Shown here: piece after piece, positions 1 to 64,000 of the stretch
Numbering within the stretch: the first letter of the stretch is position 1
Layout of the letters: the number at the start of each line of letters is the position of its first letter
From: Anaerolineales bacterium
GTDB taxonomy: Bacteria > Chloroflexota > Anaerolineae > Anaerolineales > RBG-16-64-43
DNA: 64,000 nucleotides
Assembly (NCBI GenBank): GCA_016932475.1
Contig: JAFGCU010000037.1
Span: forward strand, 1 to 64,000
Direction of reading: 5' to 3'
Notes under the pieces: model-generated
The model's input: the letters and a program-made list of their open reading frames with translations, nothing else
Told to the model about the DNA's origin: nothing
The model's database searches: none
Position numbers and translations under genes: made by a program

Positions 1-87
1 CGGAGGGAGAGGGATTCGAACCCCCGGTGAGGTTGCCCCCACAGCTGTTCTCAAGACAGCCGCCTTAAACCACTCGGCCATCCCTCC
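1..87 (-). tRNA. tRNA-Ser (anticodon TGA)
   Basis: Read on the minus strand, the 7-bp acceptor arm GGAGGGA (81-87) pairs with TCCCTCC (2-8), with G as discriminator at position 1. The D arm, the anticodon loop CTTGAGA giving anticodon TGA, a long variable arm typical of serine tRNAs, and the T loop GGTTCGAATCC all follow in order. The CCA end, if encoded, lies outside the window. Confidence 0.95.
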
Positions 88-168
88 TCGACATTGCGGG
101 CAATCCTCGCCGAGCGGGCGGATTGTACCACGCGCGCAATCGGCATGTCAAAAATGGGGAACCCGCCG

Positions 169-1977
169 TTACGGCGTGGGTGTGGGAGTCCCGTTCGGGG
201 TTTCTTCCGGCGTGACTTCCGGCGTTTCTTCCGGGGTTACCGCTCCGCCCGGGGTCGGTGTGTTCAAACCGAAATAATGAACATACGCCTCGGTCTTCCA
301 ATATTCGGTAACGCCTTCCAGTTCCATCAGTTCCTTCCAGAGGGCTTTGGCACGGTCGTAGTTCTTATACGCTTCGTACGACAGTGCCAGCCAGCCCATC
401 GCGTCCGCTTTTTCCTCCACGGTCGTCGCCAGCTCGATCGCCCGGGTCAGCGTCTTGATGGCTAGGTCGATCCGCCCGGCTTCCAGGAGCGCGCAGCCGT
501 AGGGGAACTGGGTGTAAAACCAGTTGGGCGCCTTGTCGGATGCAATCTGCAGATCCGCCACCGCCAGCTTGTATTCGCCGATGATCCGGTAGACCTTGCC
601 GCGGCAAAGCCGCGCCTGGACCGAATTGACATTCAGATCCACCGCGCGGGTGCACGAGTCGACCGCCTGCGGGTATTGGCCTATGCCGGTGTACGCCTCC
701 CCGAGCCGGATCCACCCGAGGATTTCCTCCGGATCGTACGTGGTGTAAATGACCAACGGCTGGACGGCCTGCGAGTAGAGTTTCAACATATCATATGCTT
801 CGCCCAGCGCGAGGTAGCCTTCCAGGATGGTCGGATCGATGATTTGCGCCCGGATGATGTTGTCGAGCGCGCTGTCGGCCATCCCGCTCTGGATTTGAGC
901 CCGCCCCAGCCGGATCAGGACAAGCGCATTCTCCGGCGCGATCTGATTGGCGCGCTCCAGGTCGGTCAGCGCTTCCGCCCATCTGCCCCGCCTTCCAAAG
1001 AAGTAGGCCCGCTCCAGGTAGGCGTCGATGTACGCGGGATCCCGCCCGATCGCCCGGTCGAGATCCTTGTCGTAGTCGTTGTCGGGATTATTCTGCTTGC
1101 TCCACATCGCCCGGCCGAAATACGCCGGCGCGTAATTCGGGTCCAGAGCGATCGCCAGTTCATATTGCTCGAGCGCTTCCTTCATTTTCCATTGCTTGCG
1201 GAAGCACTCGCCCTTGAGGTAATGCGCCTGCGCGGATTTCGGCTCGAGGAACAGCACCTGGTCGAGGGAGGCGAGCGCCTCGTCGTAGCGTCCTTCGTTG
1301 AAGGCCTTGACCGCATCGTCGAGCGCGCCGGTCAGCGCCATCGGGGTGAGGCCGTACAGCGCGGTCGGCGTGAGATCCGCGCCGACAAACGTCGCGAAGG
1401 GAATCCGGACGGAAGGATCGACGGTGCTTTTAAGCGTGGGGACCGGCTGATAGGTGGTCTCGGAAGTGGCGCCCGCGGTCTCGGAAGGGGCGGCCGTCAC
1501 CGAAGACTGCACGCCGCCGAAGAACGGGAGCTTAATCGCCGCCAGGTCCACCTGCAGAAAGGCGATGGCGACCACGATCGAGACGGAGGCGATCCCCAAT
1601 ACGCTGAGGGCGATGTTTTCCCGGTTCCGGCGGACCTTCCACCACTCCCCCATCGAATTGATGCGTCCCGCAGATTGGTGCGGCATCGGCGCCGAGCGTT
1701 GCTGCCGGACCGGCACCTCGCGTTCCTTCCCCAGCGAAATCTGCCCCATAACTCCCAGGCCGAGCCGCGCCAGCGGATGGTTCGGCTGCATTTTCGTGAT
1801 GGATCGCAGGCAGTAAACCCCCTCGCGTTCGCTGTCCACCACCGCGCTCATCCACAGCCAATAATCCGGATTCGCCGAATCCGCCCGCAGCAGGCGCGCC
1901 AAAAGATCTCGCGCACGGACGACTTCTCCGGCACGCGCCGCTGCCACCGCTTCGGAAAACATCGTATCTTCGGCCAT
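169..1977 (-). CDS. TPR-repeat membrane-anchored protein
   Basis: A 602-residue protein. The N-terminal ~90 residues form a small helical repeat region. One hydrophobic segment (about residues 122-145, rich in Ile/Val/Ala) should anchor it in the membrane, and a Thr/Pro-rich linker follows. From about residue 215 there are at least eight tetratricopeptide repeats, recognisable by patterns such as EALASLDQVLFLEPKSAQAHY. The tail is a low-complexity Thr/Pro/Glu stretch. TPR arrays are protein-interaction scaffolds; no catalytic domain is visible. A GGAG motif lies just before the ATG and a TAAAAT -10-like box lies close upstream. The partner is unknown. Confidence 0.85.
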   Translation of the reverse strand: MAEDTMFSEAVAAARAGEVVRARDLLARLLRADSANPDYWLWMSAVVDSEREGVYCLRSITKMQPNHPLARLGLGVMGQISLGKEREVPVRQQRSAPMPHQSAGRINSMGEWWKVRRNRENIALSVLGIASVSIVVAIAFLQVDLAAIKLPFFGGVQSSVTAAPSETAGATSETTYQPVPTLKSTVDPSVRIPFATFVGADLTPTALYGLTPMALTGALDDAVKAFNEGRYDEALASLDQVLFLEPKSAQAHYLKGECFRKQWKMKEALEQYELAIALDPNYAPAYFGRAMWSKQNNPDNDYDKDLDRAIGRDPAYIDAYLERAYFFGRRGRWAEALTDLERANQIAPENALVLIRLGRAQIQSGMADSALDNIIRAQIIDPTILEGYLALGEAYDMLKLYSQAVQPLVIYTTYDPEEILGWIRLGEAYTGIGQYPQAVDSCTRAVDLNVNSVQARLCRGKVYRIIGEYKLAVADLQIASDKAPNWFYTQFPYGCALLEAGRIDLAIKTLTRAIELATTVEEKADAMGWLALSYEAYKNYDRAKALWKELMELEGVTEYWKTEAYVHYFGLNTPTPGGAVTPEETPEVTPEETPNGTPTPTP

Positions 1978-2077
1978 ATCTCCAGACTCCTGTATTTTAG
2001 CCCATGCCGGCCATGCGGGTAAAGTATAATCATCGAAGATTTACCGGATTTTTACTCCCGCAACGGCGGTTAAACCG
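1978..2077. promoter_or_regulatory. Divergent promoter region
   Basis: The 100-bp space separates the minus-strand TPR gene from the plus-strand PpiC gene. A consensus TATAAT at 2025-2030 faces the PpiC gene and would give a leader of about 40 nt. On the other strand a TAAAAT box at about 1993-1998 faces the TPR gene. No clear -35 box was identified for either. Confidence 0.5.
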
Positions 2078-2986
2078 ATGAGCCTTCAAAAAACGTTCCT
2101 GGCCCTCCTGCTGGGCATTCCACTGCTGGCCGCCTGTTCCTGGGGCGATCTGCAATCCGTGATCGCACCCGCCCCGACCGATACACCGACGGCCACGCCC
2201 ACCTTCACCCCCACGCCCGTTCCGCTTGCCGCGCGGGTGAACGGCGAGGGCATCCCGCTGTCGGAATTCGAAAAGGAAACCGCGCGCTATGAGCTCGCCC
2301 AAAACCGGCTCGGCAGGGATTTGAGCGCGCTCGGGGACTACCGCAGGTTCGTCCTGCAATCCATGATCGAAGAACGGGTGGCCGCCCAGGCGGCATCCGC
2401 CATGGGCAGGGCCATCCTCGACGAGCAGGTCGACGCCGTTATCGCCGATGCCCGCCAGGCCCGGGGAGGCGCTTCCGGATTGGAGTCCTGGTTGAAAGAA
2501 AACTTCTACACATTGGACGAATTCCGTGAGGCGGTCCGGCGGCAGCTTCTGGTCCAATCGGCAACCGATGCGGTCGCCGCACAGGTCCCCCTGACCGCCG
2601 AACAGGTGCATGCCCGGCATATCCTCGTCGGAAATTTGGAATTGGCCAATGCCCTGCGGGAGCAGATCCTGGCCGGAAAAAATTTTGGGGAGCTGGCGCT
2701 CACCTTCTCGCAGGATTACAGCACCAATGCCAGCGGCGGGGATCTGGGCTGGTTCCCGCGCGGCATCCTGACCGCCGCGGAGGTGGAAGAAGCCGCGTTT
2801 TCCCTCGCGGAGGGGGAAACCAGCCCGGTCGTCCAAAGCCGGCTTGGCTACCATCTGATCCAGGTGTTGGAGCGGGATGCCGCCCGGCCGCTTTCGGCGT
2901 CCTCTCTCGAGACCCTGCGCCGCCGGGCGGTCGAGGGCTGGCTGGCACAACAAATGCAAACCGCCCAGGTGGAAATATTCATATAA
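2078..2986 (+). CDS. PpiC/SurA-type peptidyl-prolyl isomerase lipoprotein
   Basis: A 302-residue predicted lipoprotein. The signal peptide ends in the lipobox LLAAC (Cys about residue 22), followed by a Thr/Pro linker. A SurA-like N-terminal helical region (about 45-170) precedes a parvulin domain (about 170-270) with the typical HARHILV and GGDLGWFPRG motifs. Such proteins help fold or mature exported proteins outside the membrane, as PrsA does in Gram-positives. The ATG was chosen because it begins the signal peptide; a TATAAT box lies 47 nt upstream. Confidence 0.88.
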   Translation: MSLQKTFLALLLGIPLLAACSWGDLQSVIAPAPTDTPTATPTFTPTPVPLAARVNGEGIPLSEFEKETARYELAQNRLGRDLSALGDYRRFVLQSMIEERVAAQAASAMGRAILDEQVDAVIADARQARGGASGLESWLKENFYTLDEFREAVRRQLLVQSATDAVAAQVPLTAEQVHARHILVGNLELANALREQILAGKNFGELALTFSQDYSTNASGGDLGWFPRGILTAAEVEEAAFSLAEGETSPVVQSRLGYHLIQVLERDAARPLSASSLETLRRRAVEGWLAQQMQTAQVEIFI

Positions 2987-3002
2987 TAGAAACGGTTGCG
3001 TT

Positions 3003-3025
3003 CCGCGGCGGTTCCCCCGCCGCGG
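3003..3025. other. GC-rich hairpin after the PpiC gene
   Basis: CCGCGGCGG (3003-3011) and CCGCCGCGG (3017-3025) form a perfect 9-bp stem with a 5-nt loop, starting 17 nt after the PpiC stop. There is no T tract, so it may be an mRNA-stabilising hairpin or a weak terminator. Confidence 0.4.
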
Positions 3026-3145
3026 CCGTCCCCGCAGCCGGTGAAGCGGAGGACGAATGCGGGAATCGCTCATGCGGTTATACCCGCCATCCGGCGATGC
3101 GCATCGGCAGAGGGGATAAAACCTGTGAGATCTGGAGGTTTCGCG

Positions 3146-3868
3146 ATGAACGATGAGCTCCCGTTGGAGAGTTCCGTTTCAGGCCCGGCGCTGAAACCGA
3201 TCCTGTTCAACATGCTGTCGATTTTTTTCCTCGGGCTCTCCTGCCTGTGCCCCGTGCTATCCCTGATGATCTTCGCCGCTCCCTCTTCACCCCTCAACCC
3301 CCTGCCTCCCGGAGGAGGATTTGTCGCCTCGCTGACGCCGACCTTCACCCAGACGCCGATCATCGAGTTCCCCCCGACATGGACTCCCACGGTTTTGCCG
3401 GAAACAAACACGCCGGCCACGCGCGCGGCTTCCCGGACCTCCGGCCCGACCGATACCCCGGTTTACAATCTGAATCCGCAGGATACGCCGAAGCCGTTCT
3501 TTCCGTTTATCGTCGAGGGCGGGAATCCCACCTATTCGGCCAGCCCCAAAGGGTGCTCCTGGCTGGGCGTGGCCGGCGCGATCTACGATCTCTCCCATAA
3601 TCCGCTCGACAACCTGCTCGTTCAACTCCAAGGGAAGCTTTCCGGGAACACCATCGAACTGGAACAGATCACAGGGCAGGCAGCCGAAGGACAGGGCGGC
3701 GGATTTGAATTCCAGCTGGCCGATGAACCGGTCCTTTCCCTTAACGCCCTCCGGATTCAGGTGCTGGATGGGAACCGCAATCCGATATCGGATAAAATCG
3801 TATTCAATACCTACGCCGCATGCGATAAAAACCTGATCACCGTGGTGTTCATTCAGGTCAATCCCTGA
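3146..3868 (+). CDS. Membrane-anchored exported protein, paralogue 1
   Basis: A 240-residue protein. The frame is open further upstream, but this ATG has a GGAGGT ribosome site 8 nt before it (3134-3139). A hydrophobic segment (about residues 22-45) is followed by a Thr/Pro-rich linker and a globular domain (about 135-240). That domain is homologous to the end of the next gene: both share C-W-GVAG near its start, an NTY--C--NLI motif near its end, and a terminal FIQV/FVQV. The fold may be carboxypeptidase-regulatory or Ig-like, which is a guess from pattern only. The function is unknown; the topology suggests a surface-exposed domain on a flexible stalk. Confidence 0.75.
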   Translation: MNDELPLESSVSGPALKPILFNMLSIFFLGLSCLCPVLSLMIFAAPSSPLNPLPPGGGFVASLTPTFTQTPIIEFPPTWTPTVLPETNTPATRAASRTSGPTDTPVYNLNPQDTPKPFFPFIVEGGNPTYSASPKGCSWLGVAGAIYDLSHNPLDNLLVQLQGKLSGNTIELEQITGQAAEGQGGGFEFQLADEPVLSLNALRIQVLDGNRNPISDKIVFNTYAACDKNLITVVFIQVNP

Positions 3869-3883
3869 TCGGAGAGGGCAAAC

Positions 3884-4558
3884 ATGGCAGATGCAGTGGA
3901 GACACTTTTCGGAACACGGATTCGTCATGCGGCGATCCGGACCGGATTCGCCGCGGCCGCCATGATTGCGCTCGGTCTGCTGGCCGGTTGTTCCGGTGCG
4001 GCCCCGGGAACGCCGGAAGGCGCCGCTCCCCCGATCGGCGGGCTGGACTCAACGGCCCCCGCGGACGCCATGGGCGTTTACCCGCCGCCGGTCGGCGGCG
4101 TCGGCGCCACTGCCGACCCGAAGGCGCTCCCGAAAGCGGCGGGCACGAACGCGGTCTACCTTCCCGCGATCATCAATGAAAAGCCGCCGACCTACCCGTT
4201 TGACATCCAGCAAACCGGGGTGCTGGCCGTCCAGGGATTCTTCGGATGCAACTGGAGCGGCGTGGCGGGCCAGGTATTCGACCAGAGCGGCGCCCCGCTG
4301 CAGAACCTCATCCTGCACCTGGAGGGATTCTGGAACGGCAGCGCCGTCGCGAGCGAAGTGCTTTCAGGCAGCGCCGGCCATTACGGGCCGGCCGGCTACG
4401 AATTCATCCTCGGCACGCAGACGCTCGACAGCACCCAAACGGTATGGATCCAGGTGCAGGACGCCGCCCACAAGCAGCTATCCCCGCGCGTCTACCTCAA
4501 CACGTACAACGACTGCGCCCGCAACCTGATCCTGGTGAATTTCGTCCAGGTGCGTTAA
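3884..4558 (+). CDS. Exported lipoprotein-like protein, paralogue 2
   Basis: A 224-residue protein starting 15 nt after its paralogue, so the two are probably co-transcribed. An N-terminal hydrophobic segment with LLAGCSG resembles a lipobox (Cys about residue 36, so the signal peptide would be long unless a later start is used). A Pro/Gly/Ala linker leads to the conserved C-terminal domain (about 120-224), which shares the CNWSGVAG, LNTYNDCARNLI and VNFVQV motifs with the gene before it. The two conserved Cys could form a disulfide outside the cell. The function is not recognised. Confidence 0.75.
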   Translation: MADAVETLFGTRIRHAAIRTGFAAAAMIALGLLAGCSGAAPGTPEGAAPPIGGLDSTAPADAMGVYPPPVGGVGATADPKALPKAAGTNAVYLPAIINEKPPTYPFDIQQTGVLAVQGFFGCNWSGVAGQVFDQSGAPLQNLILHLEGFWNGSAVASEVLSGSAGHYGPAGYEFILGTQTLDSTQTVWIQVQDAAHKQLSPRVYLNTYNDCARNLILVNFVQVR

Positions 4559-4566
4559 GTCTTTTT

Positions 4567-4650
4567 ACCGCAGAGACGCAGAGATCGCAGAGGAAAGAAT
4601 GTATTCCTCTGCATCCTCTGCATCCTCTGCGTCCTCTGCGTCTCTGCGGT
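4567..4650. repeat. Palindromic repeat, family B copy 1
   Basis: A perfect 17-bp inverted repeat: ACCGCAGAGACGCAGAG (4567-4583) against its complement at 4634-4650. The interior is itself made of CCTCTGC repeats. The element sits 8 nt after a stop codon and before a leaderless promoter, so it may also end transcription. Related copies are at 25181-25274 and 44984-45050. Confidence 0.8.
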
Positions 4651-4671
4651 GGATATTTATTCCTTCATTGA

Positions 4672-4677
4672 TATAAT
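4672..4677 (+). promoter_or_regulatory. -10 box of a leaderless transcript
   Basis: A consensus TATAAT ends 7 nt before the GTG at 4685. Transcription would therefore begin at or next to the start codon, leaving no room for a Shine-Dalgarno site. No strong -35 box is visible. Confidence 0.55.
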
Positions 4678-4684
4678 CCTCTTC

Positions 4685-5686
4685 GTGACCTCACTCACCA
4701 ACTGGGAAGAATTTATACAATCCAAACATCCCGATGCGCATCTGCTGCAGACGGCCGCTTGGGCGCGCCTCAAATCGGGCTTCGGTTGGCAGGCGGAAAC
4801 CGTGCAATCCGCGGATGCCGGCGCAATGGTGCTTTTCCGCCCGCTGCCGCTCGGCGTTTCGATCGCCTACCTTCCGCGCGGCCCCGTTCCGGCGACGATC
4901 TCCGCGCTGTCCGCGCTTCTCCCGCAGCTGGATTCGCTCTGCCGCTCCCGCCGGGCGGCCTTCCTTAAAATCGAGCCGGATATCCGCGGCGATCCTGCCG
5001 CCGCCGAAAGCCTTGGCCGGCTGGGATTCCGCCCCAGCCCGAATCCCGTGCAACCGCCGCGCACGATTAAGATCGACCTCCGCGGCTCCGAAGACGAGAT
5101 TCTGGCCCGCATGAAACCCAAGACCCGCTACAACATCCGCCTGGCTATGCGCCACGGCGTCACCGTATCGGCCTCCGAGGACCTGGCCGCATTCGAACGC
5201 CTGATGAACACGACCGGCGCGCGCGATGCCTTCGCGGTCCACGCCGGAACGTATTATCAAAAAGCGTTCGCCGAGTTTGGGCCGCACCGCGGCGTTGAAC
5301 TGATGCTGGCGGGTTATGAAGGGGAAGCGCTCGCCGGCCTGATGGTCTTCGCCCAGGGGCGGCGCGCCTGGTATCTATACGGTGCGTCGTCCGATGCGCA
5401 TCGCGAGGTCATGGCGCCCTACCTCCTGCAGTGGGAGGCGATCCGCTGGGCGCGTGCGCGGGGGTGCGCCGAATACGATCTGTGGGGGATCCCGGATGCA
5501 GATCCGGAGACGCTCGAAAAGGAGTTCTCCGCCCGCCAGGATGGATTGTGGGGCGTTTACCGCTTCAAGCGGGGATTTGGCGGGCTGCTTTGGCGCTCAA
5601 CCGGCGCATGGGACCGGGTCTACAATCCGCTCCTGTACGGGCTTTACCGCCTGGTGGCCGCCGGCCGGCCGGGGAACCTTGGATGA
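4685..5686 (+). CDS. FemAB-like aminoacyl transferase, paralogue 1
   Basis: A 333-residue protein of the FemABX / lipid II-amino acid transferase family, built from two GNAT-like halves. These enzymes use aminoacyl-tRNA to add amino acids to the peptidoglycan stem peptide in the cytoplasm. Visible features are YLPRGPVP, the family signature KPKTRYNIRLA (about residue 150), and a C-terminal half with YLYGASSD and YDLWGIPD. I chose GTG 4685 because earlier in-frame starts fall inside the palindromic repeat and because TATAAT lies 7 nt before it. The stop overlaps the next ATG (ATGA), which implies translational coupling. Confidence 0.87.
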   Translation: MTSLTNWEEFIQSKHPDAHLLQTAAWARLKSGFGWQAETVQSADAGAMVLFRPLPLGVSIAYLPRGPVPATISALSALLPQLDSLCRSRRAAFLKIEPDIRGDPAAAESLGRLGFRPSPNPVQPPRTIKIDLRGSEDEILARMKPKTRYNIRLAMRHGVTVSASEDLAAFERLMNTTGARDAFAVHAGTYYQKAFAEFGPHRGVELMLAGYEGEALAGLMVFAQGRRAWYLYGASSDAHREVMAPYLLQWEAIRWARARGCAEYDLWGIPDADPETLEKEFSARQDGLWGVYRFKRGFGGLLWRSTGAWDRVYNPLLYGLYRLVAAGRPGNLG

Positions 5687-6804
5687 ATTCACAACCGGTC
5701 ATTGACCCCGAAGTCTGGGATTCCTCGATCGCCCCTCTGCCGGGCGCGCACGCCCTGCAGGCCTGGGATTGGGGCGAGGCAAAATCACGTTTTGGATGGA
5801 GCGTCGAACGCCGGACCTGGGACATCGATGGATCCATCGTCGCGGCAGCCCAAATTCTGCGCCGGAGCGTCCGCGCCGGGCCGGTATCGGCGACGCTGTT
5901 CTATGTCCCCAAAGGCCCGCTGCTCGATTGGCATTCGCCCCGGATCCGCAATGCGGTCCTGGCGGACCTTGAAGCGATCGCCCGCCGCGCGCATGCGATC
6001 CAGATAAAGATCGATCCCGACCTGATCATCGGGCGCGGCGTCCCCGCTTCCGCGCCGGAAAAAACGGACGAGCCCGGATGCGAAGCCGTTCGCGCGCTGG
6101 AAAACCGCGGATGGCGGTTTTCCCCGGAGCAGGTTCAATTCCGGAATACCGTCATCCTGGACCTGCAGCCGGAGGAAAGCGCGCTGCTGGCGGCGATGAA
6201 ACCGAAGACGCGATACAACATCCGGCTCGCGCAGAAGCATGGAGTCTCGGTCCGCGAAGGCGCGGAACAGGATCTGCCGCTTCTGTACCGGATGTACGCC
6301 GAGACGGCCGACCGCGATTCGTTCGTCATCCGGTCGGAAGAATATTACCGGGATGTATGGGGCGCGATGATGCGCGCCGGCCGGGCCCGGCCGCTGATCG
6401 CCGAGGTCGAAGGGCTGCCGGTGGCCGCGCTCATCCTGTTCCATTTCGCCTCGCGCGGTTGGTATTTATACGGGATGTCGCGCGCGCTGCACCGCGAAAA
6501 GATGCCCAACCACCTGCTGCAATGGGAAGCCATGCGCTGGCTGAAGCACCGCGGCGCTTCCGCATACGACTTGTGGGGCGCGCCGGACGTGTTTGCTGAA
6601 TCCGACCCGATGTGGGGCGTGTTTCAATTCAAGACGGGATTCGGCGGACAGGTGATCCGGTTTTCCGGCGCCTGGGATTTTGCGCCGTCGACGCTGCGGT
6701 ATTCCGCTTATCACCGCATTCTTCCGCGGATCCTGGATTTCACCCGGATCCTCGCCCGGCGCCGGACGCGCAAGCTGGCCGGCGGGCCGGAGGGCGCCCC
6801 ATGA
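5683..6804 (+). CDS. FemAB-like aminoacyl transferase, paralogue 2
   Basis: A 373-residue paralogue of the preceding gene with the same signatures: YVPKGPLLDW near residue 80, KPKTRYNIRLA near 180, WYLYGMS and YDLWGAPD. It carries a longer N-terminal half and a basic C-terminal tail (RRRTRK). The start is fixed by the ATGA overlap with the gene before; its own stop overlaps the next start in the same way. Two FemAB-type enzymes in tandem often add successive residues of an interpeptide bridge, as FemA and FemB do in staphylococci. Whether that holds here is inference. Confidence 0.87.
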   Translation: MNSQPVIDPEVWDSSIAPLPGAHALQAWDWGEAKSRFGWSVERRTWDIDGSIVAAAQILRRSVRAGPVSATLFYVPKGPLLDWHSPRIRNAVLADLEAIARRAHAIQIKIDPDLIIGRGVPASAPEKTDEPGCEAVRALENRGWRFSPEQVQFRNTVILDLQPEESALLAAMKPKTRYNIRLAQKHGVSVREGAEQDLPLLYRMYAETADRDSFVIRSEEYYRDVWGAMMRAGRARPLIAEVEGLPVAALILFHFASRGWYLYGMSRALHREKMPNHLLQWEAMRWLKHRGASAYDLWGAPDVFAESDPMWGVFQFKTGFGGQVIRFSGAWDFAPSTLRYSAYHRILPRILDFTRILARRRTRKLAGGPEGAP

Positions 6805-7763
6805 ACATTGATTCGCTGCCGCGAGTCCGCCTGGCCAGCCTGCCGACCCCGGTTGAGGAAATGCCGGGGCTTTCCAAACACCTCGGCCGCAAACTGTGGA
6901 TCAAACGCGACGATCTCACGGGGCTGGCGCTGGGCGGCAATAAAACCCGCAAGCTGGAATTCCTGTGCGCGGACGCCCTCCGCCTCGGCGCCGGCATGCT
7001 GATCACGACCGGCGCGCCGCAATCGAATCATTGCCGCCAGACGGCCGCCGCCGCGGCCAAACTCGGCCTGGGGTGCGTCCTCGTGCTGGCCGGTGATCCG
7101 CAGCCCGCCGACGGCGGAAACCTCTTGCTCGACGCGCTCGTCGGCGCGGAATTGGTATGGGCCGGGAAGAACGGCAGGGATCAGGCGCTGCAGGATACGT
7201 TTGACCGCATGCAATCCGCGGGAAAGAACCCCTACCTGATCCCGTACGGCGGGTCCAATCCCCTGGGCGCGGCTGCCTATGCCCTCGCCATCCGCGAATT
7301 GCGGGACCAGGAAATCCGGCCGGATTGGATCCTCTTCGCGTCTTCCTCCGGCGGGACCCAGGCCGGGATGGTGCTGGGCGCGCAGTGGTTCGGGTGCGGG
7401 AGCCGCATCCAGGGGATCAGCGTCGATTGGAAAGCCGCGCCGCTGCGCGCGAAAATCGCGGCCCTCGCCGCGGAGACGATTCACATGCTGGGGGAAGGAG
7501 AGGCGGTTCGAGCGGATTCCATCCGGATCGACGACCGGTTCCTGGGCGCCGGATACGGCCAGGCGGGGGACCTGGAACGCGAAGCGATCCACCTGTTCGC
7601 CCGCCGCGAAGGAATAATCCTGGATCCGGTGTATACCGCCCGCGCGGCCGGCGGGATGCTTGCGATGATCCGGCAGGGCGAAATCGGCGCATCGGAATCG
7701 ATCCTCTTCTGGCACACCGGCGGAACTCCCGCCATTTGGGCGTATGCAAGGGAAATACTCTGA
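6801..7763 (+). CDS. D-cysteine desulfhydrase / ACC deaminase family PLP enzyme
   Basis: A 320-residue fold-type II pyridoxal-phosphate enzyme. The motif KRDDLTGLALGGNKTRKLEF near residue 35 contains the PLP lysine, and QSNHCRQTAAAAA, the phosphate-binding SSSGGTQAG, and a C-terminal DPVYTARAAGG are all typical of the family. Members convert D-cysteine to pyruvate, sulfide and ammonia, or open the ring of aminocyclopropane carboxylate; the sequence alone does not decide which. The ATG overlaps the stop of the FemAB gene and has GGAGGGC ahead of it. The operon position suggests a role in D-amino-acid handling around the cell wall, which is inference. Confidence 0.85.
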   Translation: MNIDSLPRVRLASLPTPVEEMPGLSKHLGRKLWIKRDDLTGLALGGNKTRKLEFLCADALRLGAGMLITTGAPQSNHCRQTAAAAAKLGLGCVLVLAGDPQPADGGNLLLDALVGAELVWAGKNGRDQALQDTFDRMQSAGKNPYLIPYGGSNPLGAAAYALAIRELRDQEIRPDWILFASSSGGTQAGMVLGAQWFGCGSRIQGISVDWKAAPLRAKIAALAAETIHMLGEGEAVRADSIRIDDRFLGAGYGQAGDLEREAIHLFARREGIILDPVYTARAAGGMLAMIRQGEIGASESILFWHTGGTPAIWAYAREIL

Positions 7764-7774
7764 CTATCCGTAAT

Positions 7775-8080
7775 CGTCATTCCCGCGTGGGCGTAGCGGG
7801 AATCCAGGGCTTTCGTAACAGGATGCACTCACGCCGTTCCTGGATACCCGCTAAGTACACGCGGGCATGACGAACACATTCCTGGATACCCGCCAAGGCC
7901 AAATCGGGCATGACGAACAAAGCCATCCCGTCATTTCCGCGTGGTCGTAGCGGGTATCCAGGGTTTTCGTAACAGGATGCACTCACGCCGTTCCTGGATA
8001 CCCGCCAGGTATACGCGGGTATGACGAACACATTCCTGGATACCCGCCTAGTGCACCCTCGCTTTGCTGTCATTCCCGCT
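7775..8080. repeat. Tandem copies of palindromic repeat family C
   Basis: Two ~150-bp units (beginning at 7775 and 7929, period 154) repeat with few differences. Each contains CGTCATTYCCGCGTGG, GTAGCGGGWATCCAGG, TTTCGTAACAGGATGCACTC and inverted segments of the type TGGATACCCGC / GCGGGTATGACG. The whole 435-bp gap from 7764 to 8198 holds no gene. Shorter relatives occur at 16141, 28451 and 61590. There is no spacer pattern as in CRISPR. Confidence 0.85.
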
Positions 8081-8198
8081 CAAGAAGCAGGTACGAGTGG
8101 GAATGCTCCCCCCACTTGCGAAATCTTCGCGTCGGGAGATCACCGGCGCTCATCGCTCGGGGGGACAGGCTCAAGGTATATCACCTGGTAAATATACA

Positions 8199-8837
8199 AT
8201 GAACAGCCAATCCATCACCACGGTCTTCTTCGACCTCGACGACACCCTCTACCCGCCGGAGCGCGGTATATGGGGCGAGATCGCGCGCCGCATCAACCGC
8301 TACATGGTCGACCGTGTGGGCATCCACGAACGGGAAGTGGAAGCTTTGCGCCGGAAGTACTTTGCGGAATACGGCACAACCTGCAACGGGCTGCGCCGCG
8401 AGCACGGGGTGGAGCCGGAAGACTTCTACCGTTTCGTTCACGACATTCCCCTGGACGAATACCTGGCGCCGGACGCCGAACTGCGCCGGATGCTGCAGGG
8501 GATGCCGCAACGCAAATTAATTTTTTCCAACGCCGACCGGGCGCACATTGAACGGGTGCTTGCCATTCTGGATGTGTCGGATCTATTCGAGACAATCGTG
8601 GATATTTTCGCGACCGGTTTTGCCTGCAAGCCGCTGGAGGATGCCTACCGGATCGCCATGCGGAAGGCGGGGTCTCCCGCGGCGGGCGGCTGCCTTCTGG
8701 CGGACGATCTGGCGCGCAACCTCCTGCCGGCGCGCGCCCTGGGCTGGACGACGGTGCTCGTGCACAACCGGGCTCCGGCCGGAGCCGCCGATCATCAGAT
8801 TGAATCGATCCACCGGCTAGCGGGACTGCTGGAGTGA
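8199..8837 (+). CDS. HAD-superfamily pyrimidine 5'-nucleotidase-like phosphatase
   Basis: A 212-residue HAD hydrolase. Motif I FFDLDDTLYPPERGIW holds the nucleophile Asp. A helical cap follows, then motif II FSNAD, motif III around FACKPLEDAYRIA, and motif IV LLADDLARNLLPARALGW. The DDTLYP form is typical of the pyrimidine 5'-nucleotidase / Sdt1-like subfamily, which dephosphorylates nucleotides in the cytoplasm; the exact substrate is not evident. The frame is open 45 codons further upstream, but that extension reads through the repeat region and is not protein-like, so ATG 8199 is preferred although no ribosome site is clear. Confidence 0.8.
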   Translation: MNSQSITTVFFDLDDTLYPPERGIWGEIARRINRYMVDRVGIHEREVEALRRKYFAEYGTTCNGLRREHGVEPEDFYRFVHDIPLDEYLAPDAELRRMLQGMPQRKLIFSNADRAHIERVLAILDVSDLFETIVDIFATGFACKPLEDAYRIAMRKAGSPAAGGCLLADDLARNLLPARALGWTTVLVHNRAPAGAADHQIESIHRLAGLLE

Positions 8838-9031
8838 TGCGATCCCGCGCAATCCGGTTTTCCTCCGCCGGTCCGCATCGGGGAAACCGAACCGGGAATT
8901 CCCTCATTTGAGCCGATGCCAAACCCGGTGAAGGCCGTGAATTTTGCGCCCGGCTTTCTTATCCTTTATTTATTCAATTTGTGGTACTAATATCGGCTAT
9001 GATGGAAAATGCATCCCGAGGAGATCAATCT

Positions 9032-10234
9032 ATGCAGCCGGAATTCACCCCGCCCGCGGCGCCGGATCGGAGCATTCTGCGATGGATCCTTGTCGCGGCG
9101 GCCGCGGTTTGGCTTGTCCTGTGCCTGAGCGCCACGTCCGCCGGCGTCGGGTTTCTCGCCGGCCGCTCCGGCCTCGCCGAAGGAGATGACGCCTTCGGGC
9201 CGTTGTATCAAACCTGGGAGATCATCCATTCCAAATATGTCGATCAGCCGGTCGACGACACAAAGCTGATCCAGGGCGCGATCGACGGGATGATGCAGTC
9301 CCTGGGGGATGATAATTCCACCTATATGGATCCGGCCACATTCGAATCCGCGACAAGCTCGCTGGACGGATACGAAGGGATCGGCGCGACGGTAGACATC
9401 ACCGGGGAGTATTTGAAGATCATCGGCATCTTCGCCGGGTCTCCGGCCGAAAAGGCGGGCCTGAAGCCCGGGGATGAAATCATCAAGGTGGACGGCGCGG
9501 ATATGACCGGGAAAAGCCCGTCCGACGCGCGCGATCTGCTGCTGGGTCCGGCGGGCTCCAGCGTCCAGCTCGGCGTCCGGCGGTCCGGGGAATCGGAACT
9601 GCTGGAATTCGATATCGTCCGGGCGAAAATCGATCCCCCGGTGGTGGAAAGCCGCATGCTGGAGGATGGGATCGCCTACCTGTACCTCGGCATTTTCTCC
9701 GAATCGGCGGTGCCGCAGGTCCAGGAGGCGCTGTCCGATCTGTTGGAGCAGGAACCCGCCGCCCTGATATTGGATCTGCGCGGGAACATCGGCGGGTATG
9801 TTTCGTCCGCGGTGGAAATCGGCTCCCAGTTTCTGCCGAAAGGCACGATGCTATTCTATGAAAAATACGGGGACGGCAGGGAGGTCCCCTACTATGCCAA
9901 AGGCGGCGGGATCGCCACCGGCATCCCGATGATCGTGCTAGTCGACGGGCATTCCGCGTCCGCCGCGGAGATTATCGCCGGAGCGATCCAGGACCATGCC
10001 CGCGGCAGGTTGGTGGGGATGACCACGTACGGCAAGGGATCGGTGCAGGAGTGGATCCCGTTGATGAACGACATGGGGGCGGTGCGCATCACCGTCTCTC
10101 TTTGGTACACTCCCAACGGCAGACAGATCTCCAAGGAAGGCCTGGCTCCGGACGTGGAAGTTCCGATCACGGAAGAGGAATTCGAAGCCGGGCTGGATCC
10201 TCAACTGGAGCGCGCCATCGAGTTGCTTCGATGA
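9032..10234 (+). CDS. S41-family C-terminal processing protease with PDZ domain
   Basis: A 400-residue CtpA/Prc-type serine protease. An N-terminal membrane segment (about residues 20-45) anchors it. A PDZ domain (about 115-195, with IGATVD and SPAEKAGLKPGDEI) and the protease core follow. The core contains LDLRGNIGGYV, the catalytic-serine region VDGHSASAAEII and the lysine motif TYGKGSVQEW, forming the Ser-Lys dyad known for this family. It should act outside the membrane on exported proteins. The start was chosen for the GAGGAGA site at 9018-9024; a TATGAT -10-like box lies at 8998. Confidence 0.92.
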   Translation: MQPEFTPPAAPDRSILRWILVAAAAVWLVLCLSATSAGVGFLAGRSGLAEGDDAFGPLYQTWEIIHSKYVDQPVDDTKLIQGAIDGMMQSLGDDNSTYMDPATFESATSSLDGYEGIGATVDITGEYLKIIGIFAGSPAEKAGLKPGDEIIKVDGADMTGKSPSDARDLLLGPAGSSVQLGVRRSGESELLEFDIVRAKIDPPVVESRMLEDGIAYLYLGIFSESAVPQVQEALSDLLEQEPAALILDLRGNIGGYVSSAVEIGSQFLPKGTMLFYEKYGDGREVPYYAKGGGIATGIPMIVLVDGHSASAAEIIAGAIQDHARGRLVGMTTYGKGSVQEWIPLMNDMGAVRITVSLWYTPNGRQISKEGLAPDVEVPITEEEFEAGLDPQLERAIELLR

Positions 10235-10251
10235 AGAAAGGAGCTTAATCC

Positions 10252-10974
10252 TTGAATTACGATCCGATCTACTTATGCTTCATGCTGCCCACGCTGCTGT
10301 TTACCATGTTTGCCCAATGGCGGGTCAGCAGCGCCTATTCCAAATGGGGCAAGATCAGGAATTCCCTGAACATCACCGGGCTGGACGCCGCCCGGCGCCT
10401 GCTCTCGGCCGCCGGGAACACCGGCGCCGTTGTTGGGAGCGGCGCGGGGCTGGCGAATGTCCGATTGGCGGGAGTCGGCGGCACATTGACCGATAATTAC
10501 GATCCGTCCAAGAACACGCTCTACCTGTCTCAGGCGGTGGCGCAAAATCCGTCGGTCGCCTCGATAGCCATCGCGGCACACGAACTCGGCCATGCCAGCC
10601 AGCAGGACGAGGGATACGGACCGTTGCGCCTCCGCAGCATGCTGGTCCCCGCGGTGAACATCGGATCCTCGCTGGGATGGATCATGATCCTCGGCGGGTT
10701 GTTGCTGAACATCATCCAGATCTCGTGGCTCGGCGTGCTGTTCTTCTCGCTCGGGGCGGTCTTCGCCCTGTGCACGCTGCCGGTGGAACTCAACGCCAGC
10801 AAGCGCGCGCGCGCGATGCTCGCCAACAACGGCATGCTGGCCAGCGAGGAAGACGCCCGCGGCGTGAACGACGTCTTGAACGCGGCGGCGCTGACGTATG
10901 TGGCCGGATTGGCCACGGCGATCATGCAGCTCTTTTACTTCATATCGATGGTCGGCGGCCGGCGCAGAAGCTGA
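10252..10974 (+). CDS. Membrane zinc metallopeptidase, YugP-like
   Basis: A 240-residue member of the Zn_peptidase_2 (YugP) family. It has an N-terminal hydrophobic segment, the zinc motif HELGH (about residue 112) within AIAAHELGHASQQ, two hydrophobic segments (about 140-180), a conserved LPVELNAS and a C-terminal hydrophobic helix. The enzyme is probably a membrane-embedded protease of unknown substrate. The start is TTG 10252, chosen because AAAGGAG (10237-10243) sits 8 nt before it. The gene lies 17 nt after the S41 protease gene and is likely co-transcribed with it, giving a two-protease unit. It converges with pyrG 6 nt later. Confidence 0.88.
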   Translation: MNYDPIYLCFMLPTLLFTMFAQWRVSSAYSKWGKIRNSLNITGLDAARRLLSAAGNTGAVVGSGAGLANVRLAGVGGTLTDNYDPSKNTLYLSQAVAQNPSVASIAIAAHELGHASQQDEGYGPLRLRSMLVPAVNIGSSLGWIMILGGLLLNIIQISWLGVLFFSLGAVFALCTLPVELNASKRARAMLANNGMLASEEDARGVNDVLNAAALTYVAGLATAIMQLFYFISMVGGRRRS

Positions 10975-10980
10975 AGGGGC

Positions 10981-12591
<1,611 letters not shown>

Positions 12592-12611
12592 ACCGACCTC
12601 CTGGGGGGATT

Positions 12612-12653
12612 AAAAAGGCGGTGGGGAGGCTGACAGTTCCAGCCTCCCCACCG
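12612..12653 (-). terminator. Intrinsic terminator of the roadblock gene
   Basis: A perfect 14-bp stem (12619-12632 with 12640-12653) has a 7-nt loop and is followed on the minus strand by CC and TTTTT (12612-12616). It stands between the roadblock gene and pyrG. Confidence 0.88.
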
Positions 12654-12693
12654 GATTTTGTAGTTGGGGTTGGTGCGGGGAAGTGTGAGTGTG

Positions 12694-13071
12694 CTATCCC
12701 ACCATCTGCGTGAGGTCATCTGCCGCACGTCGAATCTCCAGGAACACCAAACCAAGCTTGGCGCTTTCCCGCGCCAGCACCGTCAGCACGGCTTCCGCGC
12801 CGACCGCGGTGAGCAGCACATACCCCTTGTCCCCGTGGATGTACACCTGCGAAAGCGTGCCCCGGCCCAGTTCGCCCGCGATCCGTTCACCGAGCGAAAG
12901 CATCGCGGCCGACATCGCGGAAACCCGGTCCTCCTCCACGCTTTGCGGAAGCGAGGAGGCGATGATCAACCCATCCACACTGACCACGGCGGATGCTTCC
13001 ACATCTGGAGTGCTGGCTTGCATATCCCGCAAGCGGGTCACCATCTGATCAACTCGGGTCTTCTGGACCAT
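12694..13071 (-). CDS. Roadblock/LC7 domain protein
   Basis: A 125-residue single-domain protein of the roadblock/LC7 (MglB-like) family. It has an N-terminal helix (MVTRLRDMQASTPDVEASAVVS), the strand motif SVDGLIIASSLP, the central helix SAAMLSLGERIAGELG, the paired strands QVYIHGDKGYVLLTAV and a C-terminal helix. Bacterial members act as dimeric regulators of small Ras-like GTPases. No GTPase gene is adjacent, so the partner must lie elsewhere. The gene is monocistronic, with a strong terminator downstream and a TATTAT -10-like box at 13116-13121. Confidence 0.87.
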   Translation of the reverse strand: MVQKTRVDQMVTRLRDMQASTPDVEASAVVSVDGLIIASSLPQSVEEDRVSAMSAAMLSLGERIAGELGRGTLSQVYIHGDKGYVLLTAVGAEAVLTVLARESAKLGLVFLEIRRAADDLTQMVG

Positions 13072-13880
13072 TCACCGCCTCTTTCTACAGCAGCAGGTAA
13101 TGGAAATATCGGATTGATAATACCATATCCGGTGCGCACGGGCAAGCATCGGCGCGCTTTTCAACCAAAAAAGCCGCCGCCGGAAGCCCGCGCGACCCCG
13201 CTTCGCTTGACATCCCCAACCCGCTATGCTACATTCCCCCGCATCGATTTTCTTTTGCGGAGCGGTCGGCGCCTTCCATCGCCGCAGGAAAATTTCTTCC
13301 AAACCGGATGCTGTTCCCTTTTCACCGGGCATTGGAAGAAACGGCCGGACGGACCGCTGCGGCGCTGATCTGGCTCCGTGCGGAACCTGTCCGGGAATGA
13401 TTACCCGCCGCACAGGAAGACCTGCAGAAGGCGGTCGCGTCGCGCGCCCGCTCCGCGCGGTGTGAGTCCATCGAACGGGAATGCGGCCAAAACAGCCCGA
13501 GCGGGATCCCCGCGCGGCGCGGCCGCGCAGCACTTTTCCAGGCTCTGCGCCCGGCGGAAGCGATCGTCGCTCCGGACATGCCGCGGCTGCTCTCCCCTTC
13601 CGGTTCAGACCGGGTTGCGGAAGGTTTGGCGCGCGTCGTCCGGCGGCCGGGAGCCGTGAGCGATAAGGAATCCCGCGCGGCCGCCCTGCCGCAGGGTTGT
13701 CGCTTTCATATTTCCAAGTGCCCGGAATGCATGACGCGGCGGAGGGGTGGAAAAATGAGCCGCGGCGCGCCGGATTGGATCGGGATCGATCCGGAGATCC
13801 CCGTGACCGGAATTGCGCGCTCCGCCGGAGGCGCCGACGGCTGTGATTTTTCCATCGCGGGTGCGTTCTGAGGGAAGGCC
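13072..13880 (+). other. 809-bp gene-poor interval with a plus-strand promoter
   Basis: No open frame here has protein-like composition or a ribosome site. A good sigma-70-type promoter is present on the plus strand: TTGACA (13207-13212), 17 bp, then TACATT (13230-13235). Transcription would start near 13242 and run about 640 nt before the response regulator gene. The stretch may therefore be a long 5' leader or encode an untranslated RNA; the sequence does not decide. Confidence 0.45.
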
Positions 13881-14741
13881 ATGGCGGAAAAACCGCTGTT
13901 GTTAATCGTGGAAGACGACCCGGGCACGGCGAGTTTGCTCGAGACGTATTTCCAATCCCAGGGATACCGCATCCAATGCGTCCGTCACGGCGAGGAAGCG
14001 GAGCCCTTGTCCCAGGAAACTCGCCCGGACATCGTGCTCCTGGATGTCCGCCTCCCCGGGATCGACGGATTTGAAGTGGCCCGCCGGCTGCGCCGGCACC
14101 GTCGCACTTCGAAAATCCCCATCCTGATGCTGACCGATATGCAGGAGCGCAGCGACCGCCTGAAGGGCCTGGAGGTCGGCGTCGACGATTACATCGCCAA
14201 GCCCTTCGACCTGCAGGAGATCGGGTTGCGGGTCCGCAACACCATCGAGCGGGCCGGCCGCAAACGAACCACCAATCCGGTGACCGATCTGCCGGAAGGC
14301 AAGCCGGTCGAGGATGCCCTCCAACGGGTCCTGCTGCAACCGGAATGGTCGATTGTCACCATCCGGATCGGGGGATTGGATGCCTACCGCGCCGGCCGCG
14401 GCTTCCCCGCCGCCGACGACATGGCCCATGCGATCGGCCGGGCGCTCCAGAACGCGGCCGCCGCCCAGTTAAAGGTAGGCGCCATGGTGGGGCATCTGAC
14501 CTTCGACGAGTTTGTCATCCTCGGCGACATGCCGTCGCTCCTGGAATTCGCGCAATCCGCCGCCGCCAAACTCAAGGAGACCGCCCAGGCGTTCTACCCG
14601 GTCATGGCAAAAGCCGATCCCGCCCAAAAAGCGGCCGAAGTGACGCTCCAATTCCGTTTCCTGTCCTCCTCCGACGGCACTTTTCCATCGCTGGATGCCC
14701 TCCAGAATGCGCTGGATCAAACCCCCTACAGGACGTTATGA
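13881..14741 (+). CDS. Response regulator with degenerate GGDEF-like output domain
   Basis: A 286-residue protein. The receiver domain (residues 4-120) has the acidic pair Glu11-Asp12-Asp13, the phospho-acceptor Asp55 (VLLDVRLPGIDG) and the conserved Lys in DDYIAKPFD. After a linker, residues 133-280 resemble a diguanylate cyclase: NPVTDLPEG stands where NxLTGLPN is usual, and GHLTFDEFVIL stands where the GGDEF loop should be. The catalytic signature is lost, so it probably does not make cyclic di-GMP and may only bind a ligand or partner. GAGGGAAGG precedes the ATG, and the stop overlaps the next start. Confidence 0.82.
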   Translation: MAEKPLLLIVEDDPGTASLLETYFQSQGYRIQCVRHGEEAEPLSQETRPDIVLLDVRLPGIDGFEVARRLRRHRRTSKIPILMLTDMQERSDRLKGLEVGVDDYIAKPFDLQEIGLRVRNTIERAGRKRTTNPVTDLPEGKPVEDALQRVLLQPEWSIVTIRIGGLDAYRAGRGFPAADDMAHAIGRALQNAAAAQLKVGAMVGHLTFDEFVILGDMPSLLEFAQSAAAKLKETAQAFYPVMAKADPAQKAAEVTLQFRFLSSSDGTFPSLDALQNALDQTPYRTL

Positions 14742-15490
14742 CCATTCGATCCCTGGCGATTGTCATTCCCACCTATAACGAAGCGAAAAACGTCACCGCC
14801 ATGGTGACGGCCCTCCGCGCGCTTCCCTTTCCCGACCTCGGCATCTTCATCGTCGACGATAATTCGCCGGACGGCACCGGGGCGCTGGCCGATGAACTGG
14901 CGGCAAAACCGGAGAACCGCCTGACCGTGATTCACCGGCCGGGAAAATTCGGGCTGGGAACGGCCTACCAGGCCGGGTTCCGCGCCGCCATCGCCCGGCG
15001 CACCGAAGCAATCGCCCAGCTCGATTGCGATTTTTCCCATCCTCCGGACGCGCTGATCCGCATGGCGGAACTGCTCGGTTCCTACGACGTGGTGGTCGGA
15101 TCGCGCTACGTTCCCGGCGGCGGGCTGGACAAGCGCTGGGATATCGGCCGGAAACTGCTTTCCCGCTGGGCGGTTTTTTATGCCAAGACCATCCTCGGTC
15201 TCAAGGTCCATGATCCCACCGCCGGGTTTAAACTCTGGCGCCGGGAAACGCTGATCGGGGTCAACCTTAACCGGATCCACTCGAACGGTTATGTCTTCCT
15301 GGTCGAGATGGCCTACATCACCCAAAAACTCGGATACCGGGTGTGTGAAATTCCGATTACGTTCGAAGAACGGCAGACCGGGAAATCCAAGATGAGCATG
15401 GGGGTAAAAATCGAGGCTGCTTGGAGAGTCTGGCAGTTGCGCTTGCGGCACAACCGGCTCCAACCCAGGGATCGGGCGCTCGAGCCGTAA
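14738..15490 (+). CDS. Polyprenol-phosphate mannosyltransferase (DPM1-like GT2)
   Basis: A 250-residue family 2 glycosyltransferase. VIPTYNEAKNV is at the start, IVDDNSPDGTG follows near residue 35, and the metal-binding region is QLDCDFSHPP. GSRYVPGGG and DPTAGFKLWRR are typical of dolichol/polyprenol monophosphomannose synthases, which move mannose from GDP-mannose to a lipid phosphate carrier at the cytoplasmic face. There is no C-terminal membrane anchor. The ATG overlaps the TGA of the response regulator, so the two should be translationally coupled. Confidence 0.88.
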   Translation: MTIRSLAIVIPTYNEAKNVTAMVTALRALPFPDLGIFIVDDNSPDGTGALADELAAKPENRLTVIHRPGKFGLGTAYQAGFRAAIARRTEAIAQLDCDFSHPPDALIRMAELLGSYDVVVGSRYVPGGGLDKRWDIGRKLLSRWAVFYAKTILGLKVHDPTAGFKLWRRETLIGVNLNRIHSNGYVFLVEMAYITQKLGYRVCEIPITFEERQTGKSKMSMGVKIEAAWRVWQLRLRHNRLQPRDRALEP

Positions 15491-15503
15491 AGGAGAGGAC
15501 AGG

Positions 15504-16133
15504 ATGCCCCTGACCGATAAATGCCCGTTCTGCGGATCGTACAACGACGTCGAAGCCGCGGTGTGTTATTTCTGCCACAAGGACCTGCCGGATACCCCCG
15601 GTCATAAAAAGAAGCGCGGCCCCAAACCCGAACAAAACGCTTCGATCAGGCTACCGCCTTCCTACGTCGTGAAACGAAAATCCCCTCCCGGCTGCCTGGT
15701 CAGTCTGGTGACCGTCATTTTCCTGACCTGCCTTTTCGTCGTCTTTCAAGCCGTCAACGGCATCTATAAATTCTTCACCTGGGAAATTCCTTTTCCGCCC
15801 ACCGACGCCGGAAGGTATCTCGCTTACTTTCTCAGCGGGCTGCTGAGTTATATCGATACGCTGCTTAAATTCCCGATCATCGTTGCCGCATCGGTGGTGA
15901 TGCTCCTGATCCTCTGTTACGGGCTGCTGAACCTGAAGCGATGGTCGCGCGTGCTGGCGTTGATGCTTCTGGTCATCCTGCTGCTCGCCCTTTTCTGGTC
16001 TTTCGCGACGTTCGTGATGCACTTTGTCAGCAACCCCGTTAACAACATCGGCTTTCTGTTGCTGCTGTTCGGCATAATCCTGAACATCTATGCGCTGGTA
16101 TGGTTCTTCGAACACAAGAAAATGTTCGAATGA
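15504..16133 (+). CDS. Zinc-ribbon membrane protein, paralogue 1
   Basis: A 209-residue protein. The N terminus is a double-CxxC zinc ribbon (CPFCGSYNDVEAAVCYFCHK) followed by a basic linker. About four hydrophobic segments follow (near residues 68-90, 105-125, 128-155 and 165-195). The next gene has the same architecture. The function is not recognised. It starts 13 nt after the mannosyltransferase gene behind GGAGAGGA and is probably in the same operon. Confidence 0.8.
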   Translation: MPLTDKCPFCGSYNDVEAAVCYFCHKDLPDTPGHKKKRGPKPEQNASIRLPPSYVVKRKSPPGCLVSLVTVIFLTCLFVVFQAVNGIYKFFTWEIPFPPTDAGRYLAYFLSGLLSYIDTLLKFPIIVAASVVMLLILCYGLLNLKRWSRVLALMLLVILLLALFWSFATFVMHFVSNPVNNIGFLLLLFGIILNIYALVWFFEHKKMFE

Positions 16134-16140
16134 CGCCGTG

Positions 16141-16218
16141 TTCCTGGGCCGGCATCCGGCCTGTGTTCGTCATGCCGGCGCGCACCAAGCCGGCATCCAG
16201 CCCGTTTTTTCCATGACG
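16141..16218. repeat. Palindromic repeat family C, short copy
   Basis: The segment contains CCGGCATCC, a CGTCATGCCGGCG core and CCGGCATCCAGCC. It lies between the two zinc-ribbon genes and resembles the arms of the 7775 and 61590 copies. Confidence 0.65.
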
Positions 16219-16249
16219 GATTGGTGACGTCCGCAGCGAGTGTGAAGAT

Positions 16250-16858
16250 ATGCTGACTCAGCAATGCCCGCATTGCGGCTCCAAAAACGCAGAATCAGCC
16301 GCCGTTTGTTATGTATGCAAAAAAGAGTTGCCGAGAAGCGCCGCTTCGCCGCAGTCCCCGGCCGCCGCGGCAGCGCCAAACCGTGAAAAAACACCGGAGG
16401 ACTCCTTCCCCGGCTACCGGCGTCCGGGCTGCCTCACCGCGTATGCGCTTCTGATTTTTCTTTCCGGCATCCTGGGGATTTGTTCCGCGCTTTACCTGCC
16501 CGCGTTTGTCGCCAAAGATCCGATGCTGCTGGCCGGCGAGTATCCGGAAATCCGGGAATTGGATCCGCAGGCCCTCGGGATCTTCATGGGCTTCCTGAAA
16601 TATTATTTGGTGTTCTTTTTCCTGTATTCGGTCGGGATGCTGCTGGTCGGATGGGGATTGTGGACCATGCGGAACTGGGCCCGGATCATCATCCTCGTCG
16701 TCCAGGGTTTTTCACTGGCGGTCAGCCTGCTGGCTCTTTTCTACAGCATCGCCGTTTCCGGCGTCAACCTGTTCGTGTGCGGGGTGTACTCCATCTCCCT
16801 GATTTTTCCCGCCTGGGTCTTCCTGTGGTTTTTCCTGAACCGCCGGCATTTCCGCTGA
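16250..16858 (+). CDS. Zinc-ribbon membrane protein, paralogue 2
   Basis: A 202-residue protein with an N-terminal zinc ribbon (CPHCGSKNAESAAVCYVCKK), a Pro/Ala linker and four predicted membrane helices (near residues 62-83, 118-140, 147-170 and 175-197). The architecture matches the gene before it, so a tandem duplication is likely. Its last 147 bp overlap the 3' end of rsmA on the opposite strand. The function is unknown; zinc ribbons at the N terminus often mediate protein or nucleic acid contacts. Confidence 0.8.
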   Translation: MLTQQCPHCGSKNAESAAVCYVCKKELPRSAASPQSPAAAAAPNREKTPEDSFPGYRRPGCLTAYALLIFLSGILGICSALYLPAFVAKDPMLLAGEYPEIRELDPQALGIFMGFLKYYLVFFFLYSVGMLLVGWGLWTMRNWARIIILVVQGFSLAVSLLALFYSIAVSGVNLFVCGVYSISLIFPAWVFLWFFLNRRHFR

Positions 16859-17719
16859 CGCGAACGCATCCGCAATCCGCAGCCACTCCTCCACCGTTAT
16901 CGTTTCCGCGCGGCGCCCCGAATCCACTCCGGCCTGCCCGAGGATGCGCGCGGCCTGCGCGGGCGCCAGACGCAATCCCGCGGAGATGGTGTTGCGCAGC
17001 ATCTTCCGCTTCTGGGAAAAACCGGCCCGGGCGATCCGGAACAGCCGTTTCGTCACATCCGCGTTGCGGTCCGGAGAAGCCTCAAGATCCACGCAGACGA
17101 TCGCCGATTCGACGTCCGGCACCGGAAAAAACGAATCGGCGGAAATTCTCCCCGCCACGGACGGCGAGCCGAAATACTGGACCGATAGCGCCAGCAGGCT
17201 CATCTTCCCGGGCGCGGCGCAGATCCGGTCGGCGACTTCCTTCTGGACGGTCAGGACGATCCGTCCCGGCCGGACGGCGGATTCCATCACATGGCGGATG
17301 ACCGCCGAGGTGATGTAATACGGAATATTCGCCGCCACCTTGAACGCGCCGGGAGCGACGCCGCCCACCAGTTCCGCGACCGGCTTGGCCAGGATATCCC
17401 CCTGGACGACCGTCACATTCGGATGCGGCGCAAGAACGGATTGAAGGATCGGGATCAGGAGCGGATCGATCTCGACCGCCACCACGCGCCGGGCGGCCGC
17501 CGCCAGATGACGGGTCAGGCTGCCGACCCCCGCCCCGATCTCGAGCACCGTATCCTGCGGCTGCAAATCGGCGGCCGCGGCCACCCGCTCCAGAGCGCTT
17601 TCGACAATCAGAAAATTCTGGCCGAGGGATTTGCGGGGGCGCAAACCCGCCTCGCGCAGAAGCCGGCGGACATCCGGCGGCGTAGAAGGGGGCGGAGATT
17701 TGATCAGGGGAGTATCCAC
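16712..17719 (-). CDS. rsmA: 16S rRNA dimethyladenosine transferase
   Basis: A 335-residue KsgA/RsmA methyltransferase that dimethylates two adjacent adenines near the 3' end of 16S rRNA. SLGQNFLIVESALERV, the SAM-binding EIGAGVGSLTRHLA, and the catalytic NIPYYITS are visible. The family core ends near residue 290; the last ~45 residues are a polar, low-complexity extension read antisense to the zinc-ribbon gene. The start is GTG 17719, overlapping the upstream G5/3D gene by 16 bp. Confidence 0.93.
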   Translation of the reverse strand: MDTPLIKSPPPSTPPDVRRLLREAGLRPRKSLGQNFLIVESALERVAAAADLQPQDTVLEIGAGVGSLTRHLAAAARRVVAVEIDPLLIPILQSVLAPHPNVTVVQGDILAKPVAELVGGVAPGAFKVAANIPYYITSAVIRHVMESAVRPGRIVLTVQKEVADRICAAPGKMSLLALSVQYFGSPSVAGRISADSFFPVPDVESAIVCVDLEASPDRNADVTKRLFRIARAGFSQKRKMLRNTISAGLRLAPAQAARILGQAGVDSGRRAETITVEEWLRIADAFASAEMPAVQEKPQEDPGGKNQGDGVHPAHEQVDAGNGDAVEKSQQADRQ

Positions 17720-19104
17720 GGAACGTTCGCCGGAACCGGTGAGAGGAAATACAGCGTCGTGAAGCTGTGCCAGCCGATGTACTCGTCATCCAGGTACGCC
17801 AGGTCGATCCAATACGGCGCATTCGGCCCAAGCCCGGAATCCGCCACGGTCGCCGGGCCGTAGCCCTCCACGTACACCGGCTGGCCGTGGAACAGCAGAT
17901 ACCAGCTGTTGACCATCGCGATCAACCCCTTCTGCATGGCCATGCCCGAGCGGGTGACGTAGCTGCAACGCGGGGGCGTCACCCCCAGACGGCAGGGGGA
18001 GTACGAGGTGGCGTAGACCGTGATCGCGCGGTAATACTCGAAGGTTCCTTCCGGGGTGGACACGGTCCGCAGGACAACCCGGGTCCCGTACCCGATAATC
18101 CGCGTCTGCGGCTCCAGCAGGACGTGCTGCCCCTCCGATGTGCGGCGGACTTCCCGGCCGTCCTCCCAGCGCACACGCACGACCGATTCGAGTATGCCGA
18201 AGGCTCCCGGTTGAATTACCTTGGTTTGATCCAATTCCAATTCCGCATCCGGCTGGGTGTCCCGCTCGAACGGTATTTGCGATTGCTCGCGCAGGATCTC
18301 CTCGCGCACCCGGACCACTCGGATCCTTCCATCCGGCGGCAGCGGATCCGCCTCCGCCGGGATGCTGTAATCCAGGCCGGTCAGCGCAAACCCCGCCCGG
18401 GCCAGGGCTTCGCCGACGGTTTTACCGGCCGAGCGGAATCCGGCCTCTTTGCCGTCCGCCCGGATGGTCAGCATTCGCGAACGGACGATCTCGATCACAA
18501 CCGGAGTCTGCCCGATGGATTCCAATTTCGTCGAGGGAACGGGCAGAACGACATCCGCGGCGTAGAGCGTCACGCCCGCCTGCCAGAGCGCTTCGCCGAC
18601 GGTCGGTCCGGGCGCGCTTAAGCGTTTCGTCTCACCCCCGTCCAGAAGCAGGAATTCGACCGCCGAGCGGACCTCCATCCGGCGCGGAGGAACGGTCAGG
18701 ACGGTGTCGGGCGGGAGCGCAACGCCGTCCGCGAACACCCACTCCGCATCCTCCAGCTCGATTCCCGCCGTCGTTAACAGCGATCGAAGGGAGGCGCCTT
18801 CTTCCTCCGGAAAAGTCACGTAGCGAGTCTCACCGCGAACCTCAACCGGGATCGCCCGCCCGGACGGCACCTCGATCGTCATCCCCCAGCGAATGGGAGA
18901 ATCCGGTCCCGGGACGGTTTGCGCACTACCCTCCCAGGTTATTCCGGTCTCACGAAGCAAGACCGCCACGGACGAGGCGTGGGTAAGCACCCGCTTCCAT
19001 TCGCCGTTTTGATGCAAAAAAACGGGCTTAAGGGAAACTAAGTAGACGGCCAGGACGAGGAAAACAGATAAAAGAGGAGCGCTGATTATCTTCAGATTCT
19101 TCAT
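17704..19104 (-). CDS. YabE-like cell-wall protein with DUF348, G5 and 3D domains
   Basis: A 466-residue exported protein. A signal or anchor helix (residues 7-27) is followed by three DUF348-type repeats (about 35-95, 100-180 and 185-255), then a G5 domain (about 260-335, with REEILREQSQIPFE). The C-terminal part (about 355-455) resembles a 3D domain, with ITVYATSYSPC, a TRSGMAMQKGLIAM stretch and a late DSGLGP. The 3D fold is related to lytic transglycosylases of the MltA and resuscitation-promoting type, so peptidoglycan remodelling is likely. In Bacillus, yabE also lies just before ksgA. The SRP RNA lies upstream on the same strand. Confidence 0.87.
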   Translation of the reverse strand: MKNLKIISAPLLSVFLVLAVYLVSLKPVFLHQNGEWKRVLTHASSVAVLLRETGITWEGSAQTVPGPDSPIRWGMTIEVPSGRAIPVEVRGETRYVTFPEEEGASLRSLLTTAGIELEDAEWVFADGVALPPDTVLTVPPRRMEVRSAVEFLLLDGGETKRLSAPGPTVGEALWQAGVTLYAADVVLPVPSTKLESIGQTPVVIEIVRSRMLTIRADGKEAGFRSAGKTVGEALARAGFALTGLDYSIPAEADPLPPDGRIRVVRVREEILREQSQIPFERDTQPDAELELDQTKVIQPGAFGILESVVRVRWEDGREVRRTSEGQHVLLEPQTRIIGYGTRVVLRTVSTPEGTFEYYRAITVYATSYSPCRLGVTPPRCSYVTRSGMAMQKGLIAMVNSWYLLFHGQPVYVEGYGPATVADSGLGPNAPYWIDLAYLDDEYIGWHSFTTLYFLSPVPANVPWILP

Positions 19105-19111
19105 GTTTTAA

Positions 19112-19220
19112 GTGCCCGACCAGGCTTCCCGACGGCACCCGGAAGATCCGCCTTACCGTTGCTTCCTTTCGGACCTGGCGGGGTTTAGCGGGTTCCGCCG
19201 CGTCGGACCCGGCCGGGCAG
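19112..19220 (-). ncRNA. ffs: Bacterial signal recognition particle RNA (4.5S type)
   Basis: On the minus strand the segment folds as one long hairpin: TGCCCGGCC near 19219 pairs with GGTCGGGCA near 19113. Near the tip it has the highly conserved SRP domain IV sequence CCAGGTCCGAAAGGAAGCA, including the GGAA-type tetraloop region and the asymmetric loop AGCA. The length of about 109 nt matches the small bacterial SRP RNA. It binds Ffh and targets nascent membrane proteins. Confidence 0.93.
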
Positions 19221-19275
19221 AAGGATGGTACCCGAGAGGGAATAGATAGTCAATATTTTGCAAGGTATTTGGTCA

Positions 19276-19325
19276 TTGACCGGGCTTAAAAGAAGCTATA
19301 CTTAATAATACCGACCAGTCGGTAT
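19276..19325 (+). promoter_or_regulatory. Promoter and operator of the TetR gene
   Basis: TTGACC (19276-19281), 15 bp, then TATACT (19297-19302) form a promoter. A dyad with perfect 8-bp arms, ATACCGAC-CA-GTCGGTAT (19308-19325), lies exactly at the expected start of transcription. ACCGACCAGTCGGT is a classic TetR-type operator form, so the repressor encoded next probably blocks its own promoter. Confidence 0.8.
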
Positions 19326-19332
19326 CTTTTAT

Positions 19333-19929
19333 ATGCAAACAAGAAGTATTGAAACCCGGGCAAAGATCATTCAAGCCGCTCAGGATCTCTTCTCCCAGAC
19401 GGGGTACGAATCCGCATCCGTCTCGGAGATTTGTACTCGAGCAGGGATAAGCAAAGGCGCGTTCTACCACCACTTTCCATCCAAGCAATCCGTCTTCCTG
19501 GAATTGCTCACGGGCTGGCTGAAGGGGATCGACTTGGGCCTCGAGGCATTGCGAAGCAGCCCGCCCGGCCCCGATCAACCCCTCGTCCGAATGGCGGAGA
19601 TACTGCCCGAAGTCATCCGAGCGGCGGAGGGCAGGCTGCCGATTTTACTCGAATTCTGGGTGCATTCCGCGCGCAACAAGGAATTATGGGATACGGCGGT
19701 TGCTCCCTATCAGCGGTATCGGGATTATTTCCGGAAAATAGTCAGCGAGATGGATCCGGCCGGTGAACTCGATCCGGCGAGAAAAGAAACGGCGGCACTG
19801 GCCGTCATGTCGCTGTCCATCGGCTTGCTGCTTCAGGGTGTGGTGGATCCGAAGGCTGCGGATTGGGGAACCGCCGGCCGGGAAAGCATCCGGATGCTGC
19901 TGGAGGGGATGACACGGAGGTCGTCATGA
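19333..19929 (+). CDS. TetR/AcrR-family transcriptional regulator
   Basis: A 198-residue repressor. The N-terminal DNA-binding domain shows the family pattern: IIQAAQDLFSQTGYESASVSEIC, then the recognition helix region GISKGAFYHHFPSKQSVF (about residues 38-55). The C-terminal ligand-binding part is helical. It probably represses itself and the coupled epimerase gene through the dyad at 19308-19325 and is released by an unknown ligand. Its stop overlaps the next start (ATGA). Confidence 0.92.
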   Translation: MQTRSIETRAKIIQAAQDLFSQTGYESASVSEICTRAGISKGAFYHHFPSKQSVFLELLTGWLKGIDLGLEALRSSPPGPDQPLVRMAEILPEVIRAAEGRLPILLEFWVHSARNKELWDTAVAPYQRYRDYFRKIVSEMDPAGELDPARKETAALAVMSLSIGLLLQGVVDPKAADWGTAGRESIRMLLEGMTRRSS

Positions 19930-20927
19930 ATTTGGTAACCGGCGCAACCGGGCACATCGGGAACGTCCTGGTCCGCAAGCTGCTGGCGGCCGGCCAATCG
20001 GTCCGCGTGCTCATCTTTCCGGGCGAGGATACCCTTCCGCTCCAGGATATGCTGCTGGAGATGGTGACCGGCGACGTGCTGGATCCGCTCTCGCTGCGGA
20101 AAGCCATGCAGGGCGTGAAGCGCGTGTTCCACCTGGCAGGGCTCATCTCGATCCTGCCGGGCCGGAGCCGCATCGTGCACCGCGTCAACGTCGAGGGAAC
20201 GAAGAACATCATCGCCGAAGCCCGCCAGGCGGGCGTGGAGCGCCTGATCTACACCAGTTCGATCCACGCCATCCACCGCGCGCCGCAGGGAATTCAGATC
20301 GACGAACAGCTCCCCTTTGACCCGGAAAACACCACCGGGGAGTACGATCGATCCAAAGCGGAAGCCTCGCTGGCGGTGCTGGAAGCCGTGCGCGAGGGGT
20401 TGGATTCGGTGATCCTCTGCCCGACCGGCGTGATCGGCCCGAACGATTACCGCCGCTCGGAGCTCGGCCAGCTGATCCTGGACTGCGTGGATCTCAAGAC
20501 CCAGTTTTATGTCGACGGCGCGTATGATTTTGTCGACGTGCGCGACGTGGCGGAGGGCATCATGAAAGCGGCGGAGAAGGGCCGCAGCGGGGAAACGTAC
20601 ATCCTTTCCGGCGAACGGCTCACCGTCCGGCGGATCATCGATATCCTCTGGGATCTGACCGGGCGCAGGTTCGCCCGGATCTACATCCCGTTTTCACTCG
20701 CCCGCTTCGCCGCCCGGTTCACGCCCCTGCTCTATCTGCATCGCAAGGTCAAACCGCGGTTCACCTCCTATTCCCTCGAAACGCTGCGCAGCAACGCCGA
20801 CATCAGCCACGCCAAGGCCACGGCTGAACTCGGATACCACCCGCGCCGCCTTCTGGAAACGATCACCGACACCGTGGAATGGTTCCGCAAGAACCGCCGC
20901 TTGCTGCCGTCCTCAAAATCCGCCTGA
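19926..20927 (+). CDS. NAD-dependent epimerase/dehydratase (extended SDR)
   Basis: A 333-residue extended short-chain dehydrogenase. The NAD(P)-binding motif GATGHIG is at residues 6-12, the catalytic YDRSKAE near 140 follows, and the substrate-binding C-terminal part includes DFVDVRDVAEG. Relatives include dihydroflavonol-4-reductase-like and sterol dehydrogenase-like enzymes; the substrate cannot be named. Translational coupling to the TetR gene suggests that it is induced by the compound the repressor senses. Confidence 0.87.
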   Translation: MNLVTGATGHIGNVLVRKLLAAGQSVRVLIFPGEDTLPLQDMLLEMVTGDVLDPLSLRKAMQGVKRVFHLAGLISILPGRSRIVHRVNVEGTKNIIAEARQAGVERLIYTSSIHAIHRAPQGIQIDEQLPFDPENTTGEYDRSKAEASLAVLEAVREGLDSVILCPTGVIGPNDYRRSELGQLILDCVDLKTQFYVDGAYDFVDVRDVAEGIMKAAEKGRSGETYILSGERLTVRRIIDILWDLTGRRFARIYIPFSLARFAARFTPLLYLHRKVKPRFTSYSLETLRSNADISHAKATAELGYHPRRLLETITDTVEWFRKNRRLLPSSKSA

Positions 20928-21245
20928 ACCCGGATCATTGCCGGCGGCTCCACGAATATTTTATAGCCGGCATTGCCTGCCGCCGCAGTCCCTGGAGTTC
21001 TGTCGGCGTGGATATTTGCCATCGGGAACCGCCAAACCAAACCGGCGGATTCGATTTATCTCTATTCGCCGTAAAAACCATCCCCGGGTAGACGCACGGG
21101 AAGAATGCGGAGTGGGAATGTGATGATCGGGGCGCAAACCATTTTGCGAACCGCGGGGTGGTTTGACGCCCGGGAAGAATGCGCTTTCGCAACATAACCC
21201 TCAAGGCGTCAACCCGCCCTGCAAATCATCCCGCCTTGTGGAAAA
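20928..21245. other. Gene-free interval with a short direct repeat
   Basis: A 318-bp stretch between convergent genes. The only structure seen is a 19-bp direct repeat with one mismatch, GACGCMCGGGAAGAATGCG at 21091-21109 and 21165-21183. No gene or clear terminator is visible. Confidence 0.5.
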
Positions 21246-22094
21246 TCAGGACACAAGCTTCGAAAAGAATCCGGCCGCCACGGTCCCCGGACCGCCGTGT
21301 GTGACAATTGCCGGAGGCAGTTCGTAGATCGGTATCTCCTTCACCCCCATTTGCCCCTTCAATCCGTCGGCCAGCTCTTTGGCGATGTCCATCGCATCGG
21401 CCTGCATGATGCACAGGAACGACCCTTCGCCCTTCGGGCATTCCGCCGCGACAAGTTCCAGCAGCCGGCGCAGGGCGCGTTTGCGGGTGCGCTGTTGCTC
21501 GTACGGTTCGACATGGCCGTCGGATATCCGGAGGATCGGTTTGACCTGGAGCATCTCCCCCACCAGGCGTTTGGCGCCTCCGATCCGCCCGCCCTTGTGC
21601 AGGTATTCGAGCGTGTCGACGACAAAATACGTCCGCTGCAGGGGCTTCAATTCCTCAAGCCCGGCCAGGATCTCCCCGATCGGCTTTCCCTGTTTCACCC
21701 AGCGGCCGGCCAGGAGGACCGCGGCGCCCAGCATCCCCGCGATGCTGCGCGTGTCCACGATGTGAATCGGCGCGCCCGGAAAATCCTGCGCGGCGACTTG
21801 CGCGGACCGCAGCGTTCCGCTGACATCGCCCGACGGGACGAGGATCAGGATCGTATCGCCCCGGGCGAGCATGTCCTTCAGAACCGGCGTGTAGAGCGCG
21901 GGCGGCGGGGCCGCGGTTTTGGGAAGGACCGGTGAGGCGCGCAGCTTCTCGAGAAACGCGGCCGTATCCAATTCGGTGTCATCCCGGAAGGTTTCCTCCC
22001 CGAAAATTATGATCTGCGGCATGACGTGGATGTTCCACGAGCGGGTAAGCTCTATCGGGAGCGCGCAGGTCGTGTCGGCGATTATCCGGATCAT
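21246..22094 (-). CDS. DegV-family fatty-acid-binding protein
   Basis: A 282-residue DegV/FakB-type protein. It begins IRIIADTTCALP, has the fatty-acid headgroup motif SGDVSGTLRSA near residue 90, VDTRSIAGMLG near 115, and the DTLEYLHKGGRIGGAK signature near 160. Such proteins bind a fatty acid and present it to a FakA kinase for entry into phospholipid synthesis. No fakA is nearby. It is transcribed away from alaS. Confidence 0.9.
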   Translation of the reverse strand: MIRIIADTTCALPIELTRSWNIHVMPQIIIFGEETFRDDTELDTAAFLEKLRASPVLPKTAAPPPALYTPVLKDMLARGDTILILVPSGDVSGTLRSAQVAAQDFPGAPIHIVDTRSIAGMLGAAVLLAGRWVKQGKPIGEILAGLEELKPLQRTYFVVDTLEYLHKGGRIGGAKRLVGEMLQVKPILRISDGHVEPYEQQRTRKRALRRLLELVAAECPKGEGSFLCIMQADAMDIAKELADGLKGQMGVKEIPIYELPPAIVTHGGPGTVAAGFFSKLVS

Positions 22095-22173
22095 CCTATC
22101 CTCCGTGACGGACCGTTGATTTTTACACCCCCCGCCGGTGGTTACAAATACTCGTGAAATTGTACACTAAATC

Positions 22174-22230
22174 CCGCCCCATCCCCCGCAAGGGCACGGC
22201 GACGCCGTGCCCTTGCGGGGGATGGGGCGG
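22174..22230. repeat. Perfect 57-bp palindrome between degV-like gene and alaS
   Basis: Two 28-nt arms (22174-22201 and 22203-22230) are exact inverted complements around a single central base. The arms are GC-rich (core GCAAGGGCACGGCG). On the plus strand the right arm is followed by ATATTTTTCT, so it could act as a terminator, although no plus-strand gene ends nearby. It sits in the divergent upstream region of both genes. Confidence 0.85.
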
Positions 22231-22317
22231 ATATTTTTCTTTGCGTCCTTGTGGATTTTGCGGCGGATAATCTGATCCACCCGTGATATCGGATTTCGGG
22301 CCGTCAAACCCGGCGGA

Positions 22318-22347
22318 TTGCCTTCCCCGTCCCCTCTCGACTATAAT
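22318..22347 (+). promoter_or_regulatory. alaS promoter
   Basis: TTGCCT (22318-22323), 18 bp, then consensus TATAAT (22342-22347), 24 bp before the alaS ATG. A GGAGGT ribosome site lies between. Confidence 0.7.
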
Positions 22348-22370
22348 CCCTTCACCCTTTTGGAGGTCGG

Positions 22371-25169
22371 ATGCCTAAGAGTAAACCTTCCCGCGCCGAG
22401 CCCGTTAAGGCGCGCAAATCGGCGCTGAAATCCGGCGCTCAAATTCGCCAGGAATTCCTCAACTTCTTCGCCGAACGCGGCCACACCATCGTCCCTTCGG
22501 CTTCGCTGGTTCCCGGCAATGATCCCACCCTGCTCTTCACCAACGCCGGGATGGTCCAGTTCAAGGACGTATTCCTCGGAACCGACAAACGCTCCTTTGT
22601 GCGGGCCGTGGATTGCCAGAAGTGCATGCGCGTCGCCGGCAAGCACAACGACCTGGACGAGGTCGGGCGCGACGACACCCACCACACCTTCTTCGAAATG
22701 CTCGGCAACTGGTCGTTCGGGGATTATTATAAAAAGGAAGCCATCGCCTGGGCGTGGGAACTCCTGACCAAGGTCTGGGAACTGCCGGCGGACAAACTCT
22801 ACGCCACCTACTTCCGCGACGAGAAGGACGAGATAGCGGCGGACGAAGACGCCGCCAAGGAATGGAAAGCCCAGCCCGGGATGGACTCCTCGCACGTTCT
22901 GCCCTTCAGCCGCAAGGAGAATTTCTGGGAGATGGCCGACACCGGCCCGTGCGGCCCGTGCAGCGAAATCCACCTGGATCGCGGCGAAGAGACCTGCGAT
23001 AAACAAGCCGTCGCCGGCCACATCTGCCGCGTCAACGGGGACTGCCGCCGGTTCACCGAGCTGTGGAACCTGGTCTTCATCCAATACAACCGCACCGGGC
23101 CGAACACGCTGGAACCCCTGCCTGCCAAGCACGTCGACACCGGGATGGGATTCGACCGGATCGTGGCGGTGCTGCAAGGCGTGAACTCCAACTACCGGAC
23201 CGATCTGGTGTGGCCGCTCATCCTCGCCGCGCAAAAAATGACCGGCCACACCGACAAGCAGCGCGAGGCGGATTTCACATCCTACCGCGTGATCGCCGAC
23301 CATGCCCGGGCCGCGGCTTTTCTGATCGCCGACGGCGTGGTCCCGGGCAACGTCGGCCGCAACTACATCTGCCGGATGATCATCCGGCGGGCGGCGCTCT
23401 TCGGCGGGAAACTCGGGCTGAGCGAGCCCTTCCTGGCCAAAGTTGCCGAGGCCGTCGTCGAGGGATACGGCCCGGCGTACCCGGAACTGATCCAGCACCG
23501 CGAGGCGGTTTTTTCGGCGCTGACGCTCGAGGAACGCCGCTTCCGGACGACGGTGGACCTGGGGATGGAATATCTCCAGGAGATGCTGGCCGATCTCCGC
23601 CAGAAGAACGAAAAGATCCTTCCGGGACGGCGCGCCTTCGACCTGTATGCCACCTACGGCCTCCCGCTCGAGATCACCCGCGACGTGCTGCGCGAAAGCG
23701 GCGTGGAAGTGGACGCCGAGGGCTTCCGGCAGGCGATGGAAGAACACCGCGAAGTCTCCGGAGCGGCGCAGGCGATGGGCGAATTAACCGGGCAGGATGC
23801 GATCCGCTACCGGGATCTGCTCGAGGAACTTCAGCGCGATGGGATGCTGCCGGAAAACGGGGTCGAATACGATCCCTATTCCACGTTCCAGATGGACGAA
23901 CCGGTCCTGGCCATCCTGCGCGACGGCAAGCGGGTGAAAAGCGCCCAGGAGGGAGATGCGGTCGAATTGGTCCTCCCGCGCGCCTGTCTGTATATCGAAT
24001 CCGGCGGCCAGGTGGGCGATAACGGTCTGCTGTGGAAACCCAAGTCCGAAGGCAGCGACGAGGCGGTCTGGGAAGTCGAACTCCAGGAAGCCCGCCGGCC
24101 GGTCGGCGGATTGATTATTCTGCGCGGCAGGGTGAAGTCCGGCCGCCCGGCGCAGGGTGATCTGTCGCGGGTGGAGGTCGACGAAGAGCGGCGCTGGAGC
24201 GTCATGCGCAACCACACCGCCACGCACCTCCTGCACGCGGAATTGCGCTACGTGCTGGGGAATCATGTCCGGCAGGCCGGCTCGCTGGTCGCGCCGGACC
24301 GGCTGCGATTCGATTTCACCCACCACAGCATGGTCAGCCAGCAGGACCTGGAAAAAGTCGAACGGTTCGTCAACGAAGCCATTCTCGCCAACTATCCCGT
24401 GGCTTCCACCGAAGAAGCGCGGGAACAGGCCGTCGGCAGAGGCGCCATGGCGCTGTTCGGCGAGAAGTACGGGGAGACGGTCCGCACAATTTCCATCGGC
24501 GAGGAGGAAAAACCATTCTCCTACGAGCTCTGCGGCGGCACGCATGTATCCCAGACCGGAGACATCGGGTTGTTCCTGATCCTCTCGGAGGGCAGCGTGG
24601 CGGCCGGGGTGCGCCGGATCGAAGCCGTCACCGGCCATTCGGCCGTCACTTTGGTCCAGGAACGCAACCGGATCCTGCAGCATGCGGGCGCCTACCTCGG
24701 AGTCCCCGCCGAGGTGGTCGACCGGAAAGTGCTCGAGCAGATGGATGAACTGGACCGGTCGCGCAAGGAGAACCAGCGCCTGCGCCAGGAGATGGCCAGG
24801 ACCCAATTCGAAGCAACGCTCACCCGGATCGAAAGCGTCTCCGGCGTGCCGGTCCTCACCGTCCAGGTGGCGCAGGCCGGGGCAGATACCCTGCGGATTC
24901 TCGCGGATACTTTCCGGCGGGCGCACGCCAGCGGGATCGCGGCCATCGGATCGGTCGCCGACGATAAACCGCTGATGGTCGTCACCGTCAGCGACGATCT
25001 GATCGCGCGCGGGCTGCGCGCCGACGAACTGGCAAAAACCGCCGCCAAGCTTATGGGGGGGGGCGGCGGCGGCCGGCCGAACATGGCGCAGGCCGGCGGC
25101 AGCGACCCCAAGCAACTGGAGGCCGCGCTTCAATTCCTGCGGGCGGCCATCGCGGAAAAACTCGGCTGA
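22371..25169 (+). CDS. alaS: Alanyl-tRNA synthetase
   Basis: A 932-residue class II synthetase. The catalytic domain (about 25-270) shows LFTNAGMVQFKD and TGPCGPCSEIH. The editing domain has the zinc ligands in HTATHLLHA (about residue 618) and CGGTH (about 723), and the C-Ala domain contains the Gly-rich GGGGGGRPNMAQAGG. It charges tRNA-Ala and removes mischarged serine or glycine. The ~25-residue lysine-rich N-terminal extension (KPSRAEPVKARKS) is unusual, and there is an insertion around 155-200. The start is supported by TTTTGGAGGTC before the ATG. Confidence 0.98.
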   Translation: MPKSKPSRAEPVKARKSALKSGAQIRQEFLNFFAERGHTIVPSASLVPGNDPTLLFTNAGMVQFKDVFLGTDKRSFVRAVDCQKCMRVAGKHNDLDEVGRDDTHHTFFEMLGNWSFGDYYKKEAIAWAWELLTKVWELPADKLYATYFRDEKDEIAADEDAAKEWKAQPGMDSSHVLPFSRKENFWEMADTGPCGPCSEIHLDRGEETCDKQAVAGHICRVNGDCRRFTELWNLVFIQYNRTGPNTLEPLPAKHVDTGMGFDRIVAVLQGVNSNYRTDLVWPLILAAQKMTGHTDKQREADFTSYRVIADHARAAAFLIADGVVPGNVGRNYICRMIIRRAALFGGKLGLSEPFLAKVAEAVVEGYGPAYPELIQHREAVFSALTLEERRFRTTVDLGMEYLQEMLADLRQKNEKILPGRRAFDLYATYGLPLEITRDVLRESGVEVDAEGFRQAMEEHREVSGAAQAMGELTGQDAIRYRDLLEELQRDGMLPENGVEYDPYSTFQMDEPVLAILRDGKRVKSAQEGDAVELVLPRACLYIESGGQVGDNGLLWKPKSEGSDEAVWEVELQEARRPVGGLIILRGRVKSGRPAQGDLSRVEVDEERRWSVMRNHTATHLLHAELRYVLGNHVRQAGSLVAPDRLRFDFTHHSMVSQQDLEKVERFVNEAILANYPVASTEEAREQAVGRGAMALFGEKYGETVRTISIGEEEKPFSYELCGGTHVSQTGDIGLFLILSEGSVAAGVRRIEAVTGHSAVTLVQERNRILQHAGAYLGVPAEVVDRKVLEQMDELDRSRKENQRLRQEMARTQFEATLTRIESVSGVPVLTVQVAQAGADTLRILADTFRRAHASGIAAIGSVADDKPLMVVTVSDDLIARGLRADELAKTAAKLMGGGGGGRPNMAQAGGSDPKQLEAALQFLRAAIAEKLG

Positions 25170-25180
25170 TCCCGAAGCCC

Positions 25181-25274
25181 TTTTCACCGCAAAGCCCGCC
25201 CTGGTCGGGCTGAGCCAGGGACGCCAAGCCCGCCAATTTTTTTCTTGGCGATCTTTGCGCCTTCGCGGTGAAAA
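25181..25274. repeat. Palindromic repeat, family B copy 2
   Basis: TTTTCACCGC (25181-25190) pairs with GCGGTGAAAA (25265-25274). The interior includes GACGCCAAG and CTTTGCGCC arms and a second hairpin, CCCTGG...CCAGGG. It lies 12 nt after the alaS stop and may serve as its terminator. Confidence 0.75.
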
Positions 25275-25335
25275 CGGTTTTTGAGACTCTGCCGCATATA
25301 TATATGATCATCCTTCATCCACCCAGACCGATTTT

Positions 25336-26760
25336 ATGAAGGAACAAATCCTCACCCTGGATCCCGCCGACGACCTGCACACCGTGCGCGATAAAATCGC
25401 CCGCGCTCAGGCCGGGCGCCTGGTGCTGCTCTGGGGTGCATTGGAGCAGCCGCTCCGCCGCCGGTTGGATCTGGTGCTGATGAAGCGCTGGGCGGCAATG
25501 GCCGGATCGGAACTGGCGATCGTGAGCACCGACGAGGAGATCCGGCGGCTGGCGCGCCGGACGGGAGTGCCTTGTCATCCGAACCTGACCGCATCCGCGC
25601 TCGCCGGACTCTCCACCCGCCCGCAAAACCCGGGAAGCCGGCGCCCGTTGCGCCATGCCCGGCCGATGCCCAGGAGGCCCTCGCGTCCCGCCCTCCCCCG
25701 CCCGATCCCCGCGCCTCTCCGGATCGGATTATTTCTGGCGGCGATGCTCTCCATTGCCGCGGTCTTCCTGCTCCTGCTTCCGTCCGCCCGGGTGCACGCG
25801 CGATTTCCATCGCGGGGAGTGGAAGCCGCCGGCCGCCTGGATCCGGATTTTTGCTCCTCGCTCCACACGCAGCTGACGCTGTCGGAACGCCGGCCGACCA
25901 CTGGCAGCATGCTCGTCCCCACCGCGTATGCCGCCGGCAAAGTCAGGCTGACCAACATCTCCAGCCGGGCGCTGAACCTTTCGTCGGGATTGCGGGTAGC
26001 CTCGGAAAGCGGAGTCGCATTTGAAATCCTCGACGGATTTCCGCTGGCGCCCGGAAAGTCGATTTCTTTGCAGGCTCGCGCGGTGGAACCGGGAACGGCC
26101 GCCAACCTCGCCGCCGGGAAGATCACCCGCGTTCTGGGGCCGCTGGCGCTTTCCCTGAAAGCGGAAAATCCGGAACCCATGTCCGGCGGCGGTGAAGCCT
26201 GGCGCAGCACCGTCACCCGATCGGATTGGGAGGCGCTGCAGAATTCGCTTTCGGAAAAAATCCGGAGCCAGGCCGCCGCAAGCCTTGCGGCACTCGCCGG
26301 CGAAGGGCGGATGACGGTGGAGGAATCCCTGCGCGTGGATTTTGACCCGCTCGACGAGCCGGACCTCCCGGTGAACACGCCGGCGGATACGGTCGGCCTG
26401 ACGCTGCATGCGGCCGCCTCCCTGCGCGCCTGCCCGGCCGACCGGGTGCGGACGCGCGCGATGGAATTCCTTGTGTCGCGTCTGCGGCCCGGCGAAACCC
26501 TTTCGGCGGATGATCTGAGGATCCGGCTTGCGGAGAACGCCGAGGGCGGGATTGATGTGACCGCGTCCGGAACCGCGCTTGAAATTCCCGACCCCTCTGC
26601 AATGACATTGGCGCTGCGCCTGCAATCCCCCGCCGGAGCGGCGGCGATCCTGCGCGGGCGTTTCCAGGCGCTCGAGGTGACGGAGATCGAACTTAACCCG
26701 GCCTGGCTGCCCGTGCTGCCGCTGTTCCCCTTTCAGGTGGAGATTACGGCGGCCGGATGA
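25336..26760 (+). CDS. Membrane protein with baseplate-J-like domain
   Basis: A 474-residue protein. Residues 1-85 form a small domain of unknown type. A basic Pro/Arg-rich linker (95-130) leads to a single membrane helix (about 133-155), and the rest lies on the far side. Residues ~190-275 resemble the baseplate J/gp47 fold: GKVRLTNIS, SGLRVASESGVAFEI, and QARAVEPGTAANLAAGKI match its Gly and Asn spacing. No phage gene is near, so the domain is probably reused in the envelope. It overlaps ruvX by ATGA. The function is unknown. Confidence 0.7.
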   Translation: MKEQILTLDPADDLHTVRDKIARAQAGRLVLLWGALEQPLRRRLDLVLMKRWAAMAGSELAIVSTDEEIRRLARRTGVPCHPNLTASALAGLSTRPQNPGSRRPLRHARPMPRRPSRPALPRPIPAPLRIGLFLAAMLSIAAVFLLLLPSARVHARFPSRGVEAAGRLDPDFCSSLHTQLTLSERRPTTGSMLVPTAYAAGKVRLTNISSRALNLSSGLRVASESGVAFEILDGFPLAPGKSISLQARAVEPGTAANLAAGKITRVLGPLALSLKAENPEPMSGGGEAWRSTVTRSDWEALQNSLSEKIRSQAAASLAALAGEGRMTVEESLRVDFDPLDEPDLPVNTPADTVGLTLHAAASLRACPADRVRTRAMEFLVSRLRPGETLSADDLRIRLAENAEGGIDVTASGTALEIPDPSAMTLALRLQSPAGAAAILRGRFQALEVTEIELNPAWLPVLPLFPFQVEITAAG

Positions 26761-27170
26761 AGGTCCTCGCGGTGGACCCCGGCTTGCGGAAGATCGGGCT
26801 TGCGGTGAGCGACGCCACCGGAACAGCCGCCCGCGCGCTGACCGTATTCGAACACGGATCGCTGCAGCAGGATTGCGCGCGGATCCTGGAAGCGGCGCAC
26901 TCCGAAAAAGCGGAGCGCATTCTGATCGGGAGTTCGCACGAGGCGGGTACGAAGATGAACGGGGAGGCGCGGTTTACGCACAAATTGCTGGCCGCCCTGC
27001 GCGCCGCGGCCGATGTCCCGGTCGATCTGTACGATGAATCTTTCTCCACCCGGCGGGCCCGCGAAGCGCGCCTGCAGCGCGCGGAGCGGCGCAAGGCGAG
27101 GCGCGGCGCGGATGATGCGCTCGCGGCCGCCGCATTTCTACAGGAGTACATCGATGCCCAGGCGGAGTAA
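26757..27170 (+). CDS. ruvX: Putative pre-16S rRNA nuclease / Holliday junction resolvase-like RuvX
   Basis: A 137-residue YqgF-family RNase H-fold protein. LAVDPGLRKIGLAVSD carries the first catalytic Asp, DLYDESFSTRRA the catalytic Glu region, and [17 protein letters not shown] the last Asp. It is known to process the 5' end of 16S rRNA in several bacteria. It overlaps the gene before it by ATGA and mltG by 17 bp, matching the alaS-ruvX-mltG order of Firmicutes. Confidence 0.9.
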   Translation: MKVLAVDPGLRKIGLAVSDATGTAARALTVFEHGSLQQDCARILEAAHSEKAERILIGSSHEAGTKMNGEARFTHKLLAALRAAADVPVDLYDESFSTRRAREARLQRAERRKARRGADDALAAAAFLQEYIDAQAE

Positions 27171-28320
27171 CGGTTGGAAATCCCCCTCCCGCGCGACAGG
27201 AATTTTTATCGCGATCTTTCTGGGCGGCCTGATCCTTTCGCTGGCCGCGTCGGGTTCGATGCTGCTCTTCAGCGCGGAATCCGGCGCGCCGCTTCCGAAA
27301 GCGGCGGAAGATCTCTCCACCGCCGATCTGCTGTATTTGCGCGCATACCTGCGCCTGAATTACGACCGTCTGCGCTCCGCATCGGCCACCGCCGACGGGG
27401 TGTTCGAGGTCTTCGAGGGTGAGACGGCGGCCGGAATATGCGAACGGTTGATGCGGGAAGGCTGGATTCCGGACGCCAGACTGACCTGCAATTACCTGCG
27501 CTATACCGGCGGAGACCGTTCGATCGGGTCCGGATTATTCCTGGTCCGGTCCGGTCAGAGCCCGATGGCGATCGCCGATTCTCTGGCGAGCGCGGAAAGC
27601 AAGATCCGGGTGTTCACCGTCTTTCCAGGCTGGCGCCTGGAGGAGATCGCCGCGGCCCTGCCGGAATCGGGCATCCCCATCCAGAGCGCGGATTGGCTGG
27701 CGTCCGCCTACGGCCGGCCCGACAGCGGAAGCGGCGTCAGCGCGTTGTACGCGGAGATCCCAACCTGGGCGGGTTTGGAGGGATTCATCCTTCCGGGGGA
27801 GTACCGGGTTATCCCGGGTGAAACGGCGGGGCATCTGGTGGAACGCATGGCTCTGAATTTCCTGCATTCGCTACCGGATGGGTGGATCGCGGCGGTCCGG
27901 CAGCGCGGCTGGAGCGTCTACCAGGCGGTGACGCTGGCATCGATCCTCCAGCGCGAGACGCTGGTGGAAGAGGAAATGCCGTTGATGGCTTCGGTCCTGT
28001 ATAACCGGCTCAACCAGGGCATGCGCCTGCAGGTGGATCCGACCGTGCAATACGCGGTGGGATATCAAGCCGGGCGCGGCGGATGGTGGGTCAATCCGCT
28101 ATTGGATGCGGATCTGGCTCTGGATTCGCCATTCAACACGTATCTGTATTACGGACCGCCTCCCGGCCCGATCTGCAGCCCCAGCGTTGCGGCGCTCGAA
28201 GCGGTCGCCTACCCGATGACCTCGACTTATTTATATTATCGCGCCGCGTGCGACGGCTCCGGGAGGCACAACTTCGCGGAGACGTATCTTCAGCATCTGG
28301 CGAACGCGTGCGGGGGATGA
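27154..28320 (+). CDS. mltG: Endolytic peptidoglycan transglycosylase MltG
   Basis: A 388-residue YceG-family protein. A single N-terminal membrane helix (about 15-38) is followed by a LysM-like region (about 80-190) and the lytic domain (about 195-385). GLEGFILPGEY, the catalytic-Glu region ASILQRETLVEEEMP, VLYNRLNQGMRLQVDPTVQYA and GPPPGPICSPSVAAL are family hallmarks. It cleaves nascent glycan strands and helps set their length. The start is ATG 27154, behind CAGGAG (27141-27146) and inside the end of ruvX. Confidence 0.93.
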   Translation: MPRRSNGWKSPSRATGIFIAIFLGGLILSLAASGSMLLFSAESGAPLPKAAEDLSTADLLYLRAYLRLNYDRLRSASATADGVFEVFEGETAAGICERLMREGWIPDARLTCNYLRYTGGDRSIGSGLFLVRSGQSPMAIADSLASAESKIRVFTVFPGWRLEEIAAALPESGIPIQSADWLASAYGRPDSGSGVSALYAEIPTWAGLEGFILPGEYRVIPGETAGHLVERMALNFLHSLPDGWIAAVRQRGWSVYQAVTLASILQRETLVEEEMPLMASVLYNRLNQGMRLQVDPTVQYAVGYQAGRGGWWVNPLLDADLALDSPFNTYLYYGPPPGPICSPSVAALEAVAYPMTSTYLYYRAACDGSGRHNFAETYLQHLANACGG

Positions 28321-28322
28321 AG

Positions 28323-28435
28323 CCCTCATCCCTGCCTTCTCCCAGCGCTACCCCCAGATAGATCCACAACGCTCGCATGTATTATATGAATCTATCACGG
28401 AGCGCTGGGAGAAGGTGGCCAAAGGCCGGATGAGG
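28323..28435. repeat. Palindromic repeat, family A copy 1
   Basis: CCCTCATCC (28323) and GGATGAGG (28428) form the outer pair. A perfect 15-bp inner stem joins CCTTCTCCCAGCGCT (28335-28349) and AGCGCTGGGAGAAGG (28401-28415). It lies between mltG and the convergent DUF1015 gene. The same arms recur at 36768-36828. Confidence 0.8.
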
Positions 28436-28450
28436 CTGAGACGCGGGCAA

Positions 28451-28499
28451 GACGAACGTATACTGGATGCCGGCCAAGGACACGCCGGCATGACGAACA
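28451..28499. repeat. Palindromic repeat family C, short copy
   Basis: GACGAAC, then TGGATGCCGGCCAAGGACAC, then GCCGGCATGACGAAC. It matches the 61650 copy nearly base for base and abuts the family A element. Confidence 0.75.
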
Positions 28500-28519
28500 T
28501 TCGCCGGAACTGCTGTTCC

Positions 28520-29884
28520 TTACCCCTTCTCGGAATCATTCATATTAAAAAACACCAATCCGGAAAGCGGCTTGGGGTAAAAATGCGTGGACTTCTGGGG
28601 CATCTTTTCGCGGTTATCGGCGACCGTCATGATCTCATCCAATCCGGTATGGTTGAGGATCCACGCCGATTGCATCTCGCCCGAGCGCACCTTTTCGATC
28701 GCCAGCTGGATCTTGGGCGTGTAGTGCACCGTGACCTGGGGTTTGATCTGTTCCTCGGTCAACCCGAGCAGCATTTTATAAATAATCGATTTCAGGAGTG
28801 AGACATCCAGCAGCCGCAGGGTCAGCGAGCCGCTCTCCCCCTCCACCAGGCGGGTGGCGCGTTTTTCGTCGATCTCCAGGAGATAATAGGTGTTGACGCC
28901 CGTGATGGCGACTCCGAACTTGTGATCCCGCGGATCGGCGTTGCGCAGTTCGCGCAGCCACATTTCGCGGGCTTCCCGCTCGTCGTCCTCGCCAAAGGAA
29001 TAGATGCGCACCAGGAACCCCAACTGAACGGCGTCGCGGATGGTTTGTTCGCTGACCGGGGGCAGCCCCGTCAGCAGGCGGTGGGTCCCGATCGTCGTCA
29101 GCCCCTCCTGGTTGGCGGAGACCAGGTACATCATGATGAATTCCCAGGGCGCGTCCGGGCCGGCCTTGGGGTGCAGTTTGCGCATCTCGTCGCGGATGGT
29201 CAGCATCGTCTGGTAGCGGTGGTGCCCGTCCGCGATGTAAATCCGGCGGCTGGATACCGCGCGCGAGACCGCCTCGCACTGTCCGGGATTAACCAGCCGC
29301 CACAGCCGGTGGCGGAAGCGGGTGGTCTTTTCGGTGTGGTCGATCACCTGAATGTCGTGGTCGCAGGTGGCGAGGATCCCGTCGACCGTGTTGTGCGGAT
29401 CCGGGTAAATGCTCCAGATGTATTCGAACTGGGTGTGGGTGGTGCGGGTCAGCCGGATGCGGTCTTCCAGCGGTTCGCGGATGATATTTTCATGGGGCAG
29501 GATCCGTCCGCTCTCGTAATCCTGGAGGCGGACCAGGCCGATGAAACCGGCCACATGCCGGGGCGGCAGGCCTTCCACCTGAAAATCCTGCTCGTAAACC
29601 CAGAACGACGGCCGCCGGTAGGAAACGATCGTCTGTTCCCTGCGCCAGGCTTCCAGCAGATCCCGGCTGCGGGTGTAGCGGTTGTTGGATTCGGAATCCC
29701 CCGCCTCGATTTTATTGAGGATCAGACGGACGACGTTGTACGGATGCTGCTGGTAATACTCGTTTTGTTCCGAGGGGCTGATGACATCGTAGGGACGGGA
29801 GAGGCACAAGCCGATGTTCTCGACCTTTTCGGGATTGTAATGCTCCGCTCGAAACGGTCTGACCTCGTTGATGGCTTCCGACAT
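28520..29884 (-). CDS. DUF1015 family protein
   Basis: A 454-residue protein of the DUF1015 family, full length. It begins with VRPFRAEHYNP and contains RPYDVISPSEQNEYYQQHPYN, an internal YIADGHHRYQT near residue 235 and a C-terminal NHTGLDEIMTVADNREKMPQKSTHFYPKP. The GHHRY motif and the fold are related to ParB/sulfiredoxin-like nucleotidases, but no function is established. In several anaerobes DUF1015 genes sit next to amino-acid biosynthesis genes; here it is last in the aromatic gene run, 190 bp after aroQ. GGAGGAG precedes the ATG. Confidence 0.88.
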   Translation of the reverse strand: MSEAINEVRPFRAEHYNPEKVENIGLCLSRPYDVISPSEQNEYYQQHPYNVVRLILNKIEAGDSESNNRYTRSRDLLEAWRREQTIVSYRRPSFWVYEQDFQVEGLPPRHVAGFIGLVRLQDYESGRILPHENIIREPLEDRIRLTRTTHTQFEYIWSIYPDPHNTVDGILATCDHDIQVIDHTEKTTRFRHRLWRLVNPGQCEAVSRAVSSRRIYIADGHHRYQTMLTIRDEMRKLHPKAGPDAPWEFIMMYLVSANQEGLTTIGTHRLLTGLPPVSEQTIRDAVQLGFLVRIYSFGEDDEREAREMWLRELRNADPRDHKFGVAITGVNTYYLLEIDEKRATRLVEGESGSLTLRLLDVSLLKSIIYKMLLGLTEEQIKPQVTVHYTPKIQLAIEKVRSGEMQSAWILNHTGLDEIMTVADNREKMPQKSTHFYPKPLSGLVFFNMNDSEKG

Positions 29885-30074
29885 TCCCTCTCCTCCGCGG
29901 TTCTCCGAACTCCCGTTGGCGGATCCTAAGCGGTCATGCGCGGATTTTTCGATCCGCGTAAATACCTTGTCCGCTTGTCAAAAAACAAAACGCCGGCTGA
30001 TCGATGTCTTCACAAACGGGGTTTTGGAAATTATACCGCCGTTTGAGAGCAATATCACAATTCGCCCACCGGGA

Positions 30075-30524
30075 TTATCGGGCTTCCGTCCGCGAGTGAA
30101 TATATTCCAGCAGCCCGTTCAGGGCCAGCTCGTAACTCTGCCGGCCGAAACCGCAGACCGACCCGATGCAAACCGGGGCGATCACCGAACGGTGCCGGAA
30201 TTCCTCGCGCGCGAAGACATTCGAGAGGTGAACTTCCACCGCCGGCAACCGGACGGCGCGGAGGGCATCGCGGATCGCCAGCGAGTAATGGGTATAGGCG
30301 CCCGGGTTGAGGATCAGCCCGCCGGCCCAGGTGCGCGCCTCGTGGATCGCATCGACGATCGCCCCTTCGCTGTTGGATTGCATGGTTTGGATTTCAATTC
30401 CGCGTTCTTCCGCCAAACCGGCCAGCCGCTTGTCGATATCCGCCAGAGAAGTGCGTCCGTACACTTCGGGCTCGCGTTCGCCGAGCAGGTTTAAATTCGG
30501 CCCGTGGATCACCAGGATCTTCAT
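30075..30524 (-). CDS. aroQ: Type II 3-dehydroquinate dehydratase
   Basis: A 149-residue type II dehydroquinase, the small dodecameric form that catalyses the third shikimate-pathway step. VIHGPNLNLLGEREPEVYG holds the catalytic Tyr loop, QSNSEGAIVDAIHEA, NPGAYTHYSLAIRDAL and EVHLSNVFAREEFR follow, with Asn and His active-site residues present. I prefer ATG 30524 over one seven codons upstream because GAGGGAGG is spaced 8 nt before it. It is 54 bp downstream of aroKB. Confidence 0.95.
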   Translation of the reverse strand: MKILVIHGPNLNLLGEREPEVYGRTSLADIDKRLAGLAEERGIEIQTMQSNSEGAIVDAIHEARTWAGGLILNPGAYTHYSLAIRDALRAVRLPAVEVHLSNVFAREEFRHRSVIAPVCIGSVCGFGRQSYELALNGLLEYIHSRTEAR

Positions 30525-30578
30525 CAAAATGCCCTCCCTCTTCACCCATCCGCCGCCCGCCCTCTGCCGGACCGCAGT

Positions 30579-32144
30579 TCATCCCTGGCAGCCGATCGAC
30601 AGGAGCGCCCGGCGCACATCCTCATCCGCCACGTCCAGCCCCACCCGGACTTTCCCCGCCGCGACCGGAAGCGCCCACTTCACCCGTCCGCCGCGCCGCT
30701 TTTTATCGGATTGCACAAAGGAAAGGATCTTTTCCACCGGCGCGGCGTGCCGGATCGGCAGGCCGTAGGCGGTCAGGATCCCGGTCAGGCGCTCGCACAG
30801 GTTCGTTTCCGCCACGCCGATTTTTTCAGCCAGCGTGGATTCCGCGACCATGCCGAGCGCCACCGCTTCGCCATGCGGAATCTGGAAATTCGAATTGGAT
30901 TCGATCCCATGGCCGAGCGTATGCCCGAAGTTCAACGCTTCCCGCGGGCCCCGGCGTTCGAACGGATCCTCCTCGACCACGCGGATTTTCACCCGCGCCG
31001 CGCGCCGGACGATCCAATCCAGTCCGTCGGCGTTCACCTGGCCCGCCAGGCCCTCGATCTTCCCGAGCAGTTTGGAATCCCCAACGACAGCGGTTTTAAT
31101 CGCCTCGGACATCCCCATTTTCATTTCCTGCGCCGGAAGTGTGGAAAGCGTATCCAGGTCCTCCACGACGAGCGCCGGTGGATAAAAGGACCCGATCAGG
31201 TTTTTCCCCTGCGGCATGTCCACCGCGGTTTTTCCGCCGATCGCGGCATCCACCATCCCGAGCAGGCTGGTGGAAAGCGCAACCCACGATACGCCGCGCA
31301 GGTAGGTGGCGGCCGCAAAACCGGCCATGTCGGTGACCACTCCGCCGCCGAGGGCAAGAATTGTCCCCCGGCGTTCCATCTTGAGGCGGTAGAGCTCCGA
31401 GTATATGGATTCGAGCGTGCGCAGATTTTTCCCCGATTCCCCGGCCGGGAAGACGATCGATTCGACCGGAGCGGGCGCCAGCGCGTCCCGCACCGTCTGC
31501 AGATAGAGCGGCGCCACGTTCGAATCGCTGACCACGACGAACGGCGATCCCAGCTTGCGCTCCTCCAATTCGAGCGCCAGCCGCGGAAGAATCCCGCGCC
31601 CGATCAGGACGTCGTATCCGGCCCCCATGGCATTGACGTGGTAAATGCCGGCCAACAGCTGCGCCTTGCGGACCACATCCTCGGGCGCGAGCGTTGTGGT
31701 ATCCAGGTTCAACGGGAAGGAAGCATACAGCGCGGCGCGTTTGGCCAGCAGCGATTTAAGCCGCTCCAGCGGACCGGCTCCAACCAGGAGCGGACGGGCA
31801 TTCAACTCATCGCCCATGCGCTGAAGGATAACCTCCGGTTCGCACATCAGGCAGACCACCGGCCCGTCCTTTTCCACCAGCGCGCGGTTTTCCGGGTCCA
31901 CCAGTGTCCCCCCGCCCAGGGCGACGACCGTGCGGGTGGTTTTTCCCAGTGTTGCCAGCAGCGTTTTTTCCCGATTGCGAAAATCCGCCTCCCCCTTTTG
32001 CAGGAATATCTCCGCGATCGGCATGCCGGCTTCATTCTCGATTATCTTGTCGGTATCGAGGAAATGCCATCCCATCCGTTCGGCGAGGAGCATGCCGACG
32101 GTCGTCTTTCCGCATCCCGGTGGACCGTATATGAAAAAATTCAT
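30579..32144 (-). CDS. aroKB: Fused shikimate kinase / 3-dehydroquinate synthase
   Basis: A 521-residue bifunctional protein. Residues 1-160 are shikimate kinase: P-loop GPPGCGKTT (7-15), DTDKIIENEAGMPIAEIF, FRNREK and ALGGGTL. Residues ~170-521 are dehydroquinate synthase: GRGIL, FPAGESGKNL, LALGGGVVTDMAGFAAATYLRG, the metal-site NFGHTLGHGIE, and SDKKRRGG. It thus covers steps two and five of the shikimate pathway. A TACAAT box at 32237-32242 suggests its own promoter. Confidence 0.95.
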   Translation of the reverse strand: MNFFIYGPPGCGKTTVGMLLAERMGWHFLDTDKIIENEAGMPIAEIFLQKGEADFRNREKTLLATLGKTTRTVVALGGGTLVDPENRALVEKDGPVVCLMCEPEVILQRMGDELNARPLLVGAGPLERLKSLLAKRAALYASFPLNLDTTTLAPEDVVRKAQLLAGIYHVNAMGAGYDVLIGRGILPRLALELEERKLGSPFVVVSDSNVAPLYLQTVRDALAPAPVESIVFPAGESGKNLRTLESIYSELYRLKMERRGTILALGGGVVTDMAGFAAATYLRGVSWVALSTSLLGMVDAAIGGKTAVDMPQGKNLIGSFYPPALVVEDLDTLSTLPAQEMKMGMSEAIKTAVVGDSKLLGKIEGLAGQVNADGLDWIVRRAARVKIRVVEEDPFERRGPREALNFGHTLGHGIESNSNFQIPHGEAVALGMVAESTLAEKIGVAETNLCERLTGILTAYGLPIRHAAPVEKILSFVQSDKKRRGGRVKWALPVAAGKVRVGLDVADEDVRRALLSIGCQG

Positions 32145-32477
32145 CTCAATCCTCGGCGGCCGACCTCAACCCCTTCATACCACAGGGCTTGCAAGACTTG
32201 CCATGGAAAGGGAGAGGACATCAGACCGTGCGGCGGATTGTATCCAAAAAACGGCATCCATGGAAGCACCCATTATCCCGGCCCTCCCTCCCATTCCGTC
32301 CCAACCTCTACTCCCCGTTCCTATACTTCCCGGGTTCCGGAACCGAAGAGAGAGAAGCCAAAGTCCGTGCGAGCGGGTTGGGACGGGGCATGCGCAGGGG
32401 GGAGGATGGAATGGAAACGCGCCCGGACTTTCCCGCTACGGGCGCGTCAGCAATTCCATGCCATCGGGCAAAAATCT
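32145..32477 (-). promoter_or_regulatory. aroC-aroKB spacer with terminator-like hairpin and internal promoter
   Basis: This 333-bp gap in the aromatic cluster holds no gene. ACGCGCCCG (32417-32425) and CGGGCGCGT (32439-32447) form a 9-bp stem followed on the minus strand by TTT, starting 31 nt after aroC. TACAAT at 32237-32242 on the minus strand could start a separate aroKB-aroQ transcript; its -35 region is weak. Partly complementary Pu/Py-rich segments near 32285 and 32375 may fold together. Confidence 0.5.
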
Positions 32478-33662
32478 CTACCAGAATATCTTCGGCTTCG
32501 GATCGAGTTGAAAATCACCCATTGCTCCGCGCGGAAGGCGGTCGAACCGCGCCCGGAGTTCGTCCATCGAATCCCCGCCGCACTTTTCCAGCACCGCTCC
32601 GGCCAGGACAAAGCAGATCATCCCCTCGGCCACCACCGCGGCGCGCGGGACCGTGCAGAAATCGGAGCGTTCGTAACGGGTCTCGGTTTTTTCTCCGCTG
32701 GCGAGGTCGACCGATTCCTGCGGGGAAATGGTGGTGGCGATCGGCTTCATCGCCGCGCGCAGGATGACCGGCTGCCCGTTGGAGATCCCGGCTTCGATCC
32801 CGCCGGCATGGTTGGACGCGCGCGTCAGCACATCACCCTCCCGCCGGATGGCATCCTGCGCCTGTGTACCGGGAACGGCCGCTATCGCAAACCCATCGCC
32901 GATTTCCACGCCCTTCACGGCCGGGATGCCGAAGAGCGCGGCCCCCAGGCGCGACCCCAACCGCTGCTCCCAGGCCGCAAATCCGCCCAGCCCCGGCGGC
33001 ACGCCGACCGCCGCGACTTCAAAGACGCCGCCGACCGTATCCCCGGCTTTCATCGCCCGGTCGATCTCCATCTGCATTTTTTCCTGCGCGGAGGCGTCCG
33101 GACAGCGCAGCGGATTTTCCTCGGCGCGCTTCAACCGCTCCTCGAGCGCCATAGCCGAGAGGCCGGCCCTGATCGATCCGATCTGCACGACGTAACTGCC
33201 GATGGAGATCCCGAGCGCGGCGAGCAGCTTGCGGCATACGGAACAGGCCGCCATGCGGGCGGCCGTTTCCCGCGCGCTGGCGCGCTCCAGCCCGGGCCGC
33301 AAATCGTCGAACCCGAATTTCATGGCGGCGGTAAGGTCGGCATGCCCGGGCCGCGGGATCGTCATGGAATCCACCGCGCGGCCTTTCCATTTGGCGTGAT
33401 CGGCGTTTTCGATCAGCAGCGCGATCGGCGCGCCGGTCGTTTTGCCGTCCATCACCCCGGCCAGGATTCGCGCCCGGTCGTGTTCAAGCTTCATCCGGGG
33501 GCTGGCGCCGCGGTACGGCCCGCCGCCCAGCCAGCCGGTCTGCCTGCGGATCAGGTCCGCCTGCAGATCATCCGGCTGCAGCGGCAGCCCGGCCGGAATG
33601 CCCTCGAGGATCGCGGTCAGCGCCGGACCGTGGGATTCGCCCGCCGTCGTCAGATGGATCAT
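32478..33662 (-). CDS. aroC: Chorismate synthase
   Basis: A 394-residue enzyme that makes chorismate from EPSP with reduced FMN as cofactor. It has TTAGESHGPALTAILEGIPAGLP at the start, RIEAG-like regions, the FMN/substrate motif RPGHADLTAAMKFGFDDLRPGLERASARETAARMA, and a C-terminal DxxTVPRAAVVAE. An upstream in-frame ATG would add 25 unrelated residues; ATG 33662 is preferred because it overlaps the aroE stop (ATGA) and begins the conserved sequence. Confidence 0.96.
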   Translation of the reverse strand: MIHLTTAGESHGPALTAILEGIPAGLPLQPDDLQADLIRRQTGWLGGGPYRGASPRMKLEHDRARILAGVMDGKTTGAPIALLIENADHAKWKGRAVDSMTIPRPGHADLTAAMKFGFDDLRPGLERASARETAARMAACSVCRKLLAALGISIGSYVVQIGSIRAGLSAMALEERLKRAEENPLRCPDASAQEKMQMEIDRAMKAGDTVGGVFEVAAVGVPPGLGGFAAWEQRLGSRLGAALFGIPAVKGVEIGDGFAIAAVPGTQAQDAIRREGDVLTRASNHAGGIEAGISNGQPVILRAAMKPIATTISPQESVDLASGEKTETRYERSDFCTVPRAAVVAEGMICFVLAGAVLEKCGGDSMDELRARFDRLPRGAMGDFQLDPKPKIFW

Positions 33663-34504
33663 GCCGCCTCGCTTCCTTCCAACGCCGTCCGCGCCGCCTT
33701 CATCATTACCGCGCGCGGCACGCGGGCGCCGGTCCATAATTCAAACGCCAAAGCACCCTGCTCCACCAGCATCCCCAATCCGCTGGCGGTCTTCGCCCCG
33801 CGGGATCTGGCCTCCCGCAGAAAGCGGGTTTCCAGGGGATTATAAACAAGGTCGTAAACCGGAATCGATCCCGGCAGCGGGATTTCCTCCGGCCACGGGG
33901 ATACGTCCGTCTTCGGCCACATCCCGACCGGCGAGGTATTCACAATCAGCGCCGCGCCGTTCGCTATCGCGGCGAGGCGGGGGTCGTCCCAGCCGAGCAC
34001 CTCCACCCGTCCGCGCCCGAGTTCGGCAGCCAGCGCGGCCGCCTGCTCGCGGATCACCGCCACCAGGCTGACCGTGCACCCGCTGCCCACCAGACCGAGC
34101 ACCACGGCGCGCGCCGCGCCGCCTGATCCGATGACCAGCGCCGGTTTCCCGGCGGGATTCATCCCGTTCCGCTTCAGATCGGCGAGGAATCCCGGCATGT
34201 CGGTGTTGTGCCCGATCAGTTGCTCCCCCCTGCGGACAATCGTATTCACGGCTTTCAGTTCCGCAGCCGCGCCCTCAAGCCGGTCCAAATGGTCGATAAC
34301 CTTTTCTTTATAGGGAACGGTGACATTCGCGCCGATCCAGTCCGGATCGGCCTTCAACGCGGATAATGTTTTTCCAAGATCCTCCGGATGTTCCACCGGC
34401 AGCAGCGAATACTTACCATGGATTCCAAGCTCCTGGAAAGCGGCATTGTGCATCGCCGGCGAAATGGAATGACGGATCGGCCAGCCGATGAGGACGGTTT
34501 TCAT
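33659..34504 (-). CDS. aroE: Shikimate dehydrogenase
   Basis: A 281-residue NADP-dependent enzyme for the fourth step of the pathway. Substrate-binding motifs are SISPAMHNAAF, NVTVPYKEKV with the catalytic Lys, and NTDMPGF with the catalytic Asp. The nucleotide-binding GSGGAARAV lies near residue 125. It overlaps aroA upstream and aroC downstream by ATGA, so translation is coupled along the run. Confidence 0.95.
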   Translation of the reverse strand: MKTVLIGWPIRHSISPAMHNAAFQELGIHGKYSLLPVEHPEDLGKTLSALKADPDWIGANVTVPYKEKVIDHLDRLEGAAAELKAVNTIVRRGEQLIGHNTDMPGFLADLKRNGMNPAGKPALVIGSGGAARAVVLGLVGSGCTVSLVAVIREQAAALAAELGRGRVEVLGWDDPRLAAIANGAALIVNTSPVGMWPKTDVSPWPEEIPLPGSIPVYDLVYNPLETRFLREARSRGAKTASGLGMLVEQGALAFELWTGARVPRAVMMKAARTALEGSEAA

Positions 34505-35841
34505 TCCAGCCGCGCTCCGAGCGAATTAAAAAGCCGCGCAAACCCGGGGAAGGATTCGGCGATGCACTCCGGCCCCTCGACCGCCACTGCGTTTTGCGAA
34601 ACCATCCCGGCCACGGCGAGCGACATCGCCAGGCGGTGATCGCCATGGCCGTCCGCGATCCCGCCGGGGAATTTCACCGGACCCCGGATGGAGAATCCAT
34701 CGGGGGATTCGGCAATATCGATTCCCAGTTTGCGGAGTTCGCCCGCCAGGACGGAAATGCGGTCGGATTCCTTGTGGCGCAGTTCGGCCGCGTGGCGGAC
34801 TTCGGTTATCCCTTCGGCGCAGGCGGCGGCGACGGCCAGGACCGGGAATTCATCGATCATATCCACGACCTCGCCCCCTTCGACGACCGTTCCCTTCAAC
34901 GGACGCGCGCGCACCCGCAGATCGCCGACCGGCTCGCCCGCGGATTCCGTTTGCGCTTCCGCGGTGATCTCAGCGCCCATCCGGCGCAGTACGGCCAGCA
35001 GCCCGGTTCGGCGCGGATTTAATCCGACACCCTGCACGAGGACATCCGACCCCGGGACGATCGCAGCCGCGGCAAGCAGGAACGCCGCCGAGGAAAAATC
35101 TCCCGGAACCTTGAATGTCAGCGGCGGAAGCGGTTCCTGGAGTGGAAACACGCGCGCCCGGCACTGCCCGGCTTCCACGCGCACGCCCAGCCAGGAAAAA
35201 AGCCTTTCCGTATGGTCCCGCGAGGGCGACGGTTCTTCGACAAGTGTGGAGCCTGATGCGGATAGCCCCGCGAGTAAAACCGCGCTTTTCACCTGGGCCG
35301 AAGCCACCGGTGTCCGGTATTCGATTCCTTTTAAAGGGGATTGTCTCAGCGCGAGCGGGGCGCAGCCTGTGCCCTCAATTGACCGGATCTCGGCGCCCAT
35401 TTCGCATAGCGGTCCGATTACGCGGTTCATAGGCCGCTTTTGAAGCTGTTCCGATCCATCCAAAATGAATTCCGGACGGATGGAATTGGAAATCCAACCC
35501 GGTTTTCCGGCCAGTGCGCCGCTTAACAACCGCATCGTCGTTGCCGAATTGCCGCAATTCAGCGGCTTTGCCTCCCCCGCCCCTTCTGCGGATGGGGATT
35601 GGAATCCCCTTCGGCCGGCGCCTTCGACAACCAGTGCCTCCCCTTCCCAACTCCACTCAATCCGGAGGCCGGTCAGCGCATTAAGCATGACCTGGGTGAC
35701 TCCGGCGCGCAGCATGCCGTCGATCCGGCTGCGGCCGGCCGCCATGGCGGCCATGAGCGCCGCGCGGTGCGATATGGATTTGTCCCCGGGCAGGCTTACG
35801 GCGCCCCGCAGAGGGGCGGCTGGTTGCGACCGAATGCTCAT
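34501..35841 (-). CDS. aroA: 3-phosphoshikimate 1-carboxyvinyltransferase (EPSP synthase)
   Basis: A 446-residue EPSP synthase joining shikimate-3-phosphate and phosphoenolpyruvate. LPGDKSISHRAALMAAMA lies near the N terminus, followed by LNCGNSATTMRLLSGALAG, SAQVKSAVLLAGL, FKVPGDFSSAAFLLAAAAI, the catalytic DMIDEFPVLAVAAA, and the C-terminal DGHGDHRLAMSLAVAG. It overlaps tyrA upstream and aroE downstream by four bases each. Confidence 0.96.
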   Translation of the reverse strand: MSIRSQPAAPLRGAVSLPGDKSISHRAALMAAMAAGRSRIDGMLRAGVTQVMLNALTGLRIEWSWEGEALVVEGAGRRGFQSPSAEGAGEAKPLNCGNSATTMRLLSGALAGKPGWISNSIRPEFILDGSEQLQKRPMNRVIGPLCEMGAEIRSIEGTGCAPLALRQSPLKGIEYRTPVASAQVKSAVLLAGLSASGSTLVEEPSPSRDHTERLFSWLGVRVEAGQCRARVFPLQEPLPPLTFKVPGDFSSAAFLLAAAAIVPGSDVLVQGVGLNPRRTGLLAVLRRMGAEITAEAQTESAGEPVGDLRVRARPLKGTVVEGGEVVDMIDEFPVLAVAAACAEGITEVRHAAELRHKESDRISVLAGELRKLGIDIAESPDGFSIRGPVKFPGGIADGHGDHRLAMSLAVAGMVSQNAVAVEGPECIAESFPGFARLFNSLGARLE

Positions 35842-36740
35842 TCTTTCCCCTTGGGCGAAGAGGGTTCCAGCAGCTCCTGCCGGGCCCGCCGGCCTTCCGC
35901 CAGCAGGACCTTCAAGCGCGCTTCATCGCCTTCGCGGACGCGCTGAGCCAGCGCTTCCAGCCGGTGAATGTATTCTTCCAGCGCCTGCAGGACATGATCG
36001 CGGTTGGTCAGGAGAATATCGGTCATCATCTCAAGGTTGGAGGCCGCCAGGCGCGAGGTGTCGCGGAAGCCCGGTCCGACCAGGGCGGAGGCCGAAGGCA
36101 GGCGGCGCGCGGTCTGGGCCAGTGCGACCGCGGCCAGATGCGGAAGATGGCTGGTCGAGGCGATCAGCGTATCGTGCTCGGCGGCGGTCAGTTCCAGAGG
36201 ACGGGCACCGAGCACCTCCGCCAGTTGCCGTCCGAGCGCCAGGGCGCGCGGCGAGCTGCGCGGGATGGGCGTGAGGACAAACGCGGCATTGCGGTATAGC
36301 GAAGCATCCGCATGGCGGATCCCCTGCACCTCTCGGCCGCAAATCGGGTGGCCGCCGAGCGGGTCGTACCCCTGCCCCAGGGCTTCCATCGCCTTCACGA
36401 TGTCGCTCTTGGTCGAGCCGATATCGATCACCACCCGGGCAGCTCCCTGCGGCGGCCGGATTTCGGCAAGCTCCTTCAGGACCGCCAGGATCGTCCGGAC
36501 CGGCGCGGCGAGGATGATCAGATCGCATTTTTGCACCAGGTCCGGAAGATGGAGGGCCAGTTCGTCGACCGCATTGCGCTCAAGCGCCGCCGCATCCGCA
36601 CCGGGATCGGAATCCAACCCGATCCGGCGGCGGCATTTTCCGGCCAGGCCGAGCGCGAGCGATCCGCCCATCAGCCCAAGGCCGACGACGCCGACGGTCA
36701 AGCTTCCTAATTCGTGCTGAGATTCATTTCCAGAGGGCAT
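35838..36740 (-). CDS. tyrA: Prephenate dehydrogenase
   Basis: A 300-residue NAD-dependent enzyme of the tyrosine branch, possibly arogenate-active. The Rossmann motif VVGLGLMGGSLALGL lies near residue 18, followed by IILAAPVRTILAVL, DIGSTKSDIVKAM with the Ser/Lys substrate contacts, GGHPICGREVQG with the catalytic His region, and a C-terminal helical dimer domain. No ACT domain follows, so feedback control may rely on transcription. A dyad covers the start codon. Confidence 0.93.
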   Translation of the reverse strand: MPSGNESQHELGSLTVGVVGLGLMGGSLALGLAGKCRRRIGLDSDPGADAAALERNAVDELALHLPDLVQKCDLIILAAPVRTILAVLKELAEIRPPQGAARVVIDIGSTKSDIVKAMEALGQGYDPLGGHPICGREVQGIRHADASLYRNAAFVLTPIPRSSPRALALGRQLAEVLGARPLELTAAEHDTLIASTSHLPHLAAVALAQTARRLPSASALVGPGFRDTSRLAASNLEMMTDILLTNRDHVLQALEEYIHRLEALAQRVREGDEARLKVLLAEGRRARQELLEPSSPKGKE

Positions 36741-36752
36741 ATTTGCAAATAT
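36739..36752. promoter_or_regulatory. Palindrome over the tyrA start codon
   Basis: The 14-bp perfect palindrome ATATTTGCAAATAT, flanked by GGC/GCC that nearly extends it, overlaps the tyrA ATG. It could be an operator or a hairpin that hides the start codon. No protein is known for it here. Confidence 0.4.
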
Positions 36753-36767
36753 TGCCTTTTTCCCACT

Positions 36768-36828
36768 CCCTCATCCGGCCTTCGGCCACCTTCTCCCGGC
36801 ATATGCTGGGAGAAGGACGGGATGAGGG
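36768..36828. repeat. Palindromic repeat, family A copy 2
   Basis: The outer stem is CCCTCATCC (36768-36776) with GGATGAGGG (36820-36828). The inner stem is CCTTCTCCC (36789-36797) with GGGAGAAGG (36808-36816) around GCATATGC. It sits between DAHP synthase and tyrA inside the aromatic cluster. Confidence 0.85.
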
Positions 36829-36920
36829 GGAGGGTTTGACCGGTTGCGGACTCGTGACGCAATATTCATTTTATCCGATTGCACTTCCGGTTCCCAGAAA
36901 ACGTCCGCCTCGCGGCCCGC

Positions 36921-37931
36921 TTATTTCCGCCCGACGGCGGCGGCGACCCGCTTAATATTCACGACCGCCCCCGCGAATGCTTCCGGCCGCAGGCTCTGCG
37001 CGCCGTCGGAGAGGGCCTCATCCGGGTGCGGATGAACCTCGATGATCAACCCGTCCGCCCCGGCGGCGATCGCCGCGCGCGAGACCGACTCGATGTATTC
37101 GTTCTTGCCGGTCGAGTGACTCGGGTCGACGATCACCGGAAGATGGGAAAGCCGCTTGACGACCGGGATCGCGTTGATGTCGGTCGTGTTGCGGGTGGCC
37201 GTTTCGAACGTGCGGATTCCCCGTTCGCACAAGACAACGCGCGCGTTGCCGCTGGCCAGCAGGTACTCGGCCGCCATCAGCCATTCTTCGATCGTCGCGC
37301 TGATCCCGCGTTTGAGCAGCACCGGATGCCCGCTCCTGCCGACCTCCTGGAGCAGCGGGAAGTTCTGCATGTTGCGCGCGCCGATCTGGAGCATGTCCGC
37401 GTAGCGCGCCACGGTTTCCACCTGCTCCAGCGACATCACCTCGGTCACCACCGGCAGACCGGTCGCATCCCGGGCTTCGGCCAGGAGTTTCAATCCCTCT
37501 TCGGCCATCCCCTGGAACGAGTACGGCGAGGAGCGCGGTTTATAGGCCCCTCCGCGGAGCATGTGCGCCCCCGCCGATTTGACCGCCCTGGCCGTTTCGA
37601 TGATCTGCTCGCGGCTTTCCACAGCGCACGGGCCGGCGATGAAGACGACCGCCTCCCCGCCGATGGCCACCGGGCCGACGCGGACGACCGTGCTATCCGG
37701 GCGCGCGTCGCGCGACGTCAGCTTGTACGGTTTGAGGATGCGAACCACCCGCTCCACGCCCGGCAGCAACTCCAGGTGCTCCCATTCGATCTGGCGCTCA
37801 TCGCCCAACACGCCGATCACGGTGCGTTCCTCGCCGCGGGAGACGTTTACGCCGTACCCCATCTCCTTCACCCGGCGCACCGTTTCGTCGATCGCTTCAT
37901 TGGCCGCATGATCCTGCATAACGATAACCAT
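36921..37931 (-). CDS. aroF: 3-deoxy-7-phosphoheptulonate synthase (DAHP synthase, type I-beta)
   Basis: A 336-residue enzyme for the first committed step, joining phosphoenolpyruvate and erythrose-4-phosphate. Residues 1-70 form a ferredoxin-like regulatory domain. The TIM barrel follows with [57 protein letters not shown] and [10 protein letters not shown]. The frame extends far upstream, but only ATG 37931 begins family-like sequence and it has AGGAGAGAC before it. The N-terminal domain is typical of forms feedback-inhibited by Phe or Tyr. Confidence 0.95.
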
Positions 37932-38026
37932 GGTGTCTCTCCTTTTCCCAGCATGTATGGGCGCGGCATGCCGCGCCTCTTCCAGGCGGATTTCCGGCAA
38001 CCGGCGCAGCGCGGCTCCGGTTGCGG

Positions 38027-39256
38027 TCATTCTTCGTTCCCCAATGTCCGGGTCGGATACGACCCCAGTTCGCGGACGAACTCGGTGTGCGTGCGCATCT
38101 CTTCCAGCGCTTCCACCACCTTCGGATCCGCGGCATCGCCCTCGAAATCCAGATAGAACAGGTAATGCCACGGCTTCTTGCGGTCCGGGCGGGATTCGAT
38201 CTTGTTCAGGTTGATGCCGCGCTGCGCGAGCACGTTCAGGCAGGAGTGCAGCGCGCCGGGTTTGTGGCGGGTGGCGAAGATCAGCGAGGTCTTGGACGGC
38301 TTGCCGATCGGCCGAGCCTCCTTCGAAAGCAGGAGGAAGCGGGTGTAATTCGCCTGGACATCCTGGATCGAGCGGGCGATGATGTTCAGCCCGTAGATTT
38401 TCGCCGCCGTTTCGCTGGCGATCGCCGCGCGGTCCGGCCGTTTTTCCTGTGCCAGAATTTTTGCCGCGCCGGCCGTGTCGTACACCGGGACCGCTTCCCA
38501 ATGCTGGGAGGAGATCCAGCGCGCGCACTGCTCGAGCGCCTGCGGATGGCTGATCACCTGGCGGACCGTATCCACCTCCACCCCCGGCGGCAGCATCGCG
38601 CATTCCCGGACCGGAAGGATGAATTCCCCGATGATATGCAGGTCGTATTCCAGCAGCAGATCGTAGGAGGTGTGGATCGAGCCGGTGGTGGAATTTTCGA
38701 CCGGCAGGAGGCCGGCTTCCACGCGGTCGCTCGTCACCGCCAGGCAGATTTCCTGGAAGGTCCGGCAGGGTGTGCGCGAGGTTTCCGAACCGATCCCGAG
38801 CAGAATCGCTTCCTCGGAGAAAGCACCGTGCTCTCCCTGGAAGGCGATCGAGGCCGGGGTGCGGTACGCCTCAAGCGCCGGTTTTTCGGCCGGCGGGCCG
38901 GCCAGATCCGGCCGCAGCGACTCCGCCTCGTGCAGGTAGACATGGCGGATCTCACCCGGGGTGCGTTCGGTATTCCAGAGGATCAGGACGCGGATGCAGC
39001 GCGGAACGCTGCCGGCGACGTCGATCTCGTGCGCGCACAGCATCGCGGTATCCCGCCATCCGATCTCCCGGGCGGATAACGCCGGGAAGGCGGCGTTCAG
39101 GTCCGGCGTGGTGGTGAAGATGATCGCCGCCAGATCTTCCGGCAGGAATCCGTTGCGCTTGTGGATTTCCAGAAGCAATTCCTTGGTCCGCGCCGACAAG
39201 TCCTCGGATTTATTGCTGGGCGAGGTTGTCGCGCCTCGAATTCCCCGGACGGCCAT
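38027..39256 (-). CDS. pheA: AroH-type chorismate mutase fused to prephenate dehydratase
   Basis: A 409-residue fusion. Residues 1-120 match the AroH (trimeric, Bacillus-type) chorismate mutase: [55 protein letters not shown] and [14 protein letters not shown]. Residues ~130-315 are prephenate dehydratase: [34 protein letters not shown], and the catalytic NYTRFLLLS. Residues ~325-400 are an ACT domain with NKIESRP, the Phe-binding motif. Common PheA fusions use the unrelated AroQ mutase. A GGAGGAA site precedes the ATG, and the attenuator lies upstream. Confidence 0.93.
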
Positions 39257-39319
39257 GATGTTCCTCCGAATTTTCAGGTTTCCCTCCCGGAGGCCCGGGG
39301 CCTTTTCAGAGGGGTGGAT

Positions 39320-39353
39320 AAAAAAAAACCGCGAGGCCGTTTGGCCTCGCGGT
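39320..39353 (-). terminator. Attenuator terminator before pheA
   Basis: On the minus strand ACCGCGAGGCC (39343-39353) pairs perfectly with GGCCTCGCGGT (39328-39338) across a 4-nt loop, followed by an unbroken T tract to 39320. It lies 35 nt after the leader-peptide stop and 63 nt before pheA, so it must be bypassed for the operon to be expressed. Confidence 0.9.
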
Positions 39354-39387
39354 ATGTGTTGGGCGTGTTACCGGACTTGGACCCTTC

Positions 39388-39462
39388 TCAACGCGAAGCG
39401 ACGGCTGCCTTAGGGGCACCGTAAAAATACGCGTAAAAGAAGAAGCCCAGGTTCGATTGCAT
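39388..39462 (-). CDS. Phe/Tyr-rich leader peptide of the aromatic operon
   Basis: A 24-residue open frame (ATG 39462, TGA 39388-39390). Its middle reads FFFYAYFY, codons 39421-39444: seven aromatic residues in eight. The preceding in-frame ATG (39472-39474) overlaps the -10 box, so the shorter start is more likely and translation would be nearly leaderless; no ribosome site is seen. The reading frame ends before a terminator, as in the known pheA and pheST leaders. A stalled ribosome at the Phe/Tyr codons would leave 39391-39399 free to pair with the terminator arm. This gene is too short for routine gene finding. Confidence 0.85.
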   Translation of the reverse strand: MQSNLGFFFYAYFYGAPKAAVASR

Positions 39463-39472
39463 AATGTAAGGC

Positions 39473-39501
39473 ATGTTAGCATAAGCGGCAAATACTGTCA
39501 A
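39473..39501 (-). promoter_or_regulatory. Promoter of the aromatic operon
   Basis: Consensus TTGACA (39496-39501), an ideal 17-bp spacer, then TAACAT (39473-39478) on the minus strand. Transcription should start near 39466, four or so bases before the leader-peptide ATG at 39462. The -35 box overlaps the last codons of the degenerate gene upstream. Confidence 0.8.
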
Positions 39502-39979
39502 GCTCGAATTCTTAATTCAATTTGTAATGGCATAGGCCATAATTCAAGACGCTTTCGATCCGCTTGTTCGTTCCTAAGCGTCACAATTTCACCTACTTTT
39601 GGCCAGCCAGCGAAAAATAAATCTTCCCCATTATTCTCCAACCATTCTTCTAGCTGCGCAATTCCGCGAGATCTCTCAAATTCTGCAACCCTTCGTCTTC
39701 AAGTTTGTTTGAGATGCTATCAAGGGTTGGAAATTGAGCTGTAAAATCATCATCCGTAAAAAGTACGATATCTTCTAACCCTCCAAGAAAACCTGCATTT
39801 TTTCTTCCGATAAGTTCCTTTATCTCATCAAATTGATCTGGATTCGTTTCACAGAAGCTAACCGATGTCAAAAGATGACCTTCCTCGAGCGGAAGATGAT
39901 CGAAAACGTCAAAGCCCCCTTTCGTGATTTCCGTGATTGGAACGCGATCTGCGCATGGGCCAGGGGAATTGCGGATGCG
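39498..39979 (-). pseudogene. AT-rich frameshifted gene remnant
   Basis: On the minus strand, 39979-39650 reads as a protein-like frame (KGGFDVFDHLPLEEGHLL, then FLGGLEDIVLFTDDDF) but has no convincing start, and it closes at TAG 39650. A second frame overlapping it near 39690 continues the protein-like sequence (GIAQLEEWLENNGEDLFFAGW, shown in part) to TGA 39498. A one-base indel around 39670-39700 would join them. The stretch is clearly AT-richer than its neighbours, which suggests foreign origin. The family is not recognised. Confidence 0.6.
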
Positions 39980-40045
39980 TTAAAATAACACACCGAGTGC
40001 CGCCATTTTGGAGCGGATATTCAGTCATCCTTAGAAAGGTTCCTC

Positions 40046-40960
40046 ATGACCCAAACCTGGACCGCCGAGAACATTCCCGACCTGACCGGAAAAATCGTTG
40101 TCGTCACCGGAGCCAACAGCGGCATCGGTTATGAAGAAGCCCGGGCGCTGGCCGGCAAAAAGGCAACTGTGATCCTTGCCTGCCGCAACGAGGAAAAAGG
40201 CCGGGCCGCCGCCGCGCGGATCGTTGCGGAACATACACAAGCCGGTGTTGAGCTTATGCGGGTAAACCTATCCGACCTGGCTTCCATACGCCGCTTCGCC
40301 GGCGAATTCGCCGCCCGCTTCGATCGGCTCGATATCCTGATCAATAACGCGGGGATCATGGCGGTTCCGCCCGGAAAGACGGCGGACGGCTTCGAATTGC
40401 AGTTCGGCACCAATCACTTGGGACATTTCGCGCTTACAGGGCTCCTGATCGAGCGCATCCTCCACACACCCCGCGCCCGAATCGTCACCGTCAGCAGCGG
40501 CGGACATCGTTTTGCCGCAATGGACTTCGGCAATCTCAACGCAGAAAAAGGCTATGACCCGCAAAGAGCCTATGCCCAGAGCAAACTTGCCAACCTGCTC
40601 TTCACCTACGAGCTGCAGAGGCGTTTGGAATCCGCGGGGGCGGATGCCATCTCCACGGCGGCCCACCCCGGCTGGACGGCGACCAATCTCGGACCGGATT
40701 GGCGGATGGTCAGGTTTATCAGCAAGTTAATCGCCCAAGAGGCGGCGATGGGCGCGTTGCCGGAGTTGTACGCCGCCACCGCGCCGGAGGTCCGCGGGGC
40801 CGATTATTACGGCCCGGGCGGCTTCCAGGAAATACGCGGGTATCCGGTAAAAGTCCAATCCAGTAATCGATCCCACGATCGGGATGCGGCCTTCAAGCTT
40901 TGGAAGGTTTCAGAAGAAATGACCGGGGTGCGGTTCCTGGATTCAGGTGCGTCCACCTGA
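40046..40960 (+). CDS. Short-chain dehydrogenase (retinol dehydrogenase-like)
   Basis: A 304-residue classical SDR. The cofactor motif VTGANSGIG is at residues ~20-28, LINNAGIM near 98, the Ser of VTVSSGGH, and catalytic YAQSKLAN near 175. The conserved NHLGHFALTGLL and HPGWTATNL place it close to the retinol-dehydrogenase/WWOX-like group, which are NADP-dependent oxidoreductases of lipophilic alcohols. The substrate is unknown. The start follows a GAAAGGTTCC stretch; it is apparently monocistronic. Confidence 0.88.
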   Translation: MTQTWTAENIPDLTGKIVVVTGANSGIGYEEARALAGKKATVILACRNEEKGRAAAARIVAEHTQAGVELMRVNLSDLASIRRFAGEFAARFDRLDILINNAGIMAVPPGKTADGFELQFGTNHLGHFALTGLLIERILHTPRARIVTVSSGGHRFAAMDFGNLNAEKGYDPQRAYAQSKLANLLFTYELQRRLESAGADAISTAAHPGWTATNLGPDWRMVRFISKLIAQEAAMGALPELYAATAPEVRGADYYGPGGFQEIRGYPVKVQSSNRSHDRDAAFKLWKVSEEMTGVRFLDSGAST

Positions 40961-41275
40961 TCCAATAATCCAATAGGATCGATAACATCCGTCCCATCCG
41001 GCCTCTTCGGCATCCGCCGGGTTGTCTCTTCATCATCGTGCTGAGTGCCGCTCGTCACCTACTGCCAAAGGCAGTGGTTTTGAAACCTAGTAAAAAAACT
41101 CCGTCCCTCACGCTGAGAGCGCCGGTGTTTTTGATTGACAGCAGCGGTCTGAAGCGCCGCCCGCAGATCCGCTATCCGCCGCCGCACAGGGGATGGGCCG
41201 CGGGGGTGATTAAAGGCAAAGCGGCGGCGGGCCGATTACCATTCGCCCGCCGCCGCCGATTTGCCCGGACGGTTT
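40961..41275. terminator. Convergent intergenic region with two hairpins
   Basis: ACTGCC (41061-41066) and GGCAGT (41070-41075) followed by GGTTTTG could end the dehydrogenase transcript. GCGGCGGCGGGC (41221-41232) and its complement (41245-41256) form a 12-bp stem followed on the minus strand by TTTGCCTTTA and could end the ABC transporter operon. Nothing else is seen in these 315 bp. Confidence 0.5.
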
Positions 41276-42070
41276 TTAAATATACAGGTCGCGTTTATTA
41301 TAGAACCAGTATGCCGCCGCCACGCAGACGACGACGATCGTCGCCGAAAGCAGCAGGTACGCGCCGTCCAACGTGCCGGTCTGTAAAAGTTCCCCCGCGT
41401 CGAAATATTTAAACGGCGTGAAGTATTTCAAGAAATCCAGGTCTTTCTGCATGGCGGAGATGACCGACATGAAGTAGGTAGCCAGGATGATTCCAACGGC
41501 GGCCGATCCGGAGAGCTTGTACTGTTTCATCGCGCAGCCCAGCAACAGGCCGATGGCCAGGAAGATCAGCTCTATGGCAAACATGGCCTGCATCTCGAGC
41601 GCCAGGAAATCATAGAAAGCTTGGTCGGGGCTGTACGAGCGCACCGCAAGAAGCGAGATCGCCCAGGTGATCAGCACGAAGGCAATGCAGTTGACCAGGG
41701 CGGTCAGCGCTTTGGCCGTGATGACTCGGCTGCGCGACACCGGCAGCACCAGCGAAAATTCGACTGTCTTGTCGCGCTCCTCTTTTGAGATGATGCCGCT
41801 GCCCCACATTGCCGCCGCGATGGCGCCCATCAACCCAAAGTAGATGAACATGATGCCGTAGAAACCGGTGATCGTGGTCAGGTTGAAGGCGCGCATGCTC
41901 AGGGCATCCAGCACTGCCGGGGGCATGGAATCCATAATTTTCGCCATCTCGGGGTCGCCGACAAAACCGGAAAATTTTGCCGCCGCCATAAAGATCAGCA
42001 GCCCGATAATAAAGCTCCAGATCAGCAGCGATTTAACGTTGGCTTTCAGTTCATAAAAAAAGATGTTCAT
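41276..42070 (-). CDS. ABC-2 type transporter permease, second subunit
   Basis: A 264-residue integral membrane protein with six predicted helices, starting MNIFFYELKANVKSLLIW. An EERDKTVEFSLVLPVSRSRVITAK loop is typical of the ABC-2 permease family, where it marks the coupling region. An upstream in-frame ATG would add 17 unrelated residues; ATG 42070 has AAGGAGGC before it. It is the last gene of a three-gene exporter operon and is related to the next permease. Confidence 0.88.
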   Translation of the reverse strand: MNIFFYELKANVKSLLIWSFIIGLLIFMAAAKFSGFVGDPEMAKIMDSMPPAVLDALSMRAFNLTTITGFYGIMFIYFGLMGAIAAAMWGSGIISKEERDKTVEFSLVLPVSRSRVITAKALTALVNCIAFVLITWAISLLAVRSYSPDQAFYDFLALEMQAMFAIELIFLAIGLLLGCAMKQYKLSGSAAVGIILATYFMSVISAMQKDLDFLKYFTPFKYFDAGELLQTGTLDGAYLLLSATIVVVCVAAAYWFYNKRDLYI

Positions 42071-42081
42071 CAGGCGCCTCC

Positions 42082-42891
42082 TTACGACACCGCTGAAATG
42101 TCGCGGCGGGTGTACAGCCAATAACTTGCCGCCACCGCGATCACGGTGACCGCTGCGTTGAGCAGGACCAGCGGCGCATTATATGCGCCGTGCTGGACGA
42201 TGTACGCGGCATCCAAGTGTTTAAAGGGCGTGACGAGTTCCAGCTTCACATCGCCAAGGATGCCGCTAAATGCACTTAATACGTACATCCCGAACCCCAG
42301 GCCGAGGGCATACGGCGTCACGCTGCGCACCCGCTTGACCAGCAGCGAAACCACCAGCCCGACACTCAAGAAAAAGAGCTGGAAGATTAGGATGCCGATC
42401 AGCAGCAGGATCAGCGTGCCTGGTTCGTATGCGTGCTCGCCGCGGAAAAGCGTGATCGCGGTGAAACTGGCCGCCCACACCACCAGGTTGGTGATGGTCA
42501 GGCTGGTCATCGCGGCCAGCAGTTTACTGGTCAGAATCTGCCCACGGCTTACCGGCTTGGTCATCAGAAAATCGGCGGTCAGCTCGCTCTCTTCGATCGA
42601 GACCAGCCCAAAGCCGTAGTTGCCGGCTTGGATAGCCAAGCAGAGCTGGACGAACATAAGGACGAAACTAAAAAAACCCAGCACGGTGGCAAGATCCATT
42701 CTGTCCATGCCGAAGGCAACCCGCAATTCCTGCGGGTACTTTTCCATAAATTCGTTCATCAACGCCGCCTGGTCGGCGAATACCGGGAACATGGCAAAAA
42801 AGAAAACGATCAGGAATGCCATAGACAACGACCAAATGACGATCGATTTTAGCCGTATGAGAAATTCGTGTCGGTAGATGGTTGCGCTCAT
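42082..42891 (-). CDS. ABC-2 type transporter permease, first subunit
   Basis: A 269-residue integral membrane protein with six predicted helices. The loop SIEESELTADFLMTKPVSRGQILTSK is the counterpart of the same loop in the next gene, so the two probably form a heterodimer. Both end in a helix followed by a W-LYxRRDI / WFYNKRDLYI motif, showing common descent. The gap to the ATPase gene is 9 bp and to the second permease 11 bp. Confidence 0.88.
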   Translation of the reverse strand: MSATIYRHEFLIRLKSIVIWSLSMAFLIVFFFAMFPVFADQAALMNEFMEKYPQELRVAFGMDRMDLATVLGFFSFVLMFVQLCLAIQAGNYGFGLVSIEESELTADFLMTKPVSRGQILTSKLLAAMTSLTITNLVVWAASFTAITLFRGEHAYEPGTLILLLIGILIFQLFFLSVGLVVSLLVKRVRSVTPYALGLGFGMYVLSAFSGILGDVKLELVTPFKHLDAAYIVQHGAYNAPLVLLNAAVTVIAVAASYWLYTRRDISAVS

Positions 42892-42900
42892 CGCTGCCGC

Positions 42901-43773
42901 CTATTCGTAGTAGTGCATGAAAATTTCTTCGAGGGTCGGCTCTTCGATGGTCACATCTTCCAGCTTCATGCCGCCGATTTTCTTGACCACCGCGTTGATG
43001 TCGCCCTTGAAGAAGAAGCTCACCGTGCCATTGTCGGTTTGCACATTGGTCACGCCCGCCATCTTGACATCGGCCGGTTTCAGTTCCTTGGCCGTCACGC
43101 ACACCTTTTTATAATTGTTCTTTTGCAGGGCGCGGATGTCGGAGATCTCCACGATCTTGCCCTCGCGGATGATCCCTACCCGGTTGCACAGCCGCTGGAC
43201 TTCGCCCAGAATGTGGGAGGAGAAGAAGACGGTCACGCCGCGCGCGTTTTCCTTGCGGATCAGATCGAAGAACTTGCGTTGCATCAGCGGATCGAGCCCG
43301 GCGGTCGGCTCATCGAGGAACAGCAGTTTGGGGCTGTGCAGCAGTCCCTGGACGATCCCAACCTTTTTCTTGTTGCCATAGGAAAGGTCGCTGATGCGCC
43401 GGTTCATTTCCAGTTCCATGTACTCGGATAGTTCGCGCATCCGCTGGGTGCAGTCGCCGTCGAAGAAACTGGCGGAATACTTGAGCAGATCGATGACTTT
43501 CATGCCTTCGTAGTAAAAGACCTCGGAAGGGAGATAGCCGATGTCGCGGCGGATCTCCGGCCCGTGGGTGGTCACATCCTTGCCGAAGATTTTGGCGCTT
43601 CCACTGGTCGGGTGGATCAGGGATAGCAGCAGGCGGATGGTGGTCGACTTCCCGGCGCCGTTCGGACCGATGAAGCCGAAGATTTCCCCCTGTTCTTCAT
43701 TGAAAGAGACGTCCACAATGCCGCGGGATTTGCCGTAATACTTCGTGAGTTTACTGACTTCGATGACGCTCAT
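42901..43773 (-). CDS. ABC transporter ATPase (ABC-2 exporter)
   Basis: A 290-residue ATPase. Walker A is GPNGAGKSTT (about 38-47), the signature is LSYGNKKKVGIVQGL instead of the usual LSGGQ, and Walker B is LLFLDEPTAGLD. A C-terminal ~80-residue domain (DIRALQKNNYKKV onward) is typical of drug or polyketide exporters of the CcmA/BcrA type. It should energise the two permeases downstream. The cargo is unknown. Confidence 0.93.
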   Translation of the reverse strand: MSVIEVSKLTKYYGKSRGIVDVSFNEEQGEIFGFIGPNGAGKSTTIRLLLSLIHPTSGSAKIFGKDVTTHGPEIRRDIGYLPSEVFYYEGMKVIDLLKYSASFFDGDCTQRMRELSEYMELEMNRRISDLSYGNKKKVGIVQGLLHSPKLLFLDEPTAGLDPLMQRKFFDLIRKENARGVTVFFSSHILGEVQRLCNRVGIIREGKIVEISDIRALQKNNYKKVCVTAKELKPADVKMAGVTNVQTDNGTVSFFFKGDINAVVKKIGGMKLEDVTIEEPTLEEIFMHYYE

Positions 43774-44026
43774 AGAATTGCTCCTTTGGGCGGGGAGAGG
43801 TGAAAAATAACGGTTTGGGAGTATCCAATCCAGAAGATTATATATCCAGAATCATGAAAAGGAAGGTTCCGAGGTCGGTTTTTACGCGTCTCCGGCTCCA
43901 AACCCCGCCGGAATGGAGAGGCCGACGCCGGAAAGCCTGTCCGCCGGCTGCTCTTCGGCACGTTTTTCCGGATTTGGATACAATCCGTGAATAGGCAAAT
44001 CCGGACAAATACCAGGAGGATATGGC

Positions 44027-44695
44027 ATGCATACCCAAAAGGGCAAACGAAGGCTCTATTCGGTTATCATCGTCTCCATCCTCGCCGCGCTGTCCTGCAC
44101 GTTTCCCGTCGGCACGGAGACCCCATCCACCCTCACCGTGACGTCTCCCGCCTCCACGGAGTCCGCCACGCCGACCGTATCCGCGGCCGCTCCAACCGAA
44201 CCCGGACCCATCCATACGGTCGCCCCGTCGCCCACCCCCACGCAGACGCCCGTTCCCCCCACCCCCACCTTCGATTTCTCCGGCTGGCTCGCGGTGGTCG
44301 GCACCTGGTCCGGTTGCGTGGACGACCCGGCACCCGGCGTGCCGTATCCGGCCGCGCACTGCACCGCCCCATCGGGCAATTTTGTGACGCTATGGATTAA
44401 AAACACCTGCGTCATCGGCGAATATTGCGGCAACTACGTTAAAGCCCGGTTTGAAAGCGAGTTCATCCTGTTGAAACTGACGCTGCTCGGCATCCAGGGT
44501 CCCGTCGTCTGGATGCACGGGGAATCCAGCGCTATGTACCCGGATGCCACGACGGATGTGGCGATCCAGCGCGAGGGGAACACGGTGAAGGTCACCGAGA
44601 AGGCGGGGCACAGGGAGATCCTTGTCCTGCCGCGCGGATGTGATTCGGTCATCGTCGGGAACACCGGGATCGGGTGCTTCGACTACTTGGCATAA
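44027..44695 (+). CDS. Secreted lipoprotein with Thr/Pro-rich linker
   Basis: A 222-residue predicted lipoprotein. The signal peptide ends AALSC (Cys near residue 24), followed by a ~55-residue Thr/Pro/Ser linker (TPTQTPVPPTPT) and a C-terminal domain of about 140 residues. That domain contains several Cys (WSGCVDDPAPG, CTAPSGN, NTCVIGEYCGN, RGCDS, GCFDY) that could form disulfides, and a WMHGE motif. The domain resembles no family I can name. AGGAGGATATGGC precedes the ATG. It is monocistronic. Confidence 0.75.
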   Translation: MHTQKGKRRLYSVIIVSILAALSCTFPVGTETPSTLTVTSPASTESATPTVSAAAPTEPGPIHTVAPSPTPTQTPVPPTPTFDFSGWLAVVGTWSGCVDDPAPGVPYPAAHCTAPSGNFVTLWIKNTCVIGEYCGNYVKARFESEFILLKLTLLGIQGPVVWMHGESSAMYPDATTDVAIQREGNTVKVTEKAGHREILVLPRGCDSVIVGNTGIGCFDYLA

Positions 44696-44762
44696 GGCGC
44701 CTTGCGGCTTTTTTCCATCGACCGCAAGCAATCGGGGTAGGAACGGGAAGTCCAAATATCGG

Positions 44763-44794
44763 AAAGGAGAGGGAGAATACGATCCCTCTCCTTT
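44763..44794 (+). terminator. Hairpin downstream of the lipoprotein gene
   Basis: A perfect 12-bp stem joins AAAGGAGAGGGA (44763-44774) and TCCCTCTCCTTT (44783-44794), 68 nt after the lipoprotein stop. The T tract is short, so termination is probable rather than certain. Confidence 0.55.
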
Positions 44795-44834
44795 GTATAT
44801 GCGATGCACCCGGCGCAAATCAAGCGAGGGATGA

Positions 44835-44981
44835 ATGGTGAATCTCTATCATGTGGATGCATTTACCGATACGCCATTTATGGGCAATCCGGCCGGCGTC
44901 TGCCTGTTGGATGAGCCCAGAAGCGATAGGTGGATGGCGCAAATCGCCCGCAGCGCATGGATGCCGGCGGGTGTGATTTAA
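44835..44981 (+). pseudogene. Truncated PhzF-family protein fragment
   Basis: The 48-residue frame opens like a PhzF-family isomerase/epimerase: a YHVDAFTDTPFMGNPAGVC-type start followed by LLDEP and RWMAQIAR. Normal PhzF proteins have about 260-300 residues. After IARSAWMPAG the sequence stops at TAA 44979, two bases before a family B palindrome, and no continuation is found on either side of it. It looks like the leftover 5' end of a deleted gene. Confidence 0.7.
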
Positions 44982-44983
44982 AC

Positions 44984-45050
44984 CACCAAGGCGCCAAGGA
45001 ACAAAGAAAACGTAACCGCCGTGTTTTCTTTGTTCCTTGGTGCCTTGGTG
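44984..45050. repeat. Palindromic repeat, family B copy 3
   Basis: The left arm (44984-45011) and right arm (45023-45050) are complementary over 28 positions with one mismatch (core CCAAGGAACAAAGAAAAC). ACCGCC/GGCGGT elements link it to the other family B copies. It separates the PhzF fragment from the end of the large unknown gene. Confidence 0.85.
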
Positions 45051-45061
45051 TCTTGGCGGTG

Positions 45062-47641
45062 TTATGTGCCGCCCTGCTCTTTTCCCGGATCTTCCTCGAA
45101 GTGCAGCCGCAGGGCGTCCCGTCCATGCCGGATTTCCATCTCCGGCGCACCCATGTCGCAGGTGCAGTACAGATTATCGTAATGCCGGAAGCCGCTTAGG
45201 GGTTCTTCCCTGCCGTTCACCAGCAACGGAAACTGCCACCCGAAACTCAGATGATCGCCGCGCAATCCGGTAATTTCCACCTGCGCGCCGTCAAACTGGA
45301 CCGGAAGCCGGAAGACCTTCTCCTGGAATTCCGTAAACGACCCGTCCAGCGCGGCGCGTCCCATTTGGCACAGCCAGATGTTGGGGGATCCGCTCGAACG
45401 CAGTTCGCGGCAGGCGTTGTCGCCGCTTGTCTGAAATTCCATACCCCGCGCGGCCGCCAGGGCGATGTAGCCGTCGCCGGCCTTCCCGAAGGCCCATCCG
45501 TCGCGGATCTCGTAAGCATCCATGGCATGCACGGGGAAATAGGCGTGCGTGAAGCCCATCCGGTCGTCATCCGGGAATTGATAAATGGCGATCAGCATGT
45601 CCTTCCATTGCGCCACACGCGGCAGAACGGCGTTGCCGCTCCAGGCATCCGGGCGACGGCCGTCGCTTTCCGAGGCGCACCCCGGATGGGTGGTGAACAC
45701 GGTTGCCATCGGGCTGAGTGTCGCCTGCCAGATGTGCTCCCGGCTGCCCGGTTCGCCCGGATTCCAATCCTGCGCCGACGCGAGCATGCCATCCGGAGAT
45801 TTATACGTTACTTTATTGACGGTAGCGGCGGTTCCCTCCCCTTCGGAATGCTGCTCTTTGCTCCATATTTCGTCCGCCCTGTCCGCGGCGATGGCGGCGA
45901 GGATCGGCGGCAGTTCATACGTGGAACAAGCCAGTCCGACCGCGCCGAGGATATGGTCGTTGAAAATTCCCATTCCCCACAACAGGCGGGTGATGCCGGA
46001 GGTGGGCTGGCGGTACCCGGTCCGGATATCCGCGGCGGACGCCCGGGCATGCGTGGAGCCGAAGACACCCTGAAAGGAATTGACGGCAAGGGTGAAGCAT
46101 AATTTATCCAGCACCAGCGAAGCCATTTCCAGAATCTCCGGATTTTCCGCCAGGCTGGTGAGGGTCGACAGGCCAAGCACCATCTCCTCAAAGGCGGCGG
46201 GCGAATCCCATTCCCGGAAGCCTCCCCCGGCGCGTTTTTTCATCCATTCCGATGCCAGCCGCTCTCCCTGCTCGCGGTGCCACCGGCCGTTTTTTCCGGA
46301 GCCGGTAAAAACTTCGTCCGGATGAAGCTGACCCGCCAGGATTTCGCAGGTGTGGAACAGGATGCTGCCGCTCTCGCCGCGGAAGTTCATGATGTCGGCG
46401 CCCGGTTCGTCGTCCCCGTATCGGAAACCAAGCGTACAGGCAGCCAGCGGTGCCCGCACTTCCGCCGGGAACCGATCGTTTTCCGCATAGCGGCAGCGCA
46501 TCCCCAGCAATCCGCACAGCAGGCGTTCCGATCCGGCGCTTCGCGCATTCACCTCTTCGATCGCCTTTTCCACGGTTTGCACAGCCACATCCTTCCACCA
46601 GCCGCCCTCCATCTTGGCTATTTCACCGAAAAGGTTGTTCTTCCGGCCGGCGGCGTCCTGTAGGCATTCAAGACGCCGATCCGGATACGAGCCGTACGGC
46701 AACGGGGAGAAAACATTCGTGGCCGCGTAGAACTCGCGCCACCGGCTGATGCGGACATTCTGTTCGTAGAATTCAACCGGAGGCGGCATGAAACGCAGCT
46801 GGTAACTGCCTTCCGGCGATTGGTAAGGGAACCCCAGCGGCTGCCGCGGCTCGGTTTTGCGCCCGTCGCGCCTGGCTTCGGCGAAAATCGAGCCGCCTTT
46901 GGTTTGCATGCGGATGTTGAAGGGTGTGGTTACCGCCGGACCCTCCGGAAAGTGAACCGCAATCTCTTCCATGCGCGCGTACACATCCTGGCGGATATGG
47001 CAGGTCTCGAATAGTTCCTCCATCTTCAACCGGTACTTCGCGGAGGGGGCGCAGGTGGGGATGAGGACGACCCTGCCTTCGGCTCCCTGTTTCGTCTGAA
47101 AATCGACGAGCTGCAGCGCCATCCCGAAGGCGGTCTCACGGTCGGCCGCCGTTTCGAACCGGACCATCACGCGATTGGCGCCCTCCTTCAACCGGATCGG
47201 AAAACGCACCCGGTCCGGAATGCGGCCCTGAAATTTTTCCCGGCGGTGAATATGCCGGTTCTGGATCCAGACGTCCGCCGGCCCGTCGGAGAACAGGACG
47301 GCGCCGGCCTCCTGTTCCAAAGGGCTTTCGATTTCCACATACGCCCAAGCACGCAGGTAACGCGGCAGCGGATGGAAGGCGGAAAGATCCACCAGGTGAT
47401 CCGGACGAGTCCGCACATACCGCCATTTTTCCTGTGTATCGCCGATCCGGCAATCGCCGTATTCCACCGGATCGCCGTCGATGCCCAGATTGGGCTGGAA
47501 ATGCGCCTTGGCCATCTGCAGCTTATCCGGCGGATGGCCGAAACGCCGCAATTCGTCCACCGGAATAATCTCCGGCCCGGCCAGGAGCCAATGGTCGATA
47601 TATCCGTTTTCCAGCGGGTATCCGAGAGTCTCTTGATTCAT
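45062..47641 (-). CDS. Large uncharacterised protein of the glucuronide-utilisation locus
   Basis: An 859-residue protein with no signal peptide. Residues ~10-190 look like a beta-rich domain with the pattern DGPADVWIQNRHIHRREKF and LKEGANRVMVRF, common in galactose-binding-like or accessory domains of glycoside hydrolases. The middle (about 330-660) is helical, with repeated helix-loop pairs reminiscent of an alpha/alpha toroid (FEEMVLGLSTLTSLAENPEIL, RLLWGMGIFNDHILGAVGL). The last ~200 residues are beta-rich (GYIALAAARGMEFQTSG). That order resembles polysaccharide lyases or toroidal glycosidases, but I cannot place it in a family. It follows the GH115 gene. Confidence 0.7.
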   Translation of the reverse strand: MNQETLGYPLENGYIDHWLLAGPEIIPVDELRRFGHPPDKLQMAKAHFQPNLGIDGDPVEYGDCRIGDTQEKWRYVRTRPDHLVDLSAFHPLPRYLRAWAYVEIESPLEQEAGAVLFSDGPADVWIQNRHIHRREKFQGRIPDRVRFPIRLKEGANRVMVRFETAADRETAFGMALQLVDFQTKQGAEGRVVLIPTCAPSAKYRLKMEELFETCHIRQDVYARMEEIAVHFPEGPAVTTPFNIRMQTKGGSIFAEARRDGRKTEPRQPLGFPYQSPEGSYQLRFMPPPVEFYEQNVRISRWREFYAATNVFSPLPYGSYPDRRLECLQDAAGRKNNLFGEIAKMEGGWWKDVAVQTVEKAIEEVNARSAGSERLLCGLLGMRCRYAENDRFPAEVRAPLAACTLGFRYGDDEPGADIMNFRGESGSILFHTCEILAGQLHPDEVFTGSGKNGRWHREQGERLASEWMKKRAGGGFREWDSPAAFEEMVLGLSTLTSLAENPEILEMASLVLDKLCFTLAVNSFQGVFGSTHARASAADIRTGYRQPTSGITRLLWGMGIFNDHILGAVGLACSTYELPPILAAIAADRADEIWSKEQHSEGEGTAATVNKVTYKSPDGMLASAQDWNPGEPGSREHIWQATLSPMATVFTTHPGCASESDGRRPDAWSGNAVLPRVAQWKDMLIAIYQFPDDDRMGFTHAYFPVHAMDAYEIRDGWAFGKAGDGYIALAAARGMEFQTSGDNACRELRSSGSPNIWLCQMGRAALDGSFTEFQEKVFRLPVQFDGAQVEITGLRGDHLSFGWQFPLLVNGREEPLSGFRHYDNLYCTCDMGAPEMEIRHGRDALRLHFEEDPGKEQGGT

Positions 47642-47687
47642 CCAATCCTCGCGTAACGATGTTTGGCTACCGGAACGGCGGTTTTAA

Positions 47688-48152
47688 TTACTTTCTCCCG
47701 TCCAGCCGTCCAAACCCGTTCGGTCGCCTCTTCCAGTACTTCGCAAGACCAAGCAGGATTGCTCCCGCCAATCCTTCTCCCCCGATCAGCGCGATGCCAA
47801 GCGCATCGGCTGGGAAAAATCCGTACAAGGTCAAACCTGCCTGGCCAAGCGCGATCAGCCATAATTGCGCGCCGATCGTAATCGACGCCGCTTCGAACAA
47901 CCTGCCCTCGCGGACGCTTCGGTTGAGGTATTCCATATCGATGATGAAAAAGGCCACCCACAACAAGCCTGCACCGCAGTAATACGTAATGTGAACCAGC
48001 GGCACGGCGTATCTTCCCCACCCGAGGGTATTCACGACGAACACCATCAGGAGTTCATGCCAGAGCAGGACGATGACCAGCGTCAGGCCAAACCCGATCA
48101 GCCACACCGCGAAAATCCGGATGCTTGTGAGCCGCTTGACGGGCATCGCCAA
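47688..48152 (-). CDS. Small four-helix membrane protein
   Basis: A 154-residue protein with four predicted membrane helices (near residues 12-34, 48-70, 88-110 and 115-140) and basic ends. It lies between the GH115 gene (31 bp) and the large unknown gene (46 bp), in the same direction. An ATG two codons later (MPVKRL) is an alternative start. The family is not recognised. Confidence 0.65.
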   Translation of the reverse strand: MAMPVKRLTSIRIFAVWLIGFGLTLVIVLLWHELLMVFVVNTLGWGRYAVPLVHITYYCGAGLLWVAFFIIDMEYLNRSVREGRLFEAASITIGAQLWLIALGQAGLTLYGFFPADALGIALIGGEGLAGAILLGLAKYWKRRPNGFGRLDGRK

Positions 48153-48183
48153 GATTCTCCCAACGAATCGTTCCGCCTGAGAG

Positions 48184-51024
48184 TCACCCGTCGCGGATCA
48201 GGCGATGGAAGCTTTCCGGCGGACCCAGGTAACTCGGCCGCAGGCCGCCCTCATCCACGACGATTTTTTGCAATACCACGCCCGGATCGACCATCCAGAA
48301 TTTTAGAACATGCGCGCCGGGTTTTTCGAGCACGTGCTCGGTAACCGTAATTTTAATATTCTCGGCCACCGCCTTTCCCCAAGCCTCTTGCGATTTATCC
48401 GCGCAAATGTCGACCACCTGAGGCGGTTCCCCATCGAACGAGACGGCATAGCGCAGCCCCTTGGCCCGGAAATCGAGGGTCGGCGACAGGTAGGCATGGA
48501 CTTTCACCCGTCCGCCGGCAAACAGGTGCATCCGGTATTCCAGGCGGGGGGTTTCTCCGCCCGGCGTCTGACGGGGGGTGGTGACCGGGAACGGCGTCAC
48601 CGCCGACAGAGTCCGTCCCAGTTCCGGAATGCGCTGCCAGCGGATGCCGGCCGTTTCCACGGCGCGGGTGTAATGTTCCGCTTCGACCGACACATATCCG
48701 CCGCCTGCCACAAATCCCCGGACTTCGTCCGGTCTGGGAGAGGCGGGATTGTGGATGACGGCCTGGACGACAATCCGGCTTCCCGGCGGACCGGATATCG
48801 CGATCGGCGCGCGCCGCGTTCCGGCCGGCGCTTTCTCCCAATCCACGCGGACCGACAACCGCGATTCTTTTTCGATCCTGCCCATCGCCGGCTCCACGAT
48901 CAGCCAGGACTCTCCGGCTTCCGCCTTGAATTCAAACGGCGCCCCGCCCCGGTTGAATACGTCGATGCCGTACGTTTGCTGCTGGAACACATCGAAATCC
49001 GGCAGCACCGGTTCGTCCTCAGCCTGCGGCCACCATTTTTCCGAACCCTCGACCGCCAACCCCATCTCCGCGCCTTTCGGCACATCGATTTCCTTCGCTT
49101 CGGGCATGCTGTTCTCTTTCGGCTGCTGCCAAGTGGTGTAGCCGATGTGGGTCTGATCCATCATGTGGCTCCACTTGCCGTCGGCAAGAGCCTCATTGTA
49201 ATAGCGGGAGTATTCGGCATCCCGCGCGTAAAGGAACCGGACCCTCGCGGCCAAATCGTTGGTTTCCGACCGCCCCTGCGCCGCATAGAGATGATTTAAC
49301 CCGGCCGTAAAATACAGCTCGTGCAAATTGGCGCAGGCTTTCACCGGGTGCAGCACCAGCTGGTAGTACGCATCCCGGTACTCCGGGGACAGGGCATCGG
49401 AGATCCGTTCGGCGTCTTCGGCCAGTTTTTTATATTCTTCGACGACCGTCGCGGCCTCGCGGTAATTCACAAGGCTATACGTGTCCGGCGCCAGCATCTC
49501 GGGCTTCCGGCGGCCGTTGATCCGCGTATACCCGGAAAGGATGCGGGCGATCTCCTCCGCGTACGGCGCGCCGAATTGCTGCGCGGCCCAGGCCCGGGTG
49601 TATTCGGGCAGGCGTTCCGCCGGCCACGCATCCGGCGACCAGGCATAATCCAGGAAGAACTGCGTCGGAAATTCCAGCGGCTTGATGTCGCCCACGTTGA
49701 CGATCCAGATCCGGTCCACCCCGCTGCGGAACGCCAGGTGCATCTGTTCCCAGGTGCGCGCGAGCGGGCTGGTGTTGAGCCATTTGTAGTTGCGCGGATC
49801 GCCGACGTAATCGAAGTGGTAGTAGATCCCGTATCCGCCGGGGCGCGGCTTCGCGCCGGGTTCGGGCAGCCGGCGGATGTTTCCCCAGTTGTCGTCGCAC
49901 AGGAGCAGGGTGATATCGTCCGGCACCTGCATGCCCCGGTCGTAATAATCCTGGACCTCTTTATAGATCGCCCACAGCTGGGGGATGGCGGCGGGGTCCT
50001 TCCCCGTCACCCACGAGAGAATTTCCCGCTGATCCCGGACGATCCGTTCCAGAAGAGCGGTGTTTGTCTCGGCGGTCATCGGCATGTCGCCGTCACCGCG
50101 CATGCCCACGGTCACCGTGACTTCCCGGCCTCCGATCCCGCGCGCGCCCTGCTCCCAGAACTCCCTCAAGACTTTCTCGTTCGCGGTGTAGTTCCAGTCT
50201 CCGGTGCCGTACCGGGCCCACTCCGCGTGCGCCCGCATCATCGGCTCGTGATGCGAGGTGCCGATCACGATCCCGAATTCGTCGGCCGATTGCGGATTGA
50301 GCGGATCATCGTCGTGAAACGCGCTGCCCCACATCGCCGGCCAAAGGTAGTTCCCCTTCAACCGCAGGATCAGCTCGAACACTTTCTCGTAGAAGCGGTG
50401 ATTGAAACCGCCGAATTTCTCCAAACTCCACTTGGAAAGCGCCGGCGCTTCGTCGTTGATGAAGATCCCCCGGTAGGTTACCGCCGGCTCGCCGAGGGTA
50501 TGGCGTCCCGGCCGCACATAGAGCGCGCGCTGCTTCCGCGCCGGCACGTCCGCCCACCAGCACCAGGGCGAAACGCCGATGCGGGTGGAGAGATCAAGCA
50601 TCCCGTACAGCGTTCCCCGCTTGTCGCTGCCGGCGATGACCAGCGCGCTGTCCACCTTCGGCATCGGATTGCGGATCACCTGCAGGATGAACTTCTCGCG
50701 CTTGCCGGCGAGGTCGGAGACGTCCAGTTTGCGTTCGCGCGCCAGCGCGTCGATCCACGGGCTGCGCCCCAGCGTTCCGATCAGGACTGTTTCCCCAGCG
50801 GGCGGGATCCCATCCAGGTTGAGCGCGGGTTCGGCGTCCGTCACGCGGGCGATATCCGCCTGAAGCATTCCCGCCACCCGGATCACCCCGGGGTAATCTT
50901 CGCGGCTGACGCACAAAGGCGCCGACCGGCCATTGCTGGAAAGGGGAAAACCACCCTCCACTTCCACGGTGGAAATATAGGAATTGGCATCGCCGGCATC
51001 CGTCATCTGTTTATCGGTTGGCAT
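48184..51024 (-). CDS. GH115-family alpha-glucuronidase
   Basis: A 946-residue protein of glycoside hydrolase family 115, which removes (4-O-methyl-)glucuronic acid from xylan or xylo-oligosaccharides. The catalytic region (about 160-560) shows YRGIFINDEAPALSKWS, FGGFNHRFYEKVFELILRLKGNYLWPAMWGSAFHDDDP (quoted in part by family), GIVIGTSHHEPMMRAHAEW and LLCDDNWGNIRRLPE. The C-terminal half has linker and beta domains (EAEHYTR). Start ATG 51024 was chosen over an upstream one because of the GAGGG/AGGA site. There is no signal peptide, so it should act in the cytoplasm on imported oligosaccharides. Confidence 0.93.
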   Translation of the reverse strand: MPTDKQMTDAGDANSYISTVEVEGGFPLSSNGRSAPLCVSREDYPGVIRVAGMLQADIARVTDAEPALNLDGIPPAGETVLIGTLGRSPWIDALARERKLDVSDLAGKREKFILQVIRNPMPKVDSALVIAGSDKRGTLYGMLDLSTRIGVSPWCWWADVPARKQRALYVRPGRHTLGEPAVTYRGIFINDEAPALSKWSLEKFGGFNHRFYEKVFELILRLKGNYLWPAMWGSAFHDDDPLNPQSADEFGIVIGTSHHEPMMRAHAEWARYGTGDWNYTANEKVLREFWEQGARGIGGREVTVTVGMRGDGDMPMTAETNTALLERIVRDQREILSWVTGKDPAAIPQLWAIYKEVQDYYDRGMQVPDDITLLLCDDNWGNIRRLPEPGAKPRPGGYGIYYHFDYVGDPRNYKWLNTSPLARTWEQMHLAFRSGVDRIWIVNVGDIKPLEFPTQFFLDYAWSPDAWPAERLPEYTRAWAAQQFGAPYAEEIARILSGYTRINGRRKPEMLAPDTYSLVNYREAATVVEEYKKLAEDAERISDALSPEYRDAYYQLVLHPVKACANLHELYFTAGLNHLYAAQGRSETNDLAARVRFLYARDAEYSRYYNEALADGKWSHMMDQTHIGYTTWQQPKENSMPEAKEIDVPKGAEMGLAVEGSEKWWPQAEDEPVLPDFDVFQQQTYGIDVFNRGGAPFEFKAEAGESWLIVEPAMGRIEKESRLSVRVDWEKAPAGTRRAPIAISGPPGSRIVVQAVIHNPASPRPDEVRGFVAGGGYVSVEAEHYTRAVETAGIRWQRIPELGRTLSAVTPFPVTTPRQTPGGETPRLEYRMHLFAGGRVKVHAYLSPTLDFRAKGLRYAVSFDGEPPQVVDICADKSQEAWGKAVAENIKITVTEHVLEKPGAHVLKFWMVDPGVVLQKIVVDEGGLRPSYLGPPESFHRLIRDG

Positions 51025-51161
51025 ATCCTGCCCTCTTGGATCGTAACATACGCGAGCCCCCGGCACTGCCCTGGGAAAAAAAGGCCGCGACAATGTGTCC
51101 GGCTATCCTGGCCTTTTTGAAAGCAGGCGGAAAGACCCTGCGGGGTAATAGGGTTCGCCGC

Positions 51162-52202
51162 TTATTTGTACAGGACGCAGCGTACTTCGTGCCCCTGGTC
51201 CACCTTCAGATTCGGGGGTTCTTCCCGGTCGCACACGTTCGGCACGCGTTTCGCGCAGCGCGGGTGGAAGGGGCATCCTTTGGGAAGGTTGTAGGGATCC
51301 GGGACCGAGCCGCGGATCGAAGCCAGGCGTTCGCCGCGCCGCTTCTTCGCCCCCAGCCGCGGGATGGATTCCATCAGCGCCTGGGTATACGGATGCAGCG
51401 GCTTGTAGAACAGCGTATCCACGCTTGCGGCTTCGACCACTTTGCCGAGGTACATGACCGCCACCCGGTCCGCCATTTGCGCGATCACGCCCAGGTTGTG
51501 GGTGATGAACATAATCGACATGCCCAGTTCGTCCTGCAGTTTGCGCATCAAGGAGAGGATCTGGGCTTCGGTCGTGACGTCCAGCGCGGTGGTGGGTTCG
51601 TCGGCGATCAGGAGGCTCGGATGGCAGGAGAGCGCCATGGCGATCATCGCCCGCTGGCGCATGCCGCCGGAGAGTTCATGCGGGTAGCGGTCGATGGTCC
51701 GCTTCGGCAGCGGCATGCCCACGTGATCGAGCATCGCGATCGCCTTCTCGCGCGCCTGTTTCGGATCCAGTTTTTGATGAAGGGAGATGACCTCCCCGAT
51801 CTGATTGCCGATGGTATGCACCGGGCTGAGCGACGTCATCGGCTCCTGAAACACCATCGATATCTCGGCACCGCGGATCGAGCGGATTTTATCCCCCTGC
51901 GGGTCGAGCATCGCGAGATCGATGACCTCTTCCTTTTCGCTCAGCCGGCGGTCCGTCCCGGGCTTGCACAATTGGTGATGAAAGAGGATTTCCCCGCTGA
52001 CGATCCTTCCGCCTTTGGCCACGATCTGCATGATCGACCGGGCGGCGACGCTCTTGCCGCAGCCGCTTTCCCCGACCACGCCGAGCGTGCTGCAGGTGCC
52101 GAGCTCAAGGTCGGCGCCGTCGACCGCCTTGACGGTGCCTTCGTCGAGGAAGAAGTAGGTTTTCAGATCCTTTATTTGAAGCAGCGGGTTGCTCTCGTTC
52201 AA
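51162..52202 (-). CDS. Opp/Dpp-type ABC transporter ATPase (OppD-like)
   Basis: A 346-residue ATPase. Walker A is GESGCGKSV, the signature LSGGMRQR and Walker [13 protein letters not shown]. The C-terminal oligopeptide-transporter motif [15 protein letters not shown] is present; its four Cys are known in relatives to hold an iron-sulfur cluster. With the OppF-like protein at 56670 it should energise uptake by the permeases upstream. It lies 10 bp after oppC and 137 bp before the GH115 gene, which suggests a sugar-related cargo. Confidence 0.93.
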
Positions 52203-52211
52203 AACGGCCTC

Positions 52212-53351
52212 CTACCGCGCGTAAGGATCGGCGGCGTCGCGCAAGCCGTCACCCAGGAAATTGAAAGCCAGTACGGTCGATATGACCGCCACCGCCGGCC
52301 AGAAAACCCACGGGGTGAGCGCGATCGACCGGACGTTCTGCGCCTCCGCCAGCAGCACCCCCCAGCTGACGGCCGGCGCCCGCAGCCCCAACCCGATGAA
52401 ACTCAGACTGGTCTCGCTCAGGATCATATAGGGAACGGCCAGGGTCAGGATGGCGATGATGTAACTGAGAAAAGAGGGCACCATGTGCACCAGGATGATC
52501 CGGCCTTCGCTCGACCCCGTCAGGCGGGCCGAGAGAATGAAATCCTCCTCGCGCATCGCCAGGAACCGCCCGCGCACCGTGCGGGCCATGCTCGTCCAGC
52601 CGGTCAACGAGAGGATCATGGAGATGGCGAAATAGACTTTCAACACCGGCCATTCCAGCGGCAGCGCCGCGCTGAGCGCCATCCATAACGGGATGTGCGG
52701 GATGGAACGGATAAATTCGATGACCCGCTGGATGAAATTGTCGATGGCGCCGCCGTAGAACCCGGATATCCCTCCGATGACTATCCCCATGCCCAGGCTG
52801 AGGGCCACGCCGATCAGGCCGATCGAGAGCGAAATTCTTGCGCCGTAGACCGTCATTGTGAGCATATCGCGGCCCACCCGGTCGGCGCCCAGGAGCATGA
52901 CACGCTGCTCCTCGTCCGCCACACCCAGCCCGAACAAATGGATGTCGGTTTCCCAAAGACCCCAGAATTTATAGGCCGGACCCGTGGAGAAGAGTTTAAT
53001 GGGATACCGGACTTCGGTGTTCTCGGTATAGATGGCGCGGCGCGTCACCGGGTCGCGCGACATCTCGGTGAGATACACGAAGGGCGCGTGCCATTTCCCC
53101 TCCACATCGACAAGCCGGATCGTCGAAGGCGGGGCCGACATGTAGCGGGCCGACGTCGCGTCCGGCACGCTGGGAGAAACGAACTCGCAGAAGATCGCCA
53201 GCAGATACATGAACACGAGAAAGACGGTGCTGATCACCGCCGCCTTGTGCTTGCGGAACTTCCACCACATCATGGTGGCGGGAGTCGCGACGGCGATCTT
53301 CTCTTCGATCTTGGCTTCTTCGTCCACGGGAATCTTGGGCTGATTCGTCAT
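52212..53351 (-). CDS. Opp/Dpp-type ABC transporter permease (OppC-like)
   Basis: A 379-residue permease with one N-terminal membrane helix, a ~110-residue extracytoplasmic insert and five C-terminal helices. The binding-protein-dependent permease loop is ILSARLTGSSEGRIILVHMVPS, where EAA-type residues contact the ATPase, and GRDMLTMTVYGARISLSIGL is the OppC-type signature. The large insert after helix 1 is typical of Chloroflexi OppC proteins. It ends with TAG, showing that amber is an ordinary stop in this operon. Confidence 0.92.
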   Translation of the reverse strand: MTNQPKIPVDEEAKIEEKIAVATPATMMWWKFRKHKAAVISTVFLVFMYLLAIFCEFVSPSVPDATSARYMSAPPSTIRLVDVEGKWHAPFVYLTEMSRDPVTRRAIYTENTEVRYPIKLFSTGPAYKFWGLWETDIHLFGLGVADEEQRVMLLGADRVGRDMLTMTVYGARISLSIGLIGVALSLGMGIVIGGISGFYGGAIDNFIQRVIEFIRSIPHIPLWMALSAALPLEWPVLKVYFAISMILSLTGWTSMARTVRGRFLAMREEDFILSARLTGSSEGRIILVHMVPSFLSYIIAILTLAVPYMILSETSLSFIGLGLRAPAVSWGVLLAEAQNVRSIALTPWVFWPAVAVISTVLAFNFLGDGLRDAADPYAR

Positions 53352-53399
53352 GCTCCCTCGCGTCGGGATGGAAAAACAACAGAGGCGCAGGCCTCCGGA

Positions 53400-54386
53400 T
53401 TATGTCATGCGAATGCGCGGATCCACCCACGCCAGCAGAATATCAGACACCAGCGTGCCGACGACCGTAATGGCGCTGAGCAGGAACAGGAAGCTGCCCG
53501 CCAGGTACATATCCTGCGCGGTCAGCGCGTTCAAGAGCATCGGGCCTTCCGTCTGCAGGTTCAGCACGATCGAAAGCAGGGTGGCGCCGCCGATCAGGTT
53601 CGCCAGTTCCCACCCCACCGTGCTGAAGAAGGGGTTGAGCGCCACCCGCACCGGGTATTTCCAGATGACGCGCCCTTCCTTCAGCCCCTTGGAGCGCGCG
53701 GTTTCCACATACGGTTTGTTGAGTTCGTCCAGCAGATTGGCGCGGGTGGTGCGCAATCCGCCGGCCGTGCCATTAAATGCCAGGATGGCGATCGGGATCC
53801 AGATGTGTTTGGCCAGGTCGATGACCTTATCCCACGACCACGGCGCCATGATGTATTGACTCGAGAACAGGCCGCCGACCGTGAGGCCCATGTAGTTCAT
53901 GGCCACGTACATGACCACCAGCCCCAACAGAAAGCTGGGCGTGCCGATCCCCATAAAGCTGATGAAGGTGACGATGTAATCAACAAGGGAGTATTGATGC
54001 GTGGCGGAATAGACTCCCAGGGGGATCGCGATGAACCAGCCGACGATCAGGGAGACGACCGAAAGCACCATCGAAAGGGCCATCCGCTGCCAGATCAGGT
54101 CTTTGACCGGCACCTGCAGCGACATCGACTGGCCCCAATCCCCGCGGGTCATGATTCCCCAGATCCATTTGGCATACTGGACGTAGATGGGCTGGTTGAG
54201 GCCGTAGCGCTCCCGCATGACCTCCATTTCATCCTCATCGATGACTTCCCCCTGCGCCCGCAGGCTGGCGGCATACGAGGTCAGGAAATCCCCCGGGGGA
54301 AGCTGGATGATGATGAACGTCATGATCGAGATGACGAACAATGTGGGGATCATGATCGCCACCCGGCGCAGGATGTATCCGAGCAT
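53400..54386 (-). CDS. Opp/Dpp-type ABC transporter permease (OppB-like)
   Basis: A 328-residue permease with six predicted helices. It starts MLGYILRRVAIMIPTLFVISI, the typical OppB N-terminal signature, has the periplasmic insert QLPPGDFLTSY, and the EAA-type loop ETARSKGLKEGRVIWKYPVR. It pairs with the OppC-like protein. It lies downstream of the binding-protein gene with a strong hairpin between them. Confidence 0.92.
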   Translation of the reverse strand: MLGYILRRVAIMIPTLFVISIMTFIIIQLPPGDFLTSYAASLRAQGEVIDEDEMEVMRERYGLNQPIYVQYAKWIWGIMTRGDWGQSMSLQVPVKDLIWQRMALSMVLSVVSLIVGWFIAIPLGVYSATHQYSLVDYIVTFISFMGIGTPSFLLGLVVMYVAMNYMGLTVGGLFSSQYIMAPWSWDKVIDLAKHIWIPIAILAFNGTAGGLRTTRANLLDELNKPYVETARSKGLKEGRVIWKYPVRVALNPFFSTVGWELANLIGGATLLSIVLNLQTEGPMLLNALTAQDMYLAGSFLFLLSAITVVGTLVSDILLAWVDPRIRMT

Positions 54387-54464
54387 CAGCTACCTCCGCT
54401 AAACAACCAGCCGCCTGTGCGGATGGCGATGTGTTCCCCGCGGGAAAAACCGAAGTGCTCCGGC

Positions 54465-54504
54465 ACGGCATTCCCCCTTCCCGGATGGGAAGGGGGAATG
54501 CCGT
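54465..54504 (-). other. 17-bp hairpin between binding-protein and permease genes
   Basis: ACGGCATTCCCCCTTCC (54465-54481) pairs perfectly with 54488-54504 around a 6-nt loop, beginning 18 nt after the binding-protein stop. A weak TTTTT follows 20 nt later on the minus strand. Such hairpins commonly protect the upstream mRNA and partly stop transcription, making binding protein exceed permease. Confidence 0.7.
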
Positions 54505-54522
54505 TTGCGTGCCGGTTACCGC

Positions 54523-56532
54523 CTAGTCACCCATATGCTCCGCGGGATTCTCCCAGAAGAGCGTTTCGGGGTTGCGAACATATTCGTCGCAGGTCGTATC
54601 GTCGTTGGGGCTGGACGCGAAGTTCTTGAGCCCGTTCTTGACGACGGTGAGGGCAGGCAGTTCGCCCACCACGCCGATCATGGGCAGCTCCTCGGCCCAG
54701 ACATCGAGCATCTGGCGGAAGAGGTCGTTCTGCTTGTCCGTATCGCCGGTTTCAATGATCTGAGTCCAGAGGCTGTCGAGCTTGCGGACGTAGTGATCCG
54801 CGGGCGGCTCGATCGCGATCGGATTGTCGGGATCGCTCAGGAACTTGTTGTAGGCATCGACGAACGGCCGGTCGCTGGCGACGCCGCGGAAGATCAGTCC
54901 TTCGGCCGCCAACGGGACGACGGTCCGGTCGGCGAACGTCCAGGCGGCATCCATGTCGTTCGAGGTGTAGTGGGTGTTGTAGAGGGTCTGCTCCACAAAC
55001 TTGTACTCGCACTTGATGCCGACGGCTTTGAGCATCTTGACGACCTGCTGGCCGGCGTCCTCGTCGGATGTGCCCGATCCGTAGGTGCCTTCCAGGACGA
55101 AGAAAATCGTTTCCTCATCCTCGGCGTCGGAGTACTTGCGGAAGCCGTCCGCGTCCTTGGCGCCGTATCCGGCTTTGTCGAGCAGTTCATTGGCCTTGAC
55201 CGGATAATACGTCAGGTAAGCGTTGGTGAGCTTCTCGTAGTACTGCGGCGACATGGAGAGCGGGCTGTACTGGCGCGGGGTGCCCAGGCCGAGGTAGTTG
55301 AGCTCGTTGATCCCTTCGCGGTTGATGGCATGCGAGATGGCGATCCGCACGTCGCGGCTCATGAAGAACTTGCGCAGCTTCTCATTCTTGCAGGCCTGGT
55401 TGAGCACGACCACCATGTGCTTGGCCGCCGGGCAGACCACAACCTAGTAGTCGCCGCTGGCTTCGTTCTCTTTCAGGTAGGTGTAATCGCCCACCTGGAC
55501 GCGGCGGGCTTGGAAATCGATCTCTCCGTTGGCCATCCACAGGTTGAACGTCTGCGCATCCGAGAACAGCCGGCTGTGCACGCCATCCAGGTAAGGCAGC
55601 TGCATGCCGTCCGAGTCGACCCCGAAGAAGTAGGGGTTGCGCTCGATGATCCACTTCTCCGCGTTCAGGTCATTCTTGGCGTTCCACGGGCCGAAGTGCG
55701 GCAGGTCCGGGTTCCACATCCAGAAGCGCCGGTTATCGATGAAGTATTTATCCCAGGATTCGAATCCCGCGGCGGTCACCTTGGCCTGCAGGCCTTCCTT
55801 ATCGCTGGTGGTATCCATGATCCAGTCTTTCAGGTAGTGCTCGGGCGCTCCGATGCCTTCGCGGCCGATGACGTAGATCAGCAGCGGCTTGGGGGCTTTG
55901 TACTTGAAGGTGAAGGTGTAGTCGTCCGGGGTTTCCAGTTCCATCACCTGTTTATCCGCGGATTGGCCGGTCCACCATTTCCCGTCCATCGCGGGGAAGA
56001 GGGTCGCGTTGCTGATCACCTTCTCGAACCAGAAGCGGACGTCTTTGGAGGTGAATTCCACGCCGTCGGACCACTTGGTGCCCTTGCGGATATGGAAGGT
56101 GTACTGCGAGCCGTCCTCGTTGACTTCCCAGGATTCGCACTGGCGCGGGCGCATGACCAGGTCCAGGTCGAACCAGACCATGGCGCGATCGCACAGTTTG
56201 GACATGCCCCATTTGTCGCCCGGGCCGGTGTACGCGCGGCGGATAACGCCGCCGGAAACGCCGTTCTTATCCAGCACCGGAGCCACCCACGGATTCTCGG
56301 GGAGCCGCTCCGCCACCGGCGGGAGCTTGCCTTCGGCGACAAGCGCCTCCAACATGGCGGGCTCTTTGTACTTGGCGGCGGTCGAAGCCGTCGCGACCGG
56401 GGCTGTGGTCGGGGCCGGGGCCGTGGTCGGGACGGGCGTCGTCGGGGTGCAGGCCGCCAGCGTGCTGCCGCCTACCGCCATTGCAGTGACCTGCAGAAAC
56501 TCGCGTCGAGAGATCTTCCTTCTGTTACCCAT
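54523..56532 (-). pseudogene. Family 5 extracellular solute-binding protein, interrupted by in-frame TAG
   Basis: Both halves read in one frame as a single SBP_bac_5 protein of about 668 residues, split only by an amber codon at 55444-55446 after ...ASGDY. The first half has a Tat-type lipoprotein signal (SRREFLQ, lipobox LAAC), a Thr/Pro/Ala linker and the DVRFWFEKVI region. The second half has RVAISHAINRE-like DVRIAISHAINREGINE and a full C terminus. The sequence on both sides is well conserved. Possibilities are a recent nonsense mutation, readthrough, or a sequence error. It would bind the substrate for the Opp-type importer. Confidence 0.85.
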
Positions 56533-56669
56533 GATTTCTTTCCTCCTTGGCTTGGCCTAGGTTGTGCTTCGAAAGGACCGGTCCGTGCCAAATTCCTGGT
56601 GCGCTGGTTCCTCCTTTCTATAATTGCGGATGACGTGGCATCCCAATCATGGTTTTTGCCTGTGGCCGG

Positions 56670-57728
56670 CTAGGGTGCCGGCGCCGTGGCGGCGAGTTTG
56701 GTGACGCCGGCCAATGTGAGTTCATCGGCGCGGTGACAGCTCACGTAATGCTCGGGGGCGATTTCCCGCAACTGCGGCGCCTCCATCTTGCACCGTTCGA
56801 TGCAAAATCGGCAACGCGGGTGGAAGTAGCAGCCGCTGGGCGGATGGGCCGGGTCGGCGACATCCCCCTGCAAGACGATCGGTGCGGTCCGCAGACGCGG
56901 ATCGGGCTTCGGGACGGCCGAAAGCAGGGCTTCGGTATAGGGATGCTTGGGGTTGTAGAACAGCTCCTCCGTCCGGGCATGCTCCACCAATTTTCCGACA
57001 TACATCACCACCACGCGGTCGCTGATGTGTTCCACCACACTCAAGTCGTGGGAGATGAACAAGTAGGTCAGGTTGAAATCCTTTTGCAGGTCCTGCAACA
57101 GGTTGAGAGTCTGGGCCTGGACCGAAACATCCAGCGCGCTGACCGGCTCGTCGCATACCACCAGCTGCGGGTGAAGCGCCAGGGCGCGCGCCACGCCGAT
57201 CCGCTGGCGCTGGCCGCCGGAAAAGGCGTGCGGGTACCGCACCATGTATTCGGGCCGCAACCCCACCACGCGCAGGAGTTCGGCCACCCGGTCCTGCAAT
57301 TCGCTGCCCCTGGCCACGCCGTTGACCAGCAGCGGCTCGCCGACGATCTGGAGCAGCGTCATGCGCGGGTTGAGCGAGGAATACGGATCCTGGAATATCA
57401 GCTGCATGTTCATCCGGATCTGGCGGAGCTGCTTTTTTTCCAGCCCGGCCACATTCACCCGGCCCATCCTGCAATCGTCGAACCAGATCTCGCCGGAGGT
57501 GGAATCGTAAGCCCGCATGATCAGACGGCCGGTGGTGGTCTTCCCGCAGCCGCTTTCGCCCACCAATCCGAGCGTTTCGCCGGGGCGGATGAAGAAACTG
57601 ACGTCATCCACCGCTTTGACATGGCCGATGACCCTGGAAATAATGAAACCTTTCTCGATCGGAAAGTGCTTCTTGAGATTTTTGATTTCCAGCAGGTAAG
57701 GAGCAGCCACCGAATTCTCAGGTCTCAT
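56670..57728 (-). CDS. Opp/Dpp-type ABC transporter ATPase (OppF-like)
   Basis: A 352-residue ATPase, first gene of the importer operon. Walker A is GESGCGKTT, signature SGGQRQRIG, Walker [13 protein letters not shown]. The oligopeptide C-terminal motif [14 protein letters not shown] is present. In most opp operons oppF follows oppD; here the two ATPase genes stand at opposite ends of the transporter genes. Its TAG stop is 138 bp before the binding protein start. Confidence 0.93.
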
Positions 57729-58842
57729 TGTTCATGCCTTTGAACCATAAATGCCCCGCGGCGCCGGCAGGATGGGCGCGCAGGGAATTGATATCGTTGG
57801 GAATTGCAGGACGGGAAAGGGGGAAAACCGACGATAAGGAGATTTCATGCGCTGTCCAACCGTCAAGCCCGCGCGGTTTCCCGCGCTCCGGGCCGGGGAT
57901 GGCCGCGAGGCCGGTGGACGGCGCCATTACTGCCATCGTGCCTTGCGCCCGGAGCGGACATGTCGGGGTGATTTCTTTTGGGTAACCGAATCTGGCTGAT
58001 GGTCTGGACTTCGCCGGGTGTGTTTTTTTTGCGCGCGGCGTTGATTGGCATTCTCGCCGTGCACGGCAGTATTCCTTGCGCCATACCCTGTGCGGATGTG
58101 GTGAAGGAACGGGCTTCCCTGCCGGCGGTTGGGCAATTGTCGCATTGCGATTAAACTGAGGTTTGCCATGTTGGTTCGGCGGCGAACCGGCGGTAATTCC
58201 CCCAGTTGAATTCTTCCCAACATCCGGTGCGGGAATGCCGACGATGTTCATCTTTCTTCCGGCCGGGAAAGATGCCTGATGATTGATGAAAAAAAGCTTT
58301 CCGGCGTATTCTTCCTTCTGTCATGCAAACGCGTACACAGCCTGACCCGCTCCACGTCCCTCAACTCGAAAAGCAACCCTGCCAAGGTTGGTTTGCCAGT
58401 TTGAGAGACAATAATAATCGGGGAAAATGAAGTTGCTGAAATTCAATTACGGCAGATTTTCTTTTCGAAAAAAGGAAAACCGTAATTAAAAATGGAGGCG
58501 TTTATAAAATCGATAATAGCATCATCAAATAGGCGAGTCAAGCAAGGTGCGCAAAAAATCAACAAATCAAGTCGGTTTTCTTCAACGCTGAAACGCCTGT
58601 AATTCAGGCGTTTTTTCACTTTTTTTTATTGCCTTCCGTCCTCCAAGCTGCAGCGTTTCTCCTCATCCGTTTTTTCTTGCTCTTTTTTATTTCGGCAAGA
58701 CAAATAAAAATGCACGATGATGAAAGTCGACTCGACCCTGGCGATTCCTTTCTCTCCCGTGGTTGGCTGCGGATTGTGTCTGCCGCAGGATGGGAGACGG
58801 ATACCCCGCCCCGATCATTGTGCGAGCGAAGCGCGGTTCCAA
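57729..58842. other. 1.1-kb gene-free region, AT-rich in its second half
   Basis: No frame here is protein-like. The region should hold the promoter of the importer operon (leftward), though no clear -35/-10 pair was found. From about 58400 the sequence becomes AT-rich and contains an inverted repeat, AATTACGG (58445-58452) with CCGTAATT (58480-58487), whose interior is also partly self-complementary (TTTTC/GAAAA), and then a plus-strand terminator. Confidence 0.5.
58591..58616 (+). terminator. Orphan intrinsic terminator
   Basis: AAACGCCTG (58591-58599) pairs with CAGGCGTTT (58605-58613) around a 5-nt loop, and the T run extends from 58611 to 58616. It points rightwards, yet no plus-strand gene precedes it for over 1 kb; the gene after it is convergent. 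It may end a small RNA. Confidence 0.75.
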
Positions 58843-60153
58843 TTACGAAACCCCCGGTATGGACAGGCCAATGACTTTAACCGGCATGCTGCTGTCCTGG
58901 TTCGCCTGGTTCCCAAGCTGGCCGCTATCATTAAATCCCCAGCAAAACACCTCGCCGGTCGCGAGAATGGCGCAGGTATGGCCGCCGCCGCCCGCGATGG
59001 CAGTGACAATCCCATCCAATCCGACCACAGCAACCGGATGGTTCCGGTTGGCGGTCGATCCCTCGCCGAGCTGGCCGTAGAAATTCCATCCCCAACACCG
59101 GAGGATTCCACCATTAAGCAATGCACAGGTCTGGCCCCAGCCTGCCGCGACGATGCCGGCCGCGCCCTCCAACCCGGTCACCAGCGAAGGAGTGGATTCA
59201 CTCTCAAACGTCCCATTCCCCAACTGCCCGAATTTGTTCATCCCCCAGCACTTAATCTCACCGGAACCGGAAAGGACGCAGGTATGTCCGCCTTTCGCGG
59301 TCAGGGCGGCGATTCCGCCGGCCAGCCCGCCGACAGTGCCCGGATCCCCGCGTGAAGCCGCTTCGGATCCGTCACCCAACTGGCCCTGTTCGTTGGTTCC
59401 CCAGCACCGCACTTCCCCGCCGGCTGTCCGAACACATGTATGCGCCGTTCCCGCGGCGACCGCCGCCACACCGCCGAGCCCGGCGACATCCACCGGTCCG
59501 GTGCGGGTTTCGGTTGTTCCATCGCCCAGCTGGCCGGCGTTGTTGTATCCCCAGCACTTGAGCCCGCCCTGGGCGGTGACGGCGCAGGTGTGATAATCCC
59601 CGGCCGCAATCGCCACAACATCCTCCAACCCGGGGACCTCCACCGGTTCAGTGCTGCGCTGTGTCGTCCCGTTGCCCAGTTCGCCGTCTTTATTCCGGCC
59701 CCAGCATTGGACTCTGCCCTCCTCCGTGAGGATGCAAGTGTGCCCCCACCCGGCGGCGACGGCCACGGCGCGCTCCGATAAATTCTTGACGCCGACCGGT
59801 TTGCTGCGGTTCGTTCGCGATCCGTCCCCCAGCTGTCCCTCTTTGTTGTTACCCCAGCACATCAATCCTCCCTCGCCGGTGATCGCGCAAGTGTGATTCC
59901 ATCCCGCCGCGACCGGCACCGGCGTGCTTTCCATCCCGGCGGGCAGCGAGGGTGTGGGCGAGACGTTCGGGGAAGCGGTGAAGGTGAGGCTCGCCGTCGG
60001 GGTCTGCGTGAAAACCGGCGGCAATTCCCACGCCGTCGGCGTGGCCGACTCGGTCGGTCGGTTTTTTCCGGACGCCCCCGGACCGCACGCCGCCAGCATC
60101 GCCAGCGTCCATACGGCCAATCCGTTTGTCACCATTCGGAATTCACGTTTCAT
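58843..60153 (-). CDS. Lipoprotein with seven RCC1 repeats
   Basis: A 436-residue predicted lipoprotein. The signal peptide ends LAAC (Cys near residue 22), followed by a Thr/Pro linker to about residue 75. Seven RCC1-type repeats of about 50 residues follow, each with the frame AAGWxHTC...GxxxCWGxNxxGQLGDG. Seven blades make a complete beta-propeller. Each blade holds two Cys (HTC and CWG), suited to disulfides outside the cell. ATG 60153 was chosen because the signal peptide begins there, with GGAGG before it; earlier starts add unrelated sequence. The ligand is unknown. Confidence 0.87.
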   Translation of the reverse strand: MKREFRMVTNGLAVWTLAMLAACGPGASGKNRPTESATPTAWELPPVFTQTPTASLTFTASPNVSPTPSLPAGMESTPVPVAAGWNHTCAITGEGGLMCWGNNKEGQLGDGSRTNRSKPVGVKNLSERAVAVAAGWGHTCILTEEGRVQCWGRNKDGELGNGTTQRSTEPVEVPGLEDVVAIAAGDYHTCAVTAQGGLKCWGYNNAGQLGDGTTETRTGPVDVAGLGGVAAVAAGTAHTCVRTAGGEVRCWGTNEQGQLGDGSEAASRGDPGTVGGLAGGIAALTAKGGHTCVLSGSGEIKCWGMNKFGQLGNGTFESESTPSLVTGLEGAAGIVAAGWGQTCALLNGGILRCWGWNFYGQLGEGSTANRNHPVAVVGLDGIVTAIAGGGGHTCAILATGEVFCWGFNDSGQLGNQANQDSSMPVKVIGLSIPGVS

Positions 60154-60300
60154 GCATCCTCCACAGGCGGCTGCCGCAATCGTCAACGCGGGGTTTATTT
60201 TAGCATCGCCCGGAGTTCGCGTGAACGCAATCGGAAGTCCGGGGTCGCGGCGCGTCCGGTTTCTCTCCTTTTTTCCCGGCGCAAGATCCGCCGCCCGTGC

Positions 60301-60306
60301 TACAAT
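60301..60306 (+). promoter_or_regulatory. -10 box of a leaderless transcript
   Basis: TACAAT ends 6 nt before the ATG at 60313, so transcription would start at the A of the start codon. No ribosome site is present. The -35 region is not convincing. Confidence 0.55.
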
Positions 60307-60312
60307 CGGGCT

Positions 60313-61581
60313 ATGTTGGAAGGCAATCCTTTCTATCACCGCGGACCGGTTTCCGACCCGGGTTTCTTTTTCGGCCGTGGCCGGGAACTCTCCTACCTCT
60401 TCGACTTGCTGCGCAAGGGGCAAAGCGTCGCCGTATCCGGCCCGCGGCGGATCGGAAAGACGTCGCTGCTGATGCACCTGATGAATCCGGCGGTGGCCGC
60501 GGCGCACGACTGCGCGCCGGAGGAGATGGAGTTTCTCCTGCTCGATGGCGGCACGCTCGACGGCCTGGGGGAAGAGGATTTTTACGGGGCTGTCGGCCGT
60601 TCCCTCGGCGGAGAATCCGCCTCCCAGAATTACTCGGATCTCCTCGAACGCATCCGCGGCGCCTTTGCCGGCAGTCGGCGCTGCCTTGTGATCCTGCTCG
60701 ATGAATTCGAGCTTGTGGCGGCGAACGCCCGGTTCGGTGCCGCCCTCTTTAACCGCCTGCGGGGATTATCCGCGCAGTATCCGATCCGCTTCGTCACCGC
60801 CTCGAAGAATCCGCTCTGGAAACTCGGCCGGACAAATCCGGAGACCCTCGCATCCCCCTTCTTCAACTTCTTCGCGCCGCTCACGCTCGGACCGATGGAG
60901 GAAGCGGAAGCGCGCGACCTGCTCCTGCGGCTCTCAAGCCGGGCCGGGAAACCCTTCCCCGATCAGGCGCTCGAGCCGATTCTTGCGCTGTCCGGGCCGC
61001 ACCCGCTGTTCCTGCAGGTCGCCGGCTACCGGGCGTTTGAAACCGTCTGCGACGGCGGAAACCTATCCGTCGAATCGCTCCCGGAAATCCGCCGGCGGAT
61101 GCTTGCCGACCTGGAGCCCCATCTGCAATATTATTGGAACGAGCTCGATGAAGAGGATCGTTATGCCCTGGCCGCGCTGCCGATCACCGGCGGGGAGAGC
61201 CTGAGCCTGGTCGAAGCCGGGCTGGTCCGGAACGGAAAATACATCGGTTCGATCCTCGAGCATTTCGTCCGCCGCCAAAAAGTGCCGGGGCTTCTGCAGG
61301 GCGGCCCTTTCCTGATCGACCTGCGCCGCAGCCAGGCGACGGTCGGCGGCCAGTCGGTTCATCTGACTCCCACGGAGTTTTCCCTTCTTAAGGTGTTCCT
61401 CGAGAAACCCGGACGGATGCTCACCCCGCAGGAGATCGAAACCGCGCTGTGGCCGGACGAAAACATCCTGGATCCTGAACGCGCGCGCGGCGTCGTCAAA
61501 AAGCTCCGCAACGCGCTGGGAGAAGCCGGCGAATTGCTGGTCAACCGGCGCGGCCAGGGATACCTCCTCGCACTGGATTGA
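60313..61581 (+). CDS. AAA ATPase fused to an OmpR-type winged-helix domain
   Basis: A 422-residue protein. Residues ~18-290 form a STAND/archaeal-type ATPase: FFFGRGRELSYLFDLL, Walker A SGPRRIGKTSLL (about 43-54), Walker B CLVILLDEFELV, and a sensor-like FVTASKN. Residues ~335-420 are a PhoB/OmpR DNA-binding domain (GGQSVHLTPTEFSLLKVFLE, then TALWPDE, RARGVVKKLRNAL and RGQGYLL). The order ATPase-then-DNA-binding without a receiver suggests a one-component regulator controlled by nucleotide or ligand. Its target is unknown. The start is fixed by EGNPFYHRGP homology and the leaderless promoter. Confidence 0.85.
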   Translation: MLEGNPFYHRGPVSDPGFFFGRGRELSYLFDLLRKGQSVAVSGPRRIGKTSLLMHLMNPAVAAAHDCAPEEMEFLLLDGGTLDGLGEEDFYGAVGRSLGGESASQNYSDLLERIRGAFAGSRRCLVILLDEFELVAANARFGAALFNRLRGLSAQYPIRFVTASKNPLWKLGRTNPETLASPFFNFFAPLTLGPMEEAEARDLLLRLSSRAGKPFPDQALEPILALSGPHPLFLQVAGYRAFETVCDGGNLSVESLPEIRRRMLADLEPHLQYYWNELDEEDRYALAALPITGGESLSLVEAGLVRNGKYIGSILEHFVRRQKVPGLLQGGPFLIDLRRSQATVGGQSVHLTPTEFSLLKVFLEKPGRMLTPQEIETALWPDENILDPERARGVVKKLRNALGEAGELLVNRRGQGYLLALD

Positions 61582-61589
61582 CTCCTCGC

Positions 61590-61815
61590 GATGCGCTCCC
61601 GGCGTGGTCCTGGCCGGGACACCCCGGCGGATATTGGCCGGGGCCGGAATGGATGCCGGCCAAAAACACGCCGGCATGACGATCTCCGTCATCCCGGCGT
61701 TCCCTTAACCGGGGACCACTTCCTCCCCCTACAATACCTTTCTGAATGCAAACCAAAGCCATTCCGGCATGACGATCTCCCTCATCCCGGCGTGGTTCTG
61801 GCCGGGACAACCCGG
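61590..61815. repeat. Cluster of palindromic repeat family C
   Basis: Several units: CCCGGCGTGGTCCTGGCCGG (61599 region), TGGATGCCGGCCAAAAACAC with GCCGGCATGACG, GTCATCCCGGCGTTCCC, and a second CATGACGATCTCCCTCATCC with GGCGTGGTTCTGGCCGGGAC. They fill most of the 335-bp gap before the sensor gene. No gene is seen in this gap. Confidence 0.75.
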
Positions 61816-61916
61816 CGCGTAATTGACCGAGACCCGCAATCGACCCGCAATCGGCACACAACACCCCCTTCGCCAACCTACCAGAATGCCCGTTCAGCGG
61901 ATATGCTGGGGACAGT

Positions 61917-64000
61917 ATGAACATGCCTTCGATTCGTCAGCGGTTCGACTTCCTTAAACCGGCTTTCCGAACGGCGGACCGCCGTCTGCTCTGGGCGCGG
62001 ATCGTCTGGATCGTTCTGGCCCTGGCGTTGACGGGGATGGTGATCTACTCGCTCGCCACCCACGCGAGATCGGTCGATCCGGATCTGCCGGAAGTGGAAC
62101 GGGCGCTACTGAGCCAGGTGGGAATTTCCCCGGTTGCCTACGGCATGTATCTGGCCGCCATGGAATGGATCGTCGCGCTCGCCTTCGGCGCCGCGTCGCT
62201 GGTGATTTTCCGGTCGAAGCGGGACGACGGGATCGCGCTGCTGGTTTCCTTTGCGCTCATCAGCTTCGGAGCCACCGTTTTCCCGTTCATCCGCAGCGCG
62301 GATCTGCAATGGGTCGTGCGGCCGGTCCAGATCTTCGGCATCGCCGCCGCCGCTCTCACGATTTTCCTTTTCCCCAACGGCCGCTTTGTGCCATCCTGGA
62401 CCCGCCAACTGGCGTTCGGCCTCGGGATCTGGCTGGCCGCCCTGCTGGTGTTTCCGGAAATCACCGGCGCCCTCGGCGGAGACGAACAACTGGCGCCGGT
62501 TCAGACCGGATTGCGCTTTATCGCCTGGCTGCTCGGCACCGACATCTCCGCCGATTTCACCGAACAGGTGGTGAACGCGTTGCGCATGGTCGGCATGCTT
62601 TCCGTGCTGATCGGCGGGTTCGGAGCCGGCGCGGCTTCGCAGGTGTACCGCTACCTGCACTCCGCCGACGGCCAGGAGAAGCAGCAAACCAAGCTGGTGG
62701 TGCTCAGTCTGACGATCGCAGTCATCTCCTCGCTGTTTTATTATCTCCTGCCGGCGTTTTTCCCGTCGCTGCGCGATCCCGGCGCCGCCCGGCTGGTTTT
62801 CCAAGCCACCGGGCAAACACTGTATTCCGTCGCCCTGGTGTTGATCCCGGTCTTCCTGATGATAGCGGTTCTCCGGTACCGATTATGGGATGTGGACGAG
62901 CTGATCAACCGCACACTGGTCTACACGCTATTGACCGGGTTGCTCGGAGTTATGTATCTAGCCGGGATTTTCGTCGGCCAGGCGATTGTTCGGGCGGTCA
63001 CCGGCCAGGGTTCGGATCTCGTCATCGTCGGCTCCACCCTCGCGATCGCCGCGCTGTTCCGCCCGCTGCGCGACCGCCTGCAGGATTTCATCGACCGCCG
63101 CTTCTACCGCGAGAAGGTGGATTTCCGCCGTGCCTTCACCGATTTCGGGCGCGAACTGCGCACCCTGCTCGACCTTGCCGAACTGCAACGGACGATCGTC
63201 CAGCGCGTGCTGGACCTTTGCCACATCGAATACGGCGCGGTCTTCCTGCGCGAGCCCGGCGGCAAGTTCAGGCTAACCTATTCACTGCGCTTTCCGGATG
63301 CGCTCATCGCCGAGCTTCCCGCTCGAGCGGACATTTTCCATCGGCTGGAAAGCGGCTCGATCGCGGCCAAACGCAGCGCCGTCCCGTTCCCTTTGCTGGT
63401 TCCGCTGATCGCCCCGCGGACGGGGGCAAACGACCTGGTCGGCATCCTCGCGCTCGGGCCGCGGCTTTCGGGCGAGGATTATTCGCGCGAGGATCAATCG
63501 CTCCTGCTCGGGCTTGCCGACCAGGCCGGAACCTCGATCCGCGTGGCGCAGCTGATCGAGGAGAAACAAACCGAAACCCGGCAGCGGGCGGAGGTCGAAC
63601 GCCAACTGGCCGAGCATTGGAACTCGCCGCTGGGGCGCGCGGAAGCCACCGCCGACCGGATTCTGCTTCACCCGGAGCAGGCGCTTCTGGAATTCCACCG
63701 CCTGACGCAGGAAGCCCGCGACAATCCGGAATCCGCGGCGCTGGTGGCCAACCTTCCGAACGCACTGGACAACGTCAAAGCCAGCCGCCTGGCGCGGCTC
63801 GCGGAAGGGTACGGGTACCTGCTGGAGAGCCACACATCGCCCGAAATGCTCCCCGTCGCTTTGCGGACGGTCACGGTCCAGCTCCAGGAGCTCACCGATT
63901 CCGGGAAAGCCCCGCGCGGTACGGCCGAGGCGCTGGGCGCGTATTCCGCCTGCACCGATGCGATCGCCGTACGGTCCGTCTCGGAGATCGCCGGTTGGCA
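61917..64000 (+). CDS. Membrane sensor with GAF-type domain, truncated by the window end
   Basis: The frame from ATG 61917 runs open to the end of the window (at least 694 residues). After a short N terminus come about eight hydrophobic segments (to about residue 375). The motif LRDRLQDFIDRRFYREKVD marks the end of the membrane part and is common in Chloroflexi and Actinobacteria sensors. A GAF-like domain (about 405-545, GAVFLREPG ... GILALGPRLSGEDYS) and a coiled coil (EEKQTETRQRAEVERQLAEH) follow. The remainder may hold further repeats or a kinase or cyclase domain outside the window. A TATGCT box lies 9 nt before the ATG. Confidence 0.82.
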   Translation, partial: MNMPSIRQRFDFLKPAFRTADRRLLWARIVWIVLALALTGMVIYSLATHARSVDPDLPEVERALLSQVGISPVAYGMYLAAMEWIVALAFGAASLVIFRSKRDDGIALLVSFALISFGATVFPFIRSADLQWVVRPVQIFGIAAAALTIFLFPNGRFVPSWTRQLAFGLGIWLAALLVFPEITGALGGDEQLAPVQTGLRFIAWLLGTDISADFTEQVVNALRMVGMLSVLIGGFGAGAASQVYRYLHSADGQEKQQTKLVVLSLTIAVISSLFYYLLPAFFPSLRDPGAARLVFQATGQTLYSVALVLIPVFLMIAVLRYRLWDVDELINRTLVYTLLTGLLGVMYLAGIFVGQAIVRAVTGQGSDLVIVGSTLAIAALFRPLRDRLQDFIDRRFYREKVDFRRAFTDFGRELRTLLDLAELQRTIVQRVLDLCHIEYGAVFLREPGGKFRLTYSLRFPDALIAELPARADIFHRLESGSIAAKRSAVPFPLLVPLIAPRTGANDLVGILALGPRLSGEDYSREDQSLLLGLADQAGTSIRVAQLIEEKQTETRQRAEVERQLAEHWNSPLGRAEATADRILLHPEQALLEFHRLTQEARDNPESAALVANLPNALDNVKASRLARLAEGYGYLLESHTSPEMLPVALRTVTVQLQELTDSGKAPRGTAEALGAYSACTDAIAVRSVSEIAGW

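Follow-up and report, generated by a model that had tools for sequence, protein, structure and literature searches.

What does a short reading frame crowded with phenylalanine and tyrosine codons do when it stands, together with an intrinsic terminator, directly upstream of the genes that make these two amino acids? The question is raised by the window, as we call the 64,000-nucleotide stretch of an Anaerolineales genome (Chloroflexota; 129 contigs, 3.65 Mb) analysed here. In Escherichia coli, the trpL-trp and pheL-pheA systems combine a promoter, a leader frame in which codons for the sensed amino acid are frequent, alternative 1:2, 2:3 and 3:4 hairpins, and a terminator before a biosynthetic operon, and all these parts are also found in the Chloroflexota element. 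From its sequence, its relatives and its predicted folding, the element is very probably a ribosome-mediated transcription attenuator of the trp/pheA type, one that would sense how much Phe- and Tyr-tRNA is charged and control the whole shikimate operon.

Structurally, the element begins with a promoter on the minus strand, in which TTGACA (39501-39496) and TAACAT (39478-39473) are separated by a 17-nt spacer and match the consensus at 10 of 12 positions. A match this good is expected by chance about once per 2 kb scanned, and what makes the promoter credible is its recurrence in relatives at an unchanged distance. The -10 box is 10 nt from the ATG at 39462, a spacing kept exactly in 53 of the 78 leaders whose promoter matches well (three threonine leaders, described below, are included in the 78). 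Since a start about 7 nt past the -10 box, predicted near 39466, would leave only 3-4 nt before the start codon, the frame of the window appears nearly leaderless. Leaderless genes have been reported at about 5% in Chloroflexi (PMC3160421), and a leaderless precedent exists in Sinorhizobium meliloti, where the rnTrpL/trpL transcript starts at the leader ATG, although that leader senses Trp only and acts in trans as well (PMC7298713). Across 57 non-redundant leaders of the order, the densest 8-codon window holds a mean of 6.5 aromatic codons in frame versus 1.9-2.1 in the other two frames, and the sensing codons (TTT, TAT, TAC, TTC) total 175 for Phe, 176 for Tyr and 20 for Trp, so that the predicted sensor is balanced between Phe and Tyr.

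Table 1 Features of the attenuator and of the downstream operon in the window, in order of transcription.
Feature	Position	Strand	Basis or domains
Sigma-70-type promoter TTGACA-17-TAACAT	39473..39501	-	Sequence scan and recurrence in relatives
Leader frame MQSNLGFFFYAYFYGAPKAAVASR and stop, 24 codons, TGA at 39390-39388	39388..39462	-	ORF and relatives
Segment 1: UGGGCU, CUUCUU, ACGCG; partner, segment 2	39430..39449	-	Folding, alignment
Putative sensing codons 7-14, F F F Y A Y F Y	39421..39444	-	Codon counts by frame, masked-ribosome folding
Segment 1, inner part ACGG (Tyr14-Gly15); partner, CCGU at 39404-39401	39419..39422	-	Folding; 95.8% paired on the alignment, with UA/UG/GC variants
Segment 2: GCCGU (39405-39401) and GCUUCGCG (39399-39392), used in the antiterminator; CGCGU, GAGAAG, GGUCCA, used in the 1:2 hairpin	39378..39405	-	
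Intrinsic terminator (3:4), 11 pairs, loop AAAC, nine T	39320..39353	-	Hairpin scan, alignment
Segment 3: terminator left arm CGCGAGGC (39351-39344) and loop/first right-arm bases ACGGC (39340-39336); partner, segment 2	39336..39351	-	
aroH-pheA fusion: chorismate mutase type I, prephenate dehydratase, ACT	38027..39256	-	PF07736, PF00800, PF01842
DAHP synthase with ferredoxin-like domain	36921..37931	-	PF00793, PF18152
tyrA, prephenate dehydrogenase	35838..36740	-	PF02153, PF20463
aroA, EPSP synthase	34501..35841	-	PF00275
aroE, shikimate dehydrogenase	33659..34504	-	PF08501, PF18317
aroC, chorismate synthase	32478..33662	-	PF01264
aroK-aroB fusion: shikimate kinase and dehydroquinate synthase	30579..32144	-	PF01202, PF01761, PF24621
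aroQ, type II dehydroquinase	30075..30524	-	PF01220

Downstream of the stop codon, the terminator hairpin ACCGCGAGGCC-AAAC-GGCCTCGCGGT (39353-39328) runs into nine T (39328-39320). In the 1:2 hairpin, ACGCG (39434-39430) pairs with CGCGU (39395-39391), and to this we add a helix between CUUCUU (39442-39437) and GAGAAG (39389-39384) and an inner one between ACGG (39422-39419) and CCGU (39404-39401); the hairpin overlaps the sensing codons, its outer stem spans the stop codon and its inner stem is ACGGC/GCCGU. The main helix of the antiterminator joins GCUUCGCG (39399-39392) to CGCGAGGC (39351-39344) with one G-U pair, and an extra helix joins GCCGU of segment 2 (39405-39401) to ACGGC, which lies in the loop and right arm of the terminator (39340-39336), for about 13 pairs in total that reach into the terminator loop. 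A preliminary description of this DNA had listed the promoter, the 24-codon FFFYAYFY frame, the 11-pair terminator and the nine T, all confirmed base by base, and had proposed three exclusive pairings among segments that are indeed present and complementary, the single G-U pair included; the pairings are supported by covariation and a partner-swap test (below), and two of them had been drawn too short, at 8 pairs for the antiterminator and with a shorter 1:2 hairpin. The folded transcript of the window is stabler than its shuffles (z = -5.9, with 0 of 200 as good).

Functionally, we infer from this layout an initiation at the predicted start, a coupling of transcription to translation, and a termination conditional on Phe and Tyr as the amino acids sensed. 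Ribosomes would load onto the almost leaderless frame and, where Phe and Tyr are ample, would reach the stop codon and cover segment 2, allowing the 3:4 terminator to form and polymerase to halt near 39320. Where either amino acid is scarce, the ribosome would instead stall on codons 7-14 and cover segment 1, so that segment 2 could pair with the terminator's left arm and loop once these are made, with read-through into the aroH-pheA fusion gene that starts about 63 nt past the T tract on the same strand. If the frame is not translated at all, segment 1 would pair with segment 2 and the terminator would form.

This switch was modelled by folding the transcript of the window as far as the terminator loop while masking a ribosome footprint codon by codon, at three footprint sizes. 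With the A site at each codon from F7 to Y14, the antiterminator had a probability of 0.91-1.00 with all three footprints; it was 0-0.01 with the ribosome at codons 1-3 and 0 with it at codon 18 or any later one through the stop, and a transcript free of ribosomes gave 5e-6. The antiterminator zone extends one or two codons past the aromatic run on either side, and the modelled stall zone giving read-through is therefore centred on the aromatic codons. Among the 57 leaders, 51 favour the antiterminator in the stalled state (median 0.996, versus a median of 0.02 without a ribosome). In these computations, the position of the ribosome decides which hairpin forms, and the change is the one foreseen in the preliminary description for a ribosome stalled over Phe and Tyr codons. 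Once the terminator is complete, it wins at equilibrium in every ribosome state, so the antiterminator must act kinetically, by forming first; this kinetic action and the stop-codon state, which is imposed by the masking, are assumptions of the model.

Genomically, the element extends well beyond the window. A member of the same genus (G001) and another of the same family (G003) retain FFYAYFYG, AAVASR, the stop codon, the spacer, the terminator and the hairpins before the same fusion gene, and a covariance model (R1) built from these three relatives, the window included, found a match in 117 of the 400 genomes searched in the order (E up to 0.05). The best 90 of the 117 matches comprise 83 leaders with a Phe/Tyr run, 4 with Thr codons and 3 (L113, L116, L122) discarded as chance terminators. 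The model is blind to genes, and aroH lies 20-135 nt beyond the terminator in 80 of the 83 Phe/Tyr leaders, with two others directly before a DAHP synthase gene (L114, L115) and one at a contig end (L099). Relatives, in which the preliminary description had sought a refutation, have preserved the run of aromatic codons as well as the terminator and the alternative pairings. The location of aroH also bears on a different reading, in which the aromatic frame is a translated sensor whose control falls on aroH translation or mRNA stability rather than on termination. The same frame and hairpins would serve such control, and leader peptides that act on translation are known elsewhere, but a T tract ends the hairpin in all leaders inspected, and the aroH start with its Shine-Dalgarno sequence lies outside the hairpins, at the distance just given past the terminator, which makes this reading improbable.

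Because the R1 matches had been picked by similarity, the regions upstream of aroH were also scanned without that bias. Genes for aroH were taken from a protein search alone, each with 600 nt upstream, and a leader was called where a frame of 10-45 codons had at least 5 Phe/Tyr within 8 codons and a terminator no more than 80 nt from its stop. By this rule, 30 of the 38 aroH genes of the order have a Phe/Tyr leader and the other 8 are without one, and the same rule found none before aspartokinase (0/25), trpE (0/19) or ilvB (0/25), i.e., 0/69 controls. It could be argued that a T-rich stretch merely happens to read as Phe and Tyr before an ordinary terminator, as Phe codons come easily from T-rich DNA and the promoter and terminator scans by themselves are within chance; set against the difference between aroH genes and controls, the scarcity of aromatics in the other two frames, and compensatory changes in the helices, such a coincidence is hardly credible.

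The genes behind the attenuator amount to a complete shikimate pathway plus the Phe and Tyr end branches, as Pfam domains show and as the preliminary description had stated. Their order (aroH-DAHPS-tyrA-aroA-aroE-aroC-aroKB-aroQ) is conserved in 11 of 13 long loci, the other two being one that ends at a contig edge and one that deviates after tyrA. Among 81 relatives, the aroH-pheA fusion is confined to the window's own family and the two are separate genes elsewhere; the fusion protein had no match in the viral contigs searched. One family of the order (L131, L132, L139) carries a tandem pair of DAHP synthase genes in the operon.

Evolutionarily, the RNA structure bears the marks of selection on pairing. 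On the alignment of the 57 non-redundant leaders, the terminator has 97.9% of its cells paired and 8 pairs changed on both sides, a level reached by 0 of 500 shuffles, and the covariation of the 1:2 hairpin beats all 500 shuffles on every measure; the compensatory stem changes that the preliminary description had suggested looking for are thus seen in both helices. For the antiterminator, 86% of cells pair versus 35-47% when the segments are slid, and column covariation alone is modest (44 of 500 shuffles), in part since segments 1 and 4 constrain segments 2 and 3 as well. In a partner-swap test, segment 2 from one genome was set against segment 3 from a different one, and native partners had the better fit (mean -19.4 versus -17.8 kcal/mol when swapped; z -6.0, 0/1000), also in a divergent subset (z -5.6), whereas three other region pairs taken as controls gave z +0.6 to +2.1. 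Matched changes across the 2:3 helix include CUGUUAG/CUAACAG (L082), CCGUUAG/CUAACGG (L074) and GCGGUUGCUU/AAGCAACCGC (L052), where the usual pair is CCGUUGG/CCAACGG. The bases of segment 2 are kept (GCCGTnGGnGGnGCTTAA in most leaders) while the frame that runs through them varies (39, 7 and 5 of 51 leaders), so it is the RNA rather than the peptide that is conserved there. This last result weighs on the proposal that a constitutive partial terminator accompanies a conserved small peptide or trans-acting small RNA, with no attenuation. Attenuator RNAs and leader peptides can act in trans, as trpL does in S. meliloti (PMC7298713); here, though, the C-terminal residues change with the reading frame over constant bases, the exclusive pairings are conserved, the switch zone coincides with the aromatic codons, and a threonine version exists before aspartokinase, and we rate this proposal as more improbable still than control of translation or stability. 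A trans function may exist on top of attenuation.

The threonine version surfaced because R1 also matched Thr-rich leaders before aspartokinase. In a gene-based search in relatives, a Thr leader and terminator stand directly before 12 of 25 aspartokinase genes (Thr leaders were noted at L095, L118, L119, L120, L146-L165, L164, L166 and L171), and none was found before 82 other genes; the window's own genome has one, MNHFQKFTPSLPGTTTTTTIRT (GTTTTTTIRT), before its aspartokinase gene (L171, G000:C70). Segment 2 CAGCCGTCGCTTC is common to the aromatic leader of the window and to Thr leaders, at 13 of 13 positions in L154 and L157 and 16 of 17 in L155, and several Thr leaders share either segment 2 or the terminator loop CCAAACGG with it. 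Such a version before aspartokinase fits the attenuation logic, and on these shared stretches we read the Thr and aromatic leaders as one module with exchanged codons, convergence being the alternative. A broader proposal, whose chances we put at about even, is that Chloroflexota possess a modular attenuator on nearly leaderless mRNAs, without kinship to proteobacterial leaders, in which an RNA core (segment 2 around CAGCCGTCGCTTC plus the terminator loop CCAAACGG) is reused with differing sensing codons, those for Phe/Tyr (joined by Trp in one family) at the shikimate operon and those for Thr at aspartokinase. The Thr leader of the window's family (L171:1350-1460, L164, L166) has a layout unlike that of the aromatic leader, with a Shine-Dalgarno-like GGAGAA and, just 5' of the Thr codons, a copy of the terminator left arm (CCCGTC..CTTCCGGG) that is complementary to the terminator right arm. 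The E. coli-type threonine leader (RF00506) likewise has Thr codons and a terminator; unlike RF00506, these three closest Thr loci have no Rfam match, and in several genomes the Thr leader has segment 2 in common with the aromatic one.

Phylogenetically, a second covariance model (R2), combined with a Pfam search, showed this arrangement in further members of the class (G701, G727, G746, G479), class- and phylum-level R2 matches without a leader having been set aside (G523, G716, G718, G755, G775, G892, G895 and others). In an order outside the class (around G618), which we infer to be Chloroflexales, a leader precedes 18 of 30 aroH genes (e.g., MAGSRFYTYFYYFTSRKPDWSLRIS), and one such leader, MQSRSAYYFWFWYFASSPRDWLLRVG, carries two Trp codons; this second lineage probably includes cultivated species. 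Leaders L321-L325 of the same order, also before aroH, contain Tyr, Phe and two Trp codons (YYFWFWYF, YFFWFWYF) and may possibly sense all three aromatic amino acids. No leader was found in 16 aroH loci from further groups. As to other amino acids, Trp leaders were found before 0 of 19 trpE genes, and Ile/Leu/Val leaders before 1 of 25 ilvB genes, with two more at looser settings; a few families (L213, L216, L226) have possible branched-chain leaders before ilvB (e.g., MLINLLVLVPVILLLVIEKPLLFGTAAVRSTRR) with a terminator.

Searches of the window and 20 related loci for Rfam leader, T-box and riboswitch families gave no match at the gathering score, and permissive thresholds brought up nothing beyond chance. 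Although T-boxes do occur in Chloroflexi (PMC3766115), a T-box or another tRNA- or metabolite-binding leader has only a vanishing probability with this outcome. Returning to the attenuator, it is unlike the E. coli trpL and pheL leaders in having Phe and Tyr codons in equal number, in preceding the whole shikimate pathway and in being apparently nearly leaderless, and also in an antiterminator that includes the terminator loop and in matching no Rfam leader family.

Among published systems, the attenuators of Actinobacteria follow the same logic outside Proteobacteria and differ in the amino acids sensed, being reported for Trp, branched-chain amino acids and Cys, with none for Phe, Tyr or Thr (PMC1262725). 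A 2010 paper described leader-peptide systems as confined to Proteobacteria and Actinobacteria, save the Firmicutes case that it reported (PMC2965389), and more his attenuators from Firmicutes followed in 2022 (PMC9413887). Like the present element, these histidine leaders combine a leader peptide with a terminator and an antiterminator, in a phylum for which T-boxes had been expected, but sense histidine before other operons, and sequence kinship with the Chloroflexota element is not expected. A 2013 survey that included Chloroflexi described T-boxes there and suggested that amino-acid leaders may be gammaproteobacterial in origin, with little transfer (PMC3766115). The preliminary description knew of no case in this phylum, and we likewise found no earlier report of leader peptides or attenuation in Chloroflexi or Anaerolineae in the searchable literature, one relevant subscription paper lying outside it. 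Because the mechanism is classic, Rfam is without a match and no earlier report was found, we file the element as a new RNA family in a new phylum with a known mechanism.

The presence of a probable Phe/Tyr attenuator in two Chloroflexota lineages, with a threonine sister, would mean either that the mechanism is much older or that it arose again, and an attenuator of this kind implies that ribosomes trail RNA polymerase closely in Chloroflexota. The new family comes with known target operons, and the probably cultivated species of the second lineage would allow testing.

Elsewhere in the window, a 454-aa gene (28520-29884) on the same strand as the operon starts about 190 nt past aroQ, and a bacterial small SRP RNA (19115-19214) and a tRNA (1-87) lie on the minus strand.
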